From Planctomycetota bacterium (lineage in GTDB: Bacteria > Planctomycetota > Planctomycetia > Pirellulales > Pirellulaceae): a DNA stretch of 64,000 bases. Positions within the stretch are counted from its first letter, which is position 1. Each line of letters opens with the position of its first letter. Positions 1 to 64,000 of this stretch are shown here, piece by piece. A program made the translations under genes and the position numbers. The stretch covers positions 1 to 64,000 of the forward strand of contig VGZA01000010.1 in assembly GCA_016872775.1 (NCBI GenBank). The letters run 5' to 3'. The notes beneath the pieces are model-generated. The model worked only from the letters and a program-made list of their open reading frames with translations. It ran no database searches and was not told the DNA's origin.

Positions 1-1
1 C

Positions 2-118
2 GTGCGAAGTACCGAATCGGTCTATTATCACGTTGAGCAAGGCCAGCAACGCGACCTGCAAATGGTGTTCAAGGTTTGCATTCCAGCATCGAGTCTGCGG
101 CAACTCACCCGATCCTGA
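2..118 (+). CDS. 3' end of an unrecognised protein (partial at left edge)
   Basis: Frame 2 is open from the window edge to a TGA at 116-118 and gives 38 residues containing VYYHVEQGQQRD and a mixed polar/hydrophobic tail. Composition and absence of earlier stops look like the C-terminus of a real protein. It runs toward the DUF885 gene on the opposite strand, a normal convergent arrangement. No family is recognisable from so short a piece, and it could be a chance open frame. Confidence 0.4.
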   Translation: MRSTESVYYHVEQGQQRDLQMVFKVCIPASSLRQLTRS

Positions 119-200
119 GCGGCATTCGCGCAAGGCACCGAAGGCAATCGCTGCCGCGGTTCCCGCCGCTCCGGCCTTCACTGGGTCGTTGTTCGACGCC

Positions 201-2060
201 CTATTGTTGCCCGATGTACGCGTTCACGTTGCGTTCGAGCAGATCGAGCGGGACGGCGCCGCTGCGCAGGACCACGTCATGAAATTCACGCAGATCGAAT
301 TTCGACCCCAGCGCCGATTCGGCGCGCGCCCGCAGCTCGCGGATCTTGATTTCTCCCATCTTGTAGCCGAGTGCCTGCCCGGGCCAGGCAATGTAACGGT
401 CGACCTCCGCCACGATATTGTGACGGGATAACGCCGTATTTTCGGCCATGAATTCGATTGCCCGCTCGCGGGGCCAGTCGAGGTAGTGCATGCCGGTATC
501 GACTACCAGTCTGCAGGCACGCCACATCTCGAAGCCCAGGCGCCCGAAGTCACTGTAGGGGTCCTGATAGAAATCAACCTCAAGTCCTAATCGCTCGGAA
601 TAGAGCGCCCAGCCTTCGACGTAGGCCGTGAAACTTGTAAAGCGACGAAAATTCGGCAGGTCGGCGCGTTCCTGCTGAAGTGCGATCTGCAAGTGATGTC
701 CAGGCACTGCTTCGTGCAGCGACAACGCTTCCATCTCATACAGCGGGCGACTCTTGAGGTTGTACGTATTGAGAAAATAGAACCCGGCTCGGGAACCGTC
801 TCCGGCCGGCGGCGAGTAATAAGCGCTGGTCGTTCGCGGCGCGATGTAGGCCGGAATCTCGCGAATTCCATACGGGGTCCGCGGCAGGGTCTTGAACAAT
901 CGAGGCAATTCGCCATCCATTCGCTTCAGGATCAGCGCCACCGCCTGCTTCAACTCGTCGGGCGACCTGGCGTAGAACTTCGGGTCGTTGCGCAGAAATT
1001 CCAGGAACTGCGCGAAGTCACCCTGGAAGTTCACTTTTTTCACGATCGCTTCCATTTCAGCTCGAATGCGCGCCACTTCCTTGAGGCCGGTGGCGTGCAC
1101 TTCCTCCGGCGTCACGTCCAGCGTTGTGAACAACCGCGTGCGATGCTGATAGAATGGGCGTCCCTCGGGCAGTGCCGACGCGCCGATCGAGGGGCGAGCG
1201 GACGGAACATATTCGCGTTCCATGAACTCCAGGAACTTCCGGTAGGCGGGTACGACACAGCTCGTAATCGCTTCCCGACCTTCGCGTGCCAGTCGTTGTC
1301 GCTGGGCCGCGTCGACGGCGGCGGGAAATCGCGTGAAGGGGGCAAAGAACAGGCTGCTTGTCGGATCGTCGACAAGGTGCGTTGCGATCGGATCGCGGTA
1401 AGCTTCCAGCACAATTCCCGGCAATAACGCCTTTTGGCGAATCCCTTCCCGCATCAATTCCACATGATCGTCCACGTAGGCTGGGAAGGCGCGGAGTCGA
1501 GCCAGGTAGTTGTTGTAATCGTCGACCGTATTTAGCGGCACTTCCTTGGGCAGGTCGGGGAATGAAATGTGGAAACCCTCCCGATTCGTGATCGGAGTCA
1601 GGTAGGCCTGAAAGCGGGCTTCGCCCAGTTCGTCGTTCAATTTGCGATCGGCGACGTCGTAGTTGGTCTGTTCGTCGCGCGGCAATTGGGAGCGGTCGAT
1701 CGCGCGGAGCGTTTTCAGCAATTCGGCCCGTTGGGCGGCACGGCGTCGCTGATCCTGCAACGACTCGCGCGGCAACCGGTCGTTGTAGCGGTGGTCGCCG
1801 GCTTTGGTGGCGAACAGCGGATCTTCGCGCAGGTCGAACTCCCAGGCATCCCGCAGGAAGCGCGCAAAATCCTCGGCCGGAGTTGCGGCTCGCGCTTCGG
1901 CCAAAACGCCGCTGCATACCAACGCCAAGGCGGCGAGACCCGCCCCAGTGCAGCGTCGTTTTGCGACGGTTTCGACCGCTTTCGCGCGGGGCGAATTCGC
2001 CTTGCAAACGGACCGGTGTTCTTGACGACGAGCAAACAAGCGGGTAAGGATGGCACTCAT
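201..2060 (-). CDS. DUF885 family secreted zinc metallopeptidase-like protein
   Basis: A 619-residue protein of the DUF885 family, a gluzincin-like group usually about 550-620 residues long. The zinc motif is HEAVPGHHLQ at about residue 447, matching HExxH with the extra His typical of DUF885. It is followed by a segment with AYVEGWALYSE that supplies a downstream Glu ligand. The N-terminus has a basic stretch (AKRRC) and then a hydrophobic run ending AEARA near residue 58, so export is likely. The n-region is unusually long, so the true start may lie downstream of the ATG used here. Family members are predicted peptidases or carboxypeptidases; the substrate is unknown. It is divergent from the M19 dipeptidase across 123 bases, so both may handle peptides outside the cytoplasm (inference). 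Confidence 0.9.
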   Translation of the reverse strand: MSAILTRLFARRQEHRSVCKANSPRAKAVETVAKRRCTGAGLAALALVCSGVLAEARAATPAEDFARFLRDAWEFDLREDPLFATKAGDHRYNDRLPRESLQDQRRRAAQRAELLKTLRAIDRSQLPRDEQTNYDVADRKLNDELGEARFQAYLTPITNREGFHISFPDLPKEVPLNTVDDYNNYLARLRAFPAYVDDHVELMREGIRQKALLPGIVLEAYRDPIATHLVDDPTSSLFFAPFTRFPAAVDAAQRQRLAREGREAITSCVVPAYRKFLEFMEREYVPSARPSIGASALPEGRPFYQHRTRLFTTLDVTPEEVHATGLKEVARIRAEMEAIVKKVNFQGDFAQFLEFLRNDPKFYARSPDELKQAVALILKRMDGELPRLFKTLPRTPYGIREIPAYIAPRTTSAYYSPPAGDGSRAGFYFLNTYNLKSRPLYEMEALSLHEAVPGHHLQIALQQERADLPNFRRFTSFTAYVEGWALYSERLGLEVDFYQDPYSDFGRLGFEMWRACRLVVDTGMHYLDWPRERAIEFMAENTALSRHNIVAEVDRYIAWPGQALGYKMGEIKIRELRARAESALGSKFDLREFHDVVLRSGAVPLDLLERNVNAYIGQQ

Positions 2061-2100
2061 CAGGTGATCCCGAATTCGGTTCCGCTACGGTTGTTGATCC

Positions 2101-2139
2101 GGCCGGGCGCGGCCCGGAATACCGGGCTTTGGCCCGGCC
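2101..2139. repeat. GC-rich nested hairpin between divergent genes
   Basis: An inner palindrome GCCCGG-AATA-CCGGGC lies at 2112-2127. It is enclosed by a second pair GGCCGGGC (2101-2108) and GCCCGGCC (2132-2139). The element sits in the divergent spacer between the DUF885 and M19 genes, where it could affect promoter structure. It is not followed by a T-run, so a terminator role is unlikely. It looks like one of the palindromic intergenic repeats common in this window. Confidence 0.6.
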
Positions 2140-2183
2140 CACGGCATCCCCAAGTTACCGTTTACCCTCGGAACTGCACAACC

Positions 2184-3458
2184 ATGCCTGATCAATTCCC
2201 GCGCTCGAACTGGCTGCTGGCACGATGGAACTGGCTGTTGACAACTCGCGCGACATTGTTGCTCTGTGCCTTCCACCTGGCCCCCCACCAGGCAGATTGT
2301 CCGGCCGCCGATCCGCCGCCGATCGTCGTCGGCGAACGGGCGATGGAGATCCATCGAGGCAGCTTCGTATTCGACGGCCACAACGACCTGCCCTGGGCCC
2401 TGCGCTCGGAAGCCGATTCCTCGTTCGATCGCGTTGACATTGCCCAGCCCCAACCCAATTTCAACACCGATATCCCGCGGCTGCGGCAGGCCAATGTGGG
2501 CGCTCAATTCTGGAGCGTCTTCGTTCCGATGGAGACGGCCACGGAACGCAAAGCGTTCCTGACCACTCTGGAACAGATTGAACTGGTGGAAAAGATGGCC
2601 ATGCGGTACCCCGACGTGTTCGAGATGGCCTATGAAGTGTCCGACGTGGAGCGTATTCGCGGAGCCGGAAAAATTGCCTCACTGATCGGCGTCGAGGGCG
2701 GTCACTCGATCGAAGACTCGATCGAGAACCTTCGGCAGCTCTATCGCCGCGGGGCTCGTTATATGACCTTGAGCCACTCCGATACGCTCGGCTGGGTCGA
2801 TGCCGCCACGGACGAAGCGCGGCATGGCGGACTCACTCCGTTCGGTGAGGAAGTTGTCAAGGAGATGAATCGACTGGGAATGATGGTCGACCTGTCCCAC
2901 GTTTCCGCGGAGACCATGCGGGCCGCGTTGCGCATCAGCCAGGCGCCGATCATCTTCTCGCATTCCTCCGCGCGGGCAATCGCCGACCACCCGCGGAACG
3001 TTCCCGACGACGTTCTGCGACTCACGCGAAAAAATGGTGGGGTCGTGATGGTCAATTTCTTTTCTGGTTTTGTGGTCCCTGAATCGGCAGCGCGCCGCAA
3101 AGACACGTTCCAGGTCATTCGCGACCTGCGGAACCGATACCCCGATCCGAACGAATTTCGCAAGGCGAGGAAGGAATGGGAGACGGCCAACCCGATCGAG
3201 GCCGGGACGGTTCACGACGTCATCGCGCATATCGACCACATCGCCAAAACGGCCGGCATCGATCATGTAGGCCTCGGCTCCGACTACGACGGCGTCACGC
3301 TCTTGCCAAGGCAACTGGAGGATGTCACTGGCTTCCTGTTCATCACGCAGGGCCTGCTCGACAAAGGCTACACTGCTCCGCAGATCCACAAAATCATGAG
3401 CGGCAACATCATGCGCGTCATGGCCCGGGTCGAACAGGTCGCCGCACGACTGCGTTGA
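2184..3458 (+). CDS. Membrane dipeptidase family M19 (renal-dipeptidase-like)
   Basis: A 424-residue peptidase family M19 protein that hydrolyses dipeptides with a binuclear zinc site in a TIM barrel. Visible motifs are DGHNDLPWA (HxD ligands), GVEGGHSIEDS (bridging Glu), LSHVSAETM and FSHSSARAIADHPRNV (His ligands and substrate site) and GLGSDYDGV (late Asp). The frame is open much further upstream. The ATG at 2184 was chosen because it gives a short basic segment and then a hydrophobic run (TTRATLLLCAFHLA) that fits a signal peptide. Length is close to the usual 380-430. It is probably secreted or lipid-side anchored and may recycle dipeptides together with the adjacent DUF885 protein. Confidence 0.93.
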   Translation: MPDQFPRSNWLLARWNWLLTTRATLLLCAFHLAPHQADCPAADPPPIVVGERAMEIHRGSFVFDGHNDLPWALRSEADSSFDRVDIAQPQPNFNTDIPRLRQANVGAQFWSVFVPMETATERKAFLTTLEQIELVEKMAMRYPDVFEMAYEVSDVERIRGAGKIASLIGVEGGHSIEDSIENLRQLYRRGARYMTLSHSDTLGWVDAATDEARHGGLTPFGEEVVKEMNRLGMMVDLSHVSAETMRAALRISQAPIIFSHSSARAIADHPRNVPDDVLRLTRKNGGVVMVNFFSGFVVPESAARRKDTFQVIRDLRNRYPDPNEFRKARKEWETANPIEAGTVHDVIAHIDHIAKTAGIDHVGLGSDYDGVTLLPRQLEDVTGFLFITQGLLDKGYTAPQIHKIMSGNIMRVMARVEQVAARLR

Positions 3459-3554
3459 TGGCCTCGCCGCCCCCCACGTTCGTCGCCATCGCCCGGACGA
3501 CGACGGTTGATTTCCGCGCCGCTGCCTTCCTCCGACAAACCTGGACCGACCGAA

Positions 3555-4814
3555 ATGACCCGCTCGCACACCGACTACAACACGATTGAAGATCTCGCTC
3601 CCGCAGCGCCGTCGCGGATTCCCAGTGTCTGGCTGAGGTCATCCACCTGGAATCCGATCATTTATCGCAAGCGGATCGAGAGAGTGGACAACGGCATTGA
3701 ACCTGGTTCGCTGGTGCGCGTCCGCGATGCGGCTTCCGCAACGATCGGATTCGGCTTTTACAATCCCAAAGCCGAAGTGACCGTTCGTATGCTGAGTTTT
3801 GGCGCCGATCCCCCCGACGCCGGCTGGTGGCGCGAGCGGCTAGCGTCGGCCGTGGCCCTGCGTCGCGACCAGCTGCGGTTGGACGACGTCACCTCGGCCT
3901 ATCGCGTGATCCATGCCGAGGGCGACTACTTGTCGGGCCTGGTCGTCGATCGCTATGCGGATGTGCTTTCCGCGGAGGCCTATTCGCTGGCGATGCACCG
4001 CCGGGCGGTTCCGATCCTGGAACAAATTGGGGAATTGCTTGGCACGCGACATTGGATCCTGCGCGGTTCTCCGCACCTGCTCGCGCAGGAAGGCTTCGAT
4101 GCGGAACCGACGGCATCGCCGGACTGCCCGCCTCAAACGCTGATGGAGGAGGCCGGGACCAAGTACCGTGTTCGCTTTCGGGGCGGGCACAAGACCGGGT
4201 TCTTCTGCGACCAGCGCGACAATCGGGCACGGTTGGCCGACCTGTGTCGCGGCCGAACGGTGCTCGACCTTTGCTGCTATTCAGGAGGTTTCGCCGTCCA
4301 TGCCAAACGCCTGGGCGCTGCTGAAGTAACCGCGGTCGATATCGACGAGGAACCGCTGCGGCTGGCCAAGGAAAACGCCAATCTGAATCAAGTGCGCGTG
4401 CAATTCGCGCAGTCGGACGCCTTCGCCTACATGCGCGACATGCTGCGAAACGGCCGCAGTTACGACGTGATCGTGCTCGATCCTCCCAAGCTGATCCACG
4501 GACGCCTGGAATTGGAAGAGGGCACGCGAAAGCACTTCGATCTGAACAGGCTCGCCATGCAGCTCGTGCGTCCCGGCGGATTGCTGCTTACTTGCAGCTG
4601 CTCCGGATTATTGACTTGGAGCGAGTTCCAGAAGCTGCTGGTGTCGGCTTCCTTGCAGTCCGGAAGTCCGTACACCCTCCCCGACGGTCGCGTGCGCCAT
4701 GCATCGCGGCCCCTGCAGTTTCTCGGAACATCCGGCGCCGCCGCCGACCATCCCACCGCCGCGAATTGCCCGGAGTCCGAATACCTTCGCGCCTACTGGC
4801 TGCGCCTGGGGTAA
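3555..4814 (+). CDS. Class I SAM-dependent rRNA methyltransferase, RlmI-like
   Basis: A 419-residue cytoplasmic protein with an N-terminal PUA-like domain (about residues 20-90, including IERVDNGIEPGSLVRV) and a C-terminal Rossmann methyltransferase. The SAM site is DLCCYSGGFAVHAKRLGA, followed by acidic VTAVDID. Motif IV is VIVLDPPKL, and the late Cys motif is LTCSCSG. This is the architecture of RlmI/RlmK-type 23S rRNA 5-methylcytosine methyltransferases. The ATG at 3555 is preferred over an in-frame TTG at 3507 because the family starts close to the PUA fold; no strong Shine-Dalgarno is visible. The exact target base cannot be read from sequence. Confidence 0.88.
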   Translation: MTRSHTDYNTIEDLAPAAPSRIPSVWLRSSTWNPIIYRKRIERVDNGIEPGSLVRVRDAASATIGFGFYNPKAEVTVRMLSFGADPPDAGWWRERLASAVALRRDQLRLDDVTSAYRVIHAEGDYLSGLVVDRYADVLSAEAYSLAMHRRAVPILEQIGELLGTRHWILRGSPHLLAQEGFDAEPTASPDCPPQTLMEEAGTKYRVRFRGGHKTGFFCDQRDNRARLADLCRGRTVLDLCCYSGGFAVHAKRLGAAEVTAVDIDEEPLRLAKENANLNQVRVQFAQSDAFAYMRDMLRNGRSYDVIVLDPPKLIHGRLELEEGTRKHFDLNRLAMQLVRPGGLLLTCSCSGLLTWSEFQKLLVSASLQSGSPYTLPDGRVRHASRPLQFLGTSGAAADHPTAANCPESEYLRAYWLRLG

Positions 4815-4840
4815 TAGAGAATTCACGATGTTCGCCAGAT

Positions 4841-4881
4841 GTGCCACTGGTGTTGTGTGCCACTCGTGTTGTGTGGCACAC
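4841..4881. repeat. Tandem 16-bp repeat forming a hairpin at a convergent junction
   Basis: Two 16-base direct copies, GTGCCACTGGTGTTGT (4841-4856) and GTGCCACTCGTGTTGT (4857-4872), differ at one base. The second overlaps a 9-bp stem: GTGTGCCAC (4855-4863) pairs with GTGGCACAC (4873-4881). It lies between two genes ending toward each other, so it may serve as a bidirectional transcription end, though no T-run follows. Confidence 0.6.
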
Positions 4882-4913
4882 GATTGATGGCACCCAGAAC
4901 GTGATCGAACCGA

Positions 4914-6023
4914 CTACCGGGCCGGCTGAGAGCGACCGACGCAATATTTTTTCAAGCGATCCGGGTCCACTCGCACGCCCAAGCCCGGACCTTCCGGTAC
5001 GCGCATATGACCCCGCTCGATCGCGATGCGTTCGGTCAAGATGTCGTCGTCCAAGCCGTAGTAGGTGCAATCGTTGGCCAACGGATAATTTGGACTGGAT
5101 GCCACCACATGCATCATCGCCGCCGTCTTTAATCCGAAATCGTGCGCACAATGAAATACGCAACGGACTCCCGCGGCCGCCGACCAGTCTCCAATCAGTT
5201 TCACGGCCCAGATCCCGCCGCATTGGTAGGTATCGGGCAACAGGAAATCGGCCGCCTGCTTCGCCAGGATTTCCTGGACGCTCTGCAGCGTCGTCACCGA
5301 TTCGTTCAGTCCCAGCGGCGTGGAAGTACGGCCACGAATTCGAGCCGAATCGTCGATCCGATCGAACATCATCGGCTGCTCAAGATACTCCAGTCCGTAC
5401 CGTTCCATCTCTTTCGCGAGCTGTTCCGCCTGCTCCGGTGAATAGCCCATGTTCGGGTCCACCCGCAGGCGCAACCGGTCTCCCACCGCCTCACGGATCG
5501 CGCGCACCATGCCCAGATCTTCCTGCGGGTCGCGCCCACCCTTCATCTTCAGCGTCGTGAAGCCGGCGTCGGCGTACTGACGAGCGATTTCGGCGCATTG
5601 ATCGAATGGCCGAATGCCCATGCAGCAGGCCAGTTCGATCCGCTCGCGAACCTTGCCGCCCAGCAACCGGTAGAGAGGCTGCCCGCAAAGTTGGCCGAGC
5701 AGGTCCCAGCAGGCCATTTCGACGGCACTGCACAGGTAGGGATCGACACTGACCGGATCGGCGTACAGTCCTTCAATGCAGGTGGCGTCCCGTCCCAGCA
5801 GCTTGGGGCGCAGCGATTCGGCCTCGCGACCCGTAAACGGCTTCTGGTCGTGAAAGGCCATCAACTGGGGCGCCTCCCCCCAACCGACCAGCCCCCGATC
5901 CACTTCCACGCGAAACAGGATCGCACCGGTCCGCGATGTCGCCACATACCGCGAAGCATACGGTGCGACAGGGTACTTTTGTGGAACATCGATAATGAAA
6001 CTGTCCACAGCCACAATGCGCAT
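4914..6023 (-). CDS. Mandelate racemase/muconate-lactonizing (enolase superfamily) enzyme
   Basis: A 369-residue enolase-superfamily protein with a capping domain and a (beta/alpha)7 barrel. Visible residues are the KxK acid/base pair in TTLKMKGG, metal ligands in RVDPNMG, in YLEQP and in LGLNESV, and a late HCAHDFGLKTAA that could supply the second acid/base. This points to the mandelate-racemase/dehydratase side of the superfamily rather than true enolase. The reaction is abstraction of a proton alpha to a carboxylate, often acid-sugar dehydration or cycloisomerisation; the substrate is not decided by sequence. The start at 6023 is favoured over an upstream frame extension because GAGG lies about 7 bases before it and MRIVAVDSF matches the family start. 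Confidence 0.9.
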   Translation of the reverse strand: MRIVAVDSFIIDVPQKYPVAPYASRYVATSRTGAILFRVEVDRGLVGWGEAPQLMAFHDQKPFTGREAESLRPKLLGRDATCIEGLYADPVSVDPYLCSAVEMACWDLLGQLCGQPLYRLLGGKVRERIELACCMGIRPFDQCAEIARQYADAGFTTLKMKGGRDPQEDLGMVRAIREAVGDRLRLRVDPNMGYSPEQAEQLAKEMERYGLEYLEQPMMFDRIDDSARIRGRTSTPLGLNESVTTLQSVQEILAKQAADFLLPDTYQCGGIWAVKLIGDWSAAAGVRCVFHCAHDFGLKTAAMMHVVASSPNYPLANDCTYYGLDDDILTERIAIERGHMRVPEGPGLGVRVDPDRLKKYCVGRSQPAR

Positions 6024-6149
6024 AGGTAGCCTCGTTCTCGGTGGCACGCAATCAACTCGTACTTGAGCCGCTACTGTACGAAATGCCTCCGCATCAGGCA
6101 ACCAATTGCTGCACGCCGTCTAGACGCGGGTCATCGCCAATGGTCCGAT

Positions 6150-6215
6150 GGGGTCGAACGTGTCTTCGCCCCGAAGGGGCCGCAAAATGCCAGCCCAGGG
6201 GAGCAGCAGAAGCCG
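6150..6215. repeat. Fragment of a GC-rich dispersed planctomycete repeat
   Basis: The spacer between the enolase-superfamily gene and the ABC-F gene holds CGCCCCGAAGGGGCCGCA, with the palindrome CCCC-GAA-GGGG, followed by GCCCAGGGGAGC. This resembles intergenic repeat sequence that I recall as common in Pirellula-type genomes. No ORF with protein-like composition is present in the 211-base gap. Confidence 0.3.
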
Positions 6216-6234
6216 GAATTGCTTCACAGCCCGA

Positions 6235-8061
6235 TCATTCTGGAACCTGCTCGAGTTCTTCCCACCGTTCAAAGACTGCGGACAGGTCTGTTTCCAGCCC
6301 TTTCAGCCGAGCCTGCTCGGAGGCAATTTTTTCGCCCGGTTGCTGGTAGAATTCGGGCGAAGCCATCTCCGCGTGTAACGCAGCGATTTCCGCTTCGAGT
6401 CGTTCGATGGTCGCCGGAATCGCCGCATATTCCTGGCGTTCCTTGAACGTCCGCCGTCGCTTCCCGACACTGGTGCCGCTCGCGGGCGCAGACGACTTGT
6501 TGGCCGTTTTAGGCGCCGTCGAGGCCACCTGCTGCTTGACGCTTTCTTTGCCGTTGACGCCACCAGGTCGCTGCCGCAACCAATCGTCGTAGCCTCCGTC
6601 GTATTCCTTGGCGCCGTTCTCGTCCATTGCGATCGTGCTGGTGACCACATTATTCAGGAACTCGCGGTCGTGGCTGACCAAGAGCACCGTGCCGCTGAAC
6701 TGCACCAGCAGCGATTCCAGCAACTCGACGGTTTCCGCATCGAGGTCGTTCGTCGGTTCATCCAGCACAATGACGTTGGCGGGCTTCGCGAACAGTTTGG
6801 CAAGCAGCACGCGGTTCCGTTCTCCGCCGGAAAGAAACTTGACTTGCGTGCGCGCCCGCTCGGCACTGAACAAAAAATCGCGCAGGTAGCCGATGATATG
6901 CCGCGAACGGCCGTCGATCGACAACGTATCGTAGCCCTCGCCGACATTCTCCTGGACCGAATGCTCTTCGCGGAGCGTCTGTCGGAGCTGATCGAAATAG
7001 GCGATTTGCAGGTTGGTGCCCAGCCTCACCGAGCCTTGTTGTGGCGGCAGCTCCCCGAGCAGGACCCGAAGCAAAGTGGTCTTGCCGACACCGTTGCGGC
7101 CGATGATGCCGACCTTGTCGCCACGCAGGATCGTCGTGGAGAAGTCGCGAACGATCGGGCAGTCGCCATAGCCAAACGAAACGCGGTCGATTTCGGCCAC
7201 CAGCACGCCGCTTCGCGCCGCCTCTTGAATCGCCATTCGGACCTTGGAATCCGGTTCGCGGCGCTGGCTACGGATCCGCCGCATCTCCTCCAGCACTCGC
7301 ACGCGACCTTCGTTGCGCGTGCGCCGGGCCTTAATCCCCGTTCGAATCCAGACCTCCTCTTCCGCCAACCGTTTGTCGAAGAGCGAGTTCTGTTTCTCTT
7401 CGGCCGCCAGCGCGGCCTCTTTGCGGGCCAGAAACGTGTCGTAGTCGCAAGACCAATCAAACAGCCGACCACGGTCGATTTCCAGGATGCGATTCGCCAG
7501 CTTGCGGAGAAACATCCGGTCGTGGGTCACGAACATCAAGGTCGCGTTCCAGCGCAGCAGGAATTCCTCCAGCCAGACAATCGCTTCGACATCCAGGTGG
7601 TTGGTCGGTTCATCCAGCAGCAACAGGTCGGGTGCGGACACCAGGGCTCGAGCAAGCAACACGCGGCGTTTCATGCCTGACGAGAGCAATTCAAATCGCG
7701 AGTCGGTATCAAGCTCCATCAGCGCGACCAGCTCCTCCTGTCGCCGCGTCCGCTTCCAGACGGGCTCCTGTTCCTCGGTCGTCACTGGCGCACCGCCGGC
7801 AACCACATCCGCGACTCGCCCCACAATTTCTTGCGGCACGTCCTGCGGCAGCAGGGAGACACGCGTGCCGGGCGCAAAATCGACTTCGCCATGATCGGGG
7901 GTGATTTCGCCCGACAGAATCCGCATTAAGGTCGTCTTGCCGGCCCCGTTTCGGCCCAGCAGGCCGATCCGCTGACCGGTCTCGATACGGCACGAAACAC
8001 CGTCCAGAAGCGGCGGGCCTCGGAAGCGAACGGTCAATTTGTTCAAGGAAAGCAACGGCAT
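6235..8061 (-). CDS. ABC-F family ATP-binding protein (Uup-like)
   Basis: A 608-residue soluble protein with two ABC ATPase domains and no membrane segments. Domain 1 has Walker A GLLGRNGAGKTT, signature LSSGMKRR and Walker B LLLDEPTNHLD. Domain 2 has GIIGRNGVGKTT, LSGGERNR and IVLDEPTNDLD. Between them is a charged linker (about residues 240-310), and at the C-terminus a charged coiled-coil region of about 90 residues, as in Uup. ABC-F proteins act on the ribosome or on DNA recombination intermediates. Uup-type members bind branched DNA and influence transposon excision, but ribosome action is equally possible. The frame extends to 8172, but MPLLSLNKL at 8061 matches the family start and leaves the palindrome at 8099-8164 in the leader. 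Confidence 0.92.
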   Translation of the reverse strand: MPLLSLNKLTVRFRGPPLLDGVSCRIETGQRIGLLGRNGAGKTTLMRILSGEITPDHGEVDFAPGTRVSLLPQDVPQEIVGRVADVVAGGAPVTTEEQEPVWKRTRRQEELVALMELDTDSRFELLSSGMKRRVLLARALVSAPDLLLLDEPTNHLDVEAIVWLEEFLLRWNATLMFVTHDRMFLRKLANRILEIDRGRLFDWSCDYDTFLARKEAALAAEEKQNSLFDKRLAEEEVWIRTGIKARRTRNEGRVRVLEEMRRIRSQRREPDSKVRMAIQEAARSGVLVAEIDRVSFGYGDCPIVRDFSTTILRGDKVGIIGRNGVGKTTLLRVLLGELPPQQGSVRLGTNLQIAYFDQLRQTLREEHSVQENVGEGYDTLSIDGRSRHIIGYLRDFLFSAERARTQVKFLSGGERNRVLLAKLFAKPANVIVLDEPTNDLDAETVELLESLLVQFSGTVLLVSHDREFLNNVVTSTIAMDENGAKEYDGGYDDWLRQRPGGVNGKESVKQQVASTAPKTANKSSAPASGTSVGKRRRTFKERQEYAAIPATIERLEAEIAALHAEMASPEFYQQPGEKIASEQARLKGLETDLSAVFERWEELEQVPE

Positions 8062-8098
8062 CGCTTGAATATTATGACCTGAGTCCCACGATTCTCGT

Positions 8099-8164
8099 AG
8101 GGTAGGTCGAGCGACTCCGAGGCCCGTCAGGCCGCGCCAGGCCTCGGAGTACCTCGACCCACCC
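8099..8164. repeat. 25-bp imperfect inverted repeat upstream of ABC-F
   Basis: The arm at 8099-8123 (beginning GGGTAGGTCGAGCGACTCCG) pairs with 8140-8164 (GGCCTCGGAGTACCTCGACC and onward) with three mismatches and a 16-base loop containing CGTCAGGCCGCGCC. It begins 38 bases upstream of the ABC-F start codon. The GTAGGTCGAG/CTCGACC flavour relates it to the other palindromic elements in the window. Confidence 0.65.
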
Positions 8165-8187
8165 TGCAGCATTCGACTCGCCCTGCA

Positions 8188-9669
8188 TTACTGGCGCGCG
8201 TCCCACGCTGGCAGCTCATCGAGCGGAAAGATCGGTCGCGGGATGCGTTTCCAGGAAAAGTCACGCAGATTGGACTGCGTCGTTCCTGGCGAGTCGACTC
8301 GAATCAACTGCTTTCGCCAGGGGGCGAAGAACTGGAAGTTGCTGGCCGTCTTCAGCACGACCATTTTTGCGTCGGCAATCTCCAGGCCGAGATGCGTGTA
8401 GAGTATCGGGTGATTGATCGCGAAGCTGCGATGGTCGAGCAGCACAATTCGAATCTGCCCGACCTGTAGTAACGCCGTGCGCCGCAGATCACAAATGCCT
8501 CGATCGTGCAAATCGACCGTGAGCCCATTGGAGATCGCCGCCACGCGCCCCGTAACTTGGACTGGCTGGTTGAAGACCGTGTCGAACTTGCCACCGAGCT
8601 CGATGGAAAGTTCCGCCCCCACGCCGGCAGAACTTGCGATCTGTAACGCCTGAGGATCAACCAGCGGGACCAGCGCCATGCAGGGAACATCCTGTTCCAG
8701 CATCGCGCGGAGGATGCAGGTACTGTCGCCCGGCGCACCACCGTACACGGAATCACCGGTATCGGAGAGAACGACCAATCCTTGTTCCGCGCACACCGCA
8801 TTGTTCACAGCATCCGTCGGAGCGATCCGGTCGGACAACCAGAACTGATGGCGTAACTGCCATGCGGCGTTCGCCATTTCGGCGGCCAGAGACTGGGCCA
8901 ATTCGAGGTCCTGCTCCGTATGCACGACCACGGACCAGCCTCCTTCGGCCACATCGAGCCATGGTTGCATTGGATAGGGCGAGACGTCAATCACGCCTTC
9001 GCGCCGCTCCATCGCGCGCGCCAGATCGAACCATTTCTTCATCGGTCCGTGGGACGTGAGGAACTGGTCCTGGGGCGTGATCATCGGAATCTTCCGCCAC
9101 GCCACGGTCGGTTGACTTTCGCCGCGCAGCATTCGGAACAGCGCGCGAGCCGCCTTGCGGCCGGTCGCGGGTGGATCGTGCGGTTGGGTCTCATGCCCGA
9201 TCAACAGGTCGGCAAGATCGACCATCTGTTGCGTGACGTTGGCATGGTGATCCAGCGGTACGACCACCGGCAGATTGTTCCCGACGACGTCGCGGACGGC
9301 CCGCAAAATGTGTCCTTCCACGTCATCGACTTTCTCGGACGCGGCCGCGCCATGCATCGCTAGGAAGAGCCCGTCGAGCGGCAGGGCGCCGCGAAGCCCC
9401 GCAACCAGTTGCTCCGTCAGATACTCGAGCGTGTCGGCGGTGATCGTTCCGCCAGCCGCTCCCCATGCTCGCACAATCGGAACCAGTTCTGTCGGCTGCC
9501 GCTGTTCGGCGGCTACTTCCAGCAACCCGCCGATTGGTCCCACGCCTTGCATCCGCTCCAGTAGCTCGGCGCCATGGTAGATCCCGTAGTTCTCGAAATC
9601 GGTCAAGTCGGCCGTCAACGGGCTGAACGAATCGGTTTCCTGGGCAATTTCGGCGACCGCGATGCGCAT
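8188..9669 (-). CDS. M81 family metallopeptidase, MlrC-like
   Basis: A 493-residue protein with the opening MRIAVAEIAQETDSFSP, which is diagnostic of the M81/MlrC family (DUF1485 plus MlrC C-terminal domain). Other family features seen are LAMHGAAASE and PLDHHANVTQQM in the first half and LSDTGDSVYGGAPGDST in the second. The founding member, MlrC of the microcystin degradation pathway, is a zinc peptidase, but most homologues lie outside such pathways and their substrate is unknown. The ATG at 9669 is chosen over a TTG three bases upstream because AGGA lies six bases before it. No mlrA or mlrB neighbour is present, so a microcystin role should not be inferred. Confidence 0.9.
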   Translation of the reverse strand: MRIAVAEIAQETDSFSPLTADLTDFENYGIYHGAELLERMQGVGPIGGLLEVAAEQRQPTELVPIVRAWGAAGGTITADTLEYLTEQLVAGLRGALPLDGLFLAMHGAAASEKVDDVEGHILRAVRDVVGNNLPVVVPLDHHANVTQQMVDLADLLIGHETQPHDPPATGRKAARALFRMLRGESQPTVAWRKIPMITPQDQFLTSHGPMKKWFDLARAMERREGVIDVSPYPMQPWLDVAEGGWSVVVHTEQDLELAQSLAAEMANAAWQLRHQFWLSDRIAPTDAVNNAVCAEQGLVVLSDTGDSVYGGAPGDSTCILRAMLEQDVPCMALVPLVDPQALQIASSAGVGAELSIELGGKFDTVFNQPVQVTGRVAAISNGLTVDLHDRGICDLRRTALLQVGQIRIVLLDHRSFAINHPILYTHLGLEIADAKMVVLKTASNFQFFAPWRKQLIRVDSPGTTQSNLRDFSWKRIPRPIFPLDELPAWDARQ

Positions 9670-9693
9670 CAATGATCCTTCCGCAATGATCGC

Positions 9694-10347
9694 TCAGTTA
9701 TCGAGCTTGAGTTGATCGGCCTTTCGCGCGAATTCCTCCGCTTCGGACTTTCGGTTCGTTGCCATCAGAATCGTGGCCAGGTTCATGCAGGCGCCGTGGA
9801 AGTGCTGACGATAGGTTGCTTCAACGGGAGAGGTCTCCACCAGCACTTCGAGTAGCGCGATCGCTCCGCGGTACAGTGCCAGAGCGTGACGATACTGGGG
9901 AACCTGAGGAAACTGCTCGACGAGCTTTTCCTGGGTTGCGAGCACCGAGTCAAGGCGATTGTGCCCGGCCGTCCCATTGCCCTCGGGATGTTCGATACTG
10001 GCCAGATTCGCCTGCGACGTGGCGAGATCCCGATGCAGTGACGCGTTGCCAGGATCGTCGGCGATCAGTCGCTCGAGTATCTCCAGCGACCGGGCACAGC
10101 TCTGAGCGGCTTCGTCCTGCTTTCCCAGCGCAACCAGTGCCATTCCCCCATTGTTGTGGTTCATCGCCTGCGATTGCAGGTAGAGCGGCCTCTTCCCGGG
10201 AAAGTCGTCCGCCAGCTCGCCGAATCGACGCGCCGCCACCCGGAATCCGTTGGCGGCTTCCTGATCGCATTGCAGTCGCATCTCGATGACTCCGACGCGA
10301 TAGGCGGCCACCGCTACCCGACGCCTTGCTTCCTCGCCTCGCGACAC
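9694..10347 (-). pseudogene. TPR-containing fragment, probable remnant of a Ser/Thr kinase tail
   Basis: The 217-residue open frame contains about four degenerate TPR-like helical hairpins with the phrases FGELADDFPGKRPLYLQSQA and LERLIADDPGNASLHRDLA. Repeats of this 'rate/decay by FP-x-x-P' style are typical of the C-terminal half of planctomycete Ser/Thr protein kinases. No kinase domain precedes it: the frame is closed by a TGA at 10354-10356 just before a GTG, and the 233-base upstream spacer shows no kinase motifs. A self-standing small TPR protein starting at the GTG (no clear Shine-Dalgarno) is the alternative. It lies 24 bases upstream of the M81 gene in the same direction. Confidence 0.5.
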
Positions 10348-10580
10348 AGTGATTCATCATCCATACTGGCATCGAACTCTCAGGCTCACGTAAACTTCAA
10401 CGGTCCAAGACAACTTTGCCATCGGGCCCGACCGGAAATGCTTGCGGATGGTCCCGACGATCCCTACAACAGTGATCGCGTCGTTTTACGCTTTTTGCGG
10501 CACGTTCTTGCGGTCGAGTTGCTCCGCGGCTCGACCACGCGTCTCGAAGCGGCCCGACCGCTCTACGAGGATCTTACCAG

Positions 10581-11894
10581 ATGTCCCCGAAGTCGTTCAT
10601 ACTCTGGCTGCTGACTTTTCTGCCGGCGGTTGACAACTTGCCGGAAACCGGCGTCGCCTGCGCCGGTGATTGGCCCGCCTGGAGAGGTCCCAACCGCAAT
10701 GGTATTGTCGCCGAAAATTCGGGATGGGACGGAAAGCGATGGATCAACTCCAGCCCCGATTGGACTGCGCAGGTCGGAGAAGGCGCATCGTCTCCAATCG
10801 TTTACGGCCGCAAGGTTTATGCTTTGGGGTATCACGAGGGACAAAATTCCGTCTCGTGCCTGTCGACCGAAAATGGCGAACTGCTATGGAAACAGTCTTA
10901 CATGACCCCGCGTTATGGACGGAACGCCACGGGCGACGAAGGGATCTATTCCGGGCCGTCGTCGACTCCTGAATTCGACCCCGACACGGACCTGCTTTAC
11001 ACCCTGAGCGCCGACGGCGATCTGCATGCCTGGAATTGCAACGCGCAGGGAAAACAAGTCTGGCAACGCAACCTCTACGACGACTATCAGATGCCGCAGC
11101 GGGCCAGGGTCGGGCGCAGCGGCCGCCGCGATTACGGATACACTTCAGCGCCGATCGTCTATCGAGAGTGGCTGCTTGTCGAAGTGGGAGGACCAACCGG
11201 AACCATCGTCGCTTTTGACAAAAGAACCGGCCAAGAAGCCTGGAAGTCGGAAGCCACCAGTGTCGCCGGTCACACCGGAGCAATGGCGTTCATCCAGGTG
11301 GAGAATGTCCCCTGCGTCGCCTGCATGACTTTTGACGGGTTGCTGGTCACAAGATTAGATGGGCCGCATGCAGGCAAGACCGTAGCCACGTATCCCTGGA
11401 TCACCGATTTCGCGAACAATATCGCCGGACCGGCGGTGTACAACGAGCATGTACTCATCACGTCCGAGTACAACCATCGGTCGATGTGCAAGCTCAGGAT
11501 CACGCTCCAGGGAGCCGTCAAGGTCTGGGAATCGCCGGTCTCTTCCAAAGCGTGCACTCCGGTGATTCACGACGGAAAAATTTATCTCGCCTGGCGCAAC
11601 GTCCGGTCGATCGATTGGGAGTCGGGATCCGTCGACTGGGAAGGACCTCGGATCGGAGACGCCGGCTCCTGCATCGTGACTGGAGATCGGAAATTGATTG
11701 TCTGGGGCGAACAGGGAACGCTCTTACTCGCCGACGTCGCCGCAACGCAGCGCGATCGTTACGTCGAACTGGCGCGGCTCGAAAATCTCGCCGCGAACGA
11801 CGTCTGGCCGCATCCCGCCATTGCTCGACAACAGCTCTTTTGCCGCGACCGCAACGGGACGTTGATCTGCTTTTCGCTCAAACATCCCCCATGA
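10581..11894 (+). CDS. Secreted PQQ-like beta-propeller repeat protein
   Basis: A 437-residue protein with an N-terminal hydrophobic segment (ILWLLTFLPAV) acting as signal peptide, then WPAWRGPNRNGI, the usual opening of planctomycete PQQ_2-type propellers. Blade motifs such as NGELLWKQSY, GKQVWQRNLYDD, TGQEAWKSEAT and GAVKVWESPV recur about every 50-60 residues. These proteins are outer-membrane or periplasmic propellers of unknown ligand; the catalytic residues of quinoprotein dehydrogenases are not evident. The ATG is preceded by GAGGATC about 10 bases upstream. The gene ends at a strong palindrome facing the DUF1501 gene. Confidence 0.85.
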   Translation: MSPKSFILWLLTFLPAVDNLPETGVACAGDWPAWRGPNRNGIVAENSGWDGKRWINSSPDWTAQVGEGASSPIVYGRKVYALGYHEGQNSVSCLSTENGELLWKQSYMTPRYGRNATGDEGIYSGPSSTPEFDPDTDLLYTLSADGDLHAWNCNAQGKQVWQRNLYDDYQMPQRARVGRSGRRDYGYTSAPIVYREWLLVEVGGPTGTIVAFDKRTGQEAWKSEATSVAGHTGAMAFIQVENVPCVACMTFDGLLVTRLDGPHAGKTVATYPWITDFANNIAGPAVYNEHVLITSEYNHRSMCKLRITLQGAVKVWESPVSSKACTPVIHDGKIYLAWRNVRSIDWESGSVDWEGPRIGDAGSCIVTGDRKLIVWGEQGTLLLADVAATQRDRYVELARLENLAANDVWPHPAIARQQLFCRDRNGTLICFSLKHPP

Positions 11895-11899
11895 CCGCC

Positions 11900-11927
11900 G
11901 TAGGACGGGTCGGGAGGCCCGTCCTAC
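11900..11927. terminator. Perfect 10-bp palindrome between convergent genes (GTAGGACGGG family)
   Basis: GTAGGACGGG and its exact complement CCCGTCCTAC are separated by eight bases. It lies six bases after the PQQ-like gene stop and 22 bases before the DUF1501 gene end, so it is well placed to act as a bidirectional terminator. It lacks a T-run and belongs to the dispersed repeat family also seen at 13365, 13729, 31060, 31090 and 31167. Confidence 0.6.
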
Positions 11928-11948
11928 CAGCGCCGCCGTAGACGCGAG

Positions 11949-13289
11949 CTATCCGATCCGCAGTTCGGCCACCGGTTGGCCGGAGTACAACACGGGTACG
12001 GGGCGGCCGTTGTCGTGGTGTACCGTATCCGTTGCAATTCCGAGCTGCGTGTAAATCGTCGCCAAAACGTCGTTGATGTGGATCGGCCGATCTTGTGGAA
12101 TTTCACCCAGCGCGTTGCTCGTCCCAAGGAATTGCCCGGATGTCAGACCGCCGCCGGCCAGCATGATCGAAAATACGTTGGACCAGTGATCGCGTCCTGC
12201 GGTGGCATTGATCTTGGGCGTGCGGCCGAATTCGGTGATCACGGCAACCAGCGTGGACTCCAGCCGCCCGCGTTCCTGCAAATCGTCCAGCAATGCCGCA
12301 ATTGCTCGATCAAATTCGGGCAGACGAGTTTCCTTCAGCGTCTTGAAGTTGTTGGTATGCGTGTCCCATTCCTGGTTAATGGAAAAGTTGATCAACGTGA
12401 ACGGCACACCGGCTTCCGACAGGCGCCGGCCGAGGATCGTCTCCTGGCCGACACGCGTGTTGCCATACCGCTCGCGAAGCTCGACGGGTTCCCGCGACAA
12501 ATCAAATGCCTCGCGCGTCGTCTGGCTTGCGAGCATCTCCATCGCCTGACGCTGAAAGAGATCCATTCCGTCCATGGTGCCCGTCAAATCGAGCAGCCGC
12601 GGCAATTGGTCGAGCTCGCGTAACAAGCCGAGTCGATCATCGATGCGGCGCAGGTCGGTCTGCTTCGACACCGCCAGGTTGGGCGGCATCTGAAAAGGAT
12701 TCTTCGCATCCGACGGCGGCATGCCCGATTCGAACGGATCGTAAGCCATCCCCAAAAAGTGAGCCGACGCGTATCGAACACGGTCTCCCAGCTGACCTTT
12801 GTCTGGGATACAAACGTACGGCGGCAGCCCCGATTTCCTTCCGCCCAACGTTTTGGCCACGATCGATCCCATCGCCGGCTTATCGTTGCGATTTTGAGTC
12901 GTCGTGTTCGCGCCTGGATAGTCGTAACCAGTCAATACCCAGTGAATTGCCGCCTCATGGCTGGGCGTTGCGTGGAAGACGCTGCGCAGCACGTTGTACC
13001 GGTGCGCCCGCGAGGCCAGCAGCGGCAAATGTTCGCAGATGGAAACGCCGGGCACGGTCGTGGCGACCGGTCGGAACTCGCCGCGAACTTCGGCCGGGGC
13101 GTTGGGCTTCAAATCCCACATATCGAGATGCGAGGCGCCGCCTTGTAACAGGATGACAATCGCCTGATCGGCCTGCGGTGATCGAGCTGACGGAGCGGCA
13201 GCCGAGCCCGTCCTTGGCAGAGCGAATGCGTGGAGCGCGACACTGCTGCTGCCGAGGAAAAGGCGGCGGTCTAGATTCGCCTTGGACAT
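11949..13289 (-). CDS. DUF1501 domain protein, Tat-exported
   Basis: A 446-residue DUF1501 protein (alkaline-phosphatase/sulfatase-like fold). The start at 13289 (MSKANLDRRLFLGSSSVALH) gives a Tat-type twin-arginine signal and has GGGAGAG seven bases upstream; the frame remains open for 40 codons further. Typical features are ILLQGGASHLDMWDLKPNAP near the mature N-terminus, HEAAIHWVLTGYDY, VITEFGRTPKI, GRDHWSNVFSIMLAGGG and a C-terminal HINDVLATIYTQLGI. DUF1501 proteins are exported, very numerous in planctomycetes and of unproven function. They are usually paired with DUF1549/DUF1553 proteins, but this copy stands alone. Confidence 0.92.
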   Translation of the reverse strand: MSKANLDRRLFLGSSSVALHAFALPRTGSAAAPSARSPQADQAIVILLQGGASHLDMWDLKPNAPAEVRGEFRPVATTVPGVSICEHLPLLASRAHRYNVLRSVFHATPSHEAAIHWVLTGYDYPGANTTTQNRNDKPAMGSIVAKTLGGRKSGLPPYVCIPDKGQLGDRVRYASAHFLGMAYDPFESGMPPSDAKNPFQMPPNLAVSKQTDLRRIDDRLGLLRELDQLPRLLDLTGTMDGMDLFQRQAMEMLASQTTREAFDLSREPVELRERYGNTRVGQETILGRRLSEAGVPFTLINFSINQEWDTHTNNFKTLKETRLPEFDRAIAALLDDLQERGRLESTLVAVITEFGRTPKINATAGRDHWSNVFSIMLAGGGLTSGQFLGTSNALGEIPQDRPIHINDVLATIYTQLGIATDTVHHDNGRPVPVLYSGQPVAELRIG

Positions 13290-13364
13290 CGTTGCTCTCC
13301 CACGTGAAACCGAGCCGTCACTCGCGAGTGTATCAACGGCTCTGGATAAGTACAACGCGGACAT

Positions 13365-13388
13365 GTAGGACGGGTCTCCGACCCGTCT
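13365..13388. repeat. GTAGGACGGGTC dispersed palindrome
   Basis: GTAGGACGGGTCTCCGACCC is followed by GTCT; GACGGGTC pairs with GACCCGTC around a short CTCC loop. It is the same element type as at 11900, 13729, 31060, 31090 and 31167. Confidence 0.6.
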
Positions 13389-13728
13389 AGAAGTGTGTTT
13401 AAGCTCCACTCAAGTATTACCCACATTTTTTCTTGACCCGTCTTTTCGCGCCGGACCGTAACACGGTCGTAGGTGGGCTGATATTACTTTTCAAATCGGT
13501 TGTCGAAAACGCGTTGCGCGCGATGCCCGCTGTTCCCAACCAACGGTCCTCCCTTCTCCACCGGTATGTCCGGGGGAGAAGGGCCGGGGTTGAGGGGGCC
13601 GGGAAAGACGTGGCGCAACGCTACCGGACTTTTCGCGACAACGCGATGCACGGGGCACTCCGCGATTCGCGCGCAAGGCTGTTGTCATCACGGTTCGTTC
13701 AAACTAACGGCATCTACCGACCCCGGTC

Positions 13729-13752
13729 GTAGGTCGGGTCTCCCTGGACCCG
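13729..13752. repeat. GTAGGTCGGGTC dispersed palindrome
   Basis: GTAGGTCGGGTCTCCCTGGA is followed by CCCG; CGGGTC pairs with GACCCG. It is a slightly diverged copy of the GTAGGACGGGTC family. Confidence 0.55.
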
Positions 13753-13793
13753 CCGATGCACCCCTTTTTTCTCGAGTGAAGAGTTAAGAGAAA

Positions 13794-13872
13794 TGAGTAA
13801 TGGAGAATGAAAAATGCAAAAAGAAAGAATCGCGGCTCGACCCATTTTGCATTTTTCATTCTCCATTACTCA
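13794..13872. repeat. 28-bp perfect inverted repeat with 23-base loop
   Basis: The arm at 13794-13821 begins TGAGTAATGGAGAATGAAAA. The arm at 13845-13872 is its exact reverse complement, ending CATTCTCCATTACTCA. The loop contains AATCGCGGCTCG. The arms are AT-rich and GA/TC-asymmetric, unlike the surrounding GC-rich DNA, which suggests a mobile or structured element rather than host sequence drift. On RNA it would form a very stable stem and could act as a terminator. Confidence 0.85.
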
Positions 13873-14075
13873 GTAATCATTTTTACTGAACGCAGAATTA
13901 CAAACGATCTGGAAGCTGCGGGAACTAATCCGAGCGTACCAAAATAGGCAATCGACGAGCCCAGAACCGGCGCGACATAGAAGAAGTGCAGCAGCGGAAT
14001 TCGCAATTCAGTTTGGGGCATTGTGATTACGGGTCGACGTGTGCGCACATCCCGTACCCTGCGTTTTCGCCTTTC

Positions 14076-15446
14076 TTAGCCGTCGTTGTTACCGAGCTTG
14101 TGGATGCCGTCAGGCTGCGGCATCTGTTCGGTAATAATTTTCCAGCTCGCGCCCATTTCACGCATGGCGTGGAAATCGCTCGGAGCGTACGCGAATTCGA
14201 GATGCGGCGTGTCGCACTGTCTGGTCACCGCCTGCCGCGCCCGCATTGCCGCCTCCAGGGCGCCGGTCACTAACAACGTCCGCTCGACCGGATAGGGCGC
14301 GCGGCGCTGGACAAAGTGGTGCTGGATCGCGTGGGAGAGCGCCTTGAACAGGCAACGGTTCTGCCAAGGACCGGCGTTGAACGCGGTCGATCGAATCTCC
14401 GAATCACCCTTCAAGCGGCAGGCAAAATTCCAGCGCGTGCTGCTTTGGCCAACGCAAAGTACGGTCGCCTTGAGCCCGTCTTTGTAATGCACCAGCAGTG
14501 CGTGCGGCGCGCCCTCGGGTTCGCCGTCGACACGTAGTATGGTGTCGGGTTTGCGCCCGAGTTCGTCCGCCATCGCAGCGACCGCCAGCGCCATCGACCA
14601 GCGCCCATCTTTGGCGGCTTGCAGCAGTTCGTTGCCTGGGAGAAACTCGATGCGGGAAATGCCGGTCTCGCCACCTTTGCGCGATTCGACCATCGATTGC
14701 AGTAACTCAAGCCCGTGAAAGTCGTACGATTCGAGCGGACCGCCGTGGATCGACACGGCTTCCTCGATCTCCGATCCGGCGGGCAACTCCAGCGGCGGTC
14801 GACGTTCGGCGAGTGGTACGGAACTACCGGCCAGGAAAGGGATCTCCAGTTCGCGGGCCGTGTCGTACATTTCCTTCGCCCAGTCCCAGCGGTAGGAGAG
14901 ATGTTTGTCGTTAAATACGGGCACGAATCGCCGGGATCGCTTCATCGTCGCGACGATCTCGTCGAAAAAACGCTTCCGCGGATATTCGACCTGACTCAGC
15001 TCGTTGCTCTGGTAGCTTCCGTGCTCGCCGATCGAAAGAACCGCGTCGACCGCGAGTTCTTTACCCCCAAGGCACAGCGCGGCGTCGATCGTCTTGAAAA
15101 TCGGAATGTTGTACGATTGACTGACTCCAGGCGCCATGTCGCCGCCGGGTGACTGGTCGGAGTAAAACGAAACGACTTCGACTCCCGGATCGGTTCGCCG
15201 GCCGTTGAACAGGTACGGCTCAAGAAAGTTCTCCAGGATGACATGCGCATGCGACCGATAGGTCATGGACGTGAAAATGGCGGCGACTCTGGGGCGCTTT
15301 GTCGACCGGTTGGCTTGAACATCGTGCGTGACTAAACCCGCACCGGCGAGCACCCCTGCAGACGTCGCGAGAAAACGACGTCGCGACCATTCCGCGTCCG
15401 CTGGAGGGCCGATCAGCCACGTTCGGGTCGGGATTCTCTGAACCAT
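14076..15446 (-). CDS. Tat-exported protein of unknown function
   Basis: A 456-residue protein starting MVQRIPTRTW with GGAGGATCG upstream. A long n-region precedes the twin-arginine motif EWSRRRFLATSAGVLAGAGL, so the mature protein is folded before export. The mature part begins RPRVAAIFTSMTYRSHAHVI and contains GEHGSYQSNE, VFNDKHLSYRW and GGPLESYDFHG. The opening strand and general layout remind me of a Rossmann-like domain of Gfo/Idh-type proteins common among planctomycete Tat substrates. No nucleotide-binding GxGxxG is present. I do not recognise a catalytic motif. It is transcribed in the same direction as the downstream DUF1501 gene but is separated from it by the 786-base repeat region. 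Confidence 0.8.
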   Translation of the reverse strand: MVQRIPTRTWLIGPPADAEWSRRRFLATSAGVLAGAGLVTHDVQANRSTKRPRVAAIFTSMTYRSHAHVILENFLEPYLFNGRRTDPGVEVVSFYSDQSPGGDMAPGVSQSYNIPIFKTIDAALCLGGKELAVDAVLSIGEHGSYQSNELSQVEYPRKRFFDEIVATMKRSRRFVPVFNDKHLSYRWDWAKEMYDTARELEIPFLAGSSVPLAERRPPLELPAGSEIEEAVSIHGGPLESYDFHGLELLQSMVESRKGGETGISRIEFLPGNELLQAAKDGRWSMALAVAAMADELGRKPDTILRVDGEPEGAPHALLVHYKDGLKATVLCVGQSSTRWNFACRLKGDSEIRSTAFNAGPWQNRCLFKALSHAIQHHFVQRRAPYPVERTLLVTGALEAAMRARQAVTRQCDTPHLEFAYAPSDFHAMREMGASWKIITEQMPQPDGIHKLGNNDG

Positions 15447-15557
15447 CGAAAGCGATCCTCCGATCAAACCATGTTGACACATCGTACATTGAGTCCACTG
15501 GGCCAAGTTACTGCCATCATGACGGCAGTCCAAGCAGTGATCGCCGCAGCGATCCCG

Positions 15558-16865
15558 CTATTTTGGCCCCCCGTTGTTACGCCACCAACGAAGTTCGTTC
15601 GATCCCGCGACGCGCCTCGAGCCGTCGTCGGCAGTGGCGATGAGGTCGGGACGGCCGTCACCGTCGAGATCCGCCGCGACGATCTGGTTGGCGGCAAAGA
15701 AGTTTTCCCGGAGCGGATGCAGGGGCCAGGGTTGATCGGGATGACGAGGCCGTTCGAACCAGACGACTCGATCCCCCTTCGACCAGGCTGTCGCCGCGAG
15801 GTCCGGGTCACCATCCCCATCGAGGTCGGTCGCCACGGTTTCAAATGCGCAAGGAAGCGCCCCAATGACATGTCGGTGCCAGGCGGCGTCGGCGGGCGGC
15901 CCGAGGTTTTCGTACCACACGATTTCATGTCTGTGTTCCGGGACATGCTCCGGCCGCATTCCGAATGCCATGACAACGTCCAGGTCCCCGTCGCGGTCAA
16001 AGTCGACCGCATGGCCGTGGATCGCCCCGCGGGATCGGTCGTCGATGACGTGTCGCGGCCACGGCTGCTCACGCGGCCGGGCGGGATTCTCGAACCAGAC
16101 AACGCCGCCACCATGTTCCTCGGGCTTTGCCGTTTCGCCGGCCGCGGAGAATGAAACACCGACCGACGCCGCCAGCAGGTCGATTCTGCCATCCCGATTG
16201 AAGTCACCCAGCCGGATCGTGCGGTTCTCGACCAGCGTTGTGTCGATCACGTGCCGCAGCCATTCGCGTTCCAAGCCGTCGTCTCCCAAGTTCTCGTACC
16301 AGGCGACCGTGTTGCTCACGTAGCCCGCCGAGGCCGCATCCAGATCACCGTCGCCATCAAAATCACAAAGCACCACGTCGTACGCGTGCGGGCAATTCAA
16401 TGAAATAACATGGCGAGTCCACCGCGCGGTAATTGCTCGGCCGGGATGAGCAAACCAGAGCAACCGACCATTTCGGTTGTCCACGACGGCGACATCCGGA
16501 AGTTGGTCGCCGTTGATATCGCCGATCGCGTGCCGCTCGAACCAGCCATCCTCCCGGTCATGGATCACGTGCCTTTGAAAACTCCCCCGCCCATCATTCT
16601 CAAACCACAACAACGACGCCGCACTTGGATTCTTGCCCACAATATCGACGTTGGTGAGGTCCAAATCGCCGTCGCCGTCCAGGTCCGCGACGGCAATCCC
16701 AAATGTGTAGCCGTATTTACCGGCGATCAAGTGCTCGGTGAATCCCAGCTCGCCAACTTGCGACACCGCCTTGTCAGCAATGCCAGGGGGGCCACCTTGG
16801 TTAAGCACAGCGAACACGACATACAGGGCGAAGATCCAACCCAACCGTTCCGAAACGCGTTGCAT
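15558..16865 (-). CDS. Secreted FG-GAP/VCBS seven-bladed propeller protein
   Basis: A 435-residue protein: signal peptide (RLGWIFALYVVFAVL), then seven calcium-binding loops of the DxDGDGDxD type. They read ADLDGDGDLDLT, GDINGDQLPDVA, CDFDGDGDLDAA, GDFNRDGRIDLL, VDFDRDGDLDVV, TDLDGDGDPDLA and ADLDGDGRPDLI. Each is followed by a WFEN-like strand about 10-20 residues later. Seven loops match a complete integrin-alpha-like seven-bladed beta-propeller. Such proteins are extracellular and may bind polysaccharide or protein ligands. The start at 16865 is chosen because it directly precedes the signal peptide; the frame continues 37 codons upstream without a plausible start. Confidence 0.88.
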   Translation of the reverse strand: MQRVSERLGWIFALYVVFAVLNQGGPPGIADKAVSQVGELGFTEHLIAGKYGYTFGIAVADLDGDGDLDLTNVDIVGKNPSAASLLWFENDGRGSFQRHVIHDREDGWFERHAIGDINGDQLPDVAVVDNRNGRLLWFAHPGRAITARWTRHVISLNCPHAYDVVLCDFDGDGDLDAASAGYVSNTVAWYENLGDDGLEREWLRHVIDTTLVENRTIRLGDFNRDGRIDLLAASVGVSFSAAGETAKPEEHGGGVVWFENPARPREQPWPRHVIDDRSRGAIHGHAVDFDRDGDLDVVMAFGMRPEHVPEHRHEIVWYENLGPPADAAWHRHVIGALPCAFETVATDLDGDGDPDLAATAWSKGDRVVWFERPRHPDQPWPLHPLRENFFAANQIVAADLDGDGRPDLIATADDGSRRVAGSNELRWWRNNGGPK

Positions 16866-16870
16866 CCGAC

Positions 16871-16991
16871 TATTTGATCCCCAAGAGTTTGCGCAAAAGG
16901 TTCTCCCCGGCCAGCCGGCCTTGGCGGTAGTGCCGGCAATCCTGCGCATCGGTCCGATGCGCCGACCGCCTGCCAAGGCGGTGCTGTCCGA
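16871..16991 (-). pseudogene. Orphan coding-like tail, possible gene remnant
   Basis: On the minus strand a frame without a start codon reads through QDCRHYRQGRLAGENLLRKL and ends at a stop at 16871-16873, six bases before the FG-GAP start codon. The helical, charged LAGENLLRKLLGIK ending looks like the C-terminus of a real protein. No upstream part can be found, because the frame merges into the small ORF region in another phase. The parent family is not recognised. Confidence 0.3.
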
Positions 16992-17192
16992 CTAGATTTC
17001 GACGTGCGTCACGCCACGCACCTCATCAAAATGGCCAACCTTGAGGACGACACCGTTGGAGCCGGGCATTTCCGCAACGAAGGCTGGGTCGCAAAACACG
17101 ACCGGCGGCGTCACGATGGTCAAGGCGAGCGACGGAGACACACGGTCGAGGTGCCTTGATTTGGTCCCGGGGCGGCGTAGGGTCGCAGGCAT
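16992..17192 (-). CDS. Small hypothetical protein, 66 residues
   Basis: The ORF begins MPATLRRPGTKSRHLDRVSP and is preceded by GAAGGAGAGATCGC, a strong Shine-Dalgarno with about six bases spacing, which argues that it is translated. The second half (PPVVFCDPAFVAEMPGSNGV, then KVGHFDEVRGVTHVEI) has no membrane segment. It lies between the truncated haemoglobin and the FG-GAP gene in the same direction. I recognise no family; a decayed gene is possible. Confidence 0.45.
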   Translation of the reverse strand: MPATLRRPGTKSRHLDRVSPSLALTIVTPPVVFCDPAFVAEMPGSNGVVLKVGHFDEVRGVTHVEI

Positions 17193-17218
17193 GCGATCTC
17201 TCCTTCAAGAATGATATG

Positions 17219-17244
17219 TAGCTCGAAACAAATTTCGAGCTACG
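17219..17244. repeat. Hairpin GTAGCTCGAAA / TTTCGAGCTAC
   Basis: An 11-bp perfect stem with a 4-base loop (CAAA). It is the same core (CTCGAAA...TTTCGAG) as the hairpin at 53940-53958, indicating a second small dispersed palindrome family. It lies upstream of the 66-residue ORF and downstream of the haemoglobin gene. Confidence 0.65.
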
Positions 17245-17383
17245 CTGACGCCTCTGATCGTACCAGTTCAGAACAGCCGAAGGCAACCAAGTTTGGCGCA
17301 ATCGGGCTGAATAGGCTGGCAGGGTGCATCGACTTATGTTGACCAACCGTCACGGAGGCGGTACGGTCCGCTCGCGAAACAGG

Positions 17384-17761
17384 TCATTCCACAATTTCGT
17401 GCCGCAGGCTTCCGACGAATTCGAACACCTCGGCCGCTTCGCGTGGTGCGAGTTGGAAATGGGCGAGCGTGGCGGAAACATGTGCCAGAAACCGCTGCCA
17501 ATCGTCCTCGGAGATGCCCATCCCCTGGTGGGTTAACTTCATATTGCGGCCACGATAATAGAGCGGGCCGCCGGAGGCGGAGCAGAGGAAATCGACGAGC
17601 AACTGGCGCTCGCGTTCCATCCCATCGGTGCCGCGGTGACGCCAGAATCTCCCCAGCTGCTCATCTGCGATCAAGCGCGGCAACAGATTCGCCGCGACTG
17701 CCGAAATCGCATCATAACCGCCGAGACGAACATACAGACTGGGATTTGATTCCGTCATCAT
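17384..17761 (-). CDS. Truncated haemoglobin (group I/II-like)
   Basis: A 125-residue protein with the opening SLYVRLGGYDAISAVAANLL typical of truncated haemoglobins, a 2-over-2 globin fold of about 120 residues. MKLTHQGMGI supplies the proximal F8 His. PLYYRGRNMK precedes it, and FLAHVSATL and FEFVGSLRHEIV form the G and H helices. The role is O2 or NO binding or detoxification in the cytoplasm. Two adjacent ATGs (17761, 17758) are possible starts; no strong Shine-Dalgarno is present. The codons before the start belong in frame to the tail of the broken gene upstream, so this gene now sits in the leader of a damaged transcription unit. Confidence 0.85.
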   Translation of the reverse strand: MMTESNPSLYVRLGGYDAISAVAANLLPRLIADEQLGRFWRHRGTDGMERERQLLVDFLCSASGGPLYYRGRNMKLTHQGMGISEDDWQRFLAHVSATLAHFQLAPREAAEVFEFVGSLRHEIVE

Positions 17762-17764
17762 TGG

Positions 17765-18214
17765 GATTAACAACTCGTTATTGTCGCCTTGAAAATGAAA
17801 TCGATACTAAATCTGCTGCCACCACAGGGAGGTCGCCTTTTCCTGGTCGCTCATTTCCGGTTCCACCGCCCGCTTTACGATCGCGGCAATGCTGCGAAAG
17901 TCGTTTTTCCCGTTGGAGAGCCAAGGATTGACGATCTCGGTTTCACCGATATTTTCCATGCGTACGGAGCGATTCGATTCCCACGTCTGTTCGAACGGCG
18001 TCCAGACGCCTTGCGGCGAGCGGCAATTACTGCCGTCCATCGTACCACGCTGCTCGACGCGATATTCCGCGCGTCCCGTCACAATCTCCTGAACGTGCCG
18101 CTTCGCGCCATCCGTGGGATGGCGATTCGGCTTCCATGGCAGTAATTCCTCGGCATCGATACCGGTGCCGAACAGTAAAGCGGTCAGCCACAGGATGGCG
18201 CGGACTGCGTTCAT
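17765..18214 (-). pseudogene. 5' fragment of a secreted transglutaminase-like gene, broken by TAG and truncated
   Basis: A strong start (AAGGAGACTGACG before ATG at 18214) opens 135 codons: signal peptide MNAVRAILWLTALLFGTGI, then a domain with VRMENIGETEIVNPWLSNGK and VEPEMSDQEKATSLWWQQ. From memory this resembles the N-terminal part of planctomycete proteins with a transglutaminase-like core. It stops at TAG 17807-17809. In frame after the TAG comes YRFHFQGDNNEL, which continues the same family-like pattern before running into the haemoglobin start. The catalytic core is absent. So the gene appears to have lost its 3' part and acquired a stop codon. Confidence 0.6.
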
Positions 18215-18388
18215 CGTCAGTCTCCTTGCCCTGGTCTCTGCATTACCTGGTCTCTGCAATTCCGGGCCACTGCAATTTGCGATCCCGAATTTCAACTTTC
18301 ATTCTTGGGCGTACAATGCTGGTCCATGGAACTTCATTTCCGATCGGGCGGTCCATTGTAGAGGTTCGCGAAACTCAAGGGAAATCGC

Positions 18389-19348
18389 ATGCCACTCGGC
18401 GACACGAAATCCAGCACCGTCGATCGGCGCCGCTTTGTCCAGGCGACTTTGATCCCCATTTCGGTGCCGATTACCGCGAGGCTGATCCATTCGACAGCCT
18501 TGGGTGCGGAATCGAGTCAGGGTGCTGCCCCGGTCGAGAACCCTCCCAGTATCACCGATACCAATGTGCATTTGTTCGACTGGCCGTTCCGGAAACTGAA
18601 GCATGCGCAGACATCGTCGCTGATCGCCAGGCTGCAGAAACATCGTATCGAGAAAGCCTGGGCGGGGAGCTTCGATGCCGTCCTGAACAAACAGTTGGAT
18701 CGCTCGAATCAACGACTAAGCGAAGAATGTGCGAAACATGGACATGGCATGCTGGTTCCCTTCGGCAGCGTCAATCCCGCCTGGCCGGACTGGGAAGAAG
18801 ACCTGAGACGATGTCACGAAAAATACAAAATGCCTGGTGTGAGACTCTATCCGGCCTACCATGGCTATGCCCTGGATCATCCCGAACTCGCTAACCTGCT
18901 TGTGGTCGCTACCCAGCGCAAAATGATCGTGCAGATCGCGCTGCGGATGGAAGACGAGCGCGTGCATCATGTGGCGCTGAATATTCCGCCGATCAATCTG
19001 GCGCCCCTGTCGAGCCGCTTGAAGGCGATACCTCAGGCCCGGGTTCAACTGATCAATTCCGCCGGACCGCTGATCGGCGACAGTCTTGGTGAACTCGTTC
19101 GGGATACCAACGTTGCGTTCGATATCGCCGCGACCGAGGGTAATGGCGGAGTTGGTCGCCTGATCGCTGGCTCTAATCCCAGTTATCGGGGCGCGATTCC
19201 CTCCCAGCGCCTGCTCTTCGGTTCGCACGCACCGTTTTTTCCATGCCAGAGCGCAGTGATGAAGCTGTTCGAGTCGCCGCTGAGTCTCGAACAGCTCAAG
19301 CAGATCATGTACGGCAACGCCAGACAGTTTCTTGGATCAAACCAATGA
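18389..19348 (+). CDS. Amidohydrolase-like protein with Tat signal, lacking the HxH motif
   Basis: A 319-residue amidohydrolase-2-type protein. The N-terminus has a twin-arginine motif, VDRRRFVQATLIPISVP. The barrel begins SITDTNVHLFDWPFRKL: the usual metal HxH is replaced by N-V-H. Later family features are MPGVRLYPAYHGYALDHPE, IVQIALRMEDER and the ending RLLFGSHAPFFPCQ. From memory, related planctomycete proteins share the DTNVHLF form, so the metal site may be altered throughout the group. It overlaps the next amidohydrolase by ATGA, so the two are translationally coupled and probably act together. The substrate is unknown. Confidence 0.8.
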   Translation: MPLGDTKSSTVDRRRFVQATLIPISVPITARLIHSTALGAESSQGAAPVENPPSITDTNVHLFDWPFRKLKHAQTSSLIARLQKHRIEKAWAGSFDAVLNKQLDRSNQRLSEECAKHGHGMLVPFGSVNPAWPDWEEDLRRCHEKYKMPGVRLYPAYHGYALDHPELANLLVVATQRKMIVQIALRMEDERVHHVALNIPPINLAPLSSRLKAIPQARVQLINSAGPLIGDSLGELVRDTNVAFDIAATEGNGGVGRLIAGSNPSYRGAIPSQRLLFGSHAPFFPCQSAVMKLFESPLSLEQLKQIMYGNARQFLGSNQ

Positions 19349-20238
19349 GCGCACCGGACCCGGTTGAATTCGCACTTTCCCCGGCTTTGTATGGACTACC
19401 CACGCGCGACGAGCTGATCAAGCTGCGCATCTGGGATATGCACTACCACGGATTCTTCAACGCCGGGATCCGCCAGCACGAGGAGAATCTGTTTTACGTC
19501 CAACGCATCGGTATTGAGCGAATGCTCTCGCTCGACATCGCGGGGTCCGCCAGCGATCCGTTGGGTGTCGAAATGAAGGCCGAGGACAAACAACAGATTC
19601 GCCAGTACCTGGAACAACACTCGGATACCGTTTCCGGACTGATCCCGATCGACCCTTCGCAGCCGATTGAAAGCTGCCAGAAAATCGAAGACTGGATTCG
19701 CCGTGGACCCTGTGTCGGCATCAAGTATTACGGCGGCAATCCCGGCGGCGTGGTTTGCAGTCATCCCGATAACGACGTCATCATCCGGCTGGCCGCGGAA
19801 TTGAATGCCGTAATCTACATTCACACCTGGTCCAAGATCGGTGGTCAGCCTCGCCGGTCCGGGGGCGACAACCTGCGCGGTGAATCCACACCGATGGACG
19901 TGGCGCAACTGGCCGAGCGATTCCCCAAAGTCACTTTGATATGTGGTCACTCCGGAGGAGACTGGGAACTCGGCGTCCGTGCGGTGCGCCGGCACGAGAA
20001 CGTGTTCATCGAGTTCAGCGGTTCGGATCCGCATTCAGGACAAGTGGATTTTACCGTGAACGAAATAGGAGCGAGTCGGTTAGTCTGGGGCGGGCATGGT
20101 CCATCACGATCGTATTCCACCGAGCTGTCGAAGGTTCTGGACGCCGATTTGAGCGATGCCGAACGACTCCAGATTTTCGGTGGCAATCTACGCCGTATCG
20201 CGGGAAACATCTTTCGACAAAAGGGCTACAAGCTCTAG
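19345..20238 (+). CDS. Amidohydrolase family protein (TIM barrel)
   Basis: A 297-residue protein without a signal peptide. Metal-ligand motif IWDMHYHGFFN (HxH) is near residue 30. VIYIHTWSKIGG, LICGHSGGDWELG and LVWGGHGPSRS supply later histidines, as in amidohydrolase-2 hydrolases or decarboxylases. The start at 19345 overlaps the stop of the preceding gene (ATGA); the frame stays open upstream only because it crosses the neighbour. Unlike the upstream partner, it keeps the HxH site, so the pair may be one catalytic and one non-catalytic or differently metallated subunit (inference). Confidence 0.85.
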   Translation: MSAPDPVEFALSPALYGLPTRDELIKLRIWDMHYHGFFNAGIRQHEENLFYVQRIGIERMLSLDIAGSASDPLGVEMKAEDKQQIRQYLEQHSDTVSGLIPIDPSQPIESCQKIEDWIRRGPCVGIKYYGGNPGGVVCSHPDNDVIIRLAAELNAVIYIHTWSKIGGQPRRSGGDNLRGESTPMDVAQLAERFPKVTLICGHSGGDWELGVRAVRRHENVFIEFSGSDPHSGQVDFTVNEIGASRLVWGGHGPSRSYSTELSKVLDADLSDAERLQIFGGNLRRIAGNIFRQKGYKL

Positions 20239-20448
20239 CCTGGAACCAGAATTCAGTTGTCGATTCTGGTGCAGAGGCGGAATTTTCATGGGCGTTTCGC
20301 TTGTGCCAATCCAGCCGGACGAATCGCCGTTCCGATTCCGGGCGATTGGGACTTGAATTGTCGAACCGTTCCACTGCACGATACAGCCCCTGTTGGGCTC
20401 GTTCGCCCAGGGCAGTGTTATCCTTGTTATTTTTTTCCGAGCCGACCG

Positions 20449-20550
20449 ATGCATGAATCGAAATGGACGCGTCGCCACGTGTTGCAAATCGCCGGAGCCG
20501 CAGCGGCAGCTCAAGGCGCAAGGCGTGAAGCCGATGACGGAAGCGGATGA
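20449..20550 (+). pseudogene. Tat signal peptide remnant
   Basis: ATG at 20449 begins 33 codons reading MHESKWTRRHVLQIAGAAAA, a convincing twin-arginine signal with a short alanine-rich h-region. It ends at TGA after only ten more residues. Nothing of the mature protein follows in this frame; instead the reading frame of a VOC protein tail overlaps it from 20507. It is probably the 5' end of a lost exported protein. Confidence 0.5.
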
Positions 20551-20627
20551 GAACACGACAAGGTCCCGCCAGTTTCACGGTGGTCGACCCGGATGGAAAC
20601 ACGATTCTCTTTGATCAGCACGTCTGA
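20507..20627 (+). pseudogene. C-terminal remnant of a VOC/glyoxalase-family gene, frameshifted
   Basis: One frame from 20507 reads QLKAQGVKPMTEADENTT. Dropping one base at about 20570 moves to a frame reading GPASFTVVDPDGNTILFDQH and then V before a stop at 20625-20627. The xSFTxxDPDGNTILFDQ ending is characteristic of the last strand of vicinal-oxygen-chelate proteins. So this is the tail of a VOC gene with a frameshift and no N-terminal half. It shows that a deletion joined the 5' end of one gene to the 3' end of another. Confidence 0.65.
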
Positions 20628-20762
20628 AACCGGGTGCGACGATATACGATTTGCCGGCCGACGCATGGTCGGGTCGCATGGAGCATCGTATATTGGCACA
20701 GAGAACTGTCGCCTCGAACATTTCGGTCGAGCTCCGAATTCACTGGTTTTCCGGATGACCCC

Positions 20763-21110
20763 ATGGCGCTGATGATACCCTTTGTCGAGTTTCCCACGGC
20801 GATAGCGACCGGGGTCGTGTTCGCGATTGTCACGGCATGGTTGGCGCTGAAGAAGGGCTATCCGCCGCTGCTGGGATTGGTCGCCGGCGGGATTGTTGGT
20901 CCATTAGCGCTGGTCGTCTACGCGTTCCTGCCGCGTACGGAGGATGCCGACCAGCAAGCCGAAATGGAAGGCCGGATTACGGCTGAACAGACCGAAGCGG
21001 CCAAGACGCGTCTCTGTCCCAATTGCCGTCGCGTGCTTTCGATCGCCGCCCGCGTCTGCCCGAAATGCGAAACGCGTCTTCCCGCCGAGTCACCGCCGCC
21101 TACGACTTGA
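20763..21110 (+). CDS. Small membrane protein with C-terminal zinc ribbon
   Basis: A 115-residue protein. Two hydrophobic segments ([20 protein letters not shown] and [20 protein letters not shown]) are followed by a charged linker and a Cys4 zinc ribbon, LCPNCRR...[10 protein letters not shown]. The layout is like superinfection-immunity-type or zinc-ribbon small membrane proteins of planctomycetes; the function is unknown. The ATG at 20763 is chosen because the first membrane segment follows at once, though the Shine-Dalgarno is weak. Its last 11 bases overlap the end of the convergent DUF1501 gene. Confidence 0.75.
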
Positions 21111-22533
21111 GGAGATCGCGGATCACGCGGCCGTGCACGTCGGTCAATCGAAAATCTCGGCCCTGATAGCGGTAGGTCAGCCGGGTGTGATCGATTCCCA
21201 GGCAATGCAGCATCGTGGCGTGCAGGTCATGCACGTGTACCGGATCGCGGACGATGTTGTACGAGTAATCGTCCGTCTCACCGTACGTGATTCCAGGCCG
21301 AATGCCGCCGCCGCTCATCCAGATCGTGAAACATCGAGGGTGATGATCGCGACCATAGTTTTCGGCCGTCAGTGTGCCCTGGCAGTAAACCGTTCGCCCG
21401 AACTCCCCTCCCCAGACGACCAGCGTATCGTCCAGCAGTCCGCGCTGGCGCAGATCGTGGATCAAGGCGGCGGATGGCTGATCGGTATCGAGGCACTGTC
21501 CTGTGATCTGTTTGGGCAGATTCAGATGCTGATCCCAGCCGCGATGGAACAACTGCACGAATCGTACGCCCCGTTCGAGCAACCTGCGAGCCAGCAGGCA
21601 ATTCGCCGCGTAGCTGCCCGGCTTGCGCGAGTCGGGCCCATAGAGTTCGAACACATGCTCCGGTTCGTCGGTCAGATCGGTCAGCTCGGGAACCGACGAC
21701 TGCATGCGAAACGCCAATTCATATTGCGCGATGCGCGTGGCGATTTCGGGGTCGTGTTCCTGCTCGAATCGTTGTTGATTCAACGCGACCAGATCGTCGA
21801 GCATCAGGCGCCGCAAGCGGCCATCGATGCCCGGTGGATTCGACAGGTGCAAGACCGGATCACCTTGGGAACGGAATTTCACACCCTGGTACCTGGAGGG
21901 CAGAAAGCCGCTGCCCCAAAGTCGATCGTAAAGCGGCTGATCATTGGGGTTGCCTGTCCCGATCGATACCATGGCGACAAAGGCCGGCAGGTTCTGGTTT
22001 TCCGAGCCGAGTCCATACGAGAGCCACGACCCCATACTGGGTCGGCCCGCCAACTGCGCGCCGGTCTGGAAAAACGTCACGGCCGGATCGTGGTTGATCG
22101 CCTCGGTGTGCATCGAGCGTACAAAGCACAGTTCATCGGCGATTCTGGCGGTATGCGGCAGCAATTCGCTGATCCAGGCTCCCGAACTGCCGTGGCGCGC
22201 AAATGCGTAGCGACTGGGTGCGACGGGAAACGAGGATTGCTTGGAGGTCATGCCGGTCAGCCGCTGACCTTGGCGGATCGAGTCGGGCAGCTCGGTCGCG
22301 CGTCGAGGCTCGAGTCCCGGCTTCGGATCGAAAAGGTCGAGCTGCGAAGGCGCGCCGGACTGAAAGAGGTACAAAACGCGGCGGGCGGTCGGCTCGAAGT
22401 GTGGCAGCGGCAGCTGCGCTTCCCGATCCGCGCGGCCTTCCCGTTCCGATCCAAAAAGCCAGGCGCATGCCAGGCCGGCGATACCGGGAAGCCGCATCAG
22501 CAAGTCGCGGCGCGAGGCGGGCGGATTGAACAT
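21100..22533 (-). CDS. DUF1501 domain protein, PSD1 partner
   Basis: A 477-residue DUF1501 protein with N-terminal [20 protein letters not shown], a Tat-type signal. Family motifs include [87 protein letters not shown] and [17 protein letters not shown]. These contain metal-ligand-like His and Asp residues of an alkaline-phosphatase-type fold. It starts 13 bases after the stop of the PSD1 gene, so both are in one operon, the standard planctomycete pair. The function remains unproven; a role in polymer processing or surface attachment is often proposed. Confidence 0.95.
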
Positions 22534-22546
22534 TCCGGTCTCCCGT

Positions 22547-25500
22547 TCAATGGCGCGTAATCACTTCGTCCAGATTCAATATCAGATTGCAGGTCGCCGT
22601 CATTGCGGCAAGTTCCGGCAGATCAAATTTCGACGGCAGCGGACTCTCGCCCAGTTTCACCAGTTCCAGGGCCGCGGCGGCATCGCCGGAGAAATGACGA
22701 TGGAACCGCTGGAAGCCATCGACCAGCGTCCGCAATTCCGTCGCCGACGGCTGCCGGCATGTGGCGCGTCGAAATGCCAGAGCAATCGCGTGTTCCGGAG
22801 AGGTGCCCGGTTCGCGCACGACGGCGGCGGCCAGATTGCGCGCGGCTTCCACAAACGTGATCTCGTTCAACAACGTCAGAGCCTGCAACGGTGTGTTGGT
22901 TCGCACTTCGCGGACCACGCAGGTCTCGCGGGCAGCGGCGTCAAATGTCATCATGTTCGGCGGCGCGACGGTGCGTTTCCAATAGGTGTAAATCCCGCGC
23001 CGAAACAACCCACCGCCCGTGTCCGTCCGATATTCGTTGTCGGTGGCCAGCTCCTTCCACAAATCGGCCGGCTGATACGGTTTCACCGAGCGGCCGCCGA
23101 TCGATTCGACGAGCAGGTCGGCGACGGACAGCGCCTGATCGCGGATCATCTCCGCCGACAACCGGAACCGCGGTCCCCGGCTGAGCAGCCGATTGGCCGG
23201 ATCCGCTCCATGTGCGGCCGGGTCGATCGCCGACGATTGGAGATAGCTTGCGGAAAGGAGCAACCGTCGCAGCAGCAATTTCTGCGACCAGCGCGGTTCT
23301 CCATCCGCGGCCTCGGCAGATCCGTTTCCACCCGTTCGAGCAAACGTGACCGCAAGCCAGTCGAGCAATTCCGGATGGCTCGGCGTATCCCCCTGCGTCC
23401 CGAAATCCTCGACCGTGCGTACGATCCCCGCGCCAAACAACATCTGCCAGATGCGATTGACGGCGACTCGCGACGTCAACGGGTTGTCGGGTCGGACAAG
23501 CCAGCGTGCGAGCCCCAGCCGGTCCGGCGGAAACTCCCCTGCCGCTCCGCCAAACATCGCCGGGATCGCCGGAGAAACACGCTCGCCCGGCTTGTCATAC
23601 TCGCCGCGAAGCAGAATGTGAGTCGCGCGGGGGACCGGCATTTCTTCCATGACCATCACGGTCGGCAAGGCACGTTGGAATGCGTCGAATTCACGGCGAA
23701 GCGCCACGTGACGACGCCACGGCGCGACGTCATCCGGCGCAGCGATGCGGGTCAAGAAATACTCCGTCAGCCTGGCATGCTCCGCAGCGCCTCGCTGTGG
23801 CGCGGGAGTCGCCGCGATTCGACTTAACGGCGCGGCGTTCGCCAGCATCGCCATTTCGCGCGGGTCCAGATTCCGATCGAACAAGCGTATCTCGTCGATC
23901 TGACCGCGCATGCCGTAATCGGGACCGCCACCCCCTCCCACGCGCAACGGCTCTTTGTTGGCGAAAGACTGATTCAGCCCGTCGAGCAGGACTTTTTTCT
24001 CGCGAGGAATTCCATCCACGTAAATCGTCACACCGTTGGCGACACGCGTTCCATCATAGACCACGCCCACATGATGCCACTCTCCGGTTGACAACGAATC
24101 GGTCGTTTCCAGACGTAACGCATCGTCCAGCCATCGCTTGACGAAATTCACCTGAAGCTTGCCTTGCGACCAGCGAAGCGACCATCCGTCTCCGTCAGGA
24201 GCATCGGCCATTTTCGAAACGACGGTGCCGAGGCGATTGTCAGTCGCGTTGACCCAAACCGAAATGCTGAATCGATCGAAATACCCGAAGTCGCCCGGCA
24301 GCCGCTGCGCCGCCAGGCCAGGTGCTCGAGCAGCAGGCGATTCCGACGGCGTTGTCGACGAGGCGAGCACGAACACGGTCTCGCCCGTCAGTGCGAGGGC
24401 GTTACCACAAATGCCCTCGGCCGTCCGCCATTCCGCCTGCGAATCGCCGCGCAGCGATTCGGCCTTCCAGCCGCTTGCCGCGATGACTGCCGGCTGATCG
24501 CAGTCCAGACGTAAATGCAGTCCGTCGTCGACATTCCAGTCGTCGATGATCGGCCGCTCCGACGGTTCCCGTCCGGCTTTATGGCGGGCCTCCCATTCCT
24601 GTTGGCGCAGCGCCAATAACGGCGCCGCCTCGGCGGCTCGCGATTCCGCCTCATCCAGTCGCCGCAGCCATTCGCGCTGCGATGCGAACTCGTGATCGGT
24701 TGGAGCGACGATGTAGGGCGGAGAATTCCCTTCCTTGATTGCGCGCCCCTGTTCCGGCACATTGTTGAAATACGCGAACAGCTGATAAAACTCGCGGTGG
24801 GAAATCGGGTCAAACTTGTGCTCGTGGCAGCGGGCACAGCCGATGGTCAGGCCCAGCCATACGGTGGCGGTGGTATCGACACGATCAACGACGTATTCGG
24901 CCGCGAACTCTTCCGGGATGATTCCGCCTTCCGCATTGCCGCGGTGGTTGCGATTGAATCCGGTCGCGATCCGTTGCCGCAAGGTTGGTTCGGGCAGCAG
25001 GTCTCCGGCCATCTGCTCGATCGTGAACTGATCGAACGCCAGGTCCCGGTTGTAACTTTCGAGGACCCAATCGCGCCAGCGCCACATGTCGCGCGGCCCG
25101 TCGTTCTGGTAGCCGCTGGTATCGGCATAGCGCGCCCCATCCAGCCAGCGGATTCCCATGCGTTCGCCGTAACGGGGCGATGCCAGCGCCTGATCAAGCG
25201 CACGTTCGATGACGTCGGGAAGTGCCTCCGTGGGGGCATCGGCGAGGCAGGCGTCCAGTTGCTCCGGGCTGGGCGGGATCCCGGTCAAATCGAGGAAAAT
25301 CCGCCGCAAGAGGGCCGGCAACGGAGCCGCCGGCGCGTGCCGCAGCCCCCCCTGCTCCTGTTTCGCGCGCACAAACAGATCGATCGGAGTGCGAGGCCAG
25401 ACGGCGTCTTGAACGGCGGGCGGCGTCGGGAGCTTGGGCGGAATCCAAGCCCAGTGATCTTCCCAGACCGCCCCCTCCTCGATCCAGCGGCGAACGAGCT

Positions 25501-25894
25501 GCAGCTGGCGGGCAGTCAATCGGCTCCGAGTGCCTGGCGGTGGCATTTGCAGTTCGGGATCATCGCTGTTCACCCTGTGCCAGAGCTCGCTCCGGTCCGG
25601 CGCTCCGGGAACAACCGCGGGGGTCTCACCGGGAGCACTGGCCGCAGGAGCGGCGTCGAGTCGTAGGTCGGCCTTCCGCTGATTGCGATCGGGGCCATGG
25701 CAGGAAAAACAGCTGTCGGCGAGGATCGGCCGGATGTCTCGATTGAAACGAACGGGTTCCGCGCCGGGCGAAGGCGACAGAATCGCCGCGGACAACAACG
25801 CCATCGCAGGCAGCCAGATCGAACGTGGATTTCGGGTTCCCGCCGACGGCCGCACGCGGAGATGAACAGCACGGTTCCTGGCAATAAGTCGCAT
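22547..25894 (-). CDS. PSD1-type exported protein: cytochrome-c-like + LamG + DUF1549/DUF1553
   Basis: A 1115-residue secreted protein. Order: signal peptide ([16 protein letters not shown]); planctomycete cytochrome-c-like domain with [19 protein letters not shown] (CxxCH); DUF1549 with [17 protein letters not shown] and [20 protein letters not shown]; a second haem-like site [11 protein letters not shown]; a LamG/concanavalin-like domain (about residues 490-690) with [12 protein letters not shown] and [10 protein letters not shown]; then DUF1553 with [20 protein letters not shown] and [17 protein letters not shown] 25894 is chosen because it gives a proper signal peptide; the frame is open 44 codons more. 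It is the first gene of the pair with the DUF1501 protein. LamG suggests carbohydrate binding. Confidence 0.93.
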
Positions 25895-25928
25895 GATTGA
25901 AATTCCGCGTCCGCCGGTTCCGGCGATA

Positions 25929-28721
25929 TCATTGTGTTCCGTCCGCCGCCGCAGTCCGGCCAAAGTCGCCCGCGGTAACGATGACCAGATGCTGCGGATC
26001 CACATAGCGTCGAAACGCAGCCGCAACCTGCTCCATTGTCAACGATTCAATCTTCGACTCCAGCATCCGCTCGGCGCCGAGGTCGCGGTTTTCGTACAGC
26101 ATCCCCGTGAGCATCCCGACGACGGCCGCATCACTGGCTCGCGCCACTCGACGCTGTTCCAGATAACCCGACTTGGCTCGCAACAGTTCATCGGAACCGA
26201 TCCCTGACTGCAACATGCGATCGATCTCCTCGCGAATCACTCGGGCCACCTGCTCGCGGTTTTCCGGGTTGTAAATTGCCGAGATCGTAAAGGTGGCGCG
26301 CGGTTCGAATGGGGAAGCGGCGAACGACGACGAAACAGAATAGGAAAGACCTTCCTTCTGCCGAACTCGATCCCCGAGGCGCGAGGAGAGCGATCCGCCC
26401 CCGAAAATGAAGTTCGCCAGCGACATGGCCGGATACTCGCCATCCGATTCCTGAATTTTCATCAAACAACCGGCGAGGTAGGTGGCGTTGGCCTTGTCGG
26501 GTGTATTGATCGAAAGCGCCTTCCCTGGGCGAGGCTCCAGCGGCCGCGCGATACGCGCGTACGGCTGCCGGGCTGTCCAGCCCTCGAACGTTTCGCTCAA
26601 GACCGCCAGGCAATCGTTCGGATCGAAGTCGCCGACGATGGCAATTTCGCCGTGCTGGCCGCCGAGGTAATCGCGGTAGAGCCGGCGAACGTGTTCGATC
26701 GTGACCGCTCGATTGCGGGCGATTTCCTCTTCGATGGCCGGCACGTAGCGGACGTCGTCGGGAGCATGCGGGGAGAGCTCGCGGCTGAGCGCCCGCGAGC
26801 CGAGAATGGTTGGCTCGGATCGGGCCTGCTCGAGGTTGGCGAGCCGTTCCTGTTTCATGACTTCGAAATCGGACTCCGGCAATAGCGGTTCGCGCAGGAT
26901 CTGGCGTAGGATCTTCAGCACCGCGGGGAGGCTCTCGCGCTTGGTCTGGATGGAGAAACTCAAGCTTCCCAGGCTTCCTCCGCCTCCCCCTCCGCCTCGT
27001 CCACGCCGTCCACCACCACCTCCGCCGCCCCCGAGGTTGGCTTTGAGTCGATTCAGTTCGTCGAGGACTTGTTGACGGGTCATCTGCCGCGTGCCACGCA
27101 TCATCAGTGGCATCAGGAACGAGGCCGCCTCGTTCACTCCGCGCAGATTCGTTTCATCGCCGTAGCGCAAAACAATCGTGGCATTCACTTCCTCGCCGCG
27201 GTTCTTCTTGGGAAGCATCGCCAGCTTGATCCCGCCGCCGATCGTCTGAAAAACTGTGTTGCGTTCAATACTCTCATAGCTATAGTCGAATTCCTCACCC
27301 GCAGTGATCGCCTCGCGTCCCTGGTAGTTTTCGACCAGCGCGCGGATGTCGGGTGACGTGGGGATCGGAACCCGCTGGGGCGCGTCGGTGGGGATGTAGG
27401 TGCCGACGGTACGGTTGTTTCGCACGAGGTAACGGGTAGCCACCCGTCGTACATCCTCTTTGCTGACCGTTTCCAGCTGATCGCGGTTCAGGAAATACAA
27501 CCTCCAATCGCCTTGCGCCGCCCATTCGCTGAGCGAAACCGCCAGCTGGCTGGTGTTGGTGGCGGCCAATTCACGGGCCTTCAGCAGTTGCTGCTTCGCC
27601 CGCTCGACCTCCTCATCACTGACCCCTGTCGCGCCGATACTCTCCACCAGCGACAGCAGTTGATCGCGGACCGCTTCGATCGAGCTGTCTTTGCCCACCT
27701 CGGCATCGACGGAGAAGATGCCCGGATCGTGCATCGCACGCGCAAACGCGCCGGCGCTGGTAGCGATCTTGGTTTCCACCAACTCCCGATACAGGCGGCC
27801 GGACGGCGGCGTCGTCAGGATGTTGCCAAGTACCTGCAGCGCCGGGAAATCGGCATGCGATACGGCGGGGATGTGGTAGACGGCGCCGATGACCCCGACA
27901 TCGCCCACACGCCGCAGCGTCACCACCCGCTCGCCGTCCTGTTCCGGCTCTTCGGTGTAAGTGTTGTCGAGTTTTCGTTCCGGTCGAGGAATGGCGCCGA
28001 AGTACTTCTGGATCAGTTCCAACGCTTTGGTCGATTCAAATTTTCCCGCAACCACCAGCATCGCGTTATCGGGTTGATAATACTTTCGGTAGAACGCCTG
28101 CAGATTTTCAATCGGAACCCGTTCGATGTCGCTGCGATTGCCGATCGTCGTCTTGCCGTAGTTGTGCCACTCGAACGCCGCCGACATGATCCGTTTGGAG
28201 AGCACGGAACCGGGCGAATTTTCGCCGCGCTCAAACTCGTTGCGGACCACCGTCATTTCGGAAATCAGATCCTCGCGTTTGATATAGGAATTCACCATCC
28301 GATCGGCTTCCAGCTGGAGCGCAAATTCCAAATTCTCGTCCGATGCCGCCAGCGTTTCGAAGTAATTGGTGCGGTCCACCGAGGTCGTGCCGTTGAATTG
28401 GGCGCCCCGCTGCTGCAGCGCCTGGGGAATATGGGGAAATGTCGGCGTGCCTTTGAATACCATGTGCTCCAGCAAATGGGCCATCCCCGATTCGCCGTAT
28501 CCCTCATGGCGCGAACCGACGAACACCGTCAGGTTCACCGTCACGCGCGGGCGCGTGGGATCGGGGAACAACAGCACGCGCAGTCCGTTTGCCAGTCGGA
28601 ATTCCGTAATTCCTTCTACCGACGCGACCCTCGCCGGCGGATCCTCTCGGTTGGCCGCGGAAACAAACTGCAGCATGGCACTCGATCCTGCAAAGAACAT
28701 CAAGACTACGAGGCGACTCAT
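25929..28721 (-). CDS. M16 family zinc peptidase (pitrilysin-like), two-domain, secreted
   Basis: A 930-residue M16 metallopeptidase. The N-terminus (LVVLMFFAGSSAMLQFVSA) is a signal peptide. The inverted zinc motif HLLEH is at residues 82-86 (AHLLEHMVFKGT), with the distal Glu in EFALQLEADRM about 75 residues on. The second half carries M16C-type repeats (GEIAIVGDFDPND, GGGSLSSRLGDRVRQKEGL) without an HxxEH, the usual inactive partner domain. A very glycine-rich loop (GGGGGGGGRRGRGGGGGGG) sits at about residues 560-580 between the halves. It probably acts in the periplasm on small peptides. GAGGATC lies about eight bases before the ATG. Confidence 0.93.
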   Translation of the reverse strand: MSRLVVLMFFAGSSAMLQFVSAANREDPPARVASVEGITEFRLANGLRVLLFPDPTRPRVTVNLTVFVGSRHEGYGESGMAHLLEHMVFKGTPTFPHIPQALQQRGAQFNGTTSVDRTNYFETLAASDENLEFALQLEADRMVNSYIKREDLISEMTVVRNEFERGENSPGSVLSKRIMSAAFEWHNYGKTTIGNRSDIERVPIENLQAFYRKYYQPDNAMLVVAGKFESTKALELIQKYFGAIPRPERKLDNTYTEEPEQDGERVVTLRRVGDVGVIGAVYHIPAVSHADFPALQVLGNILTTPPSGRLYRELVETKIATSAGAFARAMHDPGIFSVDAEVGKDSSIEAVRDQLLSLVESIGATGVSDEEVERAKQQLLKARELAATNTSQLAVSLSEWAAQGDWRLYFLNRDQLETVSKEDVRRVATRYLVRNNRTVGTYIPTDAPQRVPIPTSPDIRALVENYQGREAITAGEEFDYSYESIERNTVFQTIGGGIKLAMLPKKNRGEEVNATIVLRYGDETNLRGVNEAASFLMPLMMRGTRQMTRQQVLDELNRLKANLGGGGGGGGRRGRGGGGGGGSLGSLSFSIQTKRESLPAVLKILRQILREPLLPESDFEVMKQERLANLEQARSEPTILGSRALSRELSPHAPDDVRYVPAIEEEIARNRAVTIEHVRRLYRDYLGGQHGEIAIVGDFDPNDCLAVLSETFEGWTARQPYARIARPLEPRPGKALSINTPDKANATYLAGCLMKIQESDGEYPAMSLANFIFGGGSLSSRLGDRVRQKEGLSYSVSSSFAASPFEPRATFTISAIYNPENREQVARVIREEIDRMLQSGIGSDELLRAKSGYLEQRRVARASDAAVVGMLTGMLYENRDLGAERMLESKIESLTMEQVAAAFRRYVDPQHLVIVTAGDFGRTAAADGTQ

Positions 28722-28879
28722 GATGGCGATCCTCGGTTCGCGGAGCGGTATCGAACGGCAATCTTCGGCGGATGGGCGGATGGATAACTAGCCTAACTTC
28801 CGCCGATCGCGATCGAAAGTAGGGAGCGCTCAAGCTGCCGGGCAACAGCCTCGGTAAATCCAGGGACGGGAATTGCCGC

Positions 28880-30316
28880 TCAATGCGTCGCGGGACGCCG
28901 CAACGGCTTGTAGATTTCGGTCGCGGTGCCGAAATGGACCTCTCCCGCGTTCATCAGCGTCTCGCTGAGCGTGGGATGCGGATGAATCGTTTCCGCGACG
29001 TCCCCGATTTCGCACCCCATTTCGATCGCCAGAACCGCTTCGGCGATCAATTCACCGGCGCCCGGTCCCACAATGCCGCAGCCGAGGATCCTCTGCGTGC
29101 CAGGATCGATTACCCATTTCGTCAGTCCTTCGGTGCGGCCAATCGCCTGCGCCCTGCCACTGGCCGCCCACGGATAGACAGCGACCGAGACTTCGCGGCC
29201 CGCGCGTTTGGCGCCGTCCTGCGTTAATCCTGCCCAGGCAATCTCCGGGTCGGTGAACACGACAGCGGGAATCGCCGCCTTGTCGAACAGAACATTGCGT
29301 CCGAGGATCACTTCCACGGCAACCCGCGCCTGGTGTACCGCCTTATGCGCCAGCATCGGCTCCCCCGCGACATCGCCCACTGCCAGGATGTGGGGGTCGC
29401 GAGTCCGCTGGTTGGTATCGACGACGACAAAACCGCGTTCGTTTCGCTCCACGTTGGTGTTTTCCAGACCACAACCGTCGCTGTTCGGCCGCCGGCCGAT
29501 CGAGACCAACACGCGATCATACTGCTCCACGCCGAACTTGCCGGGGCCCTCGAAAGCCACTTCGACTTTTCCAGCCCGCTCCCCCAGCGAGCCGACCTTG
29601 GTGTTCAAGAAAATCTGTTCGCGGAACAGTTTCTTGAGATGCTTCTCCAAAGGACGAACCAGATCCCGATCGGCCCCAGGAAGCAACCCGTCCGTCAGTT
29701 CGACGACGCTTACGTCACTGCCCAGATTCGCGTAGGCGCTGCCGAGTTCCAATCCGATATAGCCGCCACCGATCACCAACATTTTTTCCGGCAGTTCCTG
29801 CAACTCCAGGGCGGCAGTCGAGTCCATCACCCGCGGAGAATCAATACGAAATGCGGCAGGCACGGCGGGCATCGAACCGGTCGCCAGGATTAAGTGCCCA
29901 AACGTCAGTTGCCGCTCGGGCGGAATGCTGGCATCGTCGCCCTCCAGACGTAACGTCTGGGAATTCTCAAGAATGCCACGCGCATGAACGATGCGAACAT
30001 TGCGGCGTTTCGCCAGTTGCTTCAACCCGTTGGCCAACGTGCCGATCACCTTCAGTTTGCGCTCACGGATGGCCTCGATCCGGATTTTCGGCGCGCCGAA
30101 TTCGATGCCCCAATCGGCCTGCAATTCCTTGACCTCGCTCAGCACGCGTCCCACGTGCAGCAGAGCTTTTGAAGGAATGCACCCGCGCAGCAGGCAGGTA
30201 CCGCCGAGTTGGGAATCGGCCTCGACCAGGGTGACTTCGAGCCCTTCATCCGCGGCGAGAAACGCAGCGGCATAACCGCTAGGTCCGCCGCCTAATACCG
30301 CGAGTTGGCTGTGCAT
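28880..30316 (-). CDS. lpdA: Dihydrolipoyl dehydrogenase (E3)
   Basis: A 478-residue FAD flavoenzyme that reoxidises dihydrolipoamide of 2-oxoacid dehydrogenase or glycine cleavage complexes with NAD+. FAD site VLGGGPSGYAAA is at residues 7-18. The redox disulfide is CLLRGC at residues 41-46 (GGTCLLRGCIPSKAL). The NAD site is VIGGGYIGLELGSAYANLG, the second FAD site LAVGDVAGEPMLAHKA, and the catalytic dyad is in HPHPTLSE near the C-terminus. Length is normal. No E1/E2 genes are nearby, so it may be a general E3. It lies nine bases after the rpsD stop on the same strand, suggesting co-transcription. Confidence 0.96.
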   Translation of the reverse strand: MHSQLAVLGGGPSGYAAAFLAADEGLEVTLVEADSQLGGTCLLRGCIPSKALLHVGRVLSEVKELQADWGIEFGAPKIRIEAIRERKLKVIGTLANGLKQLAKRRNVRIVHARGILENSQTLRLEGDDASIPPERQLTFGHLILATGSMPAVPAAFRIDSPRVMDSTAALELQELPEKMLVIGGGYIGLELGSAYANLGSDVSVVELTDGLLPGADRDLVRPLEKHLKKLFREQIFLNTKVGSLGERAGKVEVAFEGPGKFGVEQYDRVLVSIGRRPNSDGCGLENTNVERNERGFVVVDTNQRTRDPHILAVGDVAGEPMLAHKAVHQARVAVEVILGRNVLFDKAAIPAVVFTDPEIAWAGLTQDGAKRAGREVSVAVYPWAASGRAQAIGRTEGLTKWVIDPGTQRILGCGIVGPGAGELIAEAVLAIEMGCEIGDVAETIHPHPTLSETLMNAGEVHFGTATEIYKPLRRPATH

Positions 30317-30325
30317 CCGTCCGTC

Positions 30326-30934
30326 TCAACGTGACAGGAATTCCACGACCATGTTGGCATCGACGGGCAAGCTGATATCGCTGGGGCCCGGATTGCCTTG
30401 CACCGTAATGCGCAACGTTTCCGGATCGAACGTCAACCACTCCATCGGTTCCGAAGACTGGTCGGCGCAAAGTGCTCGATAGAAATTCAAGAGATTCTCG
30501 CGCGGACGAACGGTAATCACATCACCCGCCCGCAGAATATAAGACGGTTTGTCGACCTTGATCCCGTTGACCTGGAAATGCCCATGGACGATTCCCTGCC
30601 GGGCCTGCGGCCGCGTCTTCACCATTCCGGACCGGCGGATGACGTTGTCAAGTCTTCGTTCGCACATCAGGAGCAACGTCTGACCGGTGTTTCCTTTCCT
30701 GCGAAGAGCGATATCGAAGTACCGGCGCAACTGCCGTTCGCCGAGACCATAATAGAACTTGATTTTCTGCTTCTCCATCAAAGCCCGGCCATAGTTCGAC
30801 GGCTTCTTGCCACGCGTGTGCATGCCTGGCGGATTCTCGCGACGCTCCCAAGCCCGTTTCGCTCCCGAACTCTCATACAGCAACGCGCCAAAACGACGAT
30901 TAATGCGGGCTTTTGGCCGAGTATATCGCGACAT
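30326..30934 (-). CDS. rpsD: 30S ribosomal protein S4
   Basis: A 202-residue S4 beginning MSRYTRPKARINRRFG. It contains YGLGERQLRRYF in the N-terminal helical domain and the S4 RNA-binding domain CERRLDNVIRRSGMVKT...GHFQVNGIKVDKPSYILRAGD. It binds 16S rRNA early in 30S assembly and usually autoregulates translation. The start at 30934 matches the universal S4 N-terminus; the frame is open 17 codons upstream. Here rpsD is outside the S13-S11-S4-rpoA cluster, an unlinked location. No Cys4 zinc motif is present, so this is the zinc-free form. lpdA follows after nine bases. Confidence 0.97.
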   Translation of the reverse strand: MSRYTRPKARINRRFGALLYESSGAKRAWERRENPPGMHTRGKKPSNYGRALMEKQKIKFYYGLGERQLRRYFDIALRRKGNTGQTLLLMCERRLDNVIRRSGMVKTRPQARQGIVHGHFQVNGIKVDKPSYILRAGDVITVRPRENLLNFYRALCADQSSEPMEWLTFDPETLRITVQGNPGPSDISLPVDANMVVEFLSR

Positions 30935-31059
30935 GAACCGAAACTGCTCCCGCGGCCTGCAGCCCTGCGGGCTGGCCGACAACATGGATCCCGAATTTTG
31001 CCGATCGGAAAGCCGTCAATCATGACGAATCGAACGCGGCATGACAAGGGGAAGCCCCG

Positions 31060-31083
31060 CGTAGGACGGGTCTCCTGACCCGT
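31060..31083. repeat. GTAGGACGGGTC palindrome, copy 1 of a tandem pair
   Basis: CGTAGGACGGGTCTCCTGAC is followed by CCGT. ACGGGTC pairs with GACCCGT. It is 30 bases ahead of the next copy in the same orientation. Confidence 0.7.
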
Positions 31084-31089
31084 TTCTCA

Positions 31090-31113
31090 CGTAGGACGGG
31101 TCTCCAGACCCGT
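31090..31113. repeat. GTAGGACGGGTC palindrome, copy 2 of a tandem pair
   Basis: CGTAGGACGGGTCTCCAGAC is followed by CCGT; the stem is ACGGGTCT/AGACCCGT. It differs from copy 1 at one base in the loop region. Confidence 0.7.
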
Positions 31114-31166
31114 CTCGCACGCCGGCCGCCAAGTCGAGATCGTTTTCGCGACGTCGATTCGCACTT

Positions 31167-31192
31167 CTGGACGGGCCTGGAGGCCCATCCTA
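31167..31192. repeat. Inverted copy of the GTAGGACGGG element
   Basis: CTGGACGGGCCTGGAGGCCC is followed by ATCCTAC. GGGCCT pairs with AGGCCC, and ATCCTAC is the diverged complement of the GTAGGAC end seen in the other copies. Together with the pair at 31060-31113 this makes a three-copy cluster in the 278-base spacer between rpsD and the nuclease gene. Confidence 0.55.
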
Positions 31193-31212
31193 CCGGGCCC
31201 AGAACCCAGGCC

Positions 31213-32172
31213 CTACGGAGTTCTTTTCAGGGGTTGGGCATCGAATCCGATGTCCTTGAGCCGTTCCGCGAATCCGGCCGGGCCGTGCGTGCAGTAGATT
31301 TTACGCGGCTTGACCCGTTCGACGCACTCGATCAGCTCGTCGTAATCCGCATGGTCCGTGAGCGGGAAGGCATAGTCCACTCCGTGGCGGAAGCGGTACC
31401 TCGGATCGAGGGCCCACCCGGTAACCGCCATCCGAATGCAGCCGCTCGGCAACGGTAAGCGCCGGGCCCGACGCTGGCCGGACGGGGGCTGCAGAATGAC
31501 GTGCCCGGGTAGATGTTGCCCCTCATAAACGCTGAACGGCCCTAGTTCGCAACCGCTGGCCTGATAGAGGCGGCTGACGCTTGCCATCGCGGGATGCTGT
31601 TGGGTTCGAATCCCCTGCTCCCAGAGCAGACGGGTAAGCTCTTGTGCCTTGCCCGTCACATAGGCCTCGATCACAGGAACCCGCCCCGCTTTCAAAGTGC
31701 CGAGGACGGCATGCACCAGTTCGGCGACGACCTGCTCCCGGGGCGGGAATCGATAGCGCGGATCACCATAGGTTGTCTCCATGACCAGCCGGTCCGCTTG
31801 CGGCAATTCCGCGGGCTCCGCCGTGGCCGACCGACGAAGCCGAAAGTCGCCGGTATAGAGCAGCGATTCGCCCGCATATTCCAGATACAGCATGGCGGAA
31901 CCGAGCATATGTCCGGCGGGGAAAACGGTGAGGCGATGGTCCGCGATCGTAAACGGTTCGCCATAGGCAAGTTCCCGCACCCTGAGTTGGCTGCCGAAAC
32001 GGTGTCGCAGCAGCCGCGCGGTGACCGACGTGCAGAGCGTCAATGTGTGCGGTGCCATGTGGTCCGCATGCGCATGGGAGACGAACCCCATTTGCTGCCC
32101 CGTCTGCGCGTCGACCGAAAGATGGGCCGCCGTGATCTTCAGACAATTGTCGAAGTGAAACATGCCGGGCAC
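31213..32172 (-). CDS. Metallo-beta-lactamase-fold exonuclease (ligase-associated/YSH1-like)
   Basis: A 319-residue MBL-fold hydrolase. Motif 2 is SHAHADHM (HxHxDH), followed by FPAGHMLGSAMLY and LLYTGDFRLR (His and Asp ligands), METTYGDPRY and a C-terminal LTDHADYDELIECVERV with THGPAGFAERL. This is the pattern of the so-called ligase-associated DNA exonucleases and mRNA 3'-processing nucleases. No ligase or helicase partner is next to it. The GTG at 32172 shares one base with the stop of the upstream gene; ATG at 32163 is an alternative start. Either way the two genes are coupled. Confidence 0.85.
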   Translation of the reverse strand: MPGMFHFDNCLKITAAHLSVDAQTGQQMGFVSHAHADHMAPHTLTLCTSVTARLLRHRFGSQLRVRELAYGEPFTIADHRLTVFPAGHMLGSAMLYLEYAGESLLYTGDFRLRRSATAEPAELPQADRLVMETTYGDPRYRFPPREQVVAELVHAVLGTLKAGRVPVIEAYVTGKAQELTRLLWEQGIRTQQHPAMASVSRLYQASGCELGPFSVYEGQHLPGHVILQPPSGQRRARRLPLPSGCIRMAVTGWALDPRYRFRHGVDYAFPLTDHADYDELIECVERVKPRKIYCTHGPAGFAERLKDIGFDAQPLKRTP

Positions 32173-33416
32173 TACGACGAGCGGCGCAACTGGTAGTCAC
32201 GTGGAGAATTCTTCTGTGCCCACCACTCTTTCCAACGATCGACGTCGAATAGGAAATTAATGCCGGGATAGAGTGTGTTGAGACCCGTCAAGACGCCCTC
32301 GTTCTGCGATTCCAGCGTCACTTTCTGCGGTCGATTGCCACCGACGCTGAGTCCGCCGTTGGACGAAAAACCGATCCCCATTCCGCCGCCGCCCCCATCG
32401 CCGCCCGTGATGCGCGTATGCCTCGTCACCAGTGCCGCAATCATCTCCTGGGTGTGATCGTGGATTCCCATCGCGCCAATCGCACTTCCCGCGCGGTTGA
32501 CGTGCAGCGGGTTGTCGCTGGCGAGATGGCGCGCGAACAGCCGCGCGGCGATGCGATTCTCGCCTTTGGCCAGCTGCGTCATACACCGGTCGCGCACCTG
32601 TTCATCATCATCTTTCACCGCACGATCGACAAACGCGGCGATGACGCTGTTTCCACCAATATTCGACAGCAGTTCGATGTAGAGCAGCTTCATCGAGATC
32701 GGTTCGTTCTTATCGTCCAGAAGATCGACGAGCGTCGGACCGGCCATCGGATCCTGGATCCCGCGCAGCTCTTCCAGTGCCTTGGCGTCGCCTCGTTCGA
32801 GGACTTTCGAGCGGAGCAATTTGATTCGTCGCTTCCAATCCAGCGTGGATTGATTGAACTTGTCGCGCGCGTTGAGGAACTCGATTTCCTGTGGGAGCCG
32901 CCAGGCATTCTTATGGCGCACGTATCCTTGATTGCGCATCACGTCCTCGACCGTGACCCATTTCTTGTTCCGCAGCGCGTATCCAAGAGCATGGCGGGCC
33001 GCGACATTATTGGGGTCGAGCTTCAACACTTCCTGCATATGAAATTCGCGCTGGGCATCCAGACCATGCTTCTGGCACCATTCGGCCATCTTCAGATGAT
33101 CTTCGGCGGTCGACTGCATCTTAGGCAATAGTTCCTCGTAGCGCGTTTCGGCCTCCTTGCGTACGACCTGCCGCTCCACCTGCTTGCGCGCCAAAGTCAG
33201 CTCGCCGCCGGAGCTGGTCCGGATCACGTACTTTTCGCGCGGCGACTCGTCGCGGTTCACAAGCTCCCCTTCGACCTGACCCCCGTTACTCAAAAGAAAC
33301 AGATCCGCACGGGAGGTGGCCTGCGCGAAGACGGCGGCGAGGCCGATCAGCCAGGCGGCAGTCTGCGCGGCGCTGCGCGGTGGCTTGGACATTAGATTGG
33401 CAGGAAAGCGATTCAT
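32172..33416 (-). CDS. Secreted protein with HEAT-like repeats, function unknown
   Basis: A 414-residue protein. The N-terminal hydrophobic stretch AAWLIGLAAVFAQATSRADL acts as a signal peptide. It is followed by a small beta domain (LLSNGGQVEGELVNRDESPR), a TPR-like helical part around EFHMQEVLKLDPNNVAARHA, then HEAT-like helices (LVDLLDDKNEPISMKLLYIE and AAFVDRAVKDDDEQVRDRCM). A glycine-rich loop (GGDGGGGGMGIGF) precedes the C-terminal FLFDVDRWKEWWAQKN. I recall this kind of protein as conserved in planctomycetes with no known role. It is co-transcribed with the downstream nuclease. Its leader contains the repeats at 33424-33481. Confidence 0.75.
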   Translation of the reverse strand: MNRFPANLMSKPPRSAAQTAAWLIGLAAVFAQATSRADLFLLSNGGQVEGELVNRDESPREKYVIRTSSGGELTLARKQVERQVVRKEAETRYEELLPKMQSTAEDHLKMAEWCQKHGLDAQREFHMQEVLKLDPNNVAARHALGYALRNKKWVTVEDVMRNQGYVRHKNAWRLPQEIEFLNARDKFNQSTLDWKRRIKLLRSKVLERGDAKALEELRGIQDPMAGPTLVDLLDDKNEPISMKLLYIELLSNIGGNSVIAAFVDRAVKDDDEQVRDRCMTQLAKGENRIAARLFARHLASDNPLHVNRAGSAIGAMGIHDHTQEMIAALVTRHTRITGGDGGGGGMGIGFSSNGGLSVGGNRPQKVTLESQNEGVLTGLNTLYPGINFLFDVDRWKEWWAQKNSPRDYQLRRSS

Positions 33417-33423
33417 CGGGCAC

Positions 33424-33481
33424 CGGTTTTTCCGGACAAGGTTTTCCCAGGAGAAGGTTCTCTCGGGACAAGGGTTTTTCC
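33424..33481. repeat. Degenerate ~17-bp repeats in the leader of the HEAT-like gene
   Basis: Read on the minus strand, ACCCTTGTCC, ACCTTCTCC and ACCTTGTCC recur with about 17-base spacing, separated by CGAGAGA, TGGGAAA and GGAAAA. The array ends seven bases from the start codon at 33416. The regular spacing suggests either a regulatory array or a repeat element. Confidence 0.6.
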
Positions 33482-33532
33482 GTGTATGCGATCCCGCCTT
33501 GATTATAAGTGCCTCGCGACGATTCCGGCAAA

Positions 33533-33567
33533 CAAAAAGGGCCGCCGGACTTATGTCCAGCGGCCCT
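33533..33567 (-). terminator. Rho-independent terminator of groEL
   Basis: On the minus strand GGGCCGCTGGAC-ATAA-GTCCGGCGGCCC forms a 12-bp stem with one mismatch and is followed by TTTTTGTTT. It begins 43 bases after the groEL stop codon and is a textbook intrinsic terminator. Confidence 0.92.
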
Positions 33568-33608
33568 GAATCGACCGGTTGCGTCGACGGTACAGCCTGC
33601 GATGCGGC

Positions 33609-35243
<1,635 letters not shown>

Positions 35244-35270
35244 TTAACAAACTCCTCGTTTACTTGGGAG

Positions 35271-35285
35271 GGCGTGACACGCCCG
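35271..35285 (-). promoter_or_regulatory. Hairpin in the groES-groEL spacer
   Basis: GGGCGTGACACGCCC is a near-perfect palindrome (GGGCG stem, TGACA loop) between the groES stop and the groEL Shine-Dalgarno (GAGGAG before ATG 35240). It could stabilise or attenuate the bicistronic mRNA. Confidence 0.4.
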
Positions 35286-35303
35286 TAAGTTGTCTCGTGC
35301 GAC

Positions 35304-35633
35304 CTAGTCTTCAATCACCGCCAGGATGTCGTCTTCCCGCATCAGCAGCAGTTCCTGGTCGTCGACCTTGAAGGTCTCGCCCGCATAGCTCGAGAAAATC
35401 ACCCGGTCGCCTGGCTTGACCTGCAAAGCGCCACGCGTCCCGTCGTCCAGCAATCTGCCGTTGCCCACATTAACGATGGTCCCGCGCGCCGGCTTGTCTT
35501 TCGCCGAATCGGGCAGCAGAATCCCGCCCGCCGTTCGCTCCTCCGATTCTTCTCGCTGGACCACGACCCGGTCGCCCAGCGGTTGCAACTTCACATTGGT
35601 GGTGATCTTTTTCTTGGTCGCCGTTGCTGCCAT
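35304..35633 (-). CDS. groS: 10 kDa co-chaperonin GroES
   Basis: A 109-residue GroES, the lid of the GroEL chamber. The core LQPLGDRVVVQREESEERTA is preceded by a 14-residue basic extension (ATATKKKITTNVK), making it longer than the usual 95-100. The mobile loop is EERTAGGILLPDSAKDK and the ending GETFKVDDQELLLMREDDIL is standard. CGGAGGG lies six bases before the ATG at 35633. It is the first gene of the groES-groEL operon; no obvious CIRCE inverted repeat precedes it, so control differs from HrcA-type regulation. Confidence 0.97.
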   Translation of the reverse strand: MAATATKKKITTNVKLQPLGDRVVVQREESEERTAGGILLPDSAKDKPARGTIVNVGNGRLLDDGTRGALQVKPGDRVIFSSYAGETFKVDDQELLLMREDDILAVIED

Positions 35634-36045
35634 GGATATCCCTCCGCACGAAAATCCACAAATTGGTAATTGGTAACAGTATCTTGTACAACACGCCTGC
35701 CGGCTCTCACCGCAACATCGGCATCACCGACGTCCGCCGGGCACCAGGATCGCCTGTCAAATGTGCACCCCGGCCAAGTGAGACCAGCCTAGGTAGGCAA
35801 GTGGCGCGCCAAATCGCATTCCGTCGTTACAAACACAGTGTCGGCAAACGTTTGCGGCAATTGGGAAGTTCGCAGGCTACCCGCGGATGGCGCAAGGTGG
35901 CAGGAATCGACGCCCGCCCGCGCGTGCCGCTGCCATATTGGCAGCAGGGAACGCTTGCCCAAGCAAAAGCGACGAGCAACAATAGGATTCCGCTTGCCAA
36001 ACAGGTTGCGAGCCAGCCGCGATGACCCCGACGAGTTCCTGAAAA
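35634..36045. other. 412-base divergent spacer upstream of groES
   Basis: No gene with protein-like composition and no CIRCE palindrome (TTAGCACTC-N9-GAGTGCTAA) is visible. The promoter of groES and that of the zinc-ribbon gene must lie here. TTGTACAAGATACTGT on the minus strand (around 35675-35695) is a possible promoter segment, but the match is weak. Confidence 0.5.
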
Positions 36046-36834
36046 ATGCCGATCAAAGTTGTGTGCCGCTGCGGGCAAGCGTTTGCCGCAAAAGACGAAT
36101 GGGCCGGCAAGACGCTCAAATGCCCGAAATGCCAATCCGCACTCGCGGTTCCCCAGGCCGCACCCGCCGCGAATCCCGCTTCGCCACTCGTCGACCCCCA
36201 AGCACTCCACGACCTGCTGGACCAGGAAGGCTTTTCCTCGCACGTTGGCGTGCGCTGTCCGAAATGCAACGAACCGATTCCCCCCGGAGGAATCCTCTGT
36301 GTGAGTTGCGGGCAGAATATTCAAACCGGTATGGCGGTGGCATCGAATGTCCGCAAACAAGCGAAGAATCCGGGACACGGCGAGGTGGCCGAGTCGATTC
36401 TCAGTCGCGCGGTCGAAGAATTGAAAAAAGCACCGCCGGTTAAGAACGAGACGGCTGGTGGCATGGTGATGTCGTACCTGCTGACCCTGGGAATGCTGGT
36501 GCTCGTCGCCGGAGGGGCCGCCACCGGCTACTTTCTCTTCCGAATGATGGAAGGGGCGGCCAACAAAACTTACGCGTCAGGCCAGGCGATGACCTGGATC
36601 GGGCTCGGTTTGGGCGGGTTGGGACTGGTCTGGATCGTGATCGTCGGAATGATCGACAACGTCGTCACTGGACTTTTGTGCCTGATCCCGTTTTACCAGT
36701 TCTACTACGGCATCGTAAAAGGCTACCGGTTCCAGCTGTTCCTGATCGTCCTGGGTACGATCATGGTCGCAACCGGTTTGGGACTGATGAGCTTCGGGAA
36801 CAGCCCTGATCCGACCAAACCGGTCGGTTCCTAG
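36046..36834 (+). CDS. Membrane protein with N-terminal zinc ribbons
   Basis: A 262-residue protein. MPIKVVCRCGQAFAAKDEWAG and LKCPKCQSAL form a first CxC...CxxC ribbon. A second ribbon is VRCPKCNEPIPPGGILCVSC. After a linker come four hydrophobic segments (VMSYLLTLGMLVLVAGGAAT, WIGLGLGGLGLVWIVIV, VVTGLLCLIPFYQFYYG and FLIVLGTIMVATGLGLM). The ribbon-plus-membrane layout is frequent in planctomycetes and likely cytoplasm-facing; no function is established. It is divergent from groES. Confidence 0.8.
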   Translation: MPIKVVCRCGQAFAAKDEWAGKTLKCPKCQSALAVPQAAPAANPASPLVDPQALHDLLDQEGFSSHVGVRCPKCNEPIPPGGILCVSCGQNIQTGMAVASNVRKQAKNPGHGEVAESILSRAVEELKKAPPVKNETAGGMVMSYLLTLGMLVLVAGGAATGYFLFRMMEGAANKTYASGQAMTWIGLGLGGLGLVWIVIVGMIDNVVTGLLCLIPFYQFYYGIVKGYRFQLFLIVLGTIMVATGLGLMSFGNSPDPTKPVGS

Positions 36835-37023
36835 CGGGTTCGTTGCCAGTGCGGGTTCGATGCCAGCAAGGGGTGAAACGGCTCCAGCGCCGTACCTGCC
36901 GTACCCGCCAACGGTCGATTCCCGCATTGACCGACCCGGGCGAAATCAGGATACTTTGCCGCCCTAATTGGCCTGTAAAGCCGGTGGAAGGGCTGGAGAA
37001 TATTGAGGTAATTTCCCATTGCG

Positions 37024-38295
37024 ATGTCGACAGACGGCGATGCTTTGACCAAGTACTGTCGAGCGACGGCTGAGCTGGCGCGGGCTGCCGCCGCGTTGTT
37101 GAGCCAGTTGCCTCGAACGGTAAAAGATGAATGGCTGCGCCATTCCGCGCGGGAACTGCGTGACGGTTGCGGGCGCATCCTGCAAGCGAACGATCGAGAT
37201 TTGCAGGAGGCGAAGGACGAGGGACTGCCGGCCGCGTCGCTCGACCGGCTGGCGTTGAATCCCGCACGGGTCGAAGCGATCGCCCAGGCTCTGGAATCGG
37301 TCGCCGAACTTGCGGATCCGGTGGGCGAGCGGATCGAGTCGATCGTCCGTCCAAACGGACTGAGGATCGAGAAGATACGTGTGCCGCTGGGAGTGGTGTT
37401 TTTCGTCTATGAATCACGACCGAACGTCACCGCGGACGCGGCGGCCATCTGTGTCAAGAGCGGCAACGCGGTCATCCTGCGCTGCGGTAAGGAAGCGGCG
37501 CATTCCAGCCGCGCGATCGTGGACATCCTCCACGCATCGGCCGCGTCGACCGGCATCCCCGCGCACGCCGTGCAACTCGTGGACACTCCCGATCGGCAAG
37601 CGGTACGCGTCTTCCTGCGGCTCAACAACTTGATCGATCTGGCGATTCCCCGTGGCGGAGAAGGACTGATCCGGGCTGTCGCCGAGGAGGCGCGGATGCC
37701 GGTGATCAAACATTTCACCGGAAACTGTCACCTGTACGTCGATCGGATGGCCGACCTGTCGATGGCGGTGGAATTGGCGGTGAATTCGAAGTGCCAGCGG
37801 ATGGGTGTCTGCAACGCCTGCGAGTCCCTGCTGGTCCATCGCGATATCGCATCGCGGTTCATTCCCGAAGCCGCACGCGAACTGCAGGCGCGAGGAATCG
37901 AAATCCGCGCCGATGCGCAAAGCCTGCGACTGTTTGCCGGCGGCCAGCCCGCCAGCGAACAGGACTATTACCAGGAGTTTCTCGGCCCGATTGTCAGCCT
38001 GAAGATGGTTGCGACGATCGACGAGGCGATCGAACATATTAATCGCTACGGTTCCCATCACACGGATGGCATCGTCACCAGCGATGAACTGGCCGCCAAC
38101 CGGTTCGCGGACGGTGTCGATAGCGCCGCGGTGATGATCAACGCCAGCACCCGCTTCCACGACGGAGGCGAGTTTGGCCTCGGCGCGGAGATCGGAATCA
38201 GTACCGATAAATTTCACGCGCGCGGACCGTGCGGACTGCGCGAACTGACGAGTTACAAATACGTTTGCAGAGGACAGGGCCAGATACGGAGTTGA
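37024..38295 (+). CDS. proA: Gamma-glutamyl phosphate reductase
   Basis: A 423-residue aldehyde dehydrogenase-fold enzyme that reduces L-glutamyl 5-phosphate to glutamate-5-semialdehyde with NADPH in proline synthesis. Motifs are VPLGVVFFVYESRPNVTADA, SGNAVILRCGKEA, IPRGGEGLIRAV and the catalytic cysteine in RMGVCNACESLLVH, ending with TKFHARGPCGLRELTSYKYV-type sequence. Length is normal. No proB is adjacent, so this is a dispersed pathway gene. The ATG at 37024 fits the family start. Confidence 0.97.
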   Translation: MSTDGDALTKYCRATAELARAAAALLSQLPRTVKDEWLRHSARELRDGCGRILQANDRDLQEAKDEGLPAASLDRLALNPARVEAIAQALESVAELADPVGERIESIVRPNGLRIEKIRVPLGVVFFVYESRPNVTADAAAICVKSGNAVILRCGKEAAHSSRAIVDILHASAASTGIPAHAVQLVDTPDRQAVRVFLRLNNLIDLAIPRGGEGLIRAVAEEARMPVIKHFTGNCHLYVDRMADLSMAVELAVNSKCQRMGVCNACESLLVHRDIASRFIPEAARELQARGIEIRADAQSLRLFAGGQPASEQDYYQEFLGPIVSLKMVATIDEAIEHINRYGSHHTDGIVTSDELAANRFADGVDSAAVMINASTRFHDGGEFGLGAEIGISTDKFHARGPCGLRELTSYKYVCRGQGQIRS

Positions 38296-38400
38296 GCCAG
38301 CCGACGGCGCGCGTCGCCCTCGACGTTCGCGACACCGTTGAAAACGAACCCGTCGAAACGGTTTCCGTCGGGGGCAGTTCAGGTCAAGGAGGACCATGCA

Positions 38401-39411
38401 ATGGCTGACGAAGTCTTGAGTCAGGCGGAAGTCGAAAGTCTGCTCAGCGCGCTGGACGCCTCGCCTGCCAAGCCGGTCACGGCGGGCGCGATGCCGCAGA
38501 GCAGCCCGCGAAGTCGCGAAAAAATTTCCCCTTACGATTTCAAACGGCCGGAACGCGTCGGCAAAGACCAGATGCGCGCCTTGCAGTCGCTGTACGACGG
38601 TTTCAGCCGCAATTTTGGGGCCTCCCTCTCCGCATTGCTGCGGTCGATCATCGAAGTGAAACTGACGAGCGTCGACCAGCTGACCTACAGCGAATTTGTC
38701 TTCAGCCTCGAAAGCCCCACCTGCTTCAACCTGGTCCGCGCGGAACCGCTCGAAGGACACCTGATTCTCGATATCAATCCGTCGATTCTGTTCCCGATCA
38801 TCGATCGGCTGCTGGGCGGCGGAAAGGACACGACGCCTCCCGCGCGCCGACCCCTGACCGAAATTGAACTGCGGCTGGTCGCACGCATCACGTCGCTGTT
38901 CCTGGCGGAGATGAAACATGCCTGGGAGAATGTGGTGCAACTCAACCTGTCCGTAGATCGCGTCGAAAGTAACCCGCAGCTCGTGCAGATCGTACCGCCC
39001 AACGAAGTCATCATCCTGATCAGCTTCGAACTCGCGCTCGGCGACGTGCGCGGCATGATCAACCTCTGCATTCCCTTCAACGCAATTGAACGCGTAGGGA
39101 GCAAGCTGACAAATAACAGCTGGCCCAGCTACGGACGCACCGGAGTCAACGCAGAAACGGTCGCGGCGATCGCGAAACGGATGGACCGCTCCCTGGTGGA
39201 GATGGTCGTGACTCTGGCCGAAACCACAATCACCACCGAAGACCTCGTCGGCCTTCGCGTCGGCGACATCATCACCACCGACAAAGACGTCCACGCACCG
39301 CTGGAAGTCGCCGTCGCCGGCGTCACCAAATTCGAGGCCAGTCCCGGCGCCTACCGCGGTTTCAAAGCGGTCCAGGTGGCAACCCCCGTTTCGGAAAAGA
39401 CCGGCCGCTGA
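38401..39411 (+). CDS. fliM: Flagellar motor switch protein FliM
   Basis: A 336-residue FliM, the C-ring protein that binds CheY-P and reverses the motor. AAGGAGG lies nine bases before the ATG at 38401, and MADEVLSQAEVESLLSAL is the CheY-P-binding segment. The middle domain includes SPYDFKRPERVGKDQMRALQ and LGGGKDTTP. The C-terminal SpoA-like domain includes LRVGDIITTDKDVHAPLEVA. It stands alone between proA and the rrf2/cysH pair; no fliN, fliL or other flagellar gene is in the window. It ends three bases from the end of the Rrf2 gene. Confidence 0.95.
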   Translation: MADEVLSQAEVESLLSALDASPAKPVTAGAMPQSSPRSREKISPYDFKRPERVGKDQMRALQSLYDGFSRNFGASLSALLRSIIEVKLTSVDQLTYSEFVFSLESPTCFNLVRAEPLEGHLILDINPSILFPIIDRLLGGGKDTTPPARRPLTEIELRLVARITSLFLAEMKHAWENVVQLNLSVDRVESNPQLVQIVPPNEVIILISFELALGDVRGMINLCIPFNAIERVGSKLTNNSWPSYGRTGVNAETVAAIAKRMDRSLVEMVVTLAETTITTEDLVGLRVGDIITTDKDVHAPLEVAVAGVTKFEASPGAYRGFKAVQVATPVSEKTGR

Positions 39412-39414
39412 ATA

Positions 39415-39837
39415 CTAGATGTAATACATCGCTTCGGCGTGCTGTTCGAGCTGCTCCAGCAGCGCCGCGATCGTCGTGCGACTCAAATAGTCCTTCTGGA
39501 CCCGGTCGGCTTCCCGCCAGACCGCCTGAAGCACTTGAGCCGCACGCGTCCCGTCCGCTCCCACTCCCGCACTGCTGGACGCTTCCGTCACCGAGAGAAC
39601 TTCGCCCACAGTAATCGCCCGCGGATGGCGGACGAGCCTGTAGCCGCCCGCCGCGCCACGCACGCTCTCGACAATTCCCGCGCTCTTGAGCTGCAGGAGA
39701 ATCTGCACAAGAAACGGCGTAGGTATCTGATGCTGATCGGAAATCTGCCGCAGCGGTACCGGCTGGCCCCCACTAAACTGCCGGGCCAACTCCAGCACCG
39801 CCAGGCATGCATACTGCGTTCGCGCCGAGATATTCAC
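39415..39837 (-). CDS. Rrf2 family transcriptional regulator
   Basis: A 140-residue winged-helix regulator starting at GTG (VNISARTQYACLAVLELARQ). The core includes PLRQISDQHQIPTPFLVQIL and the wing VRGAAGGYRLVRHP, typical of Rrf2 proteins. The three cysteines that hold the Fe-S cluster in IscR are absent (only one Cys, near the N-terminus), as in CymR, the cysteine-metabolism regulator. The GTG start overlaps the cysH stop as GTGA, so the two genes are translationally coupled. It probably controls sulfate reduction, perhaps including its own operon (inference). Confidence 0.9.
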   Translation of the reverse strand: MNISARTQYACLAVLELARQFSGGQPVPLRQISDQHQIPTPFLVQILLQLKSAGIVESVRGAAGGYRLVRHPRAITVGEVLSVTEASSSAGVGADGTRAAQVLQAVWREADRVQKDYLSRTTIAALLEQLEQHAEAMYYI

Positions 39838-40706
39838 GACTTCAATTCGCCCGCCTGGTCCGCCTGCCCCGCCTGCGCTTCGATCGAATGCAGCCCGCAT
39901 TCCGTCTTGGCAAACCCGCTCCAACGCCCCGCCCGCTCGTCCTCGCCAAAGACCACCGCCCGCGTGCACGGCCAGCAGCCGATGCTCGGATACCCTTGAT
40001 CGTGCAATGAATTGTAGGGAATGTCGTGATCGACAATCAGCTTCCAGACATCGGCCTTGGTCCAGTTCGCCAGCGGACTTACCTTGACCAGTCCGAACTT
40101 CTTGTCCCAACCCACAATCGGCGCTCGCGCACGGTCCGGACTCTGGTCGCGCCGAATCGCACTCGCCCAGGCCTGCATCCCCACAACCGCACGCGTCAAC
40201 ACCGCAAGCTTGCGGTCCGCGCAGCACCGATCCGGGTTCGACTTATAAACCGGACCGCCGTGCAACGCTTCATATTCCGCCACCGTCGTCTCCGGACGCT
40301 TCAACTCGATCGCGATCCCGTACCGCTCCAAGACCCGCTCACGCAATTGCAGCGTCTCCGGAAATTGATACCCTGTATCGAGATTGAAGATCGGTGTTTG
40401 AGGAGCAATTTCGGCCAGGAAGTGAACCAGCACCATTCCCTCCGGGCCAAATGCCGTCGCCATCGTGAAACGCTTCGGGAAACGCTGAACCGCCCATTGC
40501 AAAATTCGCTGCGGCGAGGCAGTCTCCAACGCCTCACTCGCAGCCGCCAGCTCGTTCCCGAGCTCGACGGTCCACTGCAGCGAACCCTCATTGCCGCTTT
40601 CCGCAGCGACTGGAACCGATGCCATCGTCCTCAACCCCGTCCCGAACTCCCGAGCAACCGCAGCACTCAAGCTTTCCGCGGCGACCGTGCTGAACACACT
40701 GCTCAT
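39834..40706 (-). CDS. cysH: Phosphoadenylyl/adenylyl-sulfate reductase (CysH)
   Basis: A 290-residue PAPS/APS reductase that makes sulfite from activated sulfate. N-loop-type FGPEGMVLVHFLAE, then NLDTGYQFPET. The cysteine set RCCADRK and GCWPCTR binds a [4Fe-4S] cluster, which indicates the APS-type (assimilatory APR) enzyme or a cluster-bearing CysH. The catalytic cysteine is in KTECGLH near the end. GGGAGGGGG lies just before the ATG at 40706. It is followed by the overlapping rrf2 gene. No cysD, cysN or sulfite reductase is nearby. Confidence 0.95.
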   Translation of the reverse strand: MSSVFSTVAAESLSAAVAREFGTGLRTMASVPVAAESGNEGSLQWTVELGNELAAASEALETASPQRILQWAVQRFPKRFTMATAFGPEGMVLVHFLAEIAPQTPIFNLDTGYQFPETLQLRERVLERYGIAIELKRPETTVAEYEALHGGPVYKSNPDRCCADRKLAVLTRAVVGMQAWASAIRRDQSPDRARAPIVGWDKKFGLVKVSPLANWTKADVWKLIVDHDIPYNSLHDQGYPSIGCWPCTRAVVFGEDERAGRWSGFAKTECGLHSIEAQAGQADQAGELKS

Positions 40707-40738
40707 TTCCCCCTCCCGGTAACCACGATCGGCTTAAT

Positions 40739-40761
40739 CTTAATATACATAATCAACTAAG
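40739..40761. promoter_or_regulatory. Candidate Rrf2 operator upstream of cysH
   Basis: CTTAATATACATAATCAACT, then AAG, forms an AT-rich imperfect palindrome with CTTA/TAAG ends in otherwise GC-rich DNA, 33 bases upstream of the cysH start codon. Its size and composition fit the 20-25 bp dyads bound by CymR-like Rrf2 regulators. The assignment is inferred from position only. Confidence 0.4.
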
Positions 40762-40875
40762 TAAAGTATCGGTTCGCACCTTGAGTAATATCGGAAAATT
40801 CACTAGGGGCTCTCCAGTTGCAAATACCGGCATTTCCCATAGGTTGGGTGGCTGGCACCATCCTGCCCAAAACAG

Positions 40876-40973
40876 CCCAACGTGGCCGGGGCATCCCTGC
40901 CCAAGCAGTCCCACGTGGCTGAGGCATTCTGCCAAGCATCCCCACGTGGCTGGGGCATACTGCCCCAGCAGCC
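40876..40973. repeat. Three tandem ~33-bp repeats (CCCACGTGGCTGGGGCAT...)
   Basis: Units start at 40876, 40910 and 40941 with CCCA(A)CGTGGC, then GGGCAT or AGGCAT, then CTGCCCAAGCAG-like ends. A partial copy, TGGCACCATCCTGCCCAAAA, precedes them at 40853. The third unit contains TGGGGCA-TAC-TGCCCCA, a perfect hairpin. Confidence 0.7.
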
Positions 40974-40997
40974 CGGGACGTCAAGCACTCCGCCAGG

Positions 40998-42395
40998 TCA
41001 GCTCAGTTCGACTTCTTCCTGGTACGCCGGCACGGAGACATCGAGTTTCCAGCGGTCGCGGATTTCGGCCGCCAGATGCTGTGCGACGGACTCCTCGCCA
41101 TGGGTCAGGAAGAGTCTCTTCAGTCCGGAGATGTTTCCGAGCCATTCCAGCAGTCCCGATCGGTCGGCGTGGCCGGAGAAGCCGAAGATCTGTTGAATCT
41201 GGGCGCGGACTTTGAATTCTTGTCCGTGGATGCGCACGATCGGATTACCTTCCAGGATCGTTCGGCCGAGCGTACCTTGACCCTGGTAGCCGACGAACAG
41301 GATCGTCGATTCCGATCGGCCCAGATTCTGCCGCAGGTGGTGTTTGATGCGACCGGCGGTGCACATCCCGGAGCTGGCCATGATGATACATGGTTTTCTG
41401 TAGTTGTTGATGGCGCGCGATTCATTGACCGAGCGGCAGAAGGTGAGTCCGGGGAATCGCAGCGGGGGCCGGTTATCGGCCATCATGGCGAGTGTCTCCT
41501 CATCAAAGAAATCGCCCAATCCGCGATAGATTTCGGTAACGTCGACGGCCATGGGGCTATCGACGAATACTTTCAGTCGGGGGATCCGCGCGCGGTTCAC
41601 GAGTCGGCTGATGTAGAACATCAGTTCCTGGGCACGTTCGACCGCGAAGGTCGGGATCACGACGTTGCCGCCGCGACGAGCGGTTTCGCAGATGATCTTC
41701 TCGAGTTGCGTTTCGACGTCTTCTTTTTTGCGATGTTCGCGATCGCCGTAGGTCGATTCCATCACGGCGTAGTCGGCGGACGTCAGAAAGGTCGGATCGC
41801 GGATCAGGGGTTTGTCGTGTTGTCCGATGTCGCCCGAAAAAACGATGCGTCGGGTCCGACCTTGTTCGGTGACATCGAGTTGGATCATTGCTGAACCGAG
41901 GATATGTCCGGCGTCGAAGAAGCAGGCTTGGAGATGGTCGAAGACTTTGAATGGCTGACCGTAGCTGATGGGTTGGAAGAGTTTCAGCGATTCGGTCACG
42001 TCCAGGTCGGTAAAGAGAACCCGTTCGGGGTATGCCGATTTACGACCTTCGCGGGCATGTCGGCGCGCTTTGTAATTGGCGTCTTCGTTTTGGATTTTGG
42101 CCGCGTCGCGAAGCACTACCTCCGCCAGTTCCACCGATGCGCGGGTAGTGTAGATCGGACCGCGAAATCCCTCGCGCACCAGGCGGGGGATCAATCCGCT
42201 ATGGTCGATATGGACGTGGGTGAGCAGCAGCGCGTCGACCTGGTTCTGGGGGATCGGGCAGGCATGCCAGTTACGATCCTCGAAGGGCCGTTCCTGAAAC
42301 ATTCCGCAGTCAATCATGACCTGCTGGCCCATCGAATCGATGCAATATTTTGATCCGGTCACCTGACGATTCGCACCAAGAAAGTGCAATTTCAT
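40998..42395 (-). CDS. MBL-fold/beta-CASP RNA nuclease (CPSF-73-like)
   Basis: A 465-residue metallo-beta-lactamase with beta-CASP and RMMBL domains. MKLHFLGANRQVTGSKYCI opens the fold. Motifs follow: THVHIDHSG (HxHxDH), DAGHILGSAMI, VFSGDIGQHD, MESTYGDR, beta-CASP VVIPTFAVERAQELMFYI and IIMASSGMCTAGRI, then FGFSGHADRSGLLEW and LTHGEES. The family cleaves or trims RNA in the cytoplasm; bacterial members of this length are ribonucleases of uncertain target. No partner gene is obvious. It is upstream of the three-unit repeat and reads away from the PNP genes. Confidence 0.93.
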   Translation of the reverse strand: MKLHFLGANRQVTGSKYCIDSMGQQVMIDCGMFQERPFEDRNWHACPIPQNQVDALLLTHVHIDHSGLIPRLVREGFRGPIYTTRASVELAEVVLRDAAKIQNEDANYKARRHAREGRKSAYPERVLFTDLDVTESLKLFQPISYGQPFKVFDHLQACFFDAGHILGSAMIQLDVTEQGRTRRIVFSGDIGQHDKPLIRDPTFLTSADYAVMESTYGDREHRKKEDVETQLEKIICETARRGGNVVIPTFAVERAQELMFYISRLVNRARIPRLKVFVDSPMAVDVTEIYRGLGDFFDEETLAMMADNRPPLRFPGLTFCRSVNESRAINNYRKPCIIMASSGMCTAGRIKHHLRQNLGRSESTILFVGYQGQGTLGRTILEGNPIVRIHGQEFKVRAQIQQIFGFSGHADRSGLLEWLGNISGLKRLFLTHGEESVAQHLAAEIRDRWKLDVSVPAYQEEVELS

Positions 42396-42494
42396 GGTAA
42401 AGCCTTTCGCCCGAACCTCGGTTTGAAAACGGGGGTTTTTCGTGAGCTACAAGTGTAACGGCAAAACCTGGCATGATGGGAGCCGCGGCGCCGA

Positions 42495-43397
42495 TTACTG
42501 CGGGGCCCCTGTCCCGGCATTGGTGAGGAACGCCGCGATCGTGCGTCCAAGGTCGGCCGCGGCATCGGCCGCGGCTTGGGCGACTTCAGCGCCGCTCGTC
42601 TTATCCAGGCGGTCGGGGTGAGCCACATTCGTTACGGTGGAAAGGCCAGCCACGCGCAGTCCCAGCCGGTTGGCTTCGAGCACTTCCGGGATGGTCGACA
42701 TACCAACGACGTCGCCGCCGAGACGTCGGGCCATGCGGTATTCGGCGCGCGTTTCGTAGTTTGGACCAAGCATGCCGACGTAGACTCCTGGCACGATGGG
42801 AGCTCGCGCCGCGCGGCCGGCTTGGAGTATTGCGCGCAGCAGTCGCGGGCAGTAGCCCAACGAACGGCGGCCGCCGAACGACGGTTCGGCGGGCGATTCG
42901 CAGAGCGGCTCAAAGGGCGGTTGGTCGGGTTTCTCGATTGCAGTTGAGCCGGGCGCGACGGCGCGTCCCATCAGGTTGATATGATCGCTGATCGCCACGA
43001 TGTCGCCGACGCTCAACAGGGGATTAACGCCTCCGCTCGCGTTCGTCACCAGCAGCATTTCAGCGCCCAGTTCCCAGGCGATCCGAACGGGCAGCGTCAC
43101 CTCCGCAAACCGATAACCTTCGTAGAGATGCACGCGCCCCTGGAAAGCGACAATCGGCGTATCGGCAAGTCGGCCACACGCCAATTGTCCTCGATGTCCG
43201 ATCGACGTCGCCTGGGGAAAACCGGGCAGGGAACGGTAGTCGATGCAGGTTTGCAGCTGCATCGAATCGACGAAACCACCGAGCCCGGTTCCCAGAATAA
43301 TGGCGGCGCGGGGCTGGCAATTCCAGGCGTTGCAAATCGACTCGACGGCGGAGCGGAGTGTCCGCGGCGTTTCTGGCGGGCGATCATGAAGCGACAT
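42495..43397 (-). CDS. Purine nucleoside phosphorylase, first of two tandem copies
   Basis: A 300-residue trimeric-type PNP (class II, MTAP/PNP family) that splits purine nucleosides with phosphate. Phosphate site ILGTGLGGFVDSM, GHRGQLACGR, GRVHLYEGY and TNASGGVNPLLSVGDIV. Base site GPNYETRAEYRMARRLG (Glu of the base pocket) and VGMSTIPEVLEANRLGLRVA. The position matching human Asn243 is Asn (STVTNVAHPD), so 6-oxopurine nucleosides (inosine, guanosine) are expected substrates. An insert of about 30 residues (PPFEPLCESPAEPSFGGRRS) is unusual. It follows PNP2 on the minus strand after 33 bases. Confidence 0.93.
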   Translation of the reverse strand: MSLHDRPPETPRTLRSAVESICNAWNCQPRAAIILGTGLGGFVDSMQLQTCIDYRSLPGFPQATSIGHRGQLACGRLADTPIVAFQGRVHLYEGYRFAEVTLPVRIAWELGAEMLLVTNASGGVNPLLSVGDIVAISDHINLMGRAVAPGSTAIEKPDQPPFEPLCESPAEPSFGGRRSLGYCPRLLRAILQAGRAARAPIVPGVYVGMLGPNYETRAEYRMARRLGGDVVGMSTIPEVLEANRLGLRVAGLSTVTNVAHPDRLDKTSGAEVAQAAADAAADLGRTIAAFLTNAGTGAPQ

Positions 43398-43430
43398 TTC
43401 CCGGTCCCGCGCGGCGCGACTGCGCCACGT

Positions 43431-44261
43431 TCAATGCGGCCATTCGGCCGCGAGTACTCCCGTAACGATTTTTCTCAGATGGGGTTCCGCCCCATTCGCG
43501 GTCGCGATGATCCTGGCGATGTTGGCTGGTTCGAGGCAATCAGGAAGGCACATGTCGGTGACAATCGACAGTCCTAAAACTCGCAGGCCGCAGTGGGCGG
43601 CGACGATGACTTCGGGAACGGTCGACATTCCAACGATATCCGCGCCGATCAGCCGCAGGAATCGGTATTCGGCGCGCGTTTCCAGATTTGGACCCAGCAC
43701 CGCCACAAACACTCCGCGATGGGCGACGATGTCGCCGCGCCGCGCGATTTCGAGTGCCCGTTCGGTCAGCCGACGATCGTACGGTTGGCTCATGTCGGGG
43801 AAGCGGGGCCCCAGGCGATCGTCATTAATTCCAACCAGCGGGTTGTCGCCCATCAGGTTGATATGGTCGTCGATCACGACGATATCGCCGGCCGAATAGT
43901 ACGGGTTCATCCCGCCGCTGGCATTGGAGACAACCAGCAGTTCGGCGCCGAGCGCTTTCATCACCCTTACCGGCAGAGTGATCGCCTGCAGGGGATAACC
44001 TTCGTAGGCATGAAAGCGCCCTTCCATGGCGGCGACAGGCACGCCGGCCAGGGCACCCAGGACGAGTCGTCCGCGGTGCGAAACGGCGGTCGATCGCGGG
44101 AAGTGCGGGATCTCCTCGTATTCGATTGCCGCTTCGACCGTCATCTGATCGACGAGTCCGCCGAGTCCCGTGCCCAGAATGATCCCGGCTTTCACGTTGC
44201 CGTTCCAGACTTGCCGGATGCGTGCCACGGCATCGGCGATCTGGCCCCAAAGTTCTTGCAT
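43431..44261 (-). CDS. Purine nucleoside phosphorylase, second copy, with Asp at the base-specificity position
   Basis: A 276-residue PNP/MTAP family protein, upstream in the operon of the first copy. Phosphate site ILGTGLGGLVDQM, SHRGRLVLG, GRFHAYEGYPLQ and SNASGGMNPYYSAGDIV. Base site GPNLETRAEYRFLRLIG, then VGMSTVPEVIVAAHCGLRVL. The residue aligned with human Asn243 is Asp (LSIVTDMCLPDCL). An Asp here is seen in MTAP, and in human PNP it shifts preference toward 6-aminopurines, so adenosine or methylthioadenosine may be the substrate (inference). Confidence 0.92.
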   Translation of the reverse strand: MQELWGQIADAVARIRQVWNGNVKAGIILGTGLGGLVDQMTVEAAIEYEEIPHFPRSTAVSHRGRLVLGALAGVPVAAMEGRFHAYEGYPLQAITLPVRVMKALGAELLVVSNASGGMNPYYSAGDIVVIDDHINLMGDNPLVGINDDRLGPRFPDMSQPYDRRLTERALEIARRGDIVAHRGVFVAVLGPNLETRAEYRFLRLIGADIVGMSTVPEVIVAAHCGLRVLGLSIVTDMCLPDCLEPANIARIIATANGAEPHLRKIVTGVLAAEWPH

Positions 44262-44282
44262 TCTCCCTCTCCCTTCTCGCTT

Positions 44283-45653
44283 CTAAAGGAACTCCCAACC
44301 TTTTCGGTAGGCGCGATCGATCAGCGGCGCGGCGCGCTGGGAACCCTCGACGCGGAAGTCCTGCGCGTTCCAGCGGATTGGCTCGCCGGCTCGCAGAGCG
44401 ATATTACCGAGCAGGCAGAGTTGCGTGAGTCGCGCACCGTACTCAAAATCGCATTCCGTCTTCCCGTGCCCTTTGCAGGCGTCGAGCCATTGCTCGTAGT
44501 GATTCCTGCCGGGGGGAGCGGAACCCAGCTTTCCTTCGAGCGCCGCGACGTCGGCCGGCGAACTGCCGCTAGCCGCGGCAAGGACCAGTGGATCGCCGCC
44601 GAGTTCTGGCAGAAACAACCGCGCTTTGGCGCCGACGACGACCACGCCATTTTTTGCTAGAAAGTCACGAGCCCCTGCAACTTCGAGCGCTGGCTGTTTG
44701 CCGCCGTCGTACCAGGTCAATACGCGGGGTGGACCGCCCTGGCGCGCCGGAAATTCGAATCGCACGATGCTCCATTCCGGCGGCGATTCCCTTGTCGAAC
44801 CGCTCGATTCCGCGACGATCCTTTCGGGGAGCGACAACTGCAGGCCTTCCAGGACCGGGTCGAGCAAGTGGGGGCCGCGGTCGCCGAGCGCGCCGGTCCC
44901 GAAATCCCAGAACCCGCGCCAATTCGTGGGGTGATAGGCTGCTGCATAAGGGCGCCATTCGGCCGGGCCCAGCCAGAGGTCCCAGTTCAATCCGGCGGGA
45001 ACAGGCTCCTCCGCCGGTCGCTGGCCGACGCCTTGTGGCCAGAACGGGCGATTCGTCCAGGCATGAATTTCGCGGACCTCTCCAAGCAGGTCCGATCGCA
45101 TCAGCTTTACCGCGCGGCGATACCCTTCCGACGTATGGTGTTGGGCGCCGGTTTGCGTGACGCGCCCGCGGTTTCGAGCACGTTCGGCCATCGCGCGCGC
45201 TTCGCGCATGGTCGTGGCCAAAGGCTTTTCACAATAGACGTGCAAGCCACGGTCCAGCGCGAGAATCGAAGCATGCGCGTGGGTGTGATCGGGCGAACTG
45301 ATCACCACCGCGTCCAGTTTCGGCATGTCGAGCAGCTGGCGGTAATCGGCAAATCGCCGGGCGCCGCGATACCGCATCGCCGCCTGCCCCAGATAGTCCT
45401 CGTCGACATCACACAGTGCGACGATGTTCTCCCGGTTGACGCCGATCAGATTGGTTTCGCCCCGATTGGCGACGCCGATGACCCCGAGATTCAACTTGTC
45501 GTTAGCGGACGGGAACGATCCCCCCCGCGCCTCCGACCAGAATCCCGTCGCAAGCAGTCCCGCTGCGAACGTGCCGAGCGCTTGTCGGCGCGAGACGTTA
45601 ACCGGGGAACGCTCCCTGTTCCGACCGGCCGCCCGTCTGTGGAAATTCTGCAT
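44283..45653 (-). CDS. Gfo/Idh/MocA family oxidoreductase, Tat-exported
   Basis: A 456-residue exported NAD(P)-dependent oxidoreductase-like protein. GGGAG lies six bases before the ATG. Twin-arginine signal VSRRQALGTFAAGLLATGFW. Rossmann start KLNLGVIGVANRGETNLIGV, then VISSPDHTHAHASIL and the hallmark VYCEKPLATTMREARAMA. The C-terminal half has TQTGAQHHTSEGYRRAVKL and WDFGTGALGDRGPHLLDPVL. Such Tat-exported Gfo/Idh proteins are numerous in planctomycetes and may act on sugars in the periplasm with bound cofactor. It is 21 bases upstream of PNP2, possibly in the same transcript. Confidence 0.93.
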   Translation of the reverse strand: MQNFHRRAAGRNRERSPVNVSRRQALGTFAAGLLATGFWSEARGGSFPSANDKLNLGVIGVANRGETNLIGVNRENIVALCDVDEDYLGQAAMRYRGARRFADYRQLLDMPKLDAVVISSPDHTHAHASILALDRGLHVYCEKPLATTMREARAMAERARNRGRVTQTGAQHHTSEGYRRAVKLMRSDLLGEVREIHAWTNRPFWPQGVGQRPAEEPVPAGLNWDLWLGPAEWRPYAAAYHPTNWRGFWDFGTGALGDRGPHLLDPVLEGLQLSLPERIVAESSGSTRESPPEWSIVRFEFPARQGGPPRVLTWYDGGKQPALEVAGARDFLAKNGVVVVGAKARLFLPELGGDPLVLAAASGSSPADVAALEGKLGSAPPGRNHYEQWLDACKGHGKTECDFEYGARLTQLCLLGNIALRAGEPIRWNAQDFRVEGSQRAAPLIDRAYRKGWEFL

Positions 45654-45762
45654 GGTACTCCCGCGGAATGGAGGCGACGTCCCCTTGCACGCGGCACTCC
45701 CGCGCGAAATAACTGTCCCGCAGCGCTAATCTAATCATAACTCCAGGCAGGGGCAATTCGAC

Positions 45763-46428
45763 TTGAACGAAGCCAGTGAGAGCGACACGAGCCTTGCCGA
45801 GGAATTGGCGCGACTCCCATTCGAAATTCCGCCGGAAACCGCGGAGCGTTTCGAGCGTTACTGCCAGTTGCTCTGGGATTGGAACCAGAAGATCAATCTC
45901 ACGCGGCACACGAACTACGCGTTGTTCGTGTCGCGTGACGTGCTCGACAGCTGGCATCTCGCCCGGCAGTTAGGGCAGGGCGAGCGGGTTCTGGATGTTG
46001 GATCGGGCGGCGGCGTTCCTGGAATCTTGATCGCCATCCTGCGACCGGATCTGAAAATATCGTTGAGCGAATCGACGGGCAAGAAAGCGAAAGTGCTGGA
46101 AGCACTGGTGCGCCATCTGGCGTTGGACGTGTCGGTCGATGCGTCGCGGGCGGAAGCGGTGCTGGAAGAGCGTTCGTTTGACGCGGTGACGGCGCGCGCC
46201 GTCGGATCGATCGCCCGGATCTGTCAGTGGTTCCAAGGCCACTGGCCGGCGATCGGCCGGCTGTTGATGATCAAGGGACCGCAATGGGTCGAGGAGCGCG
46301 GCGAGGCGCGGCATTTAGGGCTGCTGAAGTCGCTCGAATTACGCAAAGTCGATTCGTATCCGATGCCAGGCACGGCAAGCGAGAGTGTGATTCTCAAACT
46401 TTGGCCCAAAGGTCAAACCGAGGTCTGA
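45763..46428 (+). CDS. rsmG: 16S rRNA (guanine-N7)-methyltransferase RsmG/GidB
   Basis: A 221-residue SAM-dependent methyltransferase for G527 of 16S rRNA. WDWNQKINLTRHTNYALFVS, then DSWHLARQLGQGERVLDVGS plus GGGVPGILIAI (SAM site), LSESTGKKAKVLEAL, VTARAVGSIARICQW and LLMIKGPQWVEE are family landmarks. The only start available in frame before the family N-terminus is TTG at 45763, with AGGGG about 10 bases upstream. No mnmG is adjacent, although the two are often paired. It is divergent from the Gfo/Idh gene. Confidence 0.93.
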   Translation: MNEASESDTSLAEELARLPFEIPPETAERFERYCQLLWDWNQKINLTRHTNYALFVSRDVLDSWHLARQLGQGERVLDVGSGGGVPGILIAILRPDLKISLSESTGKKAKVLEALVRHLALDVSVDASRAEAVLEERSFDAVTARAVGSIARICQWFQGHWPAIGRLLMIKGPQWVEERGEARHLGLLKSLELRKVDSYPMPGTASESVILKLWPKGQTEV

Positions 46429-46434
46429 GTCCCG

Positions 46435-47541
46435 CTATTTGAGGTCGGCGATGAATCGCAGCAGGCGTGCTTCGAGCATCGCCGGATCGCTGCCGAACGC
46501 GGCGAAGAAATCGGTGACGCGGCGCTGGGACTCCGGGGCGGAAGATGGCGGGGCAGAGGTCTTGGTCAGGTACTGCTGCAGCGCGCGCGGACTGGTCTCG
46601 GCCAGATAGAACGTCAGTGCCCAGGCTTCCGAGTAGGCGGCGGCCGGGTCATCCCGGAACGAGTCATCCTCGGTCACGAGCCGCATCAGTGTGCCGGTTC
46701 GGCGACGGCTCTGGACATAGTCGCGAAAGGCCGCCAGCTGACCGGCATTGACCCGTTCGCGCACGGGCCGGTTCGGTTGTGCGTCCCAGACCGCGGGGCA
46801 TTCGAACATCGTCGCCAGGCCTTCGACGATCCAGCGGGGTGCCGGAGAACAGCGGCTATGCAGGCCCGTGTTGAACGCCGCCTGGTGCGTTGCCTCGTGA
46901 ACGATGGTCGCGGCGTTGCGTTTCCAGTGATCGCCGTTCGAGGCGGGTTGTTCGTACATCACCACGCGGTTGGATTGGCTTGAGTAATAGCCGATCATTC
47001 CCGGTCCAAGCCGAACCGCTTCCTGTTCGGCATGTTGGTGGAACTCCGCGGGCGAGCCATAAATTATCGCCACCAGAGGAAACTCCGGCGCCCGGGGGGT
47101 CAAGCCGCGTGCGGTGCAATAGCGCACGAATCCTCGGTAGAGGTCTTCAAACCTCTGGGGCCATTCCGACGGCAATCTCTCCCGGTGGACGACCAGGTAG
47201 TGGACCGTACCGGTGACCTGGTATCCCGTTCCGAACTCGCGCAGCAATCGAGCGCGCAGTTCCGCCGGCGAATAGGCGCGAAAGTCGTTGGAAATCCGCG
47301 CAAAGCTGGTCGCCGATCGGGACTCGAACAGCCATAGCCGACCGTCGCGTCCTAGCAGCGATGTTCGATCTTCGGACTGGTGGAGCGGCGCGCCTTCCAG
47401 GGTCTCGCCCTGAACCGTGACGCGAATCGTAAATCGGTTGTCGGCGGACAGGGCCACAGTACAACTCGATCCGATGCAACTGACCAGCCCCCCGGCCAGC
47501 AAAAGCGGGGGCAGGAACCGGATAGGGCTCGTCGATCGCAT
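46435..47541 (-). CDS. DUF1570 family secreted putative metallopeptidase
   Basis: A 368-residue protein with signal peptide (RFLPPLLLAGGLVSCIGSS; a Cys near the end could make it a lipoprotein). The middle has the HExxH-like ATIVHEATHQAAFNTGLHSR and the follow-up WIVEGLATMFECP, a gluzincin arrangement (HExxH and a downstream Glu). This is the DUF1570 pattern, widespread in planctomycetes. TVHYLVVHRERLPSEWPQRF precedes it. ATG 47541 has GGAGAG eight bases upstream and is preferred to a GTG at 47556. Substrate unknown. Confidence 0.85.
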   Translation of the reverse strand: MRSTSPIRFLPPLLLAGGLVSCIGSSCTVALSADNRFTIRVTVQGETLEGAPLHQSEDRTSLLGRDGRLWLFESRSATSFARISNDFRAYSPAELRARLLREFGTGYQVTGTVHYLVVHRERLPSEWPQRFEDLYRGFVRYCTARGLTPRAPEFPLVAIIYGSPAEFHQHAEQEAVRLGPGMIGYYSSQSNRVVMYEQPASNGDHWKRNAATIVHEATHQAAFNTGLHSRCSPAPRWIVEGLATMFECPAVWDAQPNRPVRERVNAGQLAAFRDYVQSRRRTGTLMRLVTEDDSFRDDPAAAYSEAWALTFYLAETSPRALQQYLTKTSAPPSSAPESQRRVTDFFAAFGSDPAMLEARLLRFIADLK

Positions 47542-47670
47542 TTGCCGACTCTCCACGTGGTGTTACTACCGCTGCCGACCCAATCCTAGAATACGGGCGG
47601 TAAAACTGAGGCTGTGCGAGCCCGGAAAAAGCCGTACAATGGCCGGCGGTCGAGCCATCAGGAGATCGCT

Positions 47671-48966
47671 TTGATACCTTCGTTGTTATTGGCGGGAGCA
47701 GTACTGCTCGCACAACCCGATTCCTCGACATCCGCCCCGGCGGCGCCTCAGGACTTGCCTGCGACCGTGCAGCGGCTGGTGCGGCAGTTGAATGACGAGC
47801 AGTTGGCACGGCGCGAGGCTGCGGAAAAAGAACTGACGGCATTAGGTCCGCGGGTTCTTGAACTCTTGCCGCAGGTGACGCCGCGGACACCTGCGGAAGT
47901 CAAAGACCGCCTGGGACGCGTGCGCAAAATCCTGGAAACTGCCGCCGTGGAGCTGGCGACGCGCTCCGCCGTTGTCACGCTGGAAGGCGAAATGACACTC
48001 GAAGAGGCGCTAGCGTCGTTGGAAAAACAGACCGGCAATCGGGTCGTCGATTTCCGCGATCGATTCGACCAGCAGGCAACGTCGATCAAGGTCACCATGG
48101 AGGCTTCCAACGTGACCTTCTGGCAGGCGCTCGATGAACTGCTCGATCGAGCGCGCATGACGATCTACAACTATGGCGGCGAGGCCTCGGCGCTGACGAT
48201 CGTTGCCCGCCAGGAATCGGATGCCGACCGGCGGCAAAAGGCGCGCTATGCCGGCCAGTTCCGGATCGAACCGATCCAGCTCGACATTACCCGCAACCTG
48301 CGGAATTCCGGCAACGATTCGATGACGCTGACGCTCGACATCGCCTGGGAGCCGCGGCTGCGGCCGATCGTGATCTCCCTGCCATTTCGCGACCTGCAAT
48401 TGACCGATGAGTCGGGAGCCAAACTCGAGACGGATGAAAGCAGCGGCGAACCCGAGATCGCCGCTGAAGGCAACGTTTCGGCCGCCGAAATCAACTTGCC
48501 GCTGAAAATTCCTCCTCGGTCGACCCAACGGATCGGCAGCCTCAAGGGACGATTGAATGTCCTGGCGCAGTCGCGCAGCGAAACCTTCGAGTTCACCGAC
48601 CTCGAAAAGATGCGCAACGTGGAGCAGAAGCGCGCCGGAGTTACCGTGGTCATGGAACAGGTCCGGCGCAACCAGAACGTCTACGAAGTGCGCGTGCTGG
48701 TCCGCTACGACGAAGCCTCCAACGCCCTGGAGTCGCACCGTGGCTGGATCTACGACAACCCCGCCTATCTGCTCGATCCCAACGGAGCTCAAGTCGATAA
48801 CGCCGGCGTGGAAGCGGTTTCGCAAAAAGAGAACGAGGTCGGACTGTCGTACAAGTTCGTGCTCGATAAGGGCGGATTCAAAGGACACAAGTTCGTCTAC
48901 AAGACGGCCGCCAGCCTGATCGAGTTGCCGGTGGAATTTGAAGTAAAGGACATCGAGTTACCGTGA
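47671..48966 (+). CDS. Secreted protein of unknown function, co-transcribed with a parvulin
   Basis: A 431-residue protein. The start is TTG at 47671, chosen because AGGAGA lies six bases upstream and the signal peptide (IPSLLLAGAVLLAQP) follows directly. The N-terminal part (VQRLVRQLNDEQLARREAAE) is helical. A segment with MTLEEALASLEKQTGNRVVD and VTFWQALDELLDRARMTIYN resembles the STN/secretin-like small domain. The rest is beta-rich. No enzyme motif is seen. Its TGA overlaps the next ATG by one base (TGATG), so expression is coupled to the ppiC-type gene. Confidence 0.75.
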   Translation: MIPSLLLAGAVLLAQPDSSTSAPAAPQDLPATVQRLVRQLNDEQLARREAAEKELTALGPRVLELLPQVTPRTPAEVKDRLGRVRKILETAAVELATRSAVVTLEGEMTLEEALASLEKQTGNRVVDFRDRFDQQATSIKVTMEASNVTFWQALDELLDRARMTIYNYGGEASALTIVARQESDADRRQKARYAGQFRIEPIQLDITRNLRNSGNDSMTLTLDIAWEPRLRPIVISLPFRDLQLTDESGAKLETDESSGEPEIAAEGNVSAAEINLPLKIPPRSTQRIGSLKGRLNVLAQSRSETFEFTDLEKMRNVEQKRAGVTVVMEQVRRNQNVYEVRVLVRYDEASNALESHRGWIYDNPAYLLDPNGAQVDNAGVEAVSQKENEVGLSYKFVLDKGGFKGHKFVYKTAASLIELPVEFEVKDIELP

Positions 48967-49916
48967 TGAGCGCCAACGATCTGGGAAACACGGCAGCCCA
49001 GTTGCCGTTTTGGGCCTTGTTGACGTTTGCGGTCGCTGTGCCGCACGGGACCTTCGCCGAGGAGGTCGTCGCCACGGTCAACGGCCAGGCGATTGCGGCG
49101 TCCGAAGTCGAACGGGGACTGGCGGCGATTCTCAAGAACCGGACGCTGACCCCGGAGCAATCCGCGACCCTGCGTGGAGAAATGCTGCAGCGGCTGATCG
49201 ATCGTCAATTGATCGCCCAGGCACTCACCGCCGAAAAACAGTGGGTCAGCAATCAGGATCTCGATCTGGCGGTCGATCGTTTGACGGAGCGCCTGGCCCG
49301 CTCGAATGAGTCGCTCGAAAAATTCATGGCTCGCCATCACCTCGATCGATCGGCACTGCGCCGGCAACTGGCTTGGGAAGAGGGCTGGGGCAGATATCTC
49401 GCCAGCAGGATCACCGACGCGACCATGGAAAAGTACTTTGAGGATCATCGTCGCGAATATGATGGCACTCGACTGCGCGTCGGACAGATTCTTTTTCCCG
49501 TGCAGGCAGGCGACGCCGAAGCGCTGGAGAAGCAGTTGCCGGCCGCTCGGAAGGTGCTCGAGGAACTCCGCCAGCAGCGGATCGCGTTCGACGAAGCGGC
49601 CATGCGTTACTCCACCGGGCCCGCGGCACGCGTCGGAGGTGACTTGGGCTACATCGGGCGGCACGAACCGATGCCGGAGGAGTTCGGCAAGGCGGCTTTC
49701 GCGTTGGAAAAGGGCGCAATCAGCGAACCGGTTGTGACGCCGATCGGCGTGCACCTCATTCGCTGGACCGATTCCAAACCGGGAATCAAGACCTGGTTCG
49801 ATGCCCGCGAACAGCTTCAGCAGGATATGGAATTGCTGCTCTTTGAGCGTCTGGCGCAGAAAGCCCGAAAAGGAGCGAAGATCGAGCTCAAGCAGGAAGC
49901 CGGCAAGTCTCCCTGA
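48966..49916 (+). CDS. SurA/PpiC-type parvulin peptidyl-prolyl isomerase
   Basis: A 316-residue periplasmic chaperone/foldase. Signal peptide FWALLTFAVAVPHGTFAEEV, then an N-terminal SurA-like domain (VVATVNGQAIAASEVERGL and RLIDRQLIAQAL) and a rotamase domain with LRVGQILFPVQAGDAEALEK, RYSTGPAARVGGDLGYIGRH, AAFALEKGAISEPVVTPIG and VHLIRWTDS. Parvulin domains assist outer-membrane protein folding. The GTG/ATG choice is resolved by TGATG coupling with the preceding gene. It ends 18 bases before the convergent small membrane gene. Confidence 0.93.
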   Translation: MSANDLGNTAAQLPFWALLTFAVAVPHGTFAEEVVATVNGQAIAASEVERGLAAILKNRTLTPEQSATLRGEMLQRLIDRQLIAQALTAEKQWVSNQDLDLAVDRLTERLARSNESLEKFMARHHLDRSALRRQLAWEEGWGRYLASRITDATMEKYFEDHRREYDGTRLRVGQILFPVQAGDAEALEKQLPAARKVLEELRQQRIAFDEAAMRYSTGPAARVGGDLGYIGRHEPMPEEFGKAAFALEKGAISEPVVTPIGVHLIRWTDSKPGIKTWFDAREQLQQDMELLLFERLAQKARKGAKIELKQEAGKSP

Positions 49917-49934
49917 ATTGACCGGGAATCCCGT

Positions 49935-50222
49935 TTACTCATTTTGCGCGGGCGTCGTTGGAGCCCGACGTCGTCGTAACCGGTCAAGAAACCAGTCCCA
50001 GACGAACCACTCCAGCAGAATCAATCCGATCGGAACCGCCAGAATAAAAATCTGCGCATAACGGGCACGGTTCGCCCATTCGGGCAACAGGGGCCGCAGC
50101 CGCACAAACAGCACACCCGCCATCATGCCGTTCATGATGAACAGCAGACAGGTGACCAGAAAAATGCCGATCAGGTAGCCGCAGCCATCGTTCGGTCGAA
50201 TTCGAGCGCTCGATTCGGACAT
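49935..50222 (-). CDS. Small two-helix membrane protein
   Basis: A 95-residue protein with hydrophobic segments GYLIGIFLVTCLLFIMNGMM and YAQIFILAVPIGLILLEWFV and a basic C-terminus (DRLRRRRAP). The ATG at 50222 is chosen because it opens a short charged N-terminus before the first segment. No family is recognised. It is divergent from fumC. Confidence 0.6.
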   Translation of the reverse strand: MSESSARIRPNDGCGYLIGIFLVTCLLFIMNGMMAGVLFVRLRPLLPEWANRARYAQIFILAVPIGLILLEWFVWDWFLDRLRRRRAPTTPAQNE

Positions 50223-50453
50223 GTCATTTTCCCGCTGGCAAAACATCATACTGTGAATACCGAGCCCTCCGATAGAGCGTCCGGTTTTGGCGCGACGGCG
50301 GGCGCTGCCCGACCTGATTCCACGGTTACAACCTCCCAGGGTCCCACACGGTCCCAAGGTCATTCCCCGGGCCCTTTCGTCTTGGAGCGATTCCGTCCAC
50401 GGGCTATCATGGGCGATTACATTTCTTGTTGGTTCAATGCACCGGGGAGTATC

Positions 50454-51878
50454 ATGAGCGAGTTTAGGGTCGAACGGGACTCGATGGGGGAAGTCCAAGT
50501 TCCCGCGAAGGCGTACTACGGGGCGCAAACGCAGCGCGCCGTCGAGAATTTTCCGATTTCCGGGTGGCCGTTGCCAGCAGCGCTGATCCACGCGATGGGG
50601 ATCGTAAAATTCGCTTGTGCCTCCGCCAACCGCGATCTGGGAAAACTGAGCGGGACGGGCAAAGCCCGGCTTGCCCCGCAGCAAATCGACGCGCTACTGG
50701 CGGCTTGCCGGGAAGTCTGCGAAAGGAAACTTGACGGACAGTTTCCGATCGACGTATTCCAGACCGGTTCCGGCACTTCGAGCAACATGAACTGCAACGA
50801 AGTCATTGCCAATCGAGCGATCGAGTTGCTGGGGGGGGATCGCTTCAGCGCGGAGAAGCCGATCCATCCCAACGACCATGTGAATATGGGGCAGAGCACC
50901 AACGATATTTTTCCGACGTCGATTCACGTGGCGGTGGCGGTGGAGATCAAGACGCGCCTGATCCCGGCCCTGCAGAGATTGCAGGAAATCCTGGCCCAGA
51001 AGGCGAAGGAATGGGATCGAATTATCAAGATTGGCCGCACGCACCTCGCCGATGCGACGCCCTTGCGATTGGGGCAGGAGTTTGGTGGCTTTGCGCGTCA
51101 GATCGAGCTCTCGGTGGAACGCGCCCGGCAGGCGATGCGGAGCGTACTGGAATTGCCGGCGGGCGGCACCGCTGTCGGCTCGGGAATCAATACGCACCCC
51201 GAGTTCGGCCGGCGCGTCGCGGAAATCATCGCGCAGGAAACGGGGATCCCGTTTGTGGAGGCGGCGAATCATTTCGAGGCCAATGCACAGCGGGATGGGT
51301 TGGTCGATTGCCACGGTTCCCTGCGCACGATCGCGAATTCGCTGTTCAACGTCGCCAACAATATCCGCTGGCTCGGGTCGGGCCCGCGCTGCGGCTTTTA
51401 CGAAGTCATGCTGCCGGATCGCCAGCCGGGGAGTTCGATCATGCCGGGCAAAGTGAACCCGGTAATGTGCGAGAGCATGATGCAGGTCGCGGCCCGGGTC
51501 TTAGGCAACGATCAGACCGTGGCGATCGCCGGTGCGACGGGCGGGCAGTTCCAATTGAATATCATGATGCCGGTCATGGGGCATGCCACGCTGGAGAGCA
51601 TCCAGTTGATGGCCAACGTGACGCAGGCATTTATCGATTTCTGTGCCGAGGGGATGCTGGCAAACGAACAGAACTGTGAGGCGTCCGTCGAACAGAGCCT
51701 GTCGATGGTCACGAGTCTTAATCCGCTGATCGGCTACGAGAAGGCGGCGAAGCTGGCCAAAGAGGCATTTCAGACCGGAAAGACGATCCGCGACCTTTGT
51801 CGTGAACAGGGAATCCTCCCGGAGAACACTCTCCGCGAGGCGCTTGATCCGTGGAGCATGACGGAGCCGCACGAATAG
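50454..51878 (+). CDS. fumC: Fumarate hydratase class II
   Basis: A 474-residue fumarase that interconverts fumarate and malate in the TCA cycle. GGGGAG precedes ATG 50454 by about six bases. Landmarks are DSMGEVQVPAKAYYGAQTQR, FQTGSGTSSNMNCNEVIANR, HPNDHVNMGQSTNDIFPTSI and the superfamily signature GSSIMPGKVNPVMCE with its catalytic serine loop. Length and motifs are complete. The frame is open 67 codons upstream, but those residues are not family-like. It is followed by an unrelated TPR gene. Confidence 0.97.
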   Translation: MSEFRVERDSMGEVQVPAKAYYGAQTQRAVENFPISGWPLPAALIHAMGIVKFACASANRDLGKLSGTGKARLAPQQIDALLAACREVCERKLDGQFPIDVFQTGSGTSSNMNCNEVIANRAIELLGGDRFSAEKPIHPNDHVNMGQSTNDIFPTSIHVAVAVEIKTRLIPALQRLQEILAQKAKEWDRIIKIGRTHLADATPLRLGQEFGGFARQIELSVERARQAMRSVLELPAGGTAVGSGINTHPEFGRRVAEIIAQETGIPFVEAANHFEANAQRDGLVDCHGSLRTIANSLFNVANNIRWLGSGPRCGFYEVMLPDRQPGSSIMPGKVNPVMCESMMQVAARVLGNDQTVAIAGATGGQFQLNIMMPVMGHATLESIQLMANVTQAFIDFCAEGMLANEQNCEASVEQSLSMVTSLNPLIGYEKAAKLAKEAFQTGKTIRDLCREQGILPENTLREALDPWSMTEPHE

Positions 51879-51908
51879 CTTGTTACTTATCCAGGGAGGG
51901 ATTCATCA

Positions 51909-53033
51909 ATGCAAGGCAGTCGAGACTCGGCGGCTATTTACGGCTTGGTGCTGGCGCTGTGCGGCGTGGGAATGATCTTGTCGGCGAGCGCCGCTCCACC
52001 CAAATCGGGGCAGCAGCAGCCGGCGTTGCCCGATCGCGAAACGGTCGGTGAGATGGCGAAAAACGCCAAGACGGTCGGTGACTACACCGAACTGGTCGAC
52101 ACCTTGACTCCGCCCGTGTCGGGCAGCGAACTGTTGCCGAAGGACGACTACTTCCGCGAAATGCTTGGTTGGGCGCTCAATCGCCGCGGCGAAGTTTACC
52201 TGAAGCATGCGACGCTGGCGCAAGAGGAAGGGAACGCGGCGGAGTCCCAGCGATTGGACCGGTTGGCGATCGCGGATTTCGAGCTTGCGGTTCGGGCCGA
52301 TCCCGCGAAGTGGAAGGCGTTGCATAATCGCGGCACGTTCTATGCTGTGCACGGCCGGCTGCAGGAGGCGCTTCGCGATTTCGATCGCGTCGTCTCTTTG
52401 AATCCCGACTATGCCAACGCCTGGTTCAACCGGGCAGAGTTACGCTTCGATCTGGGCCAATATGAACCGGCGATTCGCGACTATTCGGAAGCGCTGCTGC
52501 GTGACGACACGTTGCATTCGGCGTTACAAAAACGTGGCCTGTCCAAATTCAAACTTGGCAAGGTCCGTTCCGCGCTGGCCGACTTCGAAAATGGCCTGGA
52601 GGCCGATGACTCGAACGCGGAACTGTACGTGGACCGTGGCGAGTGTCATCGGGCGTTGGGGAATTGGGAGCGAGCGGCGGCCGACTTCCGCCGCGCCATC
52701 GAGCTGCAGCCAGATCTCTCCAGGGCGTATCAGCGCGTGGCCTGGTTGATGGCAACGTGTCCCGAGCCGCGTTTCCGTGACGCGGAAATGGCGATTCGCG
52801 CCGCCCGGCAAACGCTCGAACTGGGCGGTGCCGACGATTACCAGAGTCGAGACGTTCTCGCTGCCGCGCTGGCCAACGACGGCCAGTACGAGTTGGCCGT
52901 CGAGGAACTGCAGCGGGCGATCGGCGCCGCGCCGCGCGATGCCCGCCCGCTGCTCGATCAGAGATTGGAACTCTACCAGAGCAATCGCCCCTATCGCCAG
53001 CGTGTTGAAGCGGTGGCGGGCAAGAAAAAATGA
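51909..53033 (+). CDS. Exported TPR protein
   Basis: A 374-residue protein with signal peptide (YGLVLALCGVGMILSASA), then at least five TPR units recognisable in KALHNRGTFYAVHGRLQEAL, NAWFNRAELRFDLGQYEPAI, SALQKRGLSKFKLGKVRSAL, ELYVDRGECHRALGNWERAA and the last unit around DVLAAALANDGQYELAVEEL. TPR proteins act as scaffolds; the partner is unknown. AGGGAGGG lies before the ATG. The lipid kinase starts four bases after its stop, so the two are in one operon. Confidence 0.88.
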   Translation: MQGSRDSAAIYGLVLALCGVGMILSASAAPPKSGQQQPALPDRETVGEMAKNAKTVGDYTELVDTLTPPVSGSELLPKDDYFREMLGWALNRRGEVYLKHATLAQEEGNAAESQRLDRLAIADFELAVRADPAKWKALHNRGTFYAVHGRLQEALRDFDRVVSLNPDYANAWFNRAELRFDLGQYEPAIRDYSEALLRDDTLHSALQKRGLSKFKLGKVRSALADFENGLEADDSNAELYVDRGECHRALGNWERAAADFRRAIELQPDLSRAYQRVAWLMATCPEPRFRDAEMAIRAARQTLELGGADDYQSRDVLAAALANDGQYELAVEELQRAIGAAPRDARPLLDQRLELYQSNRPYRQRVEAVAGKKK

Positions 53034-53037
53034 CGCA

Positions 53038-53937
53038 ATGCGTCCAGAAGAACTGCTGTTGATCGTGAATCCGCGCAGTGGCACTCGGGGCAGTCGCCGG
53101 ATTCTTGAGGAAATTCAGGGGCCGCTGCGCCGCTCCGGTTGCCGCTTGCAAATCGTCGAAACCGCCGCCGCCCGCGACGCGGAACGCATCGCTCGCGACG
53201 CAAACCTCTCCGAGTCCACGGCCGTAGGACTGATTGGCGGGGATGGCACCCTTCACGAGGTCGTCAACGGACTCTTGCAACGATCGCACCTGCCTTCGCC
53301 TCCGCTGGCCGTCTTCCCAGGCGGCACCGGAAACACCGTAATGGAACATCTGGGCTGCCTCGACCCGTTGCAGGTCGTTGCGTCTTTTCTTGATGACCGA
53401 ACGATACCGATCGATATCGCGCGCGTGGAACTGCCTGGAGGCTTGGTCTACTGTTGTAACATTGTCGGCTGGGGAATGGTCTCCGATATCAACAGTACGG
53501 CCGAGAAACTCCGTTGGCTGGGACCGTCTCGTTACACCCTGGCCACGCTGCTGCACCTCGTCGCGCCGCGTTTACGCCGAGTAAAGTTGAGCATGGATGG
53601 TGTCGAGTTCGACAGGGAACTTCTGCTGGCGATCGGCTGCAACACGCGAACGACAGGACGCGGAATGCTGCTGGCGCCCGCAGCGAGACTGGATGACGGC
53701 CGGATCGATCTGGTGCTGGTCCGACGCGCTTCGCGTTGGCGATTACTGCGACTGTTTCTGGATGTCATCCATGGGCGTCCGACCGATCCGCGCATCCTGG
53801 AGTCGCATCAGGTTCGCAACTTCAGTCTGATTCCGGAAATCGACGGCCCCTTGAATCTCGATGGCGAACAATCCGGCCAAACCCCCGTCCAAGTAACGAT
53901 GCTGCCAGGCGCCATCCGACTTTACGCAGCTCCATAG
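53038..53937 (+). CDS. Diacylglycerol/sphingosine-kinase-like lipid kinase
   Basis: A 299-residue DAGK-catalytic-domain protein. LLLIVNPRSGTRGSRRILEE opens the fold, GLIGGDGTLHEVVNGLLQR is the nucleotide motif, and VFPGGTGNTVMEHLG follows, as in YegS/BmrU and DgkB-type kinases. The C-terminal beta domain contains LLAIGCNTRTTGRGMLLAPA and ARLDDGRIDLVLV. The likely reaction is ATP-dependent phosphorylation of a lipid alcohol at the membrane; the substrate is not determinable. It starts four bases after the TPR gene. The hairpin at 53940 follows its stop. Confidence 0.92.
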   Translation: MRPEELLLIVNPRSGTRGSRRILEEIQGPLRRSGCRLQIVETAAARDAERIARDANLSESTAVGLIGGDGTLHEVVNGLLQRSHLPSPPLAVFPGGTGNTVMEHLGCLDPLQVVASFLDDRTIPIDIARVELPGGLVYCCNIVGWGMVSDINSTAEKLRWLGPSRYTLATLLHLVAPRLRRVKLSMDGVEFDRELLLAIGCNTRTTGRGMLLAPAARLDDGRIDLVLVRRASRWRLLRLFLDVIHGRPTDPRILESHQVRNFSLIPEIDGPLNLDGEQSGQTPVQVTMLPGAIRLYAAP

Positions 53938-53939
53938 TA

Positions 53940-53958
53940 ACTCGAAACTTGTTTCGAG
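53940..53958. terminator. Hairpin CTCGAAAC / GTTTCGAG after the lipid kinase
   Basis: An 8-bp perfect stem with a loop of about two bases, directly following the kinase stop codon. It shares its CTCGAAA core with the hairpin at 17219-17244, so it is a dispersed palindrome that may serve as a terminator. A clear T-run is lacking. Confidence 0.5.
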
Positions 53959-54118
53959 CAGCCTTCTCGCTCCTAGCACTGACAATTACTCGTGCGTCGT
54001 CTGCCCGGTTTCTGTGCAGCCGCATCCAGCCGGCGCTGCCAGAATTTCTACGAAGAAGCCGTATCCTGCATCGATTCAGGGCATGAGCAGTCTTTCTACT
54101 CGATGGCTCATCGCTGGT

Positions 54119-54134
54119 TGGCATGCCGCTTGCG
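54119..54134 (+). promoter_or_regulatory. Candidate sigma-54 (RpoN) -24/-12 promoter of the nitrate operon
   Basis: TGGCATGCCGCTTGCG matches the sigma-54 consensus TGGCACG-N4-TTGC(A/T), with GG at 54120-54121 and GC at 54132-54133 separated by exactly 10 bases. Transcription would begin about 54145, giving a leader of roughly 110 bases before ATG 54255. Sigma-54 control by NtrC-type activators is standard for nitrogen assimilation operons, so the location is meaningful. No enhancer site was identified by eye. Confidence 0.5.
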
Positions 54135-54254
54135 TAGCTTTGATCGAGTGCACATTTTCGCGGACTTGGCGGACTTGGCGGACCGCGGTTGAGCGAGCGG
54201 CGACTACAACGTGCGTTGTGCCGTGGATTGTCCTTGCTTGTTGTTCAGGTCCCC

Positions 54255-56002
54255 ATGTCCTTTGCGTTGCCTATCCTCGATTCGGCTGGTCCGGTGCGGA
54301 GCACCGACGATTCGGCCGCGCTTTTGTCACTGTTACTGCGGGAGCAGCAGGCGACCGCGGTCGAGTCTTTTTCTCGTTGGCACGATCGGGAAGCGGCGAC
54401 GAGTGGCATTGCGGCGCCGGCCTCCGAGTCGCGCTATCGCCGCCTGCTGCCGGCGGGGGCTCCGAACGCAGGGCAACAGTATGCCTTCGAAGTGGAACTG
54501 GATGGTTGTTCGGGTTGCAAGGCCTGTGTCGTCGCCTGCCACAACCTGAACGGATTGGAAGAGGACGAATTGTGGCGATCGGTGGGAATGTTGCATGGTG
54601 GCAGTTCGTCGACGCCGGTGGTTCAGCATGTTACCGCGGCTTGCCACCATTGTCTGGAGCCGGCTTGCCTTAGCGGTTGCCCGGTGGACGCCTACGAAAA
54701 GGATCCGTTGACCGGAATTGTCCATCATCTCGACGATCAGTGTATTGGTTGTCAGTACTGCATCTTGAAATGTCCGTATGATGTTCCGAAATACAGTCGC
54801 GCGAAGGGGATTGTCCGCAAATGCGACATGTGCAGCCAACGTTTGGCAGTCGGCGAGGCTCCGGCTTGCGTGCAAGCGTGTCCCAACGAGGCGATCCGGA
54901 TCACGATTGTCGATCGGCACGAATCAGCGGAAAACGCGGAAGCCAATTTGTTTCTCCCCGGGGCTCCGGAACCAGGCTACACGTTACCGACCACGATCTA
55001 CAAAACGCGCCGACCCCTGCCGGCGAACCTTCTACCCGCTGACTACTACAGCGCAGCACCGCAGCACGCGCATTGGCCGCTTGTGCTGATGTTGGTGTTG
55101 ACGCAGATGTCGGTTGGTGCATTCGCAATCGATCAGATTTTCGCCATGACGCTGGGCGCAGCCCGGGACGGCGGGGGAACGCCGGCGTCGATATTGCGAG
55201 TTATCGCGGCTTTTGTCCTCGGTTTGATCGGGATATGCGGATCGGTTTTTCACCTTGGTCGTCCCTGGCTGGCCTACCGAGCGATCCTAGGTTGGCGCAC
55301 GAGCTGGCTCAGCCGAGAGGTATTGGCTTTTGGGCTGTTCGCGGCACTCGCATCGGTCTATGCGGCCGCCACCTGGTTCAGTGGCTGGACGGATGCGAGT
55401 GATTCGCAACCGTCGATGATCGTACGGCTGCTTGGCGTGGCGGTCGTCGTCAGCGGATTAGCGGGGGTGGCTTGTTCGGTAATGATCTACGCCAGCACCC
55501 GCCGCACGTTTTGGAATCCTGCCTGCACGGGATTGAAGTTCCTGCTGAGCTGTCTGGTTCTGGGAATCCCGACGGCGATGTTGTTGAATCTGCTGTTGTC
55601 GTCGTTGTCGACAGCGGAACATTTCGCACTTACGGCGCAGTCGATCCAACGTTGGCCGAGCCTGGTGTTGTTGGCGGCGGTAACACCGAAATTGGCGCTC
55701 GAGGCAACCGCCTTCCGGTGGCTGGCCGCCAGGACCTTCACGCCCATGCGGCGGACGGCCTTACTGATGACCGGTCCTCTGGCTCGTGCGACCGGTTGGC
55801 GGTTTATTACGGGGGTAGGCGGCGGCATGCTGCTGCCGGCGCTGCTGGTGGTCCGGTCGAGCAGCAACGCGAGTTCTGCGCCGCTTCTGGTCGCGGCAGT
55901 CGTGGGGGGCATGTTGCTGCTTAGCTTCACAGGGGAATTGCTTGAGCGGTATCTGTTCTTCGCTGCGGTGGTAGCACCGAAGATGCCGGGAGCGCCCGCC
56001 GC

Positions 56003-56006
<4 letters not shown>
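54255..56006 (+). CDS. Fused ferredoxin-membrane anchor (DmsB + DmsC/NrfD-like) electron-transfer subunit
   Basis: A 583-residue fusion. After an 80-residue unstructured N-terminus, four [4Fe-4S] binding sets follow: [59 protein letters not shown]. This is the DmsB/NrfC cysteine plan. From about residue 275 come eight or so membrane spans ([39 protein letters not shown] with [11 protein letters not shown], and others), as in the quinol-oxidising DmsC anchor. No signal peptide, so the iron-sulfur half faces the cytoplasm. Its stop overlaps the nitrate reductase start (ATGA), so it is a subunit of that enzyme. ATG 54255 is preferred to a TTG at 54189. Confidence 0.88.
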
Positions 56007-58246
<2,240 letters not shown>

Positions 58247-58264
58247 CGTCGCAACGGTCGCATC

Positions 58265-61200
58265 ATGCAACAGAAATCCAGAAATTCCGAATCGCAGACG
58301 GTAGTTGTCATCGGTAACGGCATGGTCGGCCATCGCTTTTGCGAGAAGTTAACCGAATTTGACGTCGACCGCCGGTTCCGTATCGTCACGTTTTGCGAGG
58401 AACCTCGCGCGGCATACGATCGGGTTGGCTTGACATCTTTCTTCGCGCATCGCGACGCGGAAAAGCTGATGCTCGCGCGACTGGACTGGTACCGGGACCA
58501 GGGGATCGATCTGCATGTCGGGGACCGGGCTGCGCGCATCGACCGTACGTCGAAAGTCGTCGTTTCGGATCGCGGCCAGAAAGTCCCGTACGACTTTGTG
58601 GTACTGGCGACGGGCTCCTATCCATTCGTGCCGCGCATTCCGGGCGTTCAGAATCGCGGGGTGTTCGTCTACCGGACGATCGAGGATCTGGAGCGGATCA
58701 TCGCCTACGCCGCGGACGTGAAGCGTGCCGCCGTGATTGGGGGTGGGTTGCTCGGCCTGGAAGCCGCCAAAGCGGCATTCGACCTGGGCTTACAGACCCA
58801 TGTGGTCGAATTTGCGCCGCGGCTGATGCCGCGCCAGATCGACGACGCCGGTTCGAAGATCCTGGTGCGAAAGATCGAGAACCTCGGCGTAACGGTACAC
58901 CTCAACAAAGGAACCAAAGAGGTTCTTGGCGATCCCAGCGTGCGCGGCTTGCTGTTCGACGACGGCCAGCAACTGGATGTGGAAATGGTGATCATCTCCG
59001 CCGGGATTCGTCCACGCGATGAATTGGCCAGGGAGTCGGGTTTGAACCTGGGTGAACGCGGTGGCGTTGTCGTTGATCCCGACCTGCGAACATCGGACCC
59101 TGACATCTTCGCGATGGGTGAAGTGGCCCTGCACCGCGGGATGGTCTACGGCCTGGTCGCGCCTGGCTACACGATGGCGGAAATCGTGGCCAGGAACTTG
59201 GTGCAGCCGGGATCGGCCACATTTGGCGGCGCGGACATGTCGACGAAGCTCAAATTGATGGGAGTCGATGTCGCCAGCTTCGGTGACTATGAATCCCAAG
59301 CGGAGGGCACCCGGGCACTTACCTTCGAGGATCCCTTTGCGGGAGTCTACAAAAAGCTGCTGTTCCGGTCGGACGGCAAGCAGTTGCTCGGTGGGATCCT
59401 GGTGGGCGATGCGTCCGATTACGGCAACCTGTTGATGCTCTCGAAGAGCGCAGACCCGCTGCCATGCGAACCGGCGGAATTGATCGTCGGTTCAACGGCG
59501 TCCGATCGGGCCCGTCCCACGCTCAGCGCCGACACACAAGTCTGTTCCTGCAATAACGTGACCCAGGGCGCGATCTGCGCGGCAATTCAGGATCACGGGT
59601 TGACGACGGTGGCCGACGTCAAACAATGCACCCGGGCCGGAACCGGTTGCGGCGGCTGCATTCCGCTGGTCACCGGGATCCTCAACACCGCGTTAGCCGC
59701 CGCCGGGCGGAAGGTCAATACCGACCTTTGCGAGCACTTCGCCTACACGCGTCAGGAACTGTTCGACATCGTGAAGGTGCGGCAGATCAAGACCTTTGAC
59801 GCATTGCTCGCCGCTTGCGGACGAGGTCAGGGCTGCGAAATCTGCAAGCCGGCCGTGGCCTCGATCCTCGCCAGCCTCTGGAACGACAACATCCTCGACG
59901 CCCCCCACCAGACGCTGCAGGATACGAACGACCGATTCCTGGCCAACATTCAACGTGGCGGACTCTACTCGGTCGTGCCGCGAGTTCCCGGAGGTGAGAT
60001 TACTCCCGATCAATTGATCGCATTGGGCCGTATCGCGAAGAAGTACAATCTCTACACGAAGATCACGGGCGGGCAGCGGGTCGATCTGTTCGGCGCGCAG
60101 GTGCAGCAATTGCCAGAGATCTGGGAAGAGGTTGTCGCGGCCGGAATGGAGAGCGGCCACGCTTACGGCAAAGCACTGCGTACCGTCAAGAGTTGCGTCG
60201 GTTCCACCTGGTGCCGGTACGGTGTTCAAGATTCCGTCGGGTTGGCGATTCGCATCGAGAAACGGTATCGCGGTATCCGCGCGCCGCACAAGATCAAGGC
60301 TGCGGTGAGTGGATGTATCCGCGAATGCGCAGAAGCCCAGAGCAAAGATTTCGGCCTGATTGCCACCGAAAAAGGCTACAACTTGTATGTCTGCGGCAAT
60401 GGGGGATCCAAGCCCCGACACGCCGACCTGCTGGCCGCCGATCTCGACGAGGCCACGGCGATCAAGTACATCGATCGTTTTCTCATGTACTACATCCGTA
60501 CTGCCGACCGACTGACGCGCACCAGCGTCTGGCTGGAAAACATGCAGGGAGGAATCGAACATCTCCGCAATGTGATCCTTCACGACCGACTCGGGTTGTG
60601 CGAAGAACTGGAACGACAGTGCCAGCACCTGGTCGATACCTATCGCTGCGAATGGACCGAGGTGATCCGTGACCCGGAGCGGCGCCGGGCGTTCCGCCAG
60701 TTCGTCAATTCCGACGAATCGGAGATGGGGATCGAAATTGTCGACGAGCGAGGCCAGTCACGTCCCGCGGATTGGCCCGTTGATGGGCAAGGCCCTGCCG
60801 CGCGTGAGCCTGACGGCGCAGGCCGGCTCTGGCAGATATCGCCGAGCGATGAGAAGCCCGATGCGGAACTCGCCGATCCAGTAACCGCTGATCAGGAACA
60901 GGCCGGCGGCCTCGAAGATCCGCCGCGTTTCGCGCATACCGCGGACCGAGTAAAACGCCGCAACAAGCCTGTTCCACGTGAAGACGCGCGCCCCGAGTGG
61001 GTTGCGGTAGGAATGCAATCCGATTTTCCCGAGGAAGGAGGGGCGGCGATCAAGTACGGCAAGACGCAGATCGCCGTGTTCCGATTCAGTAGTCGTCGTG
61101 AATGGTACGCAACCCAGAACATGTGTCCGCACAAACGGGCGTTTGTGCTCTCACGAGGCATTATCGGCAGCCAGGCCGAAGTTCCCAAAGTCGCCTGCCC

Positions 61201-61477
61201 ACTCCACAAAAAAACGTTTTCGTTGCAGACAGGCGAGTGCCTGTCGGGTGACCCGATGTCGATCAAGGTGTTTCCGGTGAAAACGGTCGCCGATCAAGTC
61301 TACGTTCTGTTGCCACCTCGCGAACAACTGGACGCCCTGCTGGCGACCGAACTGCATTGTGTCACTACCTGTGCGTCGTTGGGCCATTCGAGCCGGCAAC
61401 TGCCGGCGACTCGAGCACCCGCGGCACCCGCTGAGACAGACACGGCTCTGCTTCCCTTGTCGGGCGGCGCGGGTTGA
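58265..61477 (+). CDS. nirB: NirB-NirD fusion: NAD(P)H nitrite reductase with C-terminal Rieske domain
   Basis: A 1070-residue cytoplasmic enzyme that reduces nitrite to ammonium. Order: FAD/NAD domain (VVVIGNGMVGHRFCEKL, AVIGGGLLGLEAAKAAFD) to about 400; BFD-like [2Fe-2S] domain CSCNNVTQ...CTRAGTGCGGC at about 425-465; a second CxxC segment GCEICKPAVAS at about 520; ferredoxin-like half VVPRVPGGEITPDQLIALGR at 560-610; siroheme-[4Fe-4S] cysteines CVGSTWC (about 643) and CIRECAE (about 684); a polar linker of some 90 residues; then a NirD-type Rieske domain with CPHKRAFVL and CPLHKKTF (about 950-985). NirB and NirD are usually separate proteins. It starts 18 bases after the nitrate reductase stop. 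Confidence 0.94.
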   Translation: MQQKSRNSESQTVVVIGNGMVGHRFCEKLTEFDVDRRFRIVTFCEEPRAAYDRVGLTSFFAHRDAEKLMLARLDWYRDQGIDLHVGDRAARIDRTSKVVVSDRGQKVPYDFVVLATGSYPFVPRIPGVQNRGVFVYRTIEDLERIIAYAADVKRAAVIGGGLLGLEAAKAAFDLGLQTHVVEFAPRLMPRQIDDAGSKILVRKIENLGVTVHLNKGTKEVLGDPSVRGLLFDDGQQLDVEMVIISAGIRPRDELARESGLNLGERGGVVVDPDLRTSDPDIFAMGEVALHRGMVYGLVAPGYTMAEIVARNLVQPGSATFGGADMSTKLKLMGVDVASFGDYESQAEGTRALTFEDPFAGVYKKLLFRSDGKQLLGGILVGDASDYGNLLMLSKSADPLPCEPAELIVGSTASDRARPTLSADTQVCSCNNVTQGAICAAIQDHGLTTVADVKQCTRAGTGCGGCIPLVTGILNTALAAAGRKVNTDLCEHFAYTRQELFDIVKVRQIKTFDALLAACGRGQGCEICKPAVASILASLWNDNILDAPHQTLQDTNDRFLANIQRGGLYSVVPRVPGGEITPDQLIALGRIAKKYNLYTKITGGQRVDLFGAQVQQLPEIWEEVVAAGMESGHAYGKALRTVKSCVGSTWCRYGVQDSVGLAIRIEKRYRGIRAPHKIKAAVSGCIRECAEAQSKDFGLIATEKGYNLYVCGNGGSKPRHADLLAADLDEATAIKYIDRFLMYYIRTADRLTRTSVWLENMQGGIEHLRNVILHDRLGLCEELERQCQHLVDTYRCEWTEVIRDPERRRAFRQFVNSDESEMGIEIVDERGQSRPADWPVDGQGPAAREPDGAGRLWQISPSDEKPDAELADPVTADQEQAGGLEDPPRFAHTADRVKRRNKPVPREDARPEWVAVGMQSDFPEEGGAAIKYGKTQIAVFRFSSRREWYATQNMCPHKRAFVLSRGIIGSQAEVPKVACPLHKKTFSLQTGECLSGDPMSIKVFPVKTVADQVYVLLPPREQLDALLATELHCVTTCASLGHSSRQLPATRAPAAPAETDTALLPLSGGAG

Positions 61478-61512
61478 ATCCAGACGAATTCCTTGCAATC
61501 TGCGAGTTCCAT

Positions 61513-62847
61513 ATGCCTGCCGATCTGAAGAACGAAGACCAATGTCGTTCGCGAGTACTTTGGCTTTCCACGCTTGCATTCACGGTACTATTCGCCGTGT
61601 GGCTGATGCTGGGAGTATTGGGCTTGAAGATCAAGGCTGACCCGCAACTAATGCTGGGAGGCTTGGCCGAGCAGTTGAGCGAGTCGGCTGCGCGGGCTGA
61701 GATCGAATCGCGATTCGAATGGCTGCTGGCCGTTTCGATCCTGGCGGGGGCGCTGCCGCGATTGAACTTCGGAATCTGGGCGGACCGATTCGGCGGTCGC
61801 AACGTAATGGTCGCGTTACTGGTCGGCTGCGCATTGCCAACCGTTTGGCTGGCGTACGCCAGCAGCTTTGGCGAACTCCTAGTCTGCGCCGCGCTGTTTG
61901 GTCTGGCGGGGAATTCTTTTTCCGTCGGTATCGCCTGGAATTCTGCCTGGTTCCCCGCGGAGCGCAAGGGCACGGCTCTGGGGATTTTTGGCGCCGGTAA
62001 CGTGGGCGCTTCAGGTAGTAAGTTGCTGATCGTACTTGCCCCAAGTTTACTCACGCTGGTTCCACCGGCGGGATTCTTCGGCGGTTGGTTGCCGGGAGGT
62101 TGGCGCATCGTTCCGTTGATCTATAGCGTCCTTCTGCTGCTGACAGCACTGGCGATCGTCGCTCTCTGTCCGCGGCGCGACCCGCGGCCAGCCGAGGAAC
62201 GATCCCTGGCGGTACTGCTTGAACCATTGAAGTTCATGCAGGTCTGGCGCTTCGGACTGTACTATGTGGTGGTGTTTGGCGCCTATGTCGCGCTGTCCGC
62301 CTGGCTGCCAAACTACTATGTGAATACGTTCGGGCTCAGTCTGGTTTCCGCTTCGCTGTTGACCGCCGTTTTTATTTTCCCGGCAAGCCTGCTGCGGCCG
62401 CTCGGCGGATGGCTGTCCGACAAATATGGCCCCCGCACCGTTACCTACGCGGTCTTTGTTGTCATGACACTGGCGACAATTCCACTTTGCTTTCCCCCCA
62501 GCTATCTCGCCATCGACGCACGAGGCTTTGCGGCACTGCTGTTCGTCGTCGCGGTCGGTATGGGAATCGGCAAGGCGAGCGTCTTCAAGTACATTCCCAA
62601 TTACTATCCTCGGGATGTAGGCGCCGTCGGCGGATTGGTTGGATTGATCGGAGGACTCGGCGGCTTCTGGCTGCCGAAGGCGTTCGGCTTCCTCGGCCGC
62701 GCCACTGGATTCCCGCAAGCCGCCTTTCTGGCAATGCTCGCCATCTCCGCCGGCAGCCTGCTCTGGCTGCACCTCACCGTCCGCGCCATCTCGCTCGCCC
62801 AGCGCCGGATGAATTTGGACAATGGGCTGCAGGTTACTACGGGATAG
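61513..62847 (+). CDS. Nitrate/nitrite transporter, NarK/NNP family (MFS)
   Basis: A 444-residue 12-helix MFS permease. RVLWLSTLAFTVLFAVWLML is helix 1. LAGALPRLNFGIWADRFGGR carries the NarK-like Arg and the loop 2-3 motif. The NNP signature is GLAGNSFSVGIAWNSAWFP, followed by GTALGIFGAGNVGASGSKLL. Further family helices follow, including WLSDKYGPRTVTYAVFVVM and VAVGMGIGKASVFKYIPNYY. It imports nitrate or exchanges nitrate/nitrite at the inner membrane. The frame opens at a TTG overlapping the nirBD stop (61474); ATG 61513 is used since the first helix follows it. It closes the operon. Confidence 0.93.
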   Translation: MPADLKNEDQCRSRVLWLSTLAFTVLFAVWLMLGVLGLKIKADPQLMLGGLAEQLSESAARAEIESRFEWLLAVSILAGALPRLNFGIWADRFGGRNVMVALLVGCALPTVWLAYASSFGELLVCAALFGLAGNSFSVGIAWNSAWFPAERKGTALGIFGAGNVGASGSKLLIVLAPSLLTLVPPAGFFGGWLPGGWRIVPLIYSVLLLLTALAIVALCPRRDPRPAEERSLAVLLEPLKFMQVWRFGLYYVVVFGAYVALSAWLPNYYVNTFGLSLVSASLLTAVFIFPASLLRPLGGWLSDKYGPRTVTYAVFVVMTLATIPLCFPPSYLAIDARGFAALLFVVAVGMGIGKASVFKYIPNYYPRDVGAVGGLVGLIGGLGGFWLPKAFGFLGRATGFPQAAFLAMLAISAGSLLWLHLTVRAISLAQRRMNLDNGLQVTTG

Positions 62848-62966
62848 GGGGGTCGGGGATCGAGTGAGGTGCGGATAGATCGCAGAAATCGCCGTGCGAA
62901 CCCCTTCTCGCGGCCCTCCGGGATTTGTCGCGATTCATGCTACAATCGCCCTCGAGGAGACATACC

Positions 62967-64000
62967 ATGCATCGCGCCGTTTCACTCGCATTCGCATCCG
63001 CCCTTTGCTTCCTTTTGATCGACTGGACCGCACGTCCCATTCGTGCCGACGAAGCGCCGCGTTTGCGGGTGATCAAAGCGGGCAGATTGTTCGATGGCGG
63101 CGGCGAGGACTATCGGGCGAATGTGGCGATCCTGATTGAGGGCGATCGGATCAAGGAACTGGTCCCGGTGGCGGAACTCGCGATTGCGCCGGAAGTGGCG
63201 GCGGGAGTGGAGGTGATCGACCTGTCGGGCGCTACCGTGCTGCCAGGGCTGATCGACTGCCACACCCATCTGTCGGGCCGAGCGGACCGCTATGACGAAA
63301 TTTACCGGTTCAAGAGCACGCCCTATTCCGGCGCATTTGCCGCCGTGGTTCATGCCCGCAAGACGCTTGACGCTGGATTCACGACGGTCCGCGATGTGGG
63401 CTCGCGGCCGTTCCTGGCGGTCGATCTGCGCGAGGCGATCGAGGAAGGGTTCATTGACGGTCCGCGTGTCGTCGCCAGCGGACCGGCGATTTCGATGACG
63501 GGTGGCCACGGCGATTTGAATCGTTTTGCGCCGCAGGTGCGCGTCGCGCTTTTTCCCAATGAGCGGGATTTCCAGATCGCGGACGGTCCGGACCAGGTAC
63601 GGCAAGTGGTGCGGGCACAGATCAAACATGGGGTCGACCTGATCAAAATCTGTGCCACGGGAGGCGTGCTCTCGCGCGGCAACTCGCCGGGCGCCGCGCA
63701 GTTCACGATCGACGAACTTCGCGCCGCGGTCGAAGAAGCCCACGCGGCCGGCCGCAAGGTGGCGGCCCATGCGCACGGCGCCCAGGGCATCAAGAATGCG
63801 CTCGTGGCCGGCGTCGACTCGATCGAACATGGCAGTTTGATTGACGAGGAAGGGATCCAGATGATGGTCCGGCAAGGGGCCTGGCTGGTGGCCGACATTT
63901 ACAACGACGATTATCTGCTTGGAAAGGCGATCGAGTTCAAACTTCCTCAGGAATCGATCGACAAGGAGCGGGAGATCGGGCAGCTGCAGCGCGACAATTT
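62967..64000 (+). CDS. Exported metal-dependent amidohydrolase (partial at right edge)
   Basis: At least 344 codons, truncated by the window end. GAGGAGA lies six bases before ATG 62967. Signal peptide AVSLAFASALCFLLIDW, then amidohydrolase-1 features: LRVIKAGRLFDGGGEDYRAN, VLPGLIDCHTHLSG (HxH), GFTTVRDVGSR, HGVDLIKICATGGVLSRGN (the Lys that is carboxylated in Xaa-Pro dipeptidase-like members), VAAHAHGAQGIKNAL and DSIEHGSLIDEE. This is the Xaa-Pro dipeptidase/prolidase-like group of amidohydrolases, frequent as secreted planctomycete proteins. It follows the nitrate transporter by 119 bases with no evident terminator. Confidence 0.93.
   Translation, partial: MHRAVSLAFASALCFLLIDWTARPIRADEAPRLRVIKAGRLFDGGGEDYRANVAILIEGDRIKELVPVAELAIAPEVAAGVEVIDLSGATVLPGLIDCHTHLSGRADRYDEIYRFKSTPYSGAFAAVVHARKTLDAGFTTVRDVGSRPFLAVDLREAIEEGFIDGPRVVASGPAISMTGGHGDLNRFAPQVRVALFPNERDFQIADGPDQVRQVVRAQIKHGVDLIKICATGGVLSRGNSPGAAQFTIDELRAAVEEAHAAGRKVAAHAHGAQGIKNALVAGVDSIEHGSLIDEEGIQMMVRQGAWLVADIYNDDYLLGKAIEFKLPQESIDKEREIGQLQRDN

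Follow-up and report, generated by a model that had tools for sequence, protein, structure and literature searches.

A tandem pair of PNP genes in a planctomycete and a candidate replacement for MTAP

The window, a 64,000-nucleotide stretch of a Pirellulaceae genome (phylum Planctomycetota), carries two tandem genes of the purine nucleoside phosphorylase (PNP) family. We consider it fairly probable that the upstream gene, PNP2, encodes a 6-aminopurine phosphorylase of the trimeric PNP family, acting on 5'-methylthioadenosine (MTA), 5'-deoxyadenosine and perhaps adenosine, which replaces MTAP, and that its partner, PNP1, handles 6-oxopurine nucleosides. The substrates, the replacement and the division of labour are all proposed from active-site residues and pathway gene content. 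Asp236 of PNP2 would favour 6-aminopurines, and Ile248, in place of the histidine that binds the 5'-hydroxyl, would favour nucleosides carrying something other than a hydroxyl at the 5' position. The enzyme would convert MTA and phosphate into adenine and MTR-1-P (or an analogue), doing upstream of MtnA what the missing MTAP would do, and the released adenine would be recycled by APRT.

The tandem gene pair

PNP2 (positions 43431..44261, minus strand) and PNP1 (42495..43397, minus strand) are intact open reading frames of 276 and 300 amino acids, with PNP1 lying 33 bases downstream of PNP2. Both match Pfam PNP_UDP_1 (PF01048) over the cut-off, and both exceed the cut-off of 197.1 bits for TIGR01697 (PNPH-PUNA-XAPA, the trimeric PNP subfamily), PNP2 with 296.6 and PNP1 with 233.6 bits. 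TIGR01700, the "inosine and guanosine-specific" equivalog (cut-off 293.35), accepts PNP2 (309.4 bits), a point against the replacement of MTAP, and leaves PNP1 under the cut-off (228.0 bits). The MTAP equivalog TIGR01694 gives PNP2 76.7 bits, well under its cut-off of 274.85. The predicted PNP2 monomer (pLDDT 91.3, pTM 0.91) has 4M1E, from Planctomyces limnophilus, as its nearest solved structure (Z 40.9, 1.3 Å over 271 residues), and its match to human PNP 1RR6 (Z 38.0, 1.7 Å) indicates that it has the fold of the solved trimeric PNPs. The PNP1 monomer model reaches a pLDDT of 84.2, with the loop 146-177 below 50.

The genome itself (99.9% complete) has one further PF01048 gene. It encodes a 440-amino-acid PNP_UDP_1 protein with a long N-terminal extension (L083:1072-2394, minus strand, contig C1) that resembles HpnG, MTAN and futalosine hydrolase, falls under every NCBIfam cut-off listed (best HpnG, 90 of 187 bits) and could hydrolyse MTA, a point against the replacement of MTAP by PNP2. 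Just downstream of PNP1, positions 40998..42395 (minus strand) encode a beta-CASP nuclease of the metallo-beta-lactamase fold; its best NCBIfam model is type VII Cas14, and with 412 of 800 bits it is not a member by that test. Clustering of the flanking ORFs of the window and of 80 related loci found no conserved neighbour common enough to suggest a pathway: once the PNPs themselves and an ORF shadowing them on the other strand were set aside, no cluster was present at more than 11 of 81 loci.

Active-site residues and precedents

Pocket columns were numbered by human PNP and placed by sequence alignment combined with published contacts; PNP2 aligns without gaps to 4M1E, with one gap to 4LNA (Spirosoma linguale), and needs a few gaps against human PNP (its H257F mutant, 2A0X). 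According to PMC3214022, human Asn243 and Glu201 bind the base, Asn243 contacting N7 and O6 of bound deazaguanine, and His257 binds the 5'-hydroxyl, a contact also given in PMC12648331. In human numbering PNP2 has Thr33, Arg84, His86, Tyr88, Leu200, Glu201, Met219, Asp243, Cys245 and Ile257, and PNP1 has Tyr200, Glu201, Asn243, Ala245 and Gly257. The aligned codons, all on the minus strand, are for PNP2 Leu193-Glu194 (43680..43685; ribose wall and base-pocket Glu), Asp236 (43554..43556), Cys238 (43548..43550) and Ile248 (43518..43520), and for PNP1 Tyr214-Glu215 (42753..42758), Asn257 (42627..42629) and Gly269 (42591..42593). These positions bear out the preliminary description of the locus, which had reported a base-pocket Glu common to both copies (Glu194 and Glu215) and, at the position of human Asn243, Asp in copy 2 and Asn in copy 1; the published contacts likewise place this residue in the base pocket. 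The coordinates of that description covered PNP2 only, and it was silent on what has changed at column 257 and at column 200.

PNP2 shares with the trimeric PNPs (PNPH/PunA/XapA and human PNP) the fold, Glu201, Met219 and the Arg84/His86/Tyr88 set, but differs from the human enzyme by Asn243 to Asp, His257 to Ile and Phe200 to Leu. Compared with the human contacts, Asp243 and Ile257 mean that it departs from an oxopurine PNP both at the base and at the 5' end. Of the two residues expected in a 6-oxopurine-specific PNP, Asn243 is found in PNP1 (Asn257) and not in PNP2, and His257 is found in neither (Ile248 in PNP2, Gly269 in PNP1). PNP2 has in common with MTAP/MtnP (TIGR01694) Asp243 and, from the alignment, a pocket that is hydrophobic at 257; the shared reaction is our proposal. 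Four planctomycete MTAPs over the cut-off (L137, L291, L292 and L293) have Asp243 and Val or Leu at 257, together with Ser201 and Asp245. The statement that Asp is the MTAP-like state is thus right for this one column, but PNP2 has Glu (Glu194) where these MTAPs have Ser and Cys (Cys238) where they have Asp, and both differences count against the replacement of MTAP.

Asp-type PNPs are already known as PDB structures, since 4M1E and 4LNA belong to the clade of PNP2 and have its pocket (Leu200, Glu201, Asp243 and Cys245, with Leu257); both are titled plain "purine nucleoside phosphorylase I". A search of the open-licence literature found no paper naming 4M1E or 4LNA with PNP and no relevant paper on the B. 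fragilis PNP; among the open-licence papers listed on MTAP, PNP and methionine salvage and on trimeric 6-aminopurine PNPs, planctomycetes figured in no title or opening of an abstract. These searches yielded no activity measurements for PNP1, PNP2, 4M1E or 4LNA. Engineered enzymes provide the functional precedent. In the K. lactis PNP, which a sequence search identifies as a homologue, the mutation N256D introduces Asp for Asn at the position equivalent to human Asn243: in PMC5074518 the wild type has no detected activity on adenosine and a kcat/KM of 2.0e6 on inosine, whereas N256D has 2.2e6 on adenosine and 1.6e5 on inosine. The link between Asp and 6-aminopurine preference in engineered PNP, mentioned in the preliminary description, therefore stands. 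The same paper quotes, for human PNP N243D, a 5000-fold improvement with adenosine, and human PNP E201Q:N243D, with the same exchange, cleaves adenosine prodrugs (PMC2799393). The K. lactis N256D and human E201Q:N243D enzymes are man-made and, unlike PNP2, unaltered at the His257 position, as these two papers describe them. PDB 6TK9 (Thermus thermophilus), a trimeric-type PNP, carries Ala where human PNP has Glu201 and Asp where it has Asn243; it was set aside as a precedent because it may be either TthPNP I or TthPNP II.

Conservation among relatives and in the family

Among the 80 best relatives of PNP2, taken from genome contigs, Leu200, Glu201 and Cys245 are invariant (80/80), column 257 is Val, Ile or Leu in 76, and column 243 is Asp in 79, so Asp243 does not result from chance. 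The single exception (L069:814-1569), with Asn243, is 65% identical to PNP2 and keeps Leu200 and Cys245; its MAG also carries an Asp-type gene (L033). A downstream partner gene is present at 26 of the 80 loci, and all 25 readable partners have Asn243, with column 257 being His in 13, Gly in eight, Ala in three and Lys in one. Since 73 of the 80 loci have at least 1100 bases downstream, the partner does not adjoin in most loci where none was seen.

Of 60 genomes from the taxonomic family to which the window belongs, 57 have PNPs of this type, and each of the 57 carries an Asp243 copy in which Leu200, Glu201 and Cys245 are also present. Column 257 of these 57 Asp copies is Val in 52, Ile in two and Leu in one (55 in all), with Pro in G040 and Thr in G053, whose copy was read by eye, the automatic row being a 16-residue artefact. 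An Asp copy and an Asn copy occur together in 56 of the 57 genomes; in 44 they lie on the same strand of one fetched stretch with the Asp copy upstream, and in G058 the second gene of the pair is cut by the contig end. Conservation is stronger in the Asp copies, which show 57-76% identity to PNP2 (30 relatives), than in the Asn partners, which show 35-46% to PNP1 (25 partners).

MTA pathway genes in the family

MtnA uses MTR-1-P, which is supplied either by MTAP or by MTAN plus MtnK, and it also takes part in 5'-deoxyadenosine catabolism in M. jannaschii (both from PMC6302742). In the 60 family genomes, counting matches of profile models over their cut-offs, MtnA is present in all 60, MtnB in 33 and APRT in 54. 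MTAP is present in one, MTA nucleosidase (MTAN, TIGR01704) in none and MTR kinase (MtnK) in none. The genome of the window follows this pattern: MtnA and APRT are over their cut-offs, and MTAP, MTAN and MtnK are not over those of the models used. With these three enzymes missing, PNP2 is the best candidate source of MTR-1-P. MtnB in this genome reaches 70.9 bits, under the cut-off of 137.05, so complete methionine salvage is at most a possibility here, a point against the replacement; the lack of a clear MtnB might mean that only the 5'-deoxyadenosine branch is run. The preliminary description had proposed that the pair covers oxopurine and aminopurine nucleosides. The joint presence of both copies in 56 of 57 family genomes is consistent with this, but the proposal missed the 5' end and the pathway: the absence of the 5'-hydroxyl-binding His, the presence of mtnA and the absence of an MTAP over the cut-off make MTA or 5'-deoxyadenosine a likelier main substrate than adenosine alone.

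Several observations in the family count against a replacement of MTAP by PNP2. Weak sub-cut-off matches occur for MTAN in 39 of the 60 genomes and for MtnK in 12, and the one genome with MTAP (G031, 9% contamination) also has an Asp-type PNP. Two genomes of one genus (G010 and G059) and G045 have MtnA, MtnB and APRT over the cut-offs and lack a PNP2-type gene, G010 and G059 having no PF01048 match at all; MtnA thus does not strictly need a PNP2-type enzyme.

Distribution across the phylum and alternative readings

We extended the analysis to 118 genomes of the phylum, defining Asp-type as Glu201 with Asp243 and Asn-type as Glu201 with Asn243, and counting among the matches listed, above about 80 bits. 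We left uncounted those rows that MTAP retrieved best and those lacking Glu201 together with Asp or Asn at 243; PNP-like rows of neither type number nine, with one doubly fetched gene (G017) counted once. Among the matches listed, Asp-type genes occur in 60 genomes (61 copies, all with Leu200; column 257 is Ile in 30, Val in 19, Leu in ten, Ala in one and Met in one, thus Val, Ile or Leu in 59) and Asn-type genes in 53, with His257 in 42 of 53 copies. MTAP is over the cut-off in 39. Asp-type and MTAP never occur together among the matches listed (0/118 genomes; Fisher 3.7e-17), nor do they at the level of the 54 taxonomic families (Asp-type in 30, MTAP in 17, both in none among the matches listed; Fisher 7e-9), although these p-values ignore common ancestry, which weakens the exclusion statistic, and the exclusion may come from few evolutionary events. 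The Asn-type has no such exclusion, being found in 20 of the 39 MTAP genomes (p 0.43) and, among the matches listed, in 27 of the 60 Asp-type genomes. For the Asn-type companion, a tree with 47 labelled rows has at least eight state changes and eight independent pairs over all branches; on supported branches the independent-pairs test has one pair and no power. MtnA is over the cut-off in 95 of the 99 genomes with Asp-type or MTAP. Of the 19 genomes that have neither enzyme, 11 still have MtnA, a further point against the replacement; two of these 11, G141 and G145, have near-cut-off MTAPs.

Several other proteins of the phylum deserve mention. L294, L295, L297 and L298, sub-cut-off MTAP-like proteins in Asp-type genomes, have Glu201, Asn243 and Ala245 and are possibly methylthioinosine-type phosphorylases. 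The Asp-type genomes G068, G082, G132 and G143 also encode an MTAP-like protein that stays under the cut-off and combines Glu201 with Asn243 in its pocket. L249, L250, L286, L288 and L289, in MTAP genomes, are PNP-like with other residues at the Arg84, His86 and Glu201 positions and would be divergent paralogues or misaligned. L253 (G083) has an odd mix of both types: Leu200, Asp201, Asn243, Asn245 and Leu257.

The strongest alternative, which we regard as unlikely, is that PNP2 is chiefly an adenosine phosphorylase, releasing adenine and ribose-1-phosphate, with APRT converting adenine to AMP in place of an adenosine deaminase route. The adenosine deaminase family (PF00962) is indeed found in only four of the 60 family genomes and not in that of the window, the presence of APRT in 54, including this one, would suit such a route, and K. 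lactis N256D prefers adenosine (PMC5074518). However, the His that binds the 5'-hydroxyl is replaced by Val, Ile or Leu in 76/80, 55/57 and 59/61 Asp-type copies. This replacement does not simply accompany the change at the base: two Bacteroidales PNPs, L301 (Prevotella nigrescens) and L302 (Phocaeicola massiliensis), keep His257 and Phe200 beside Asp243, that is, a base change without the 5' change, so that the changes at 243 and 257 are separable. The exclusion with MTAP would also be unexpected for a pure adenosine enzyme.

We give still less weight to the possibility that PNP2 is a broad or 6-oxopurine PNP, in which Asp243 beside an intact Glu201 is not decisive for specificity. The retained Glu and the acceptance by TIGR01700 agree with it, as does the fact that, of the 60 Asp-type genomes in the phylum, 33 have no Asn-type among the matches listed, and K. 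lactis N256D still used inosine; yet in the latter enzyme the preference was reversed (both in PMC5074518), and the family keeps an Asp copy and an Asn copy in 56 of 57 genomes. That MTA is instead deaminated to methylthioinosine and cleaved by PNP1 (Asn, and Gly at the His257 place), as in the route known in P. aeruginosa (PMC6302742), with PNP2 acting elsewhere, seems very improbable, since His257, although also lost in the PNP1 of this genome, is kept in 13 of the 25 readable PNP1-type copies.

Evolution of the pair

The history of the two genes was analysed with a tree of 63 chosen rows, from which columns 192, 200, 243, 244, 245 and 257 had been removed, and which replaces an earlier FastTree of 123 rows. 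All 15 sampled PNP1-type copies of the lineage of the window form one clade (96/90) nested inside the Asp-type clade, where it adjoins the Asp copies from that lineage (99/90, 100/98). The 17 other planctomycete Asn-types group with the PNPs of human, Listeria and E. coli (91/91). The Asp clade includes 4M1E and 4LNA, and L301 and L302 lie just outside it. Given this nesting, PNP1 seems to have arisen by duplication of the Asp gene and to have returned to Asn, and from the tree it is probably the derived copy; L069, with Asn243 beside the retained Leu200 and Cys245, may be an in-between form of this reversal. The bootstrap of the 63-row tree had not settled and the branch of PNP1 itself is long. 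None of the AU tests rejects at 0.05, whether all Asn-types (p 0.051) or the Asp-types (p 0.135) are placed in one clade or all Asn-types except L303 are set apart from the Asp rows (p 0.121), so the reversal rests on the branch supports. The preliminary description had treated the Asp copy as the unusual paralogue, which is probably the wrong way round: the Asp gene is conserved and phylum-wide, and the Asn copy is faster-evolving and probably derived.

A longer history can be offered tentatively, as a scenario that we hold somewhat less probable than its opposite. MTAP would have been replaced by a PNP with Asp243 and a hydrophobic residue at 257 in much of Planctomycetota; then, in the lineage of the window, the original oxopurine PNP would have been lost, and a duplicate of the MTAP-like PNP would have restored it, Asp going back to Asn and Leu200 to Tyr.

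Implications

Because TIGR01700 takes the Asp copy and refuses the Asn copy, the automatic naming of the two genes may be the wrong way round. If the proposed role of PNP2 is true, a large group of genes named ordinary PNPs would be MTA or 5'-deoxyadenosine phosphorylases, which would account for why these bacteria seem to lack MTAP. They would also offer a natural case, ready to assay, of one fold changing from 6-oxo to 6-amino specificity, for which a crystal structure, 4M1E, exists. The replacement of MTAP followed by a re-made oxopurine PNP, if it took place, would mean that a single residue has switched purine specificity in both directions in nature.
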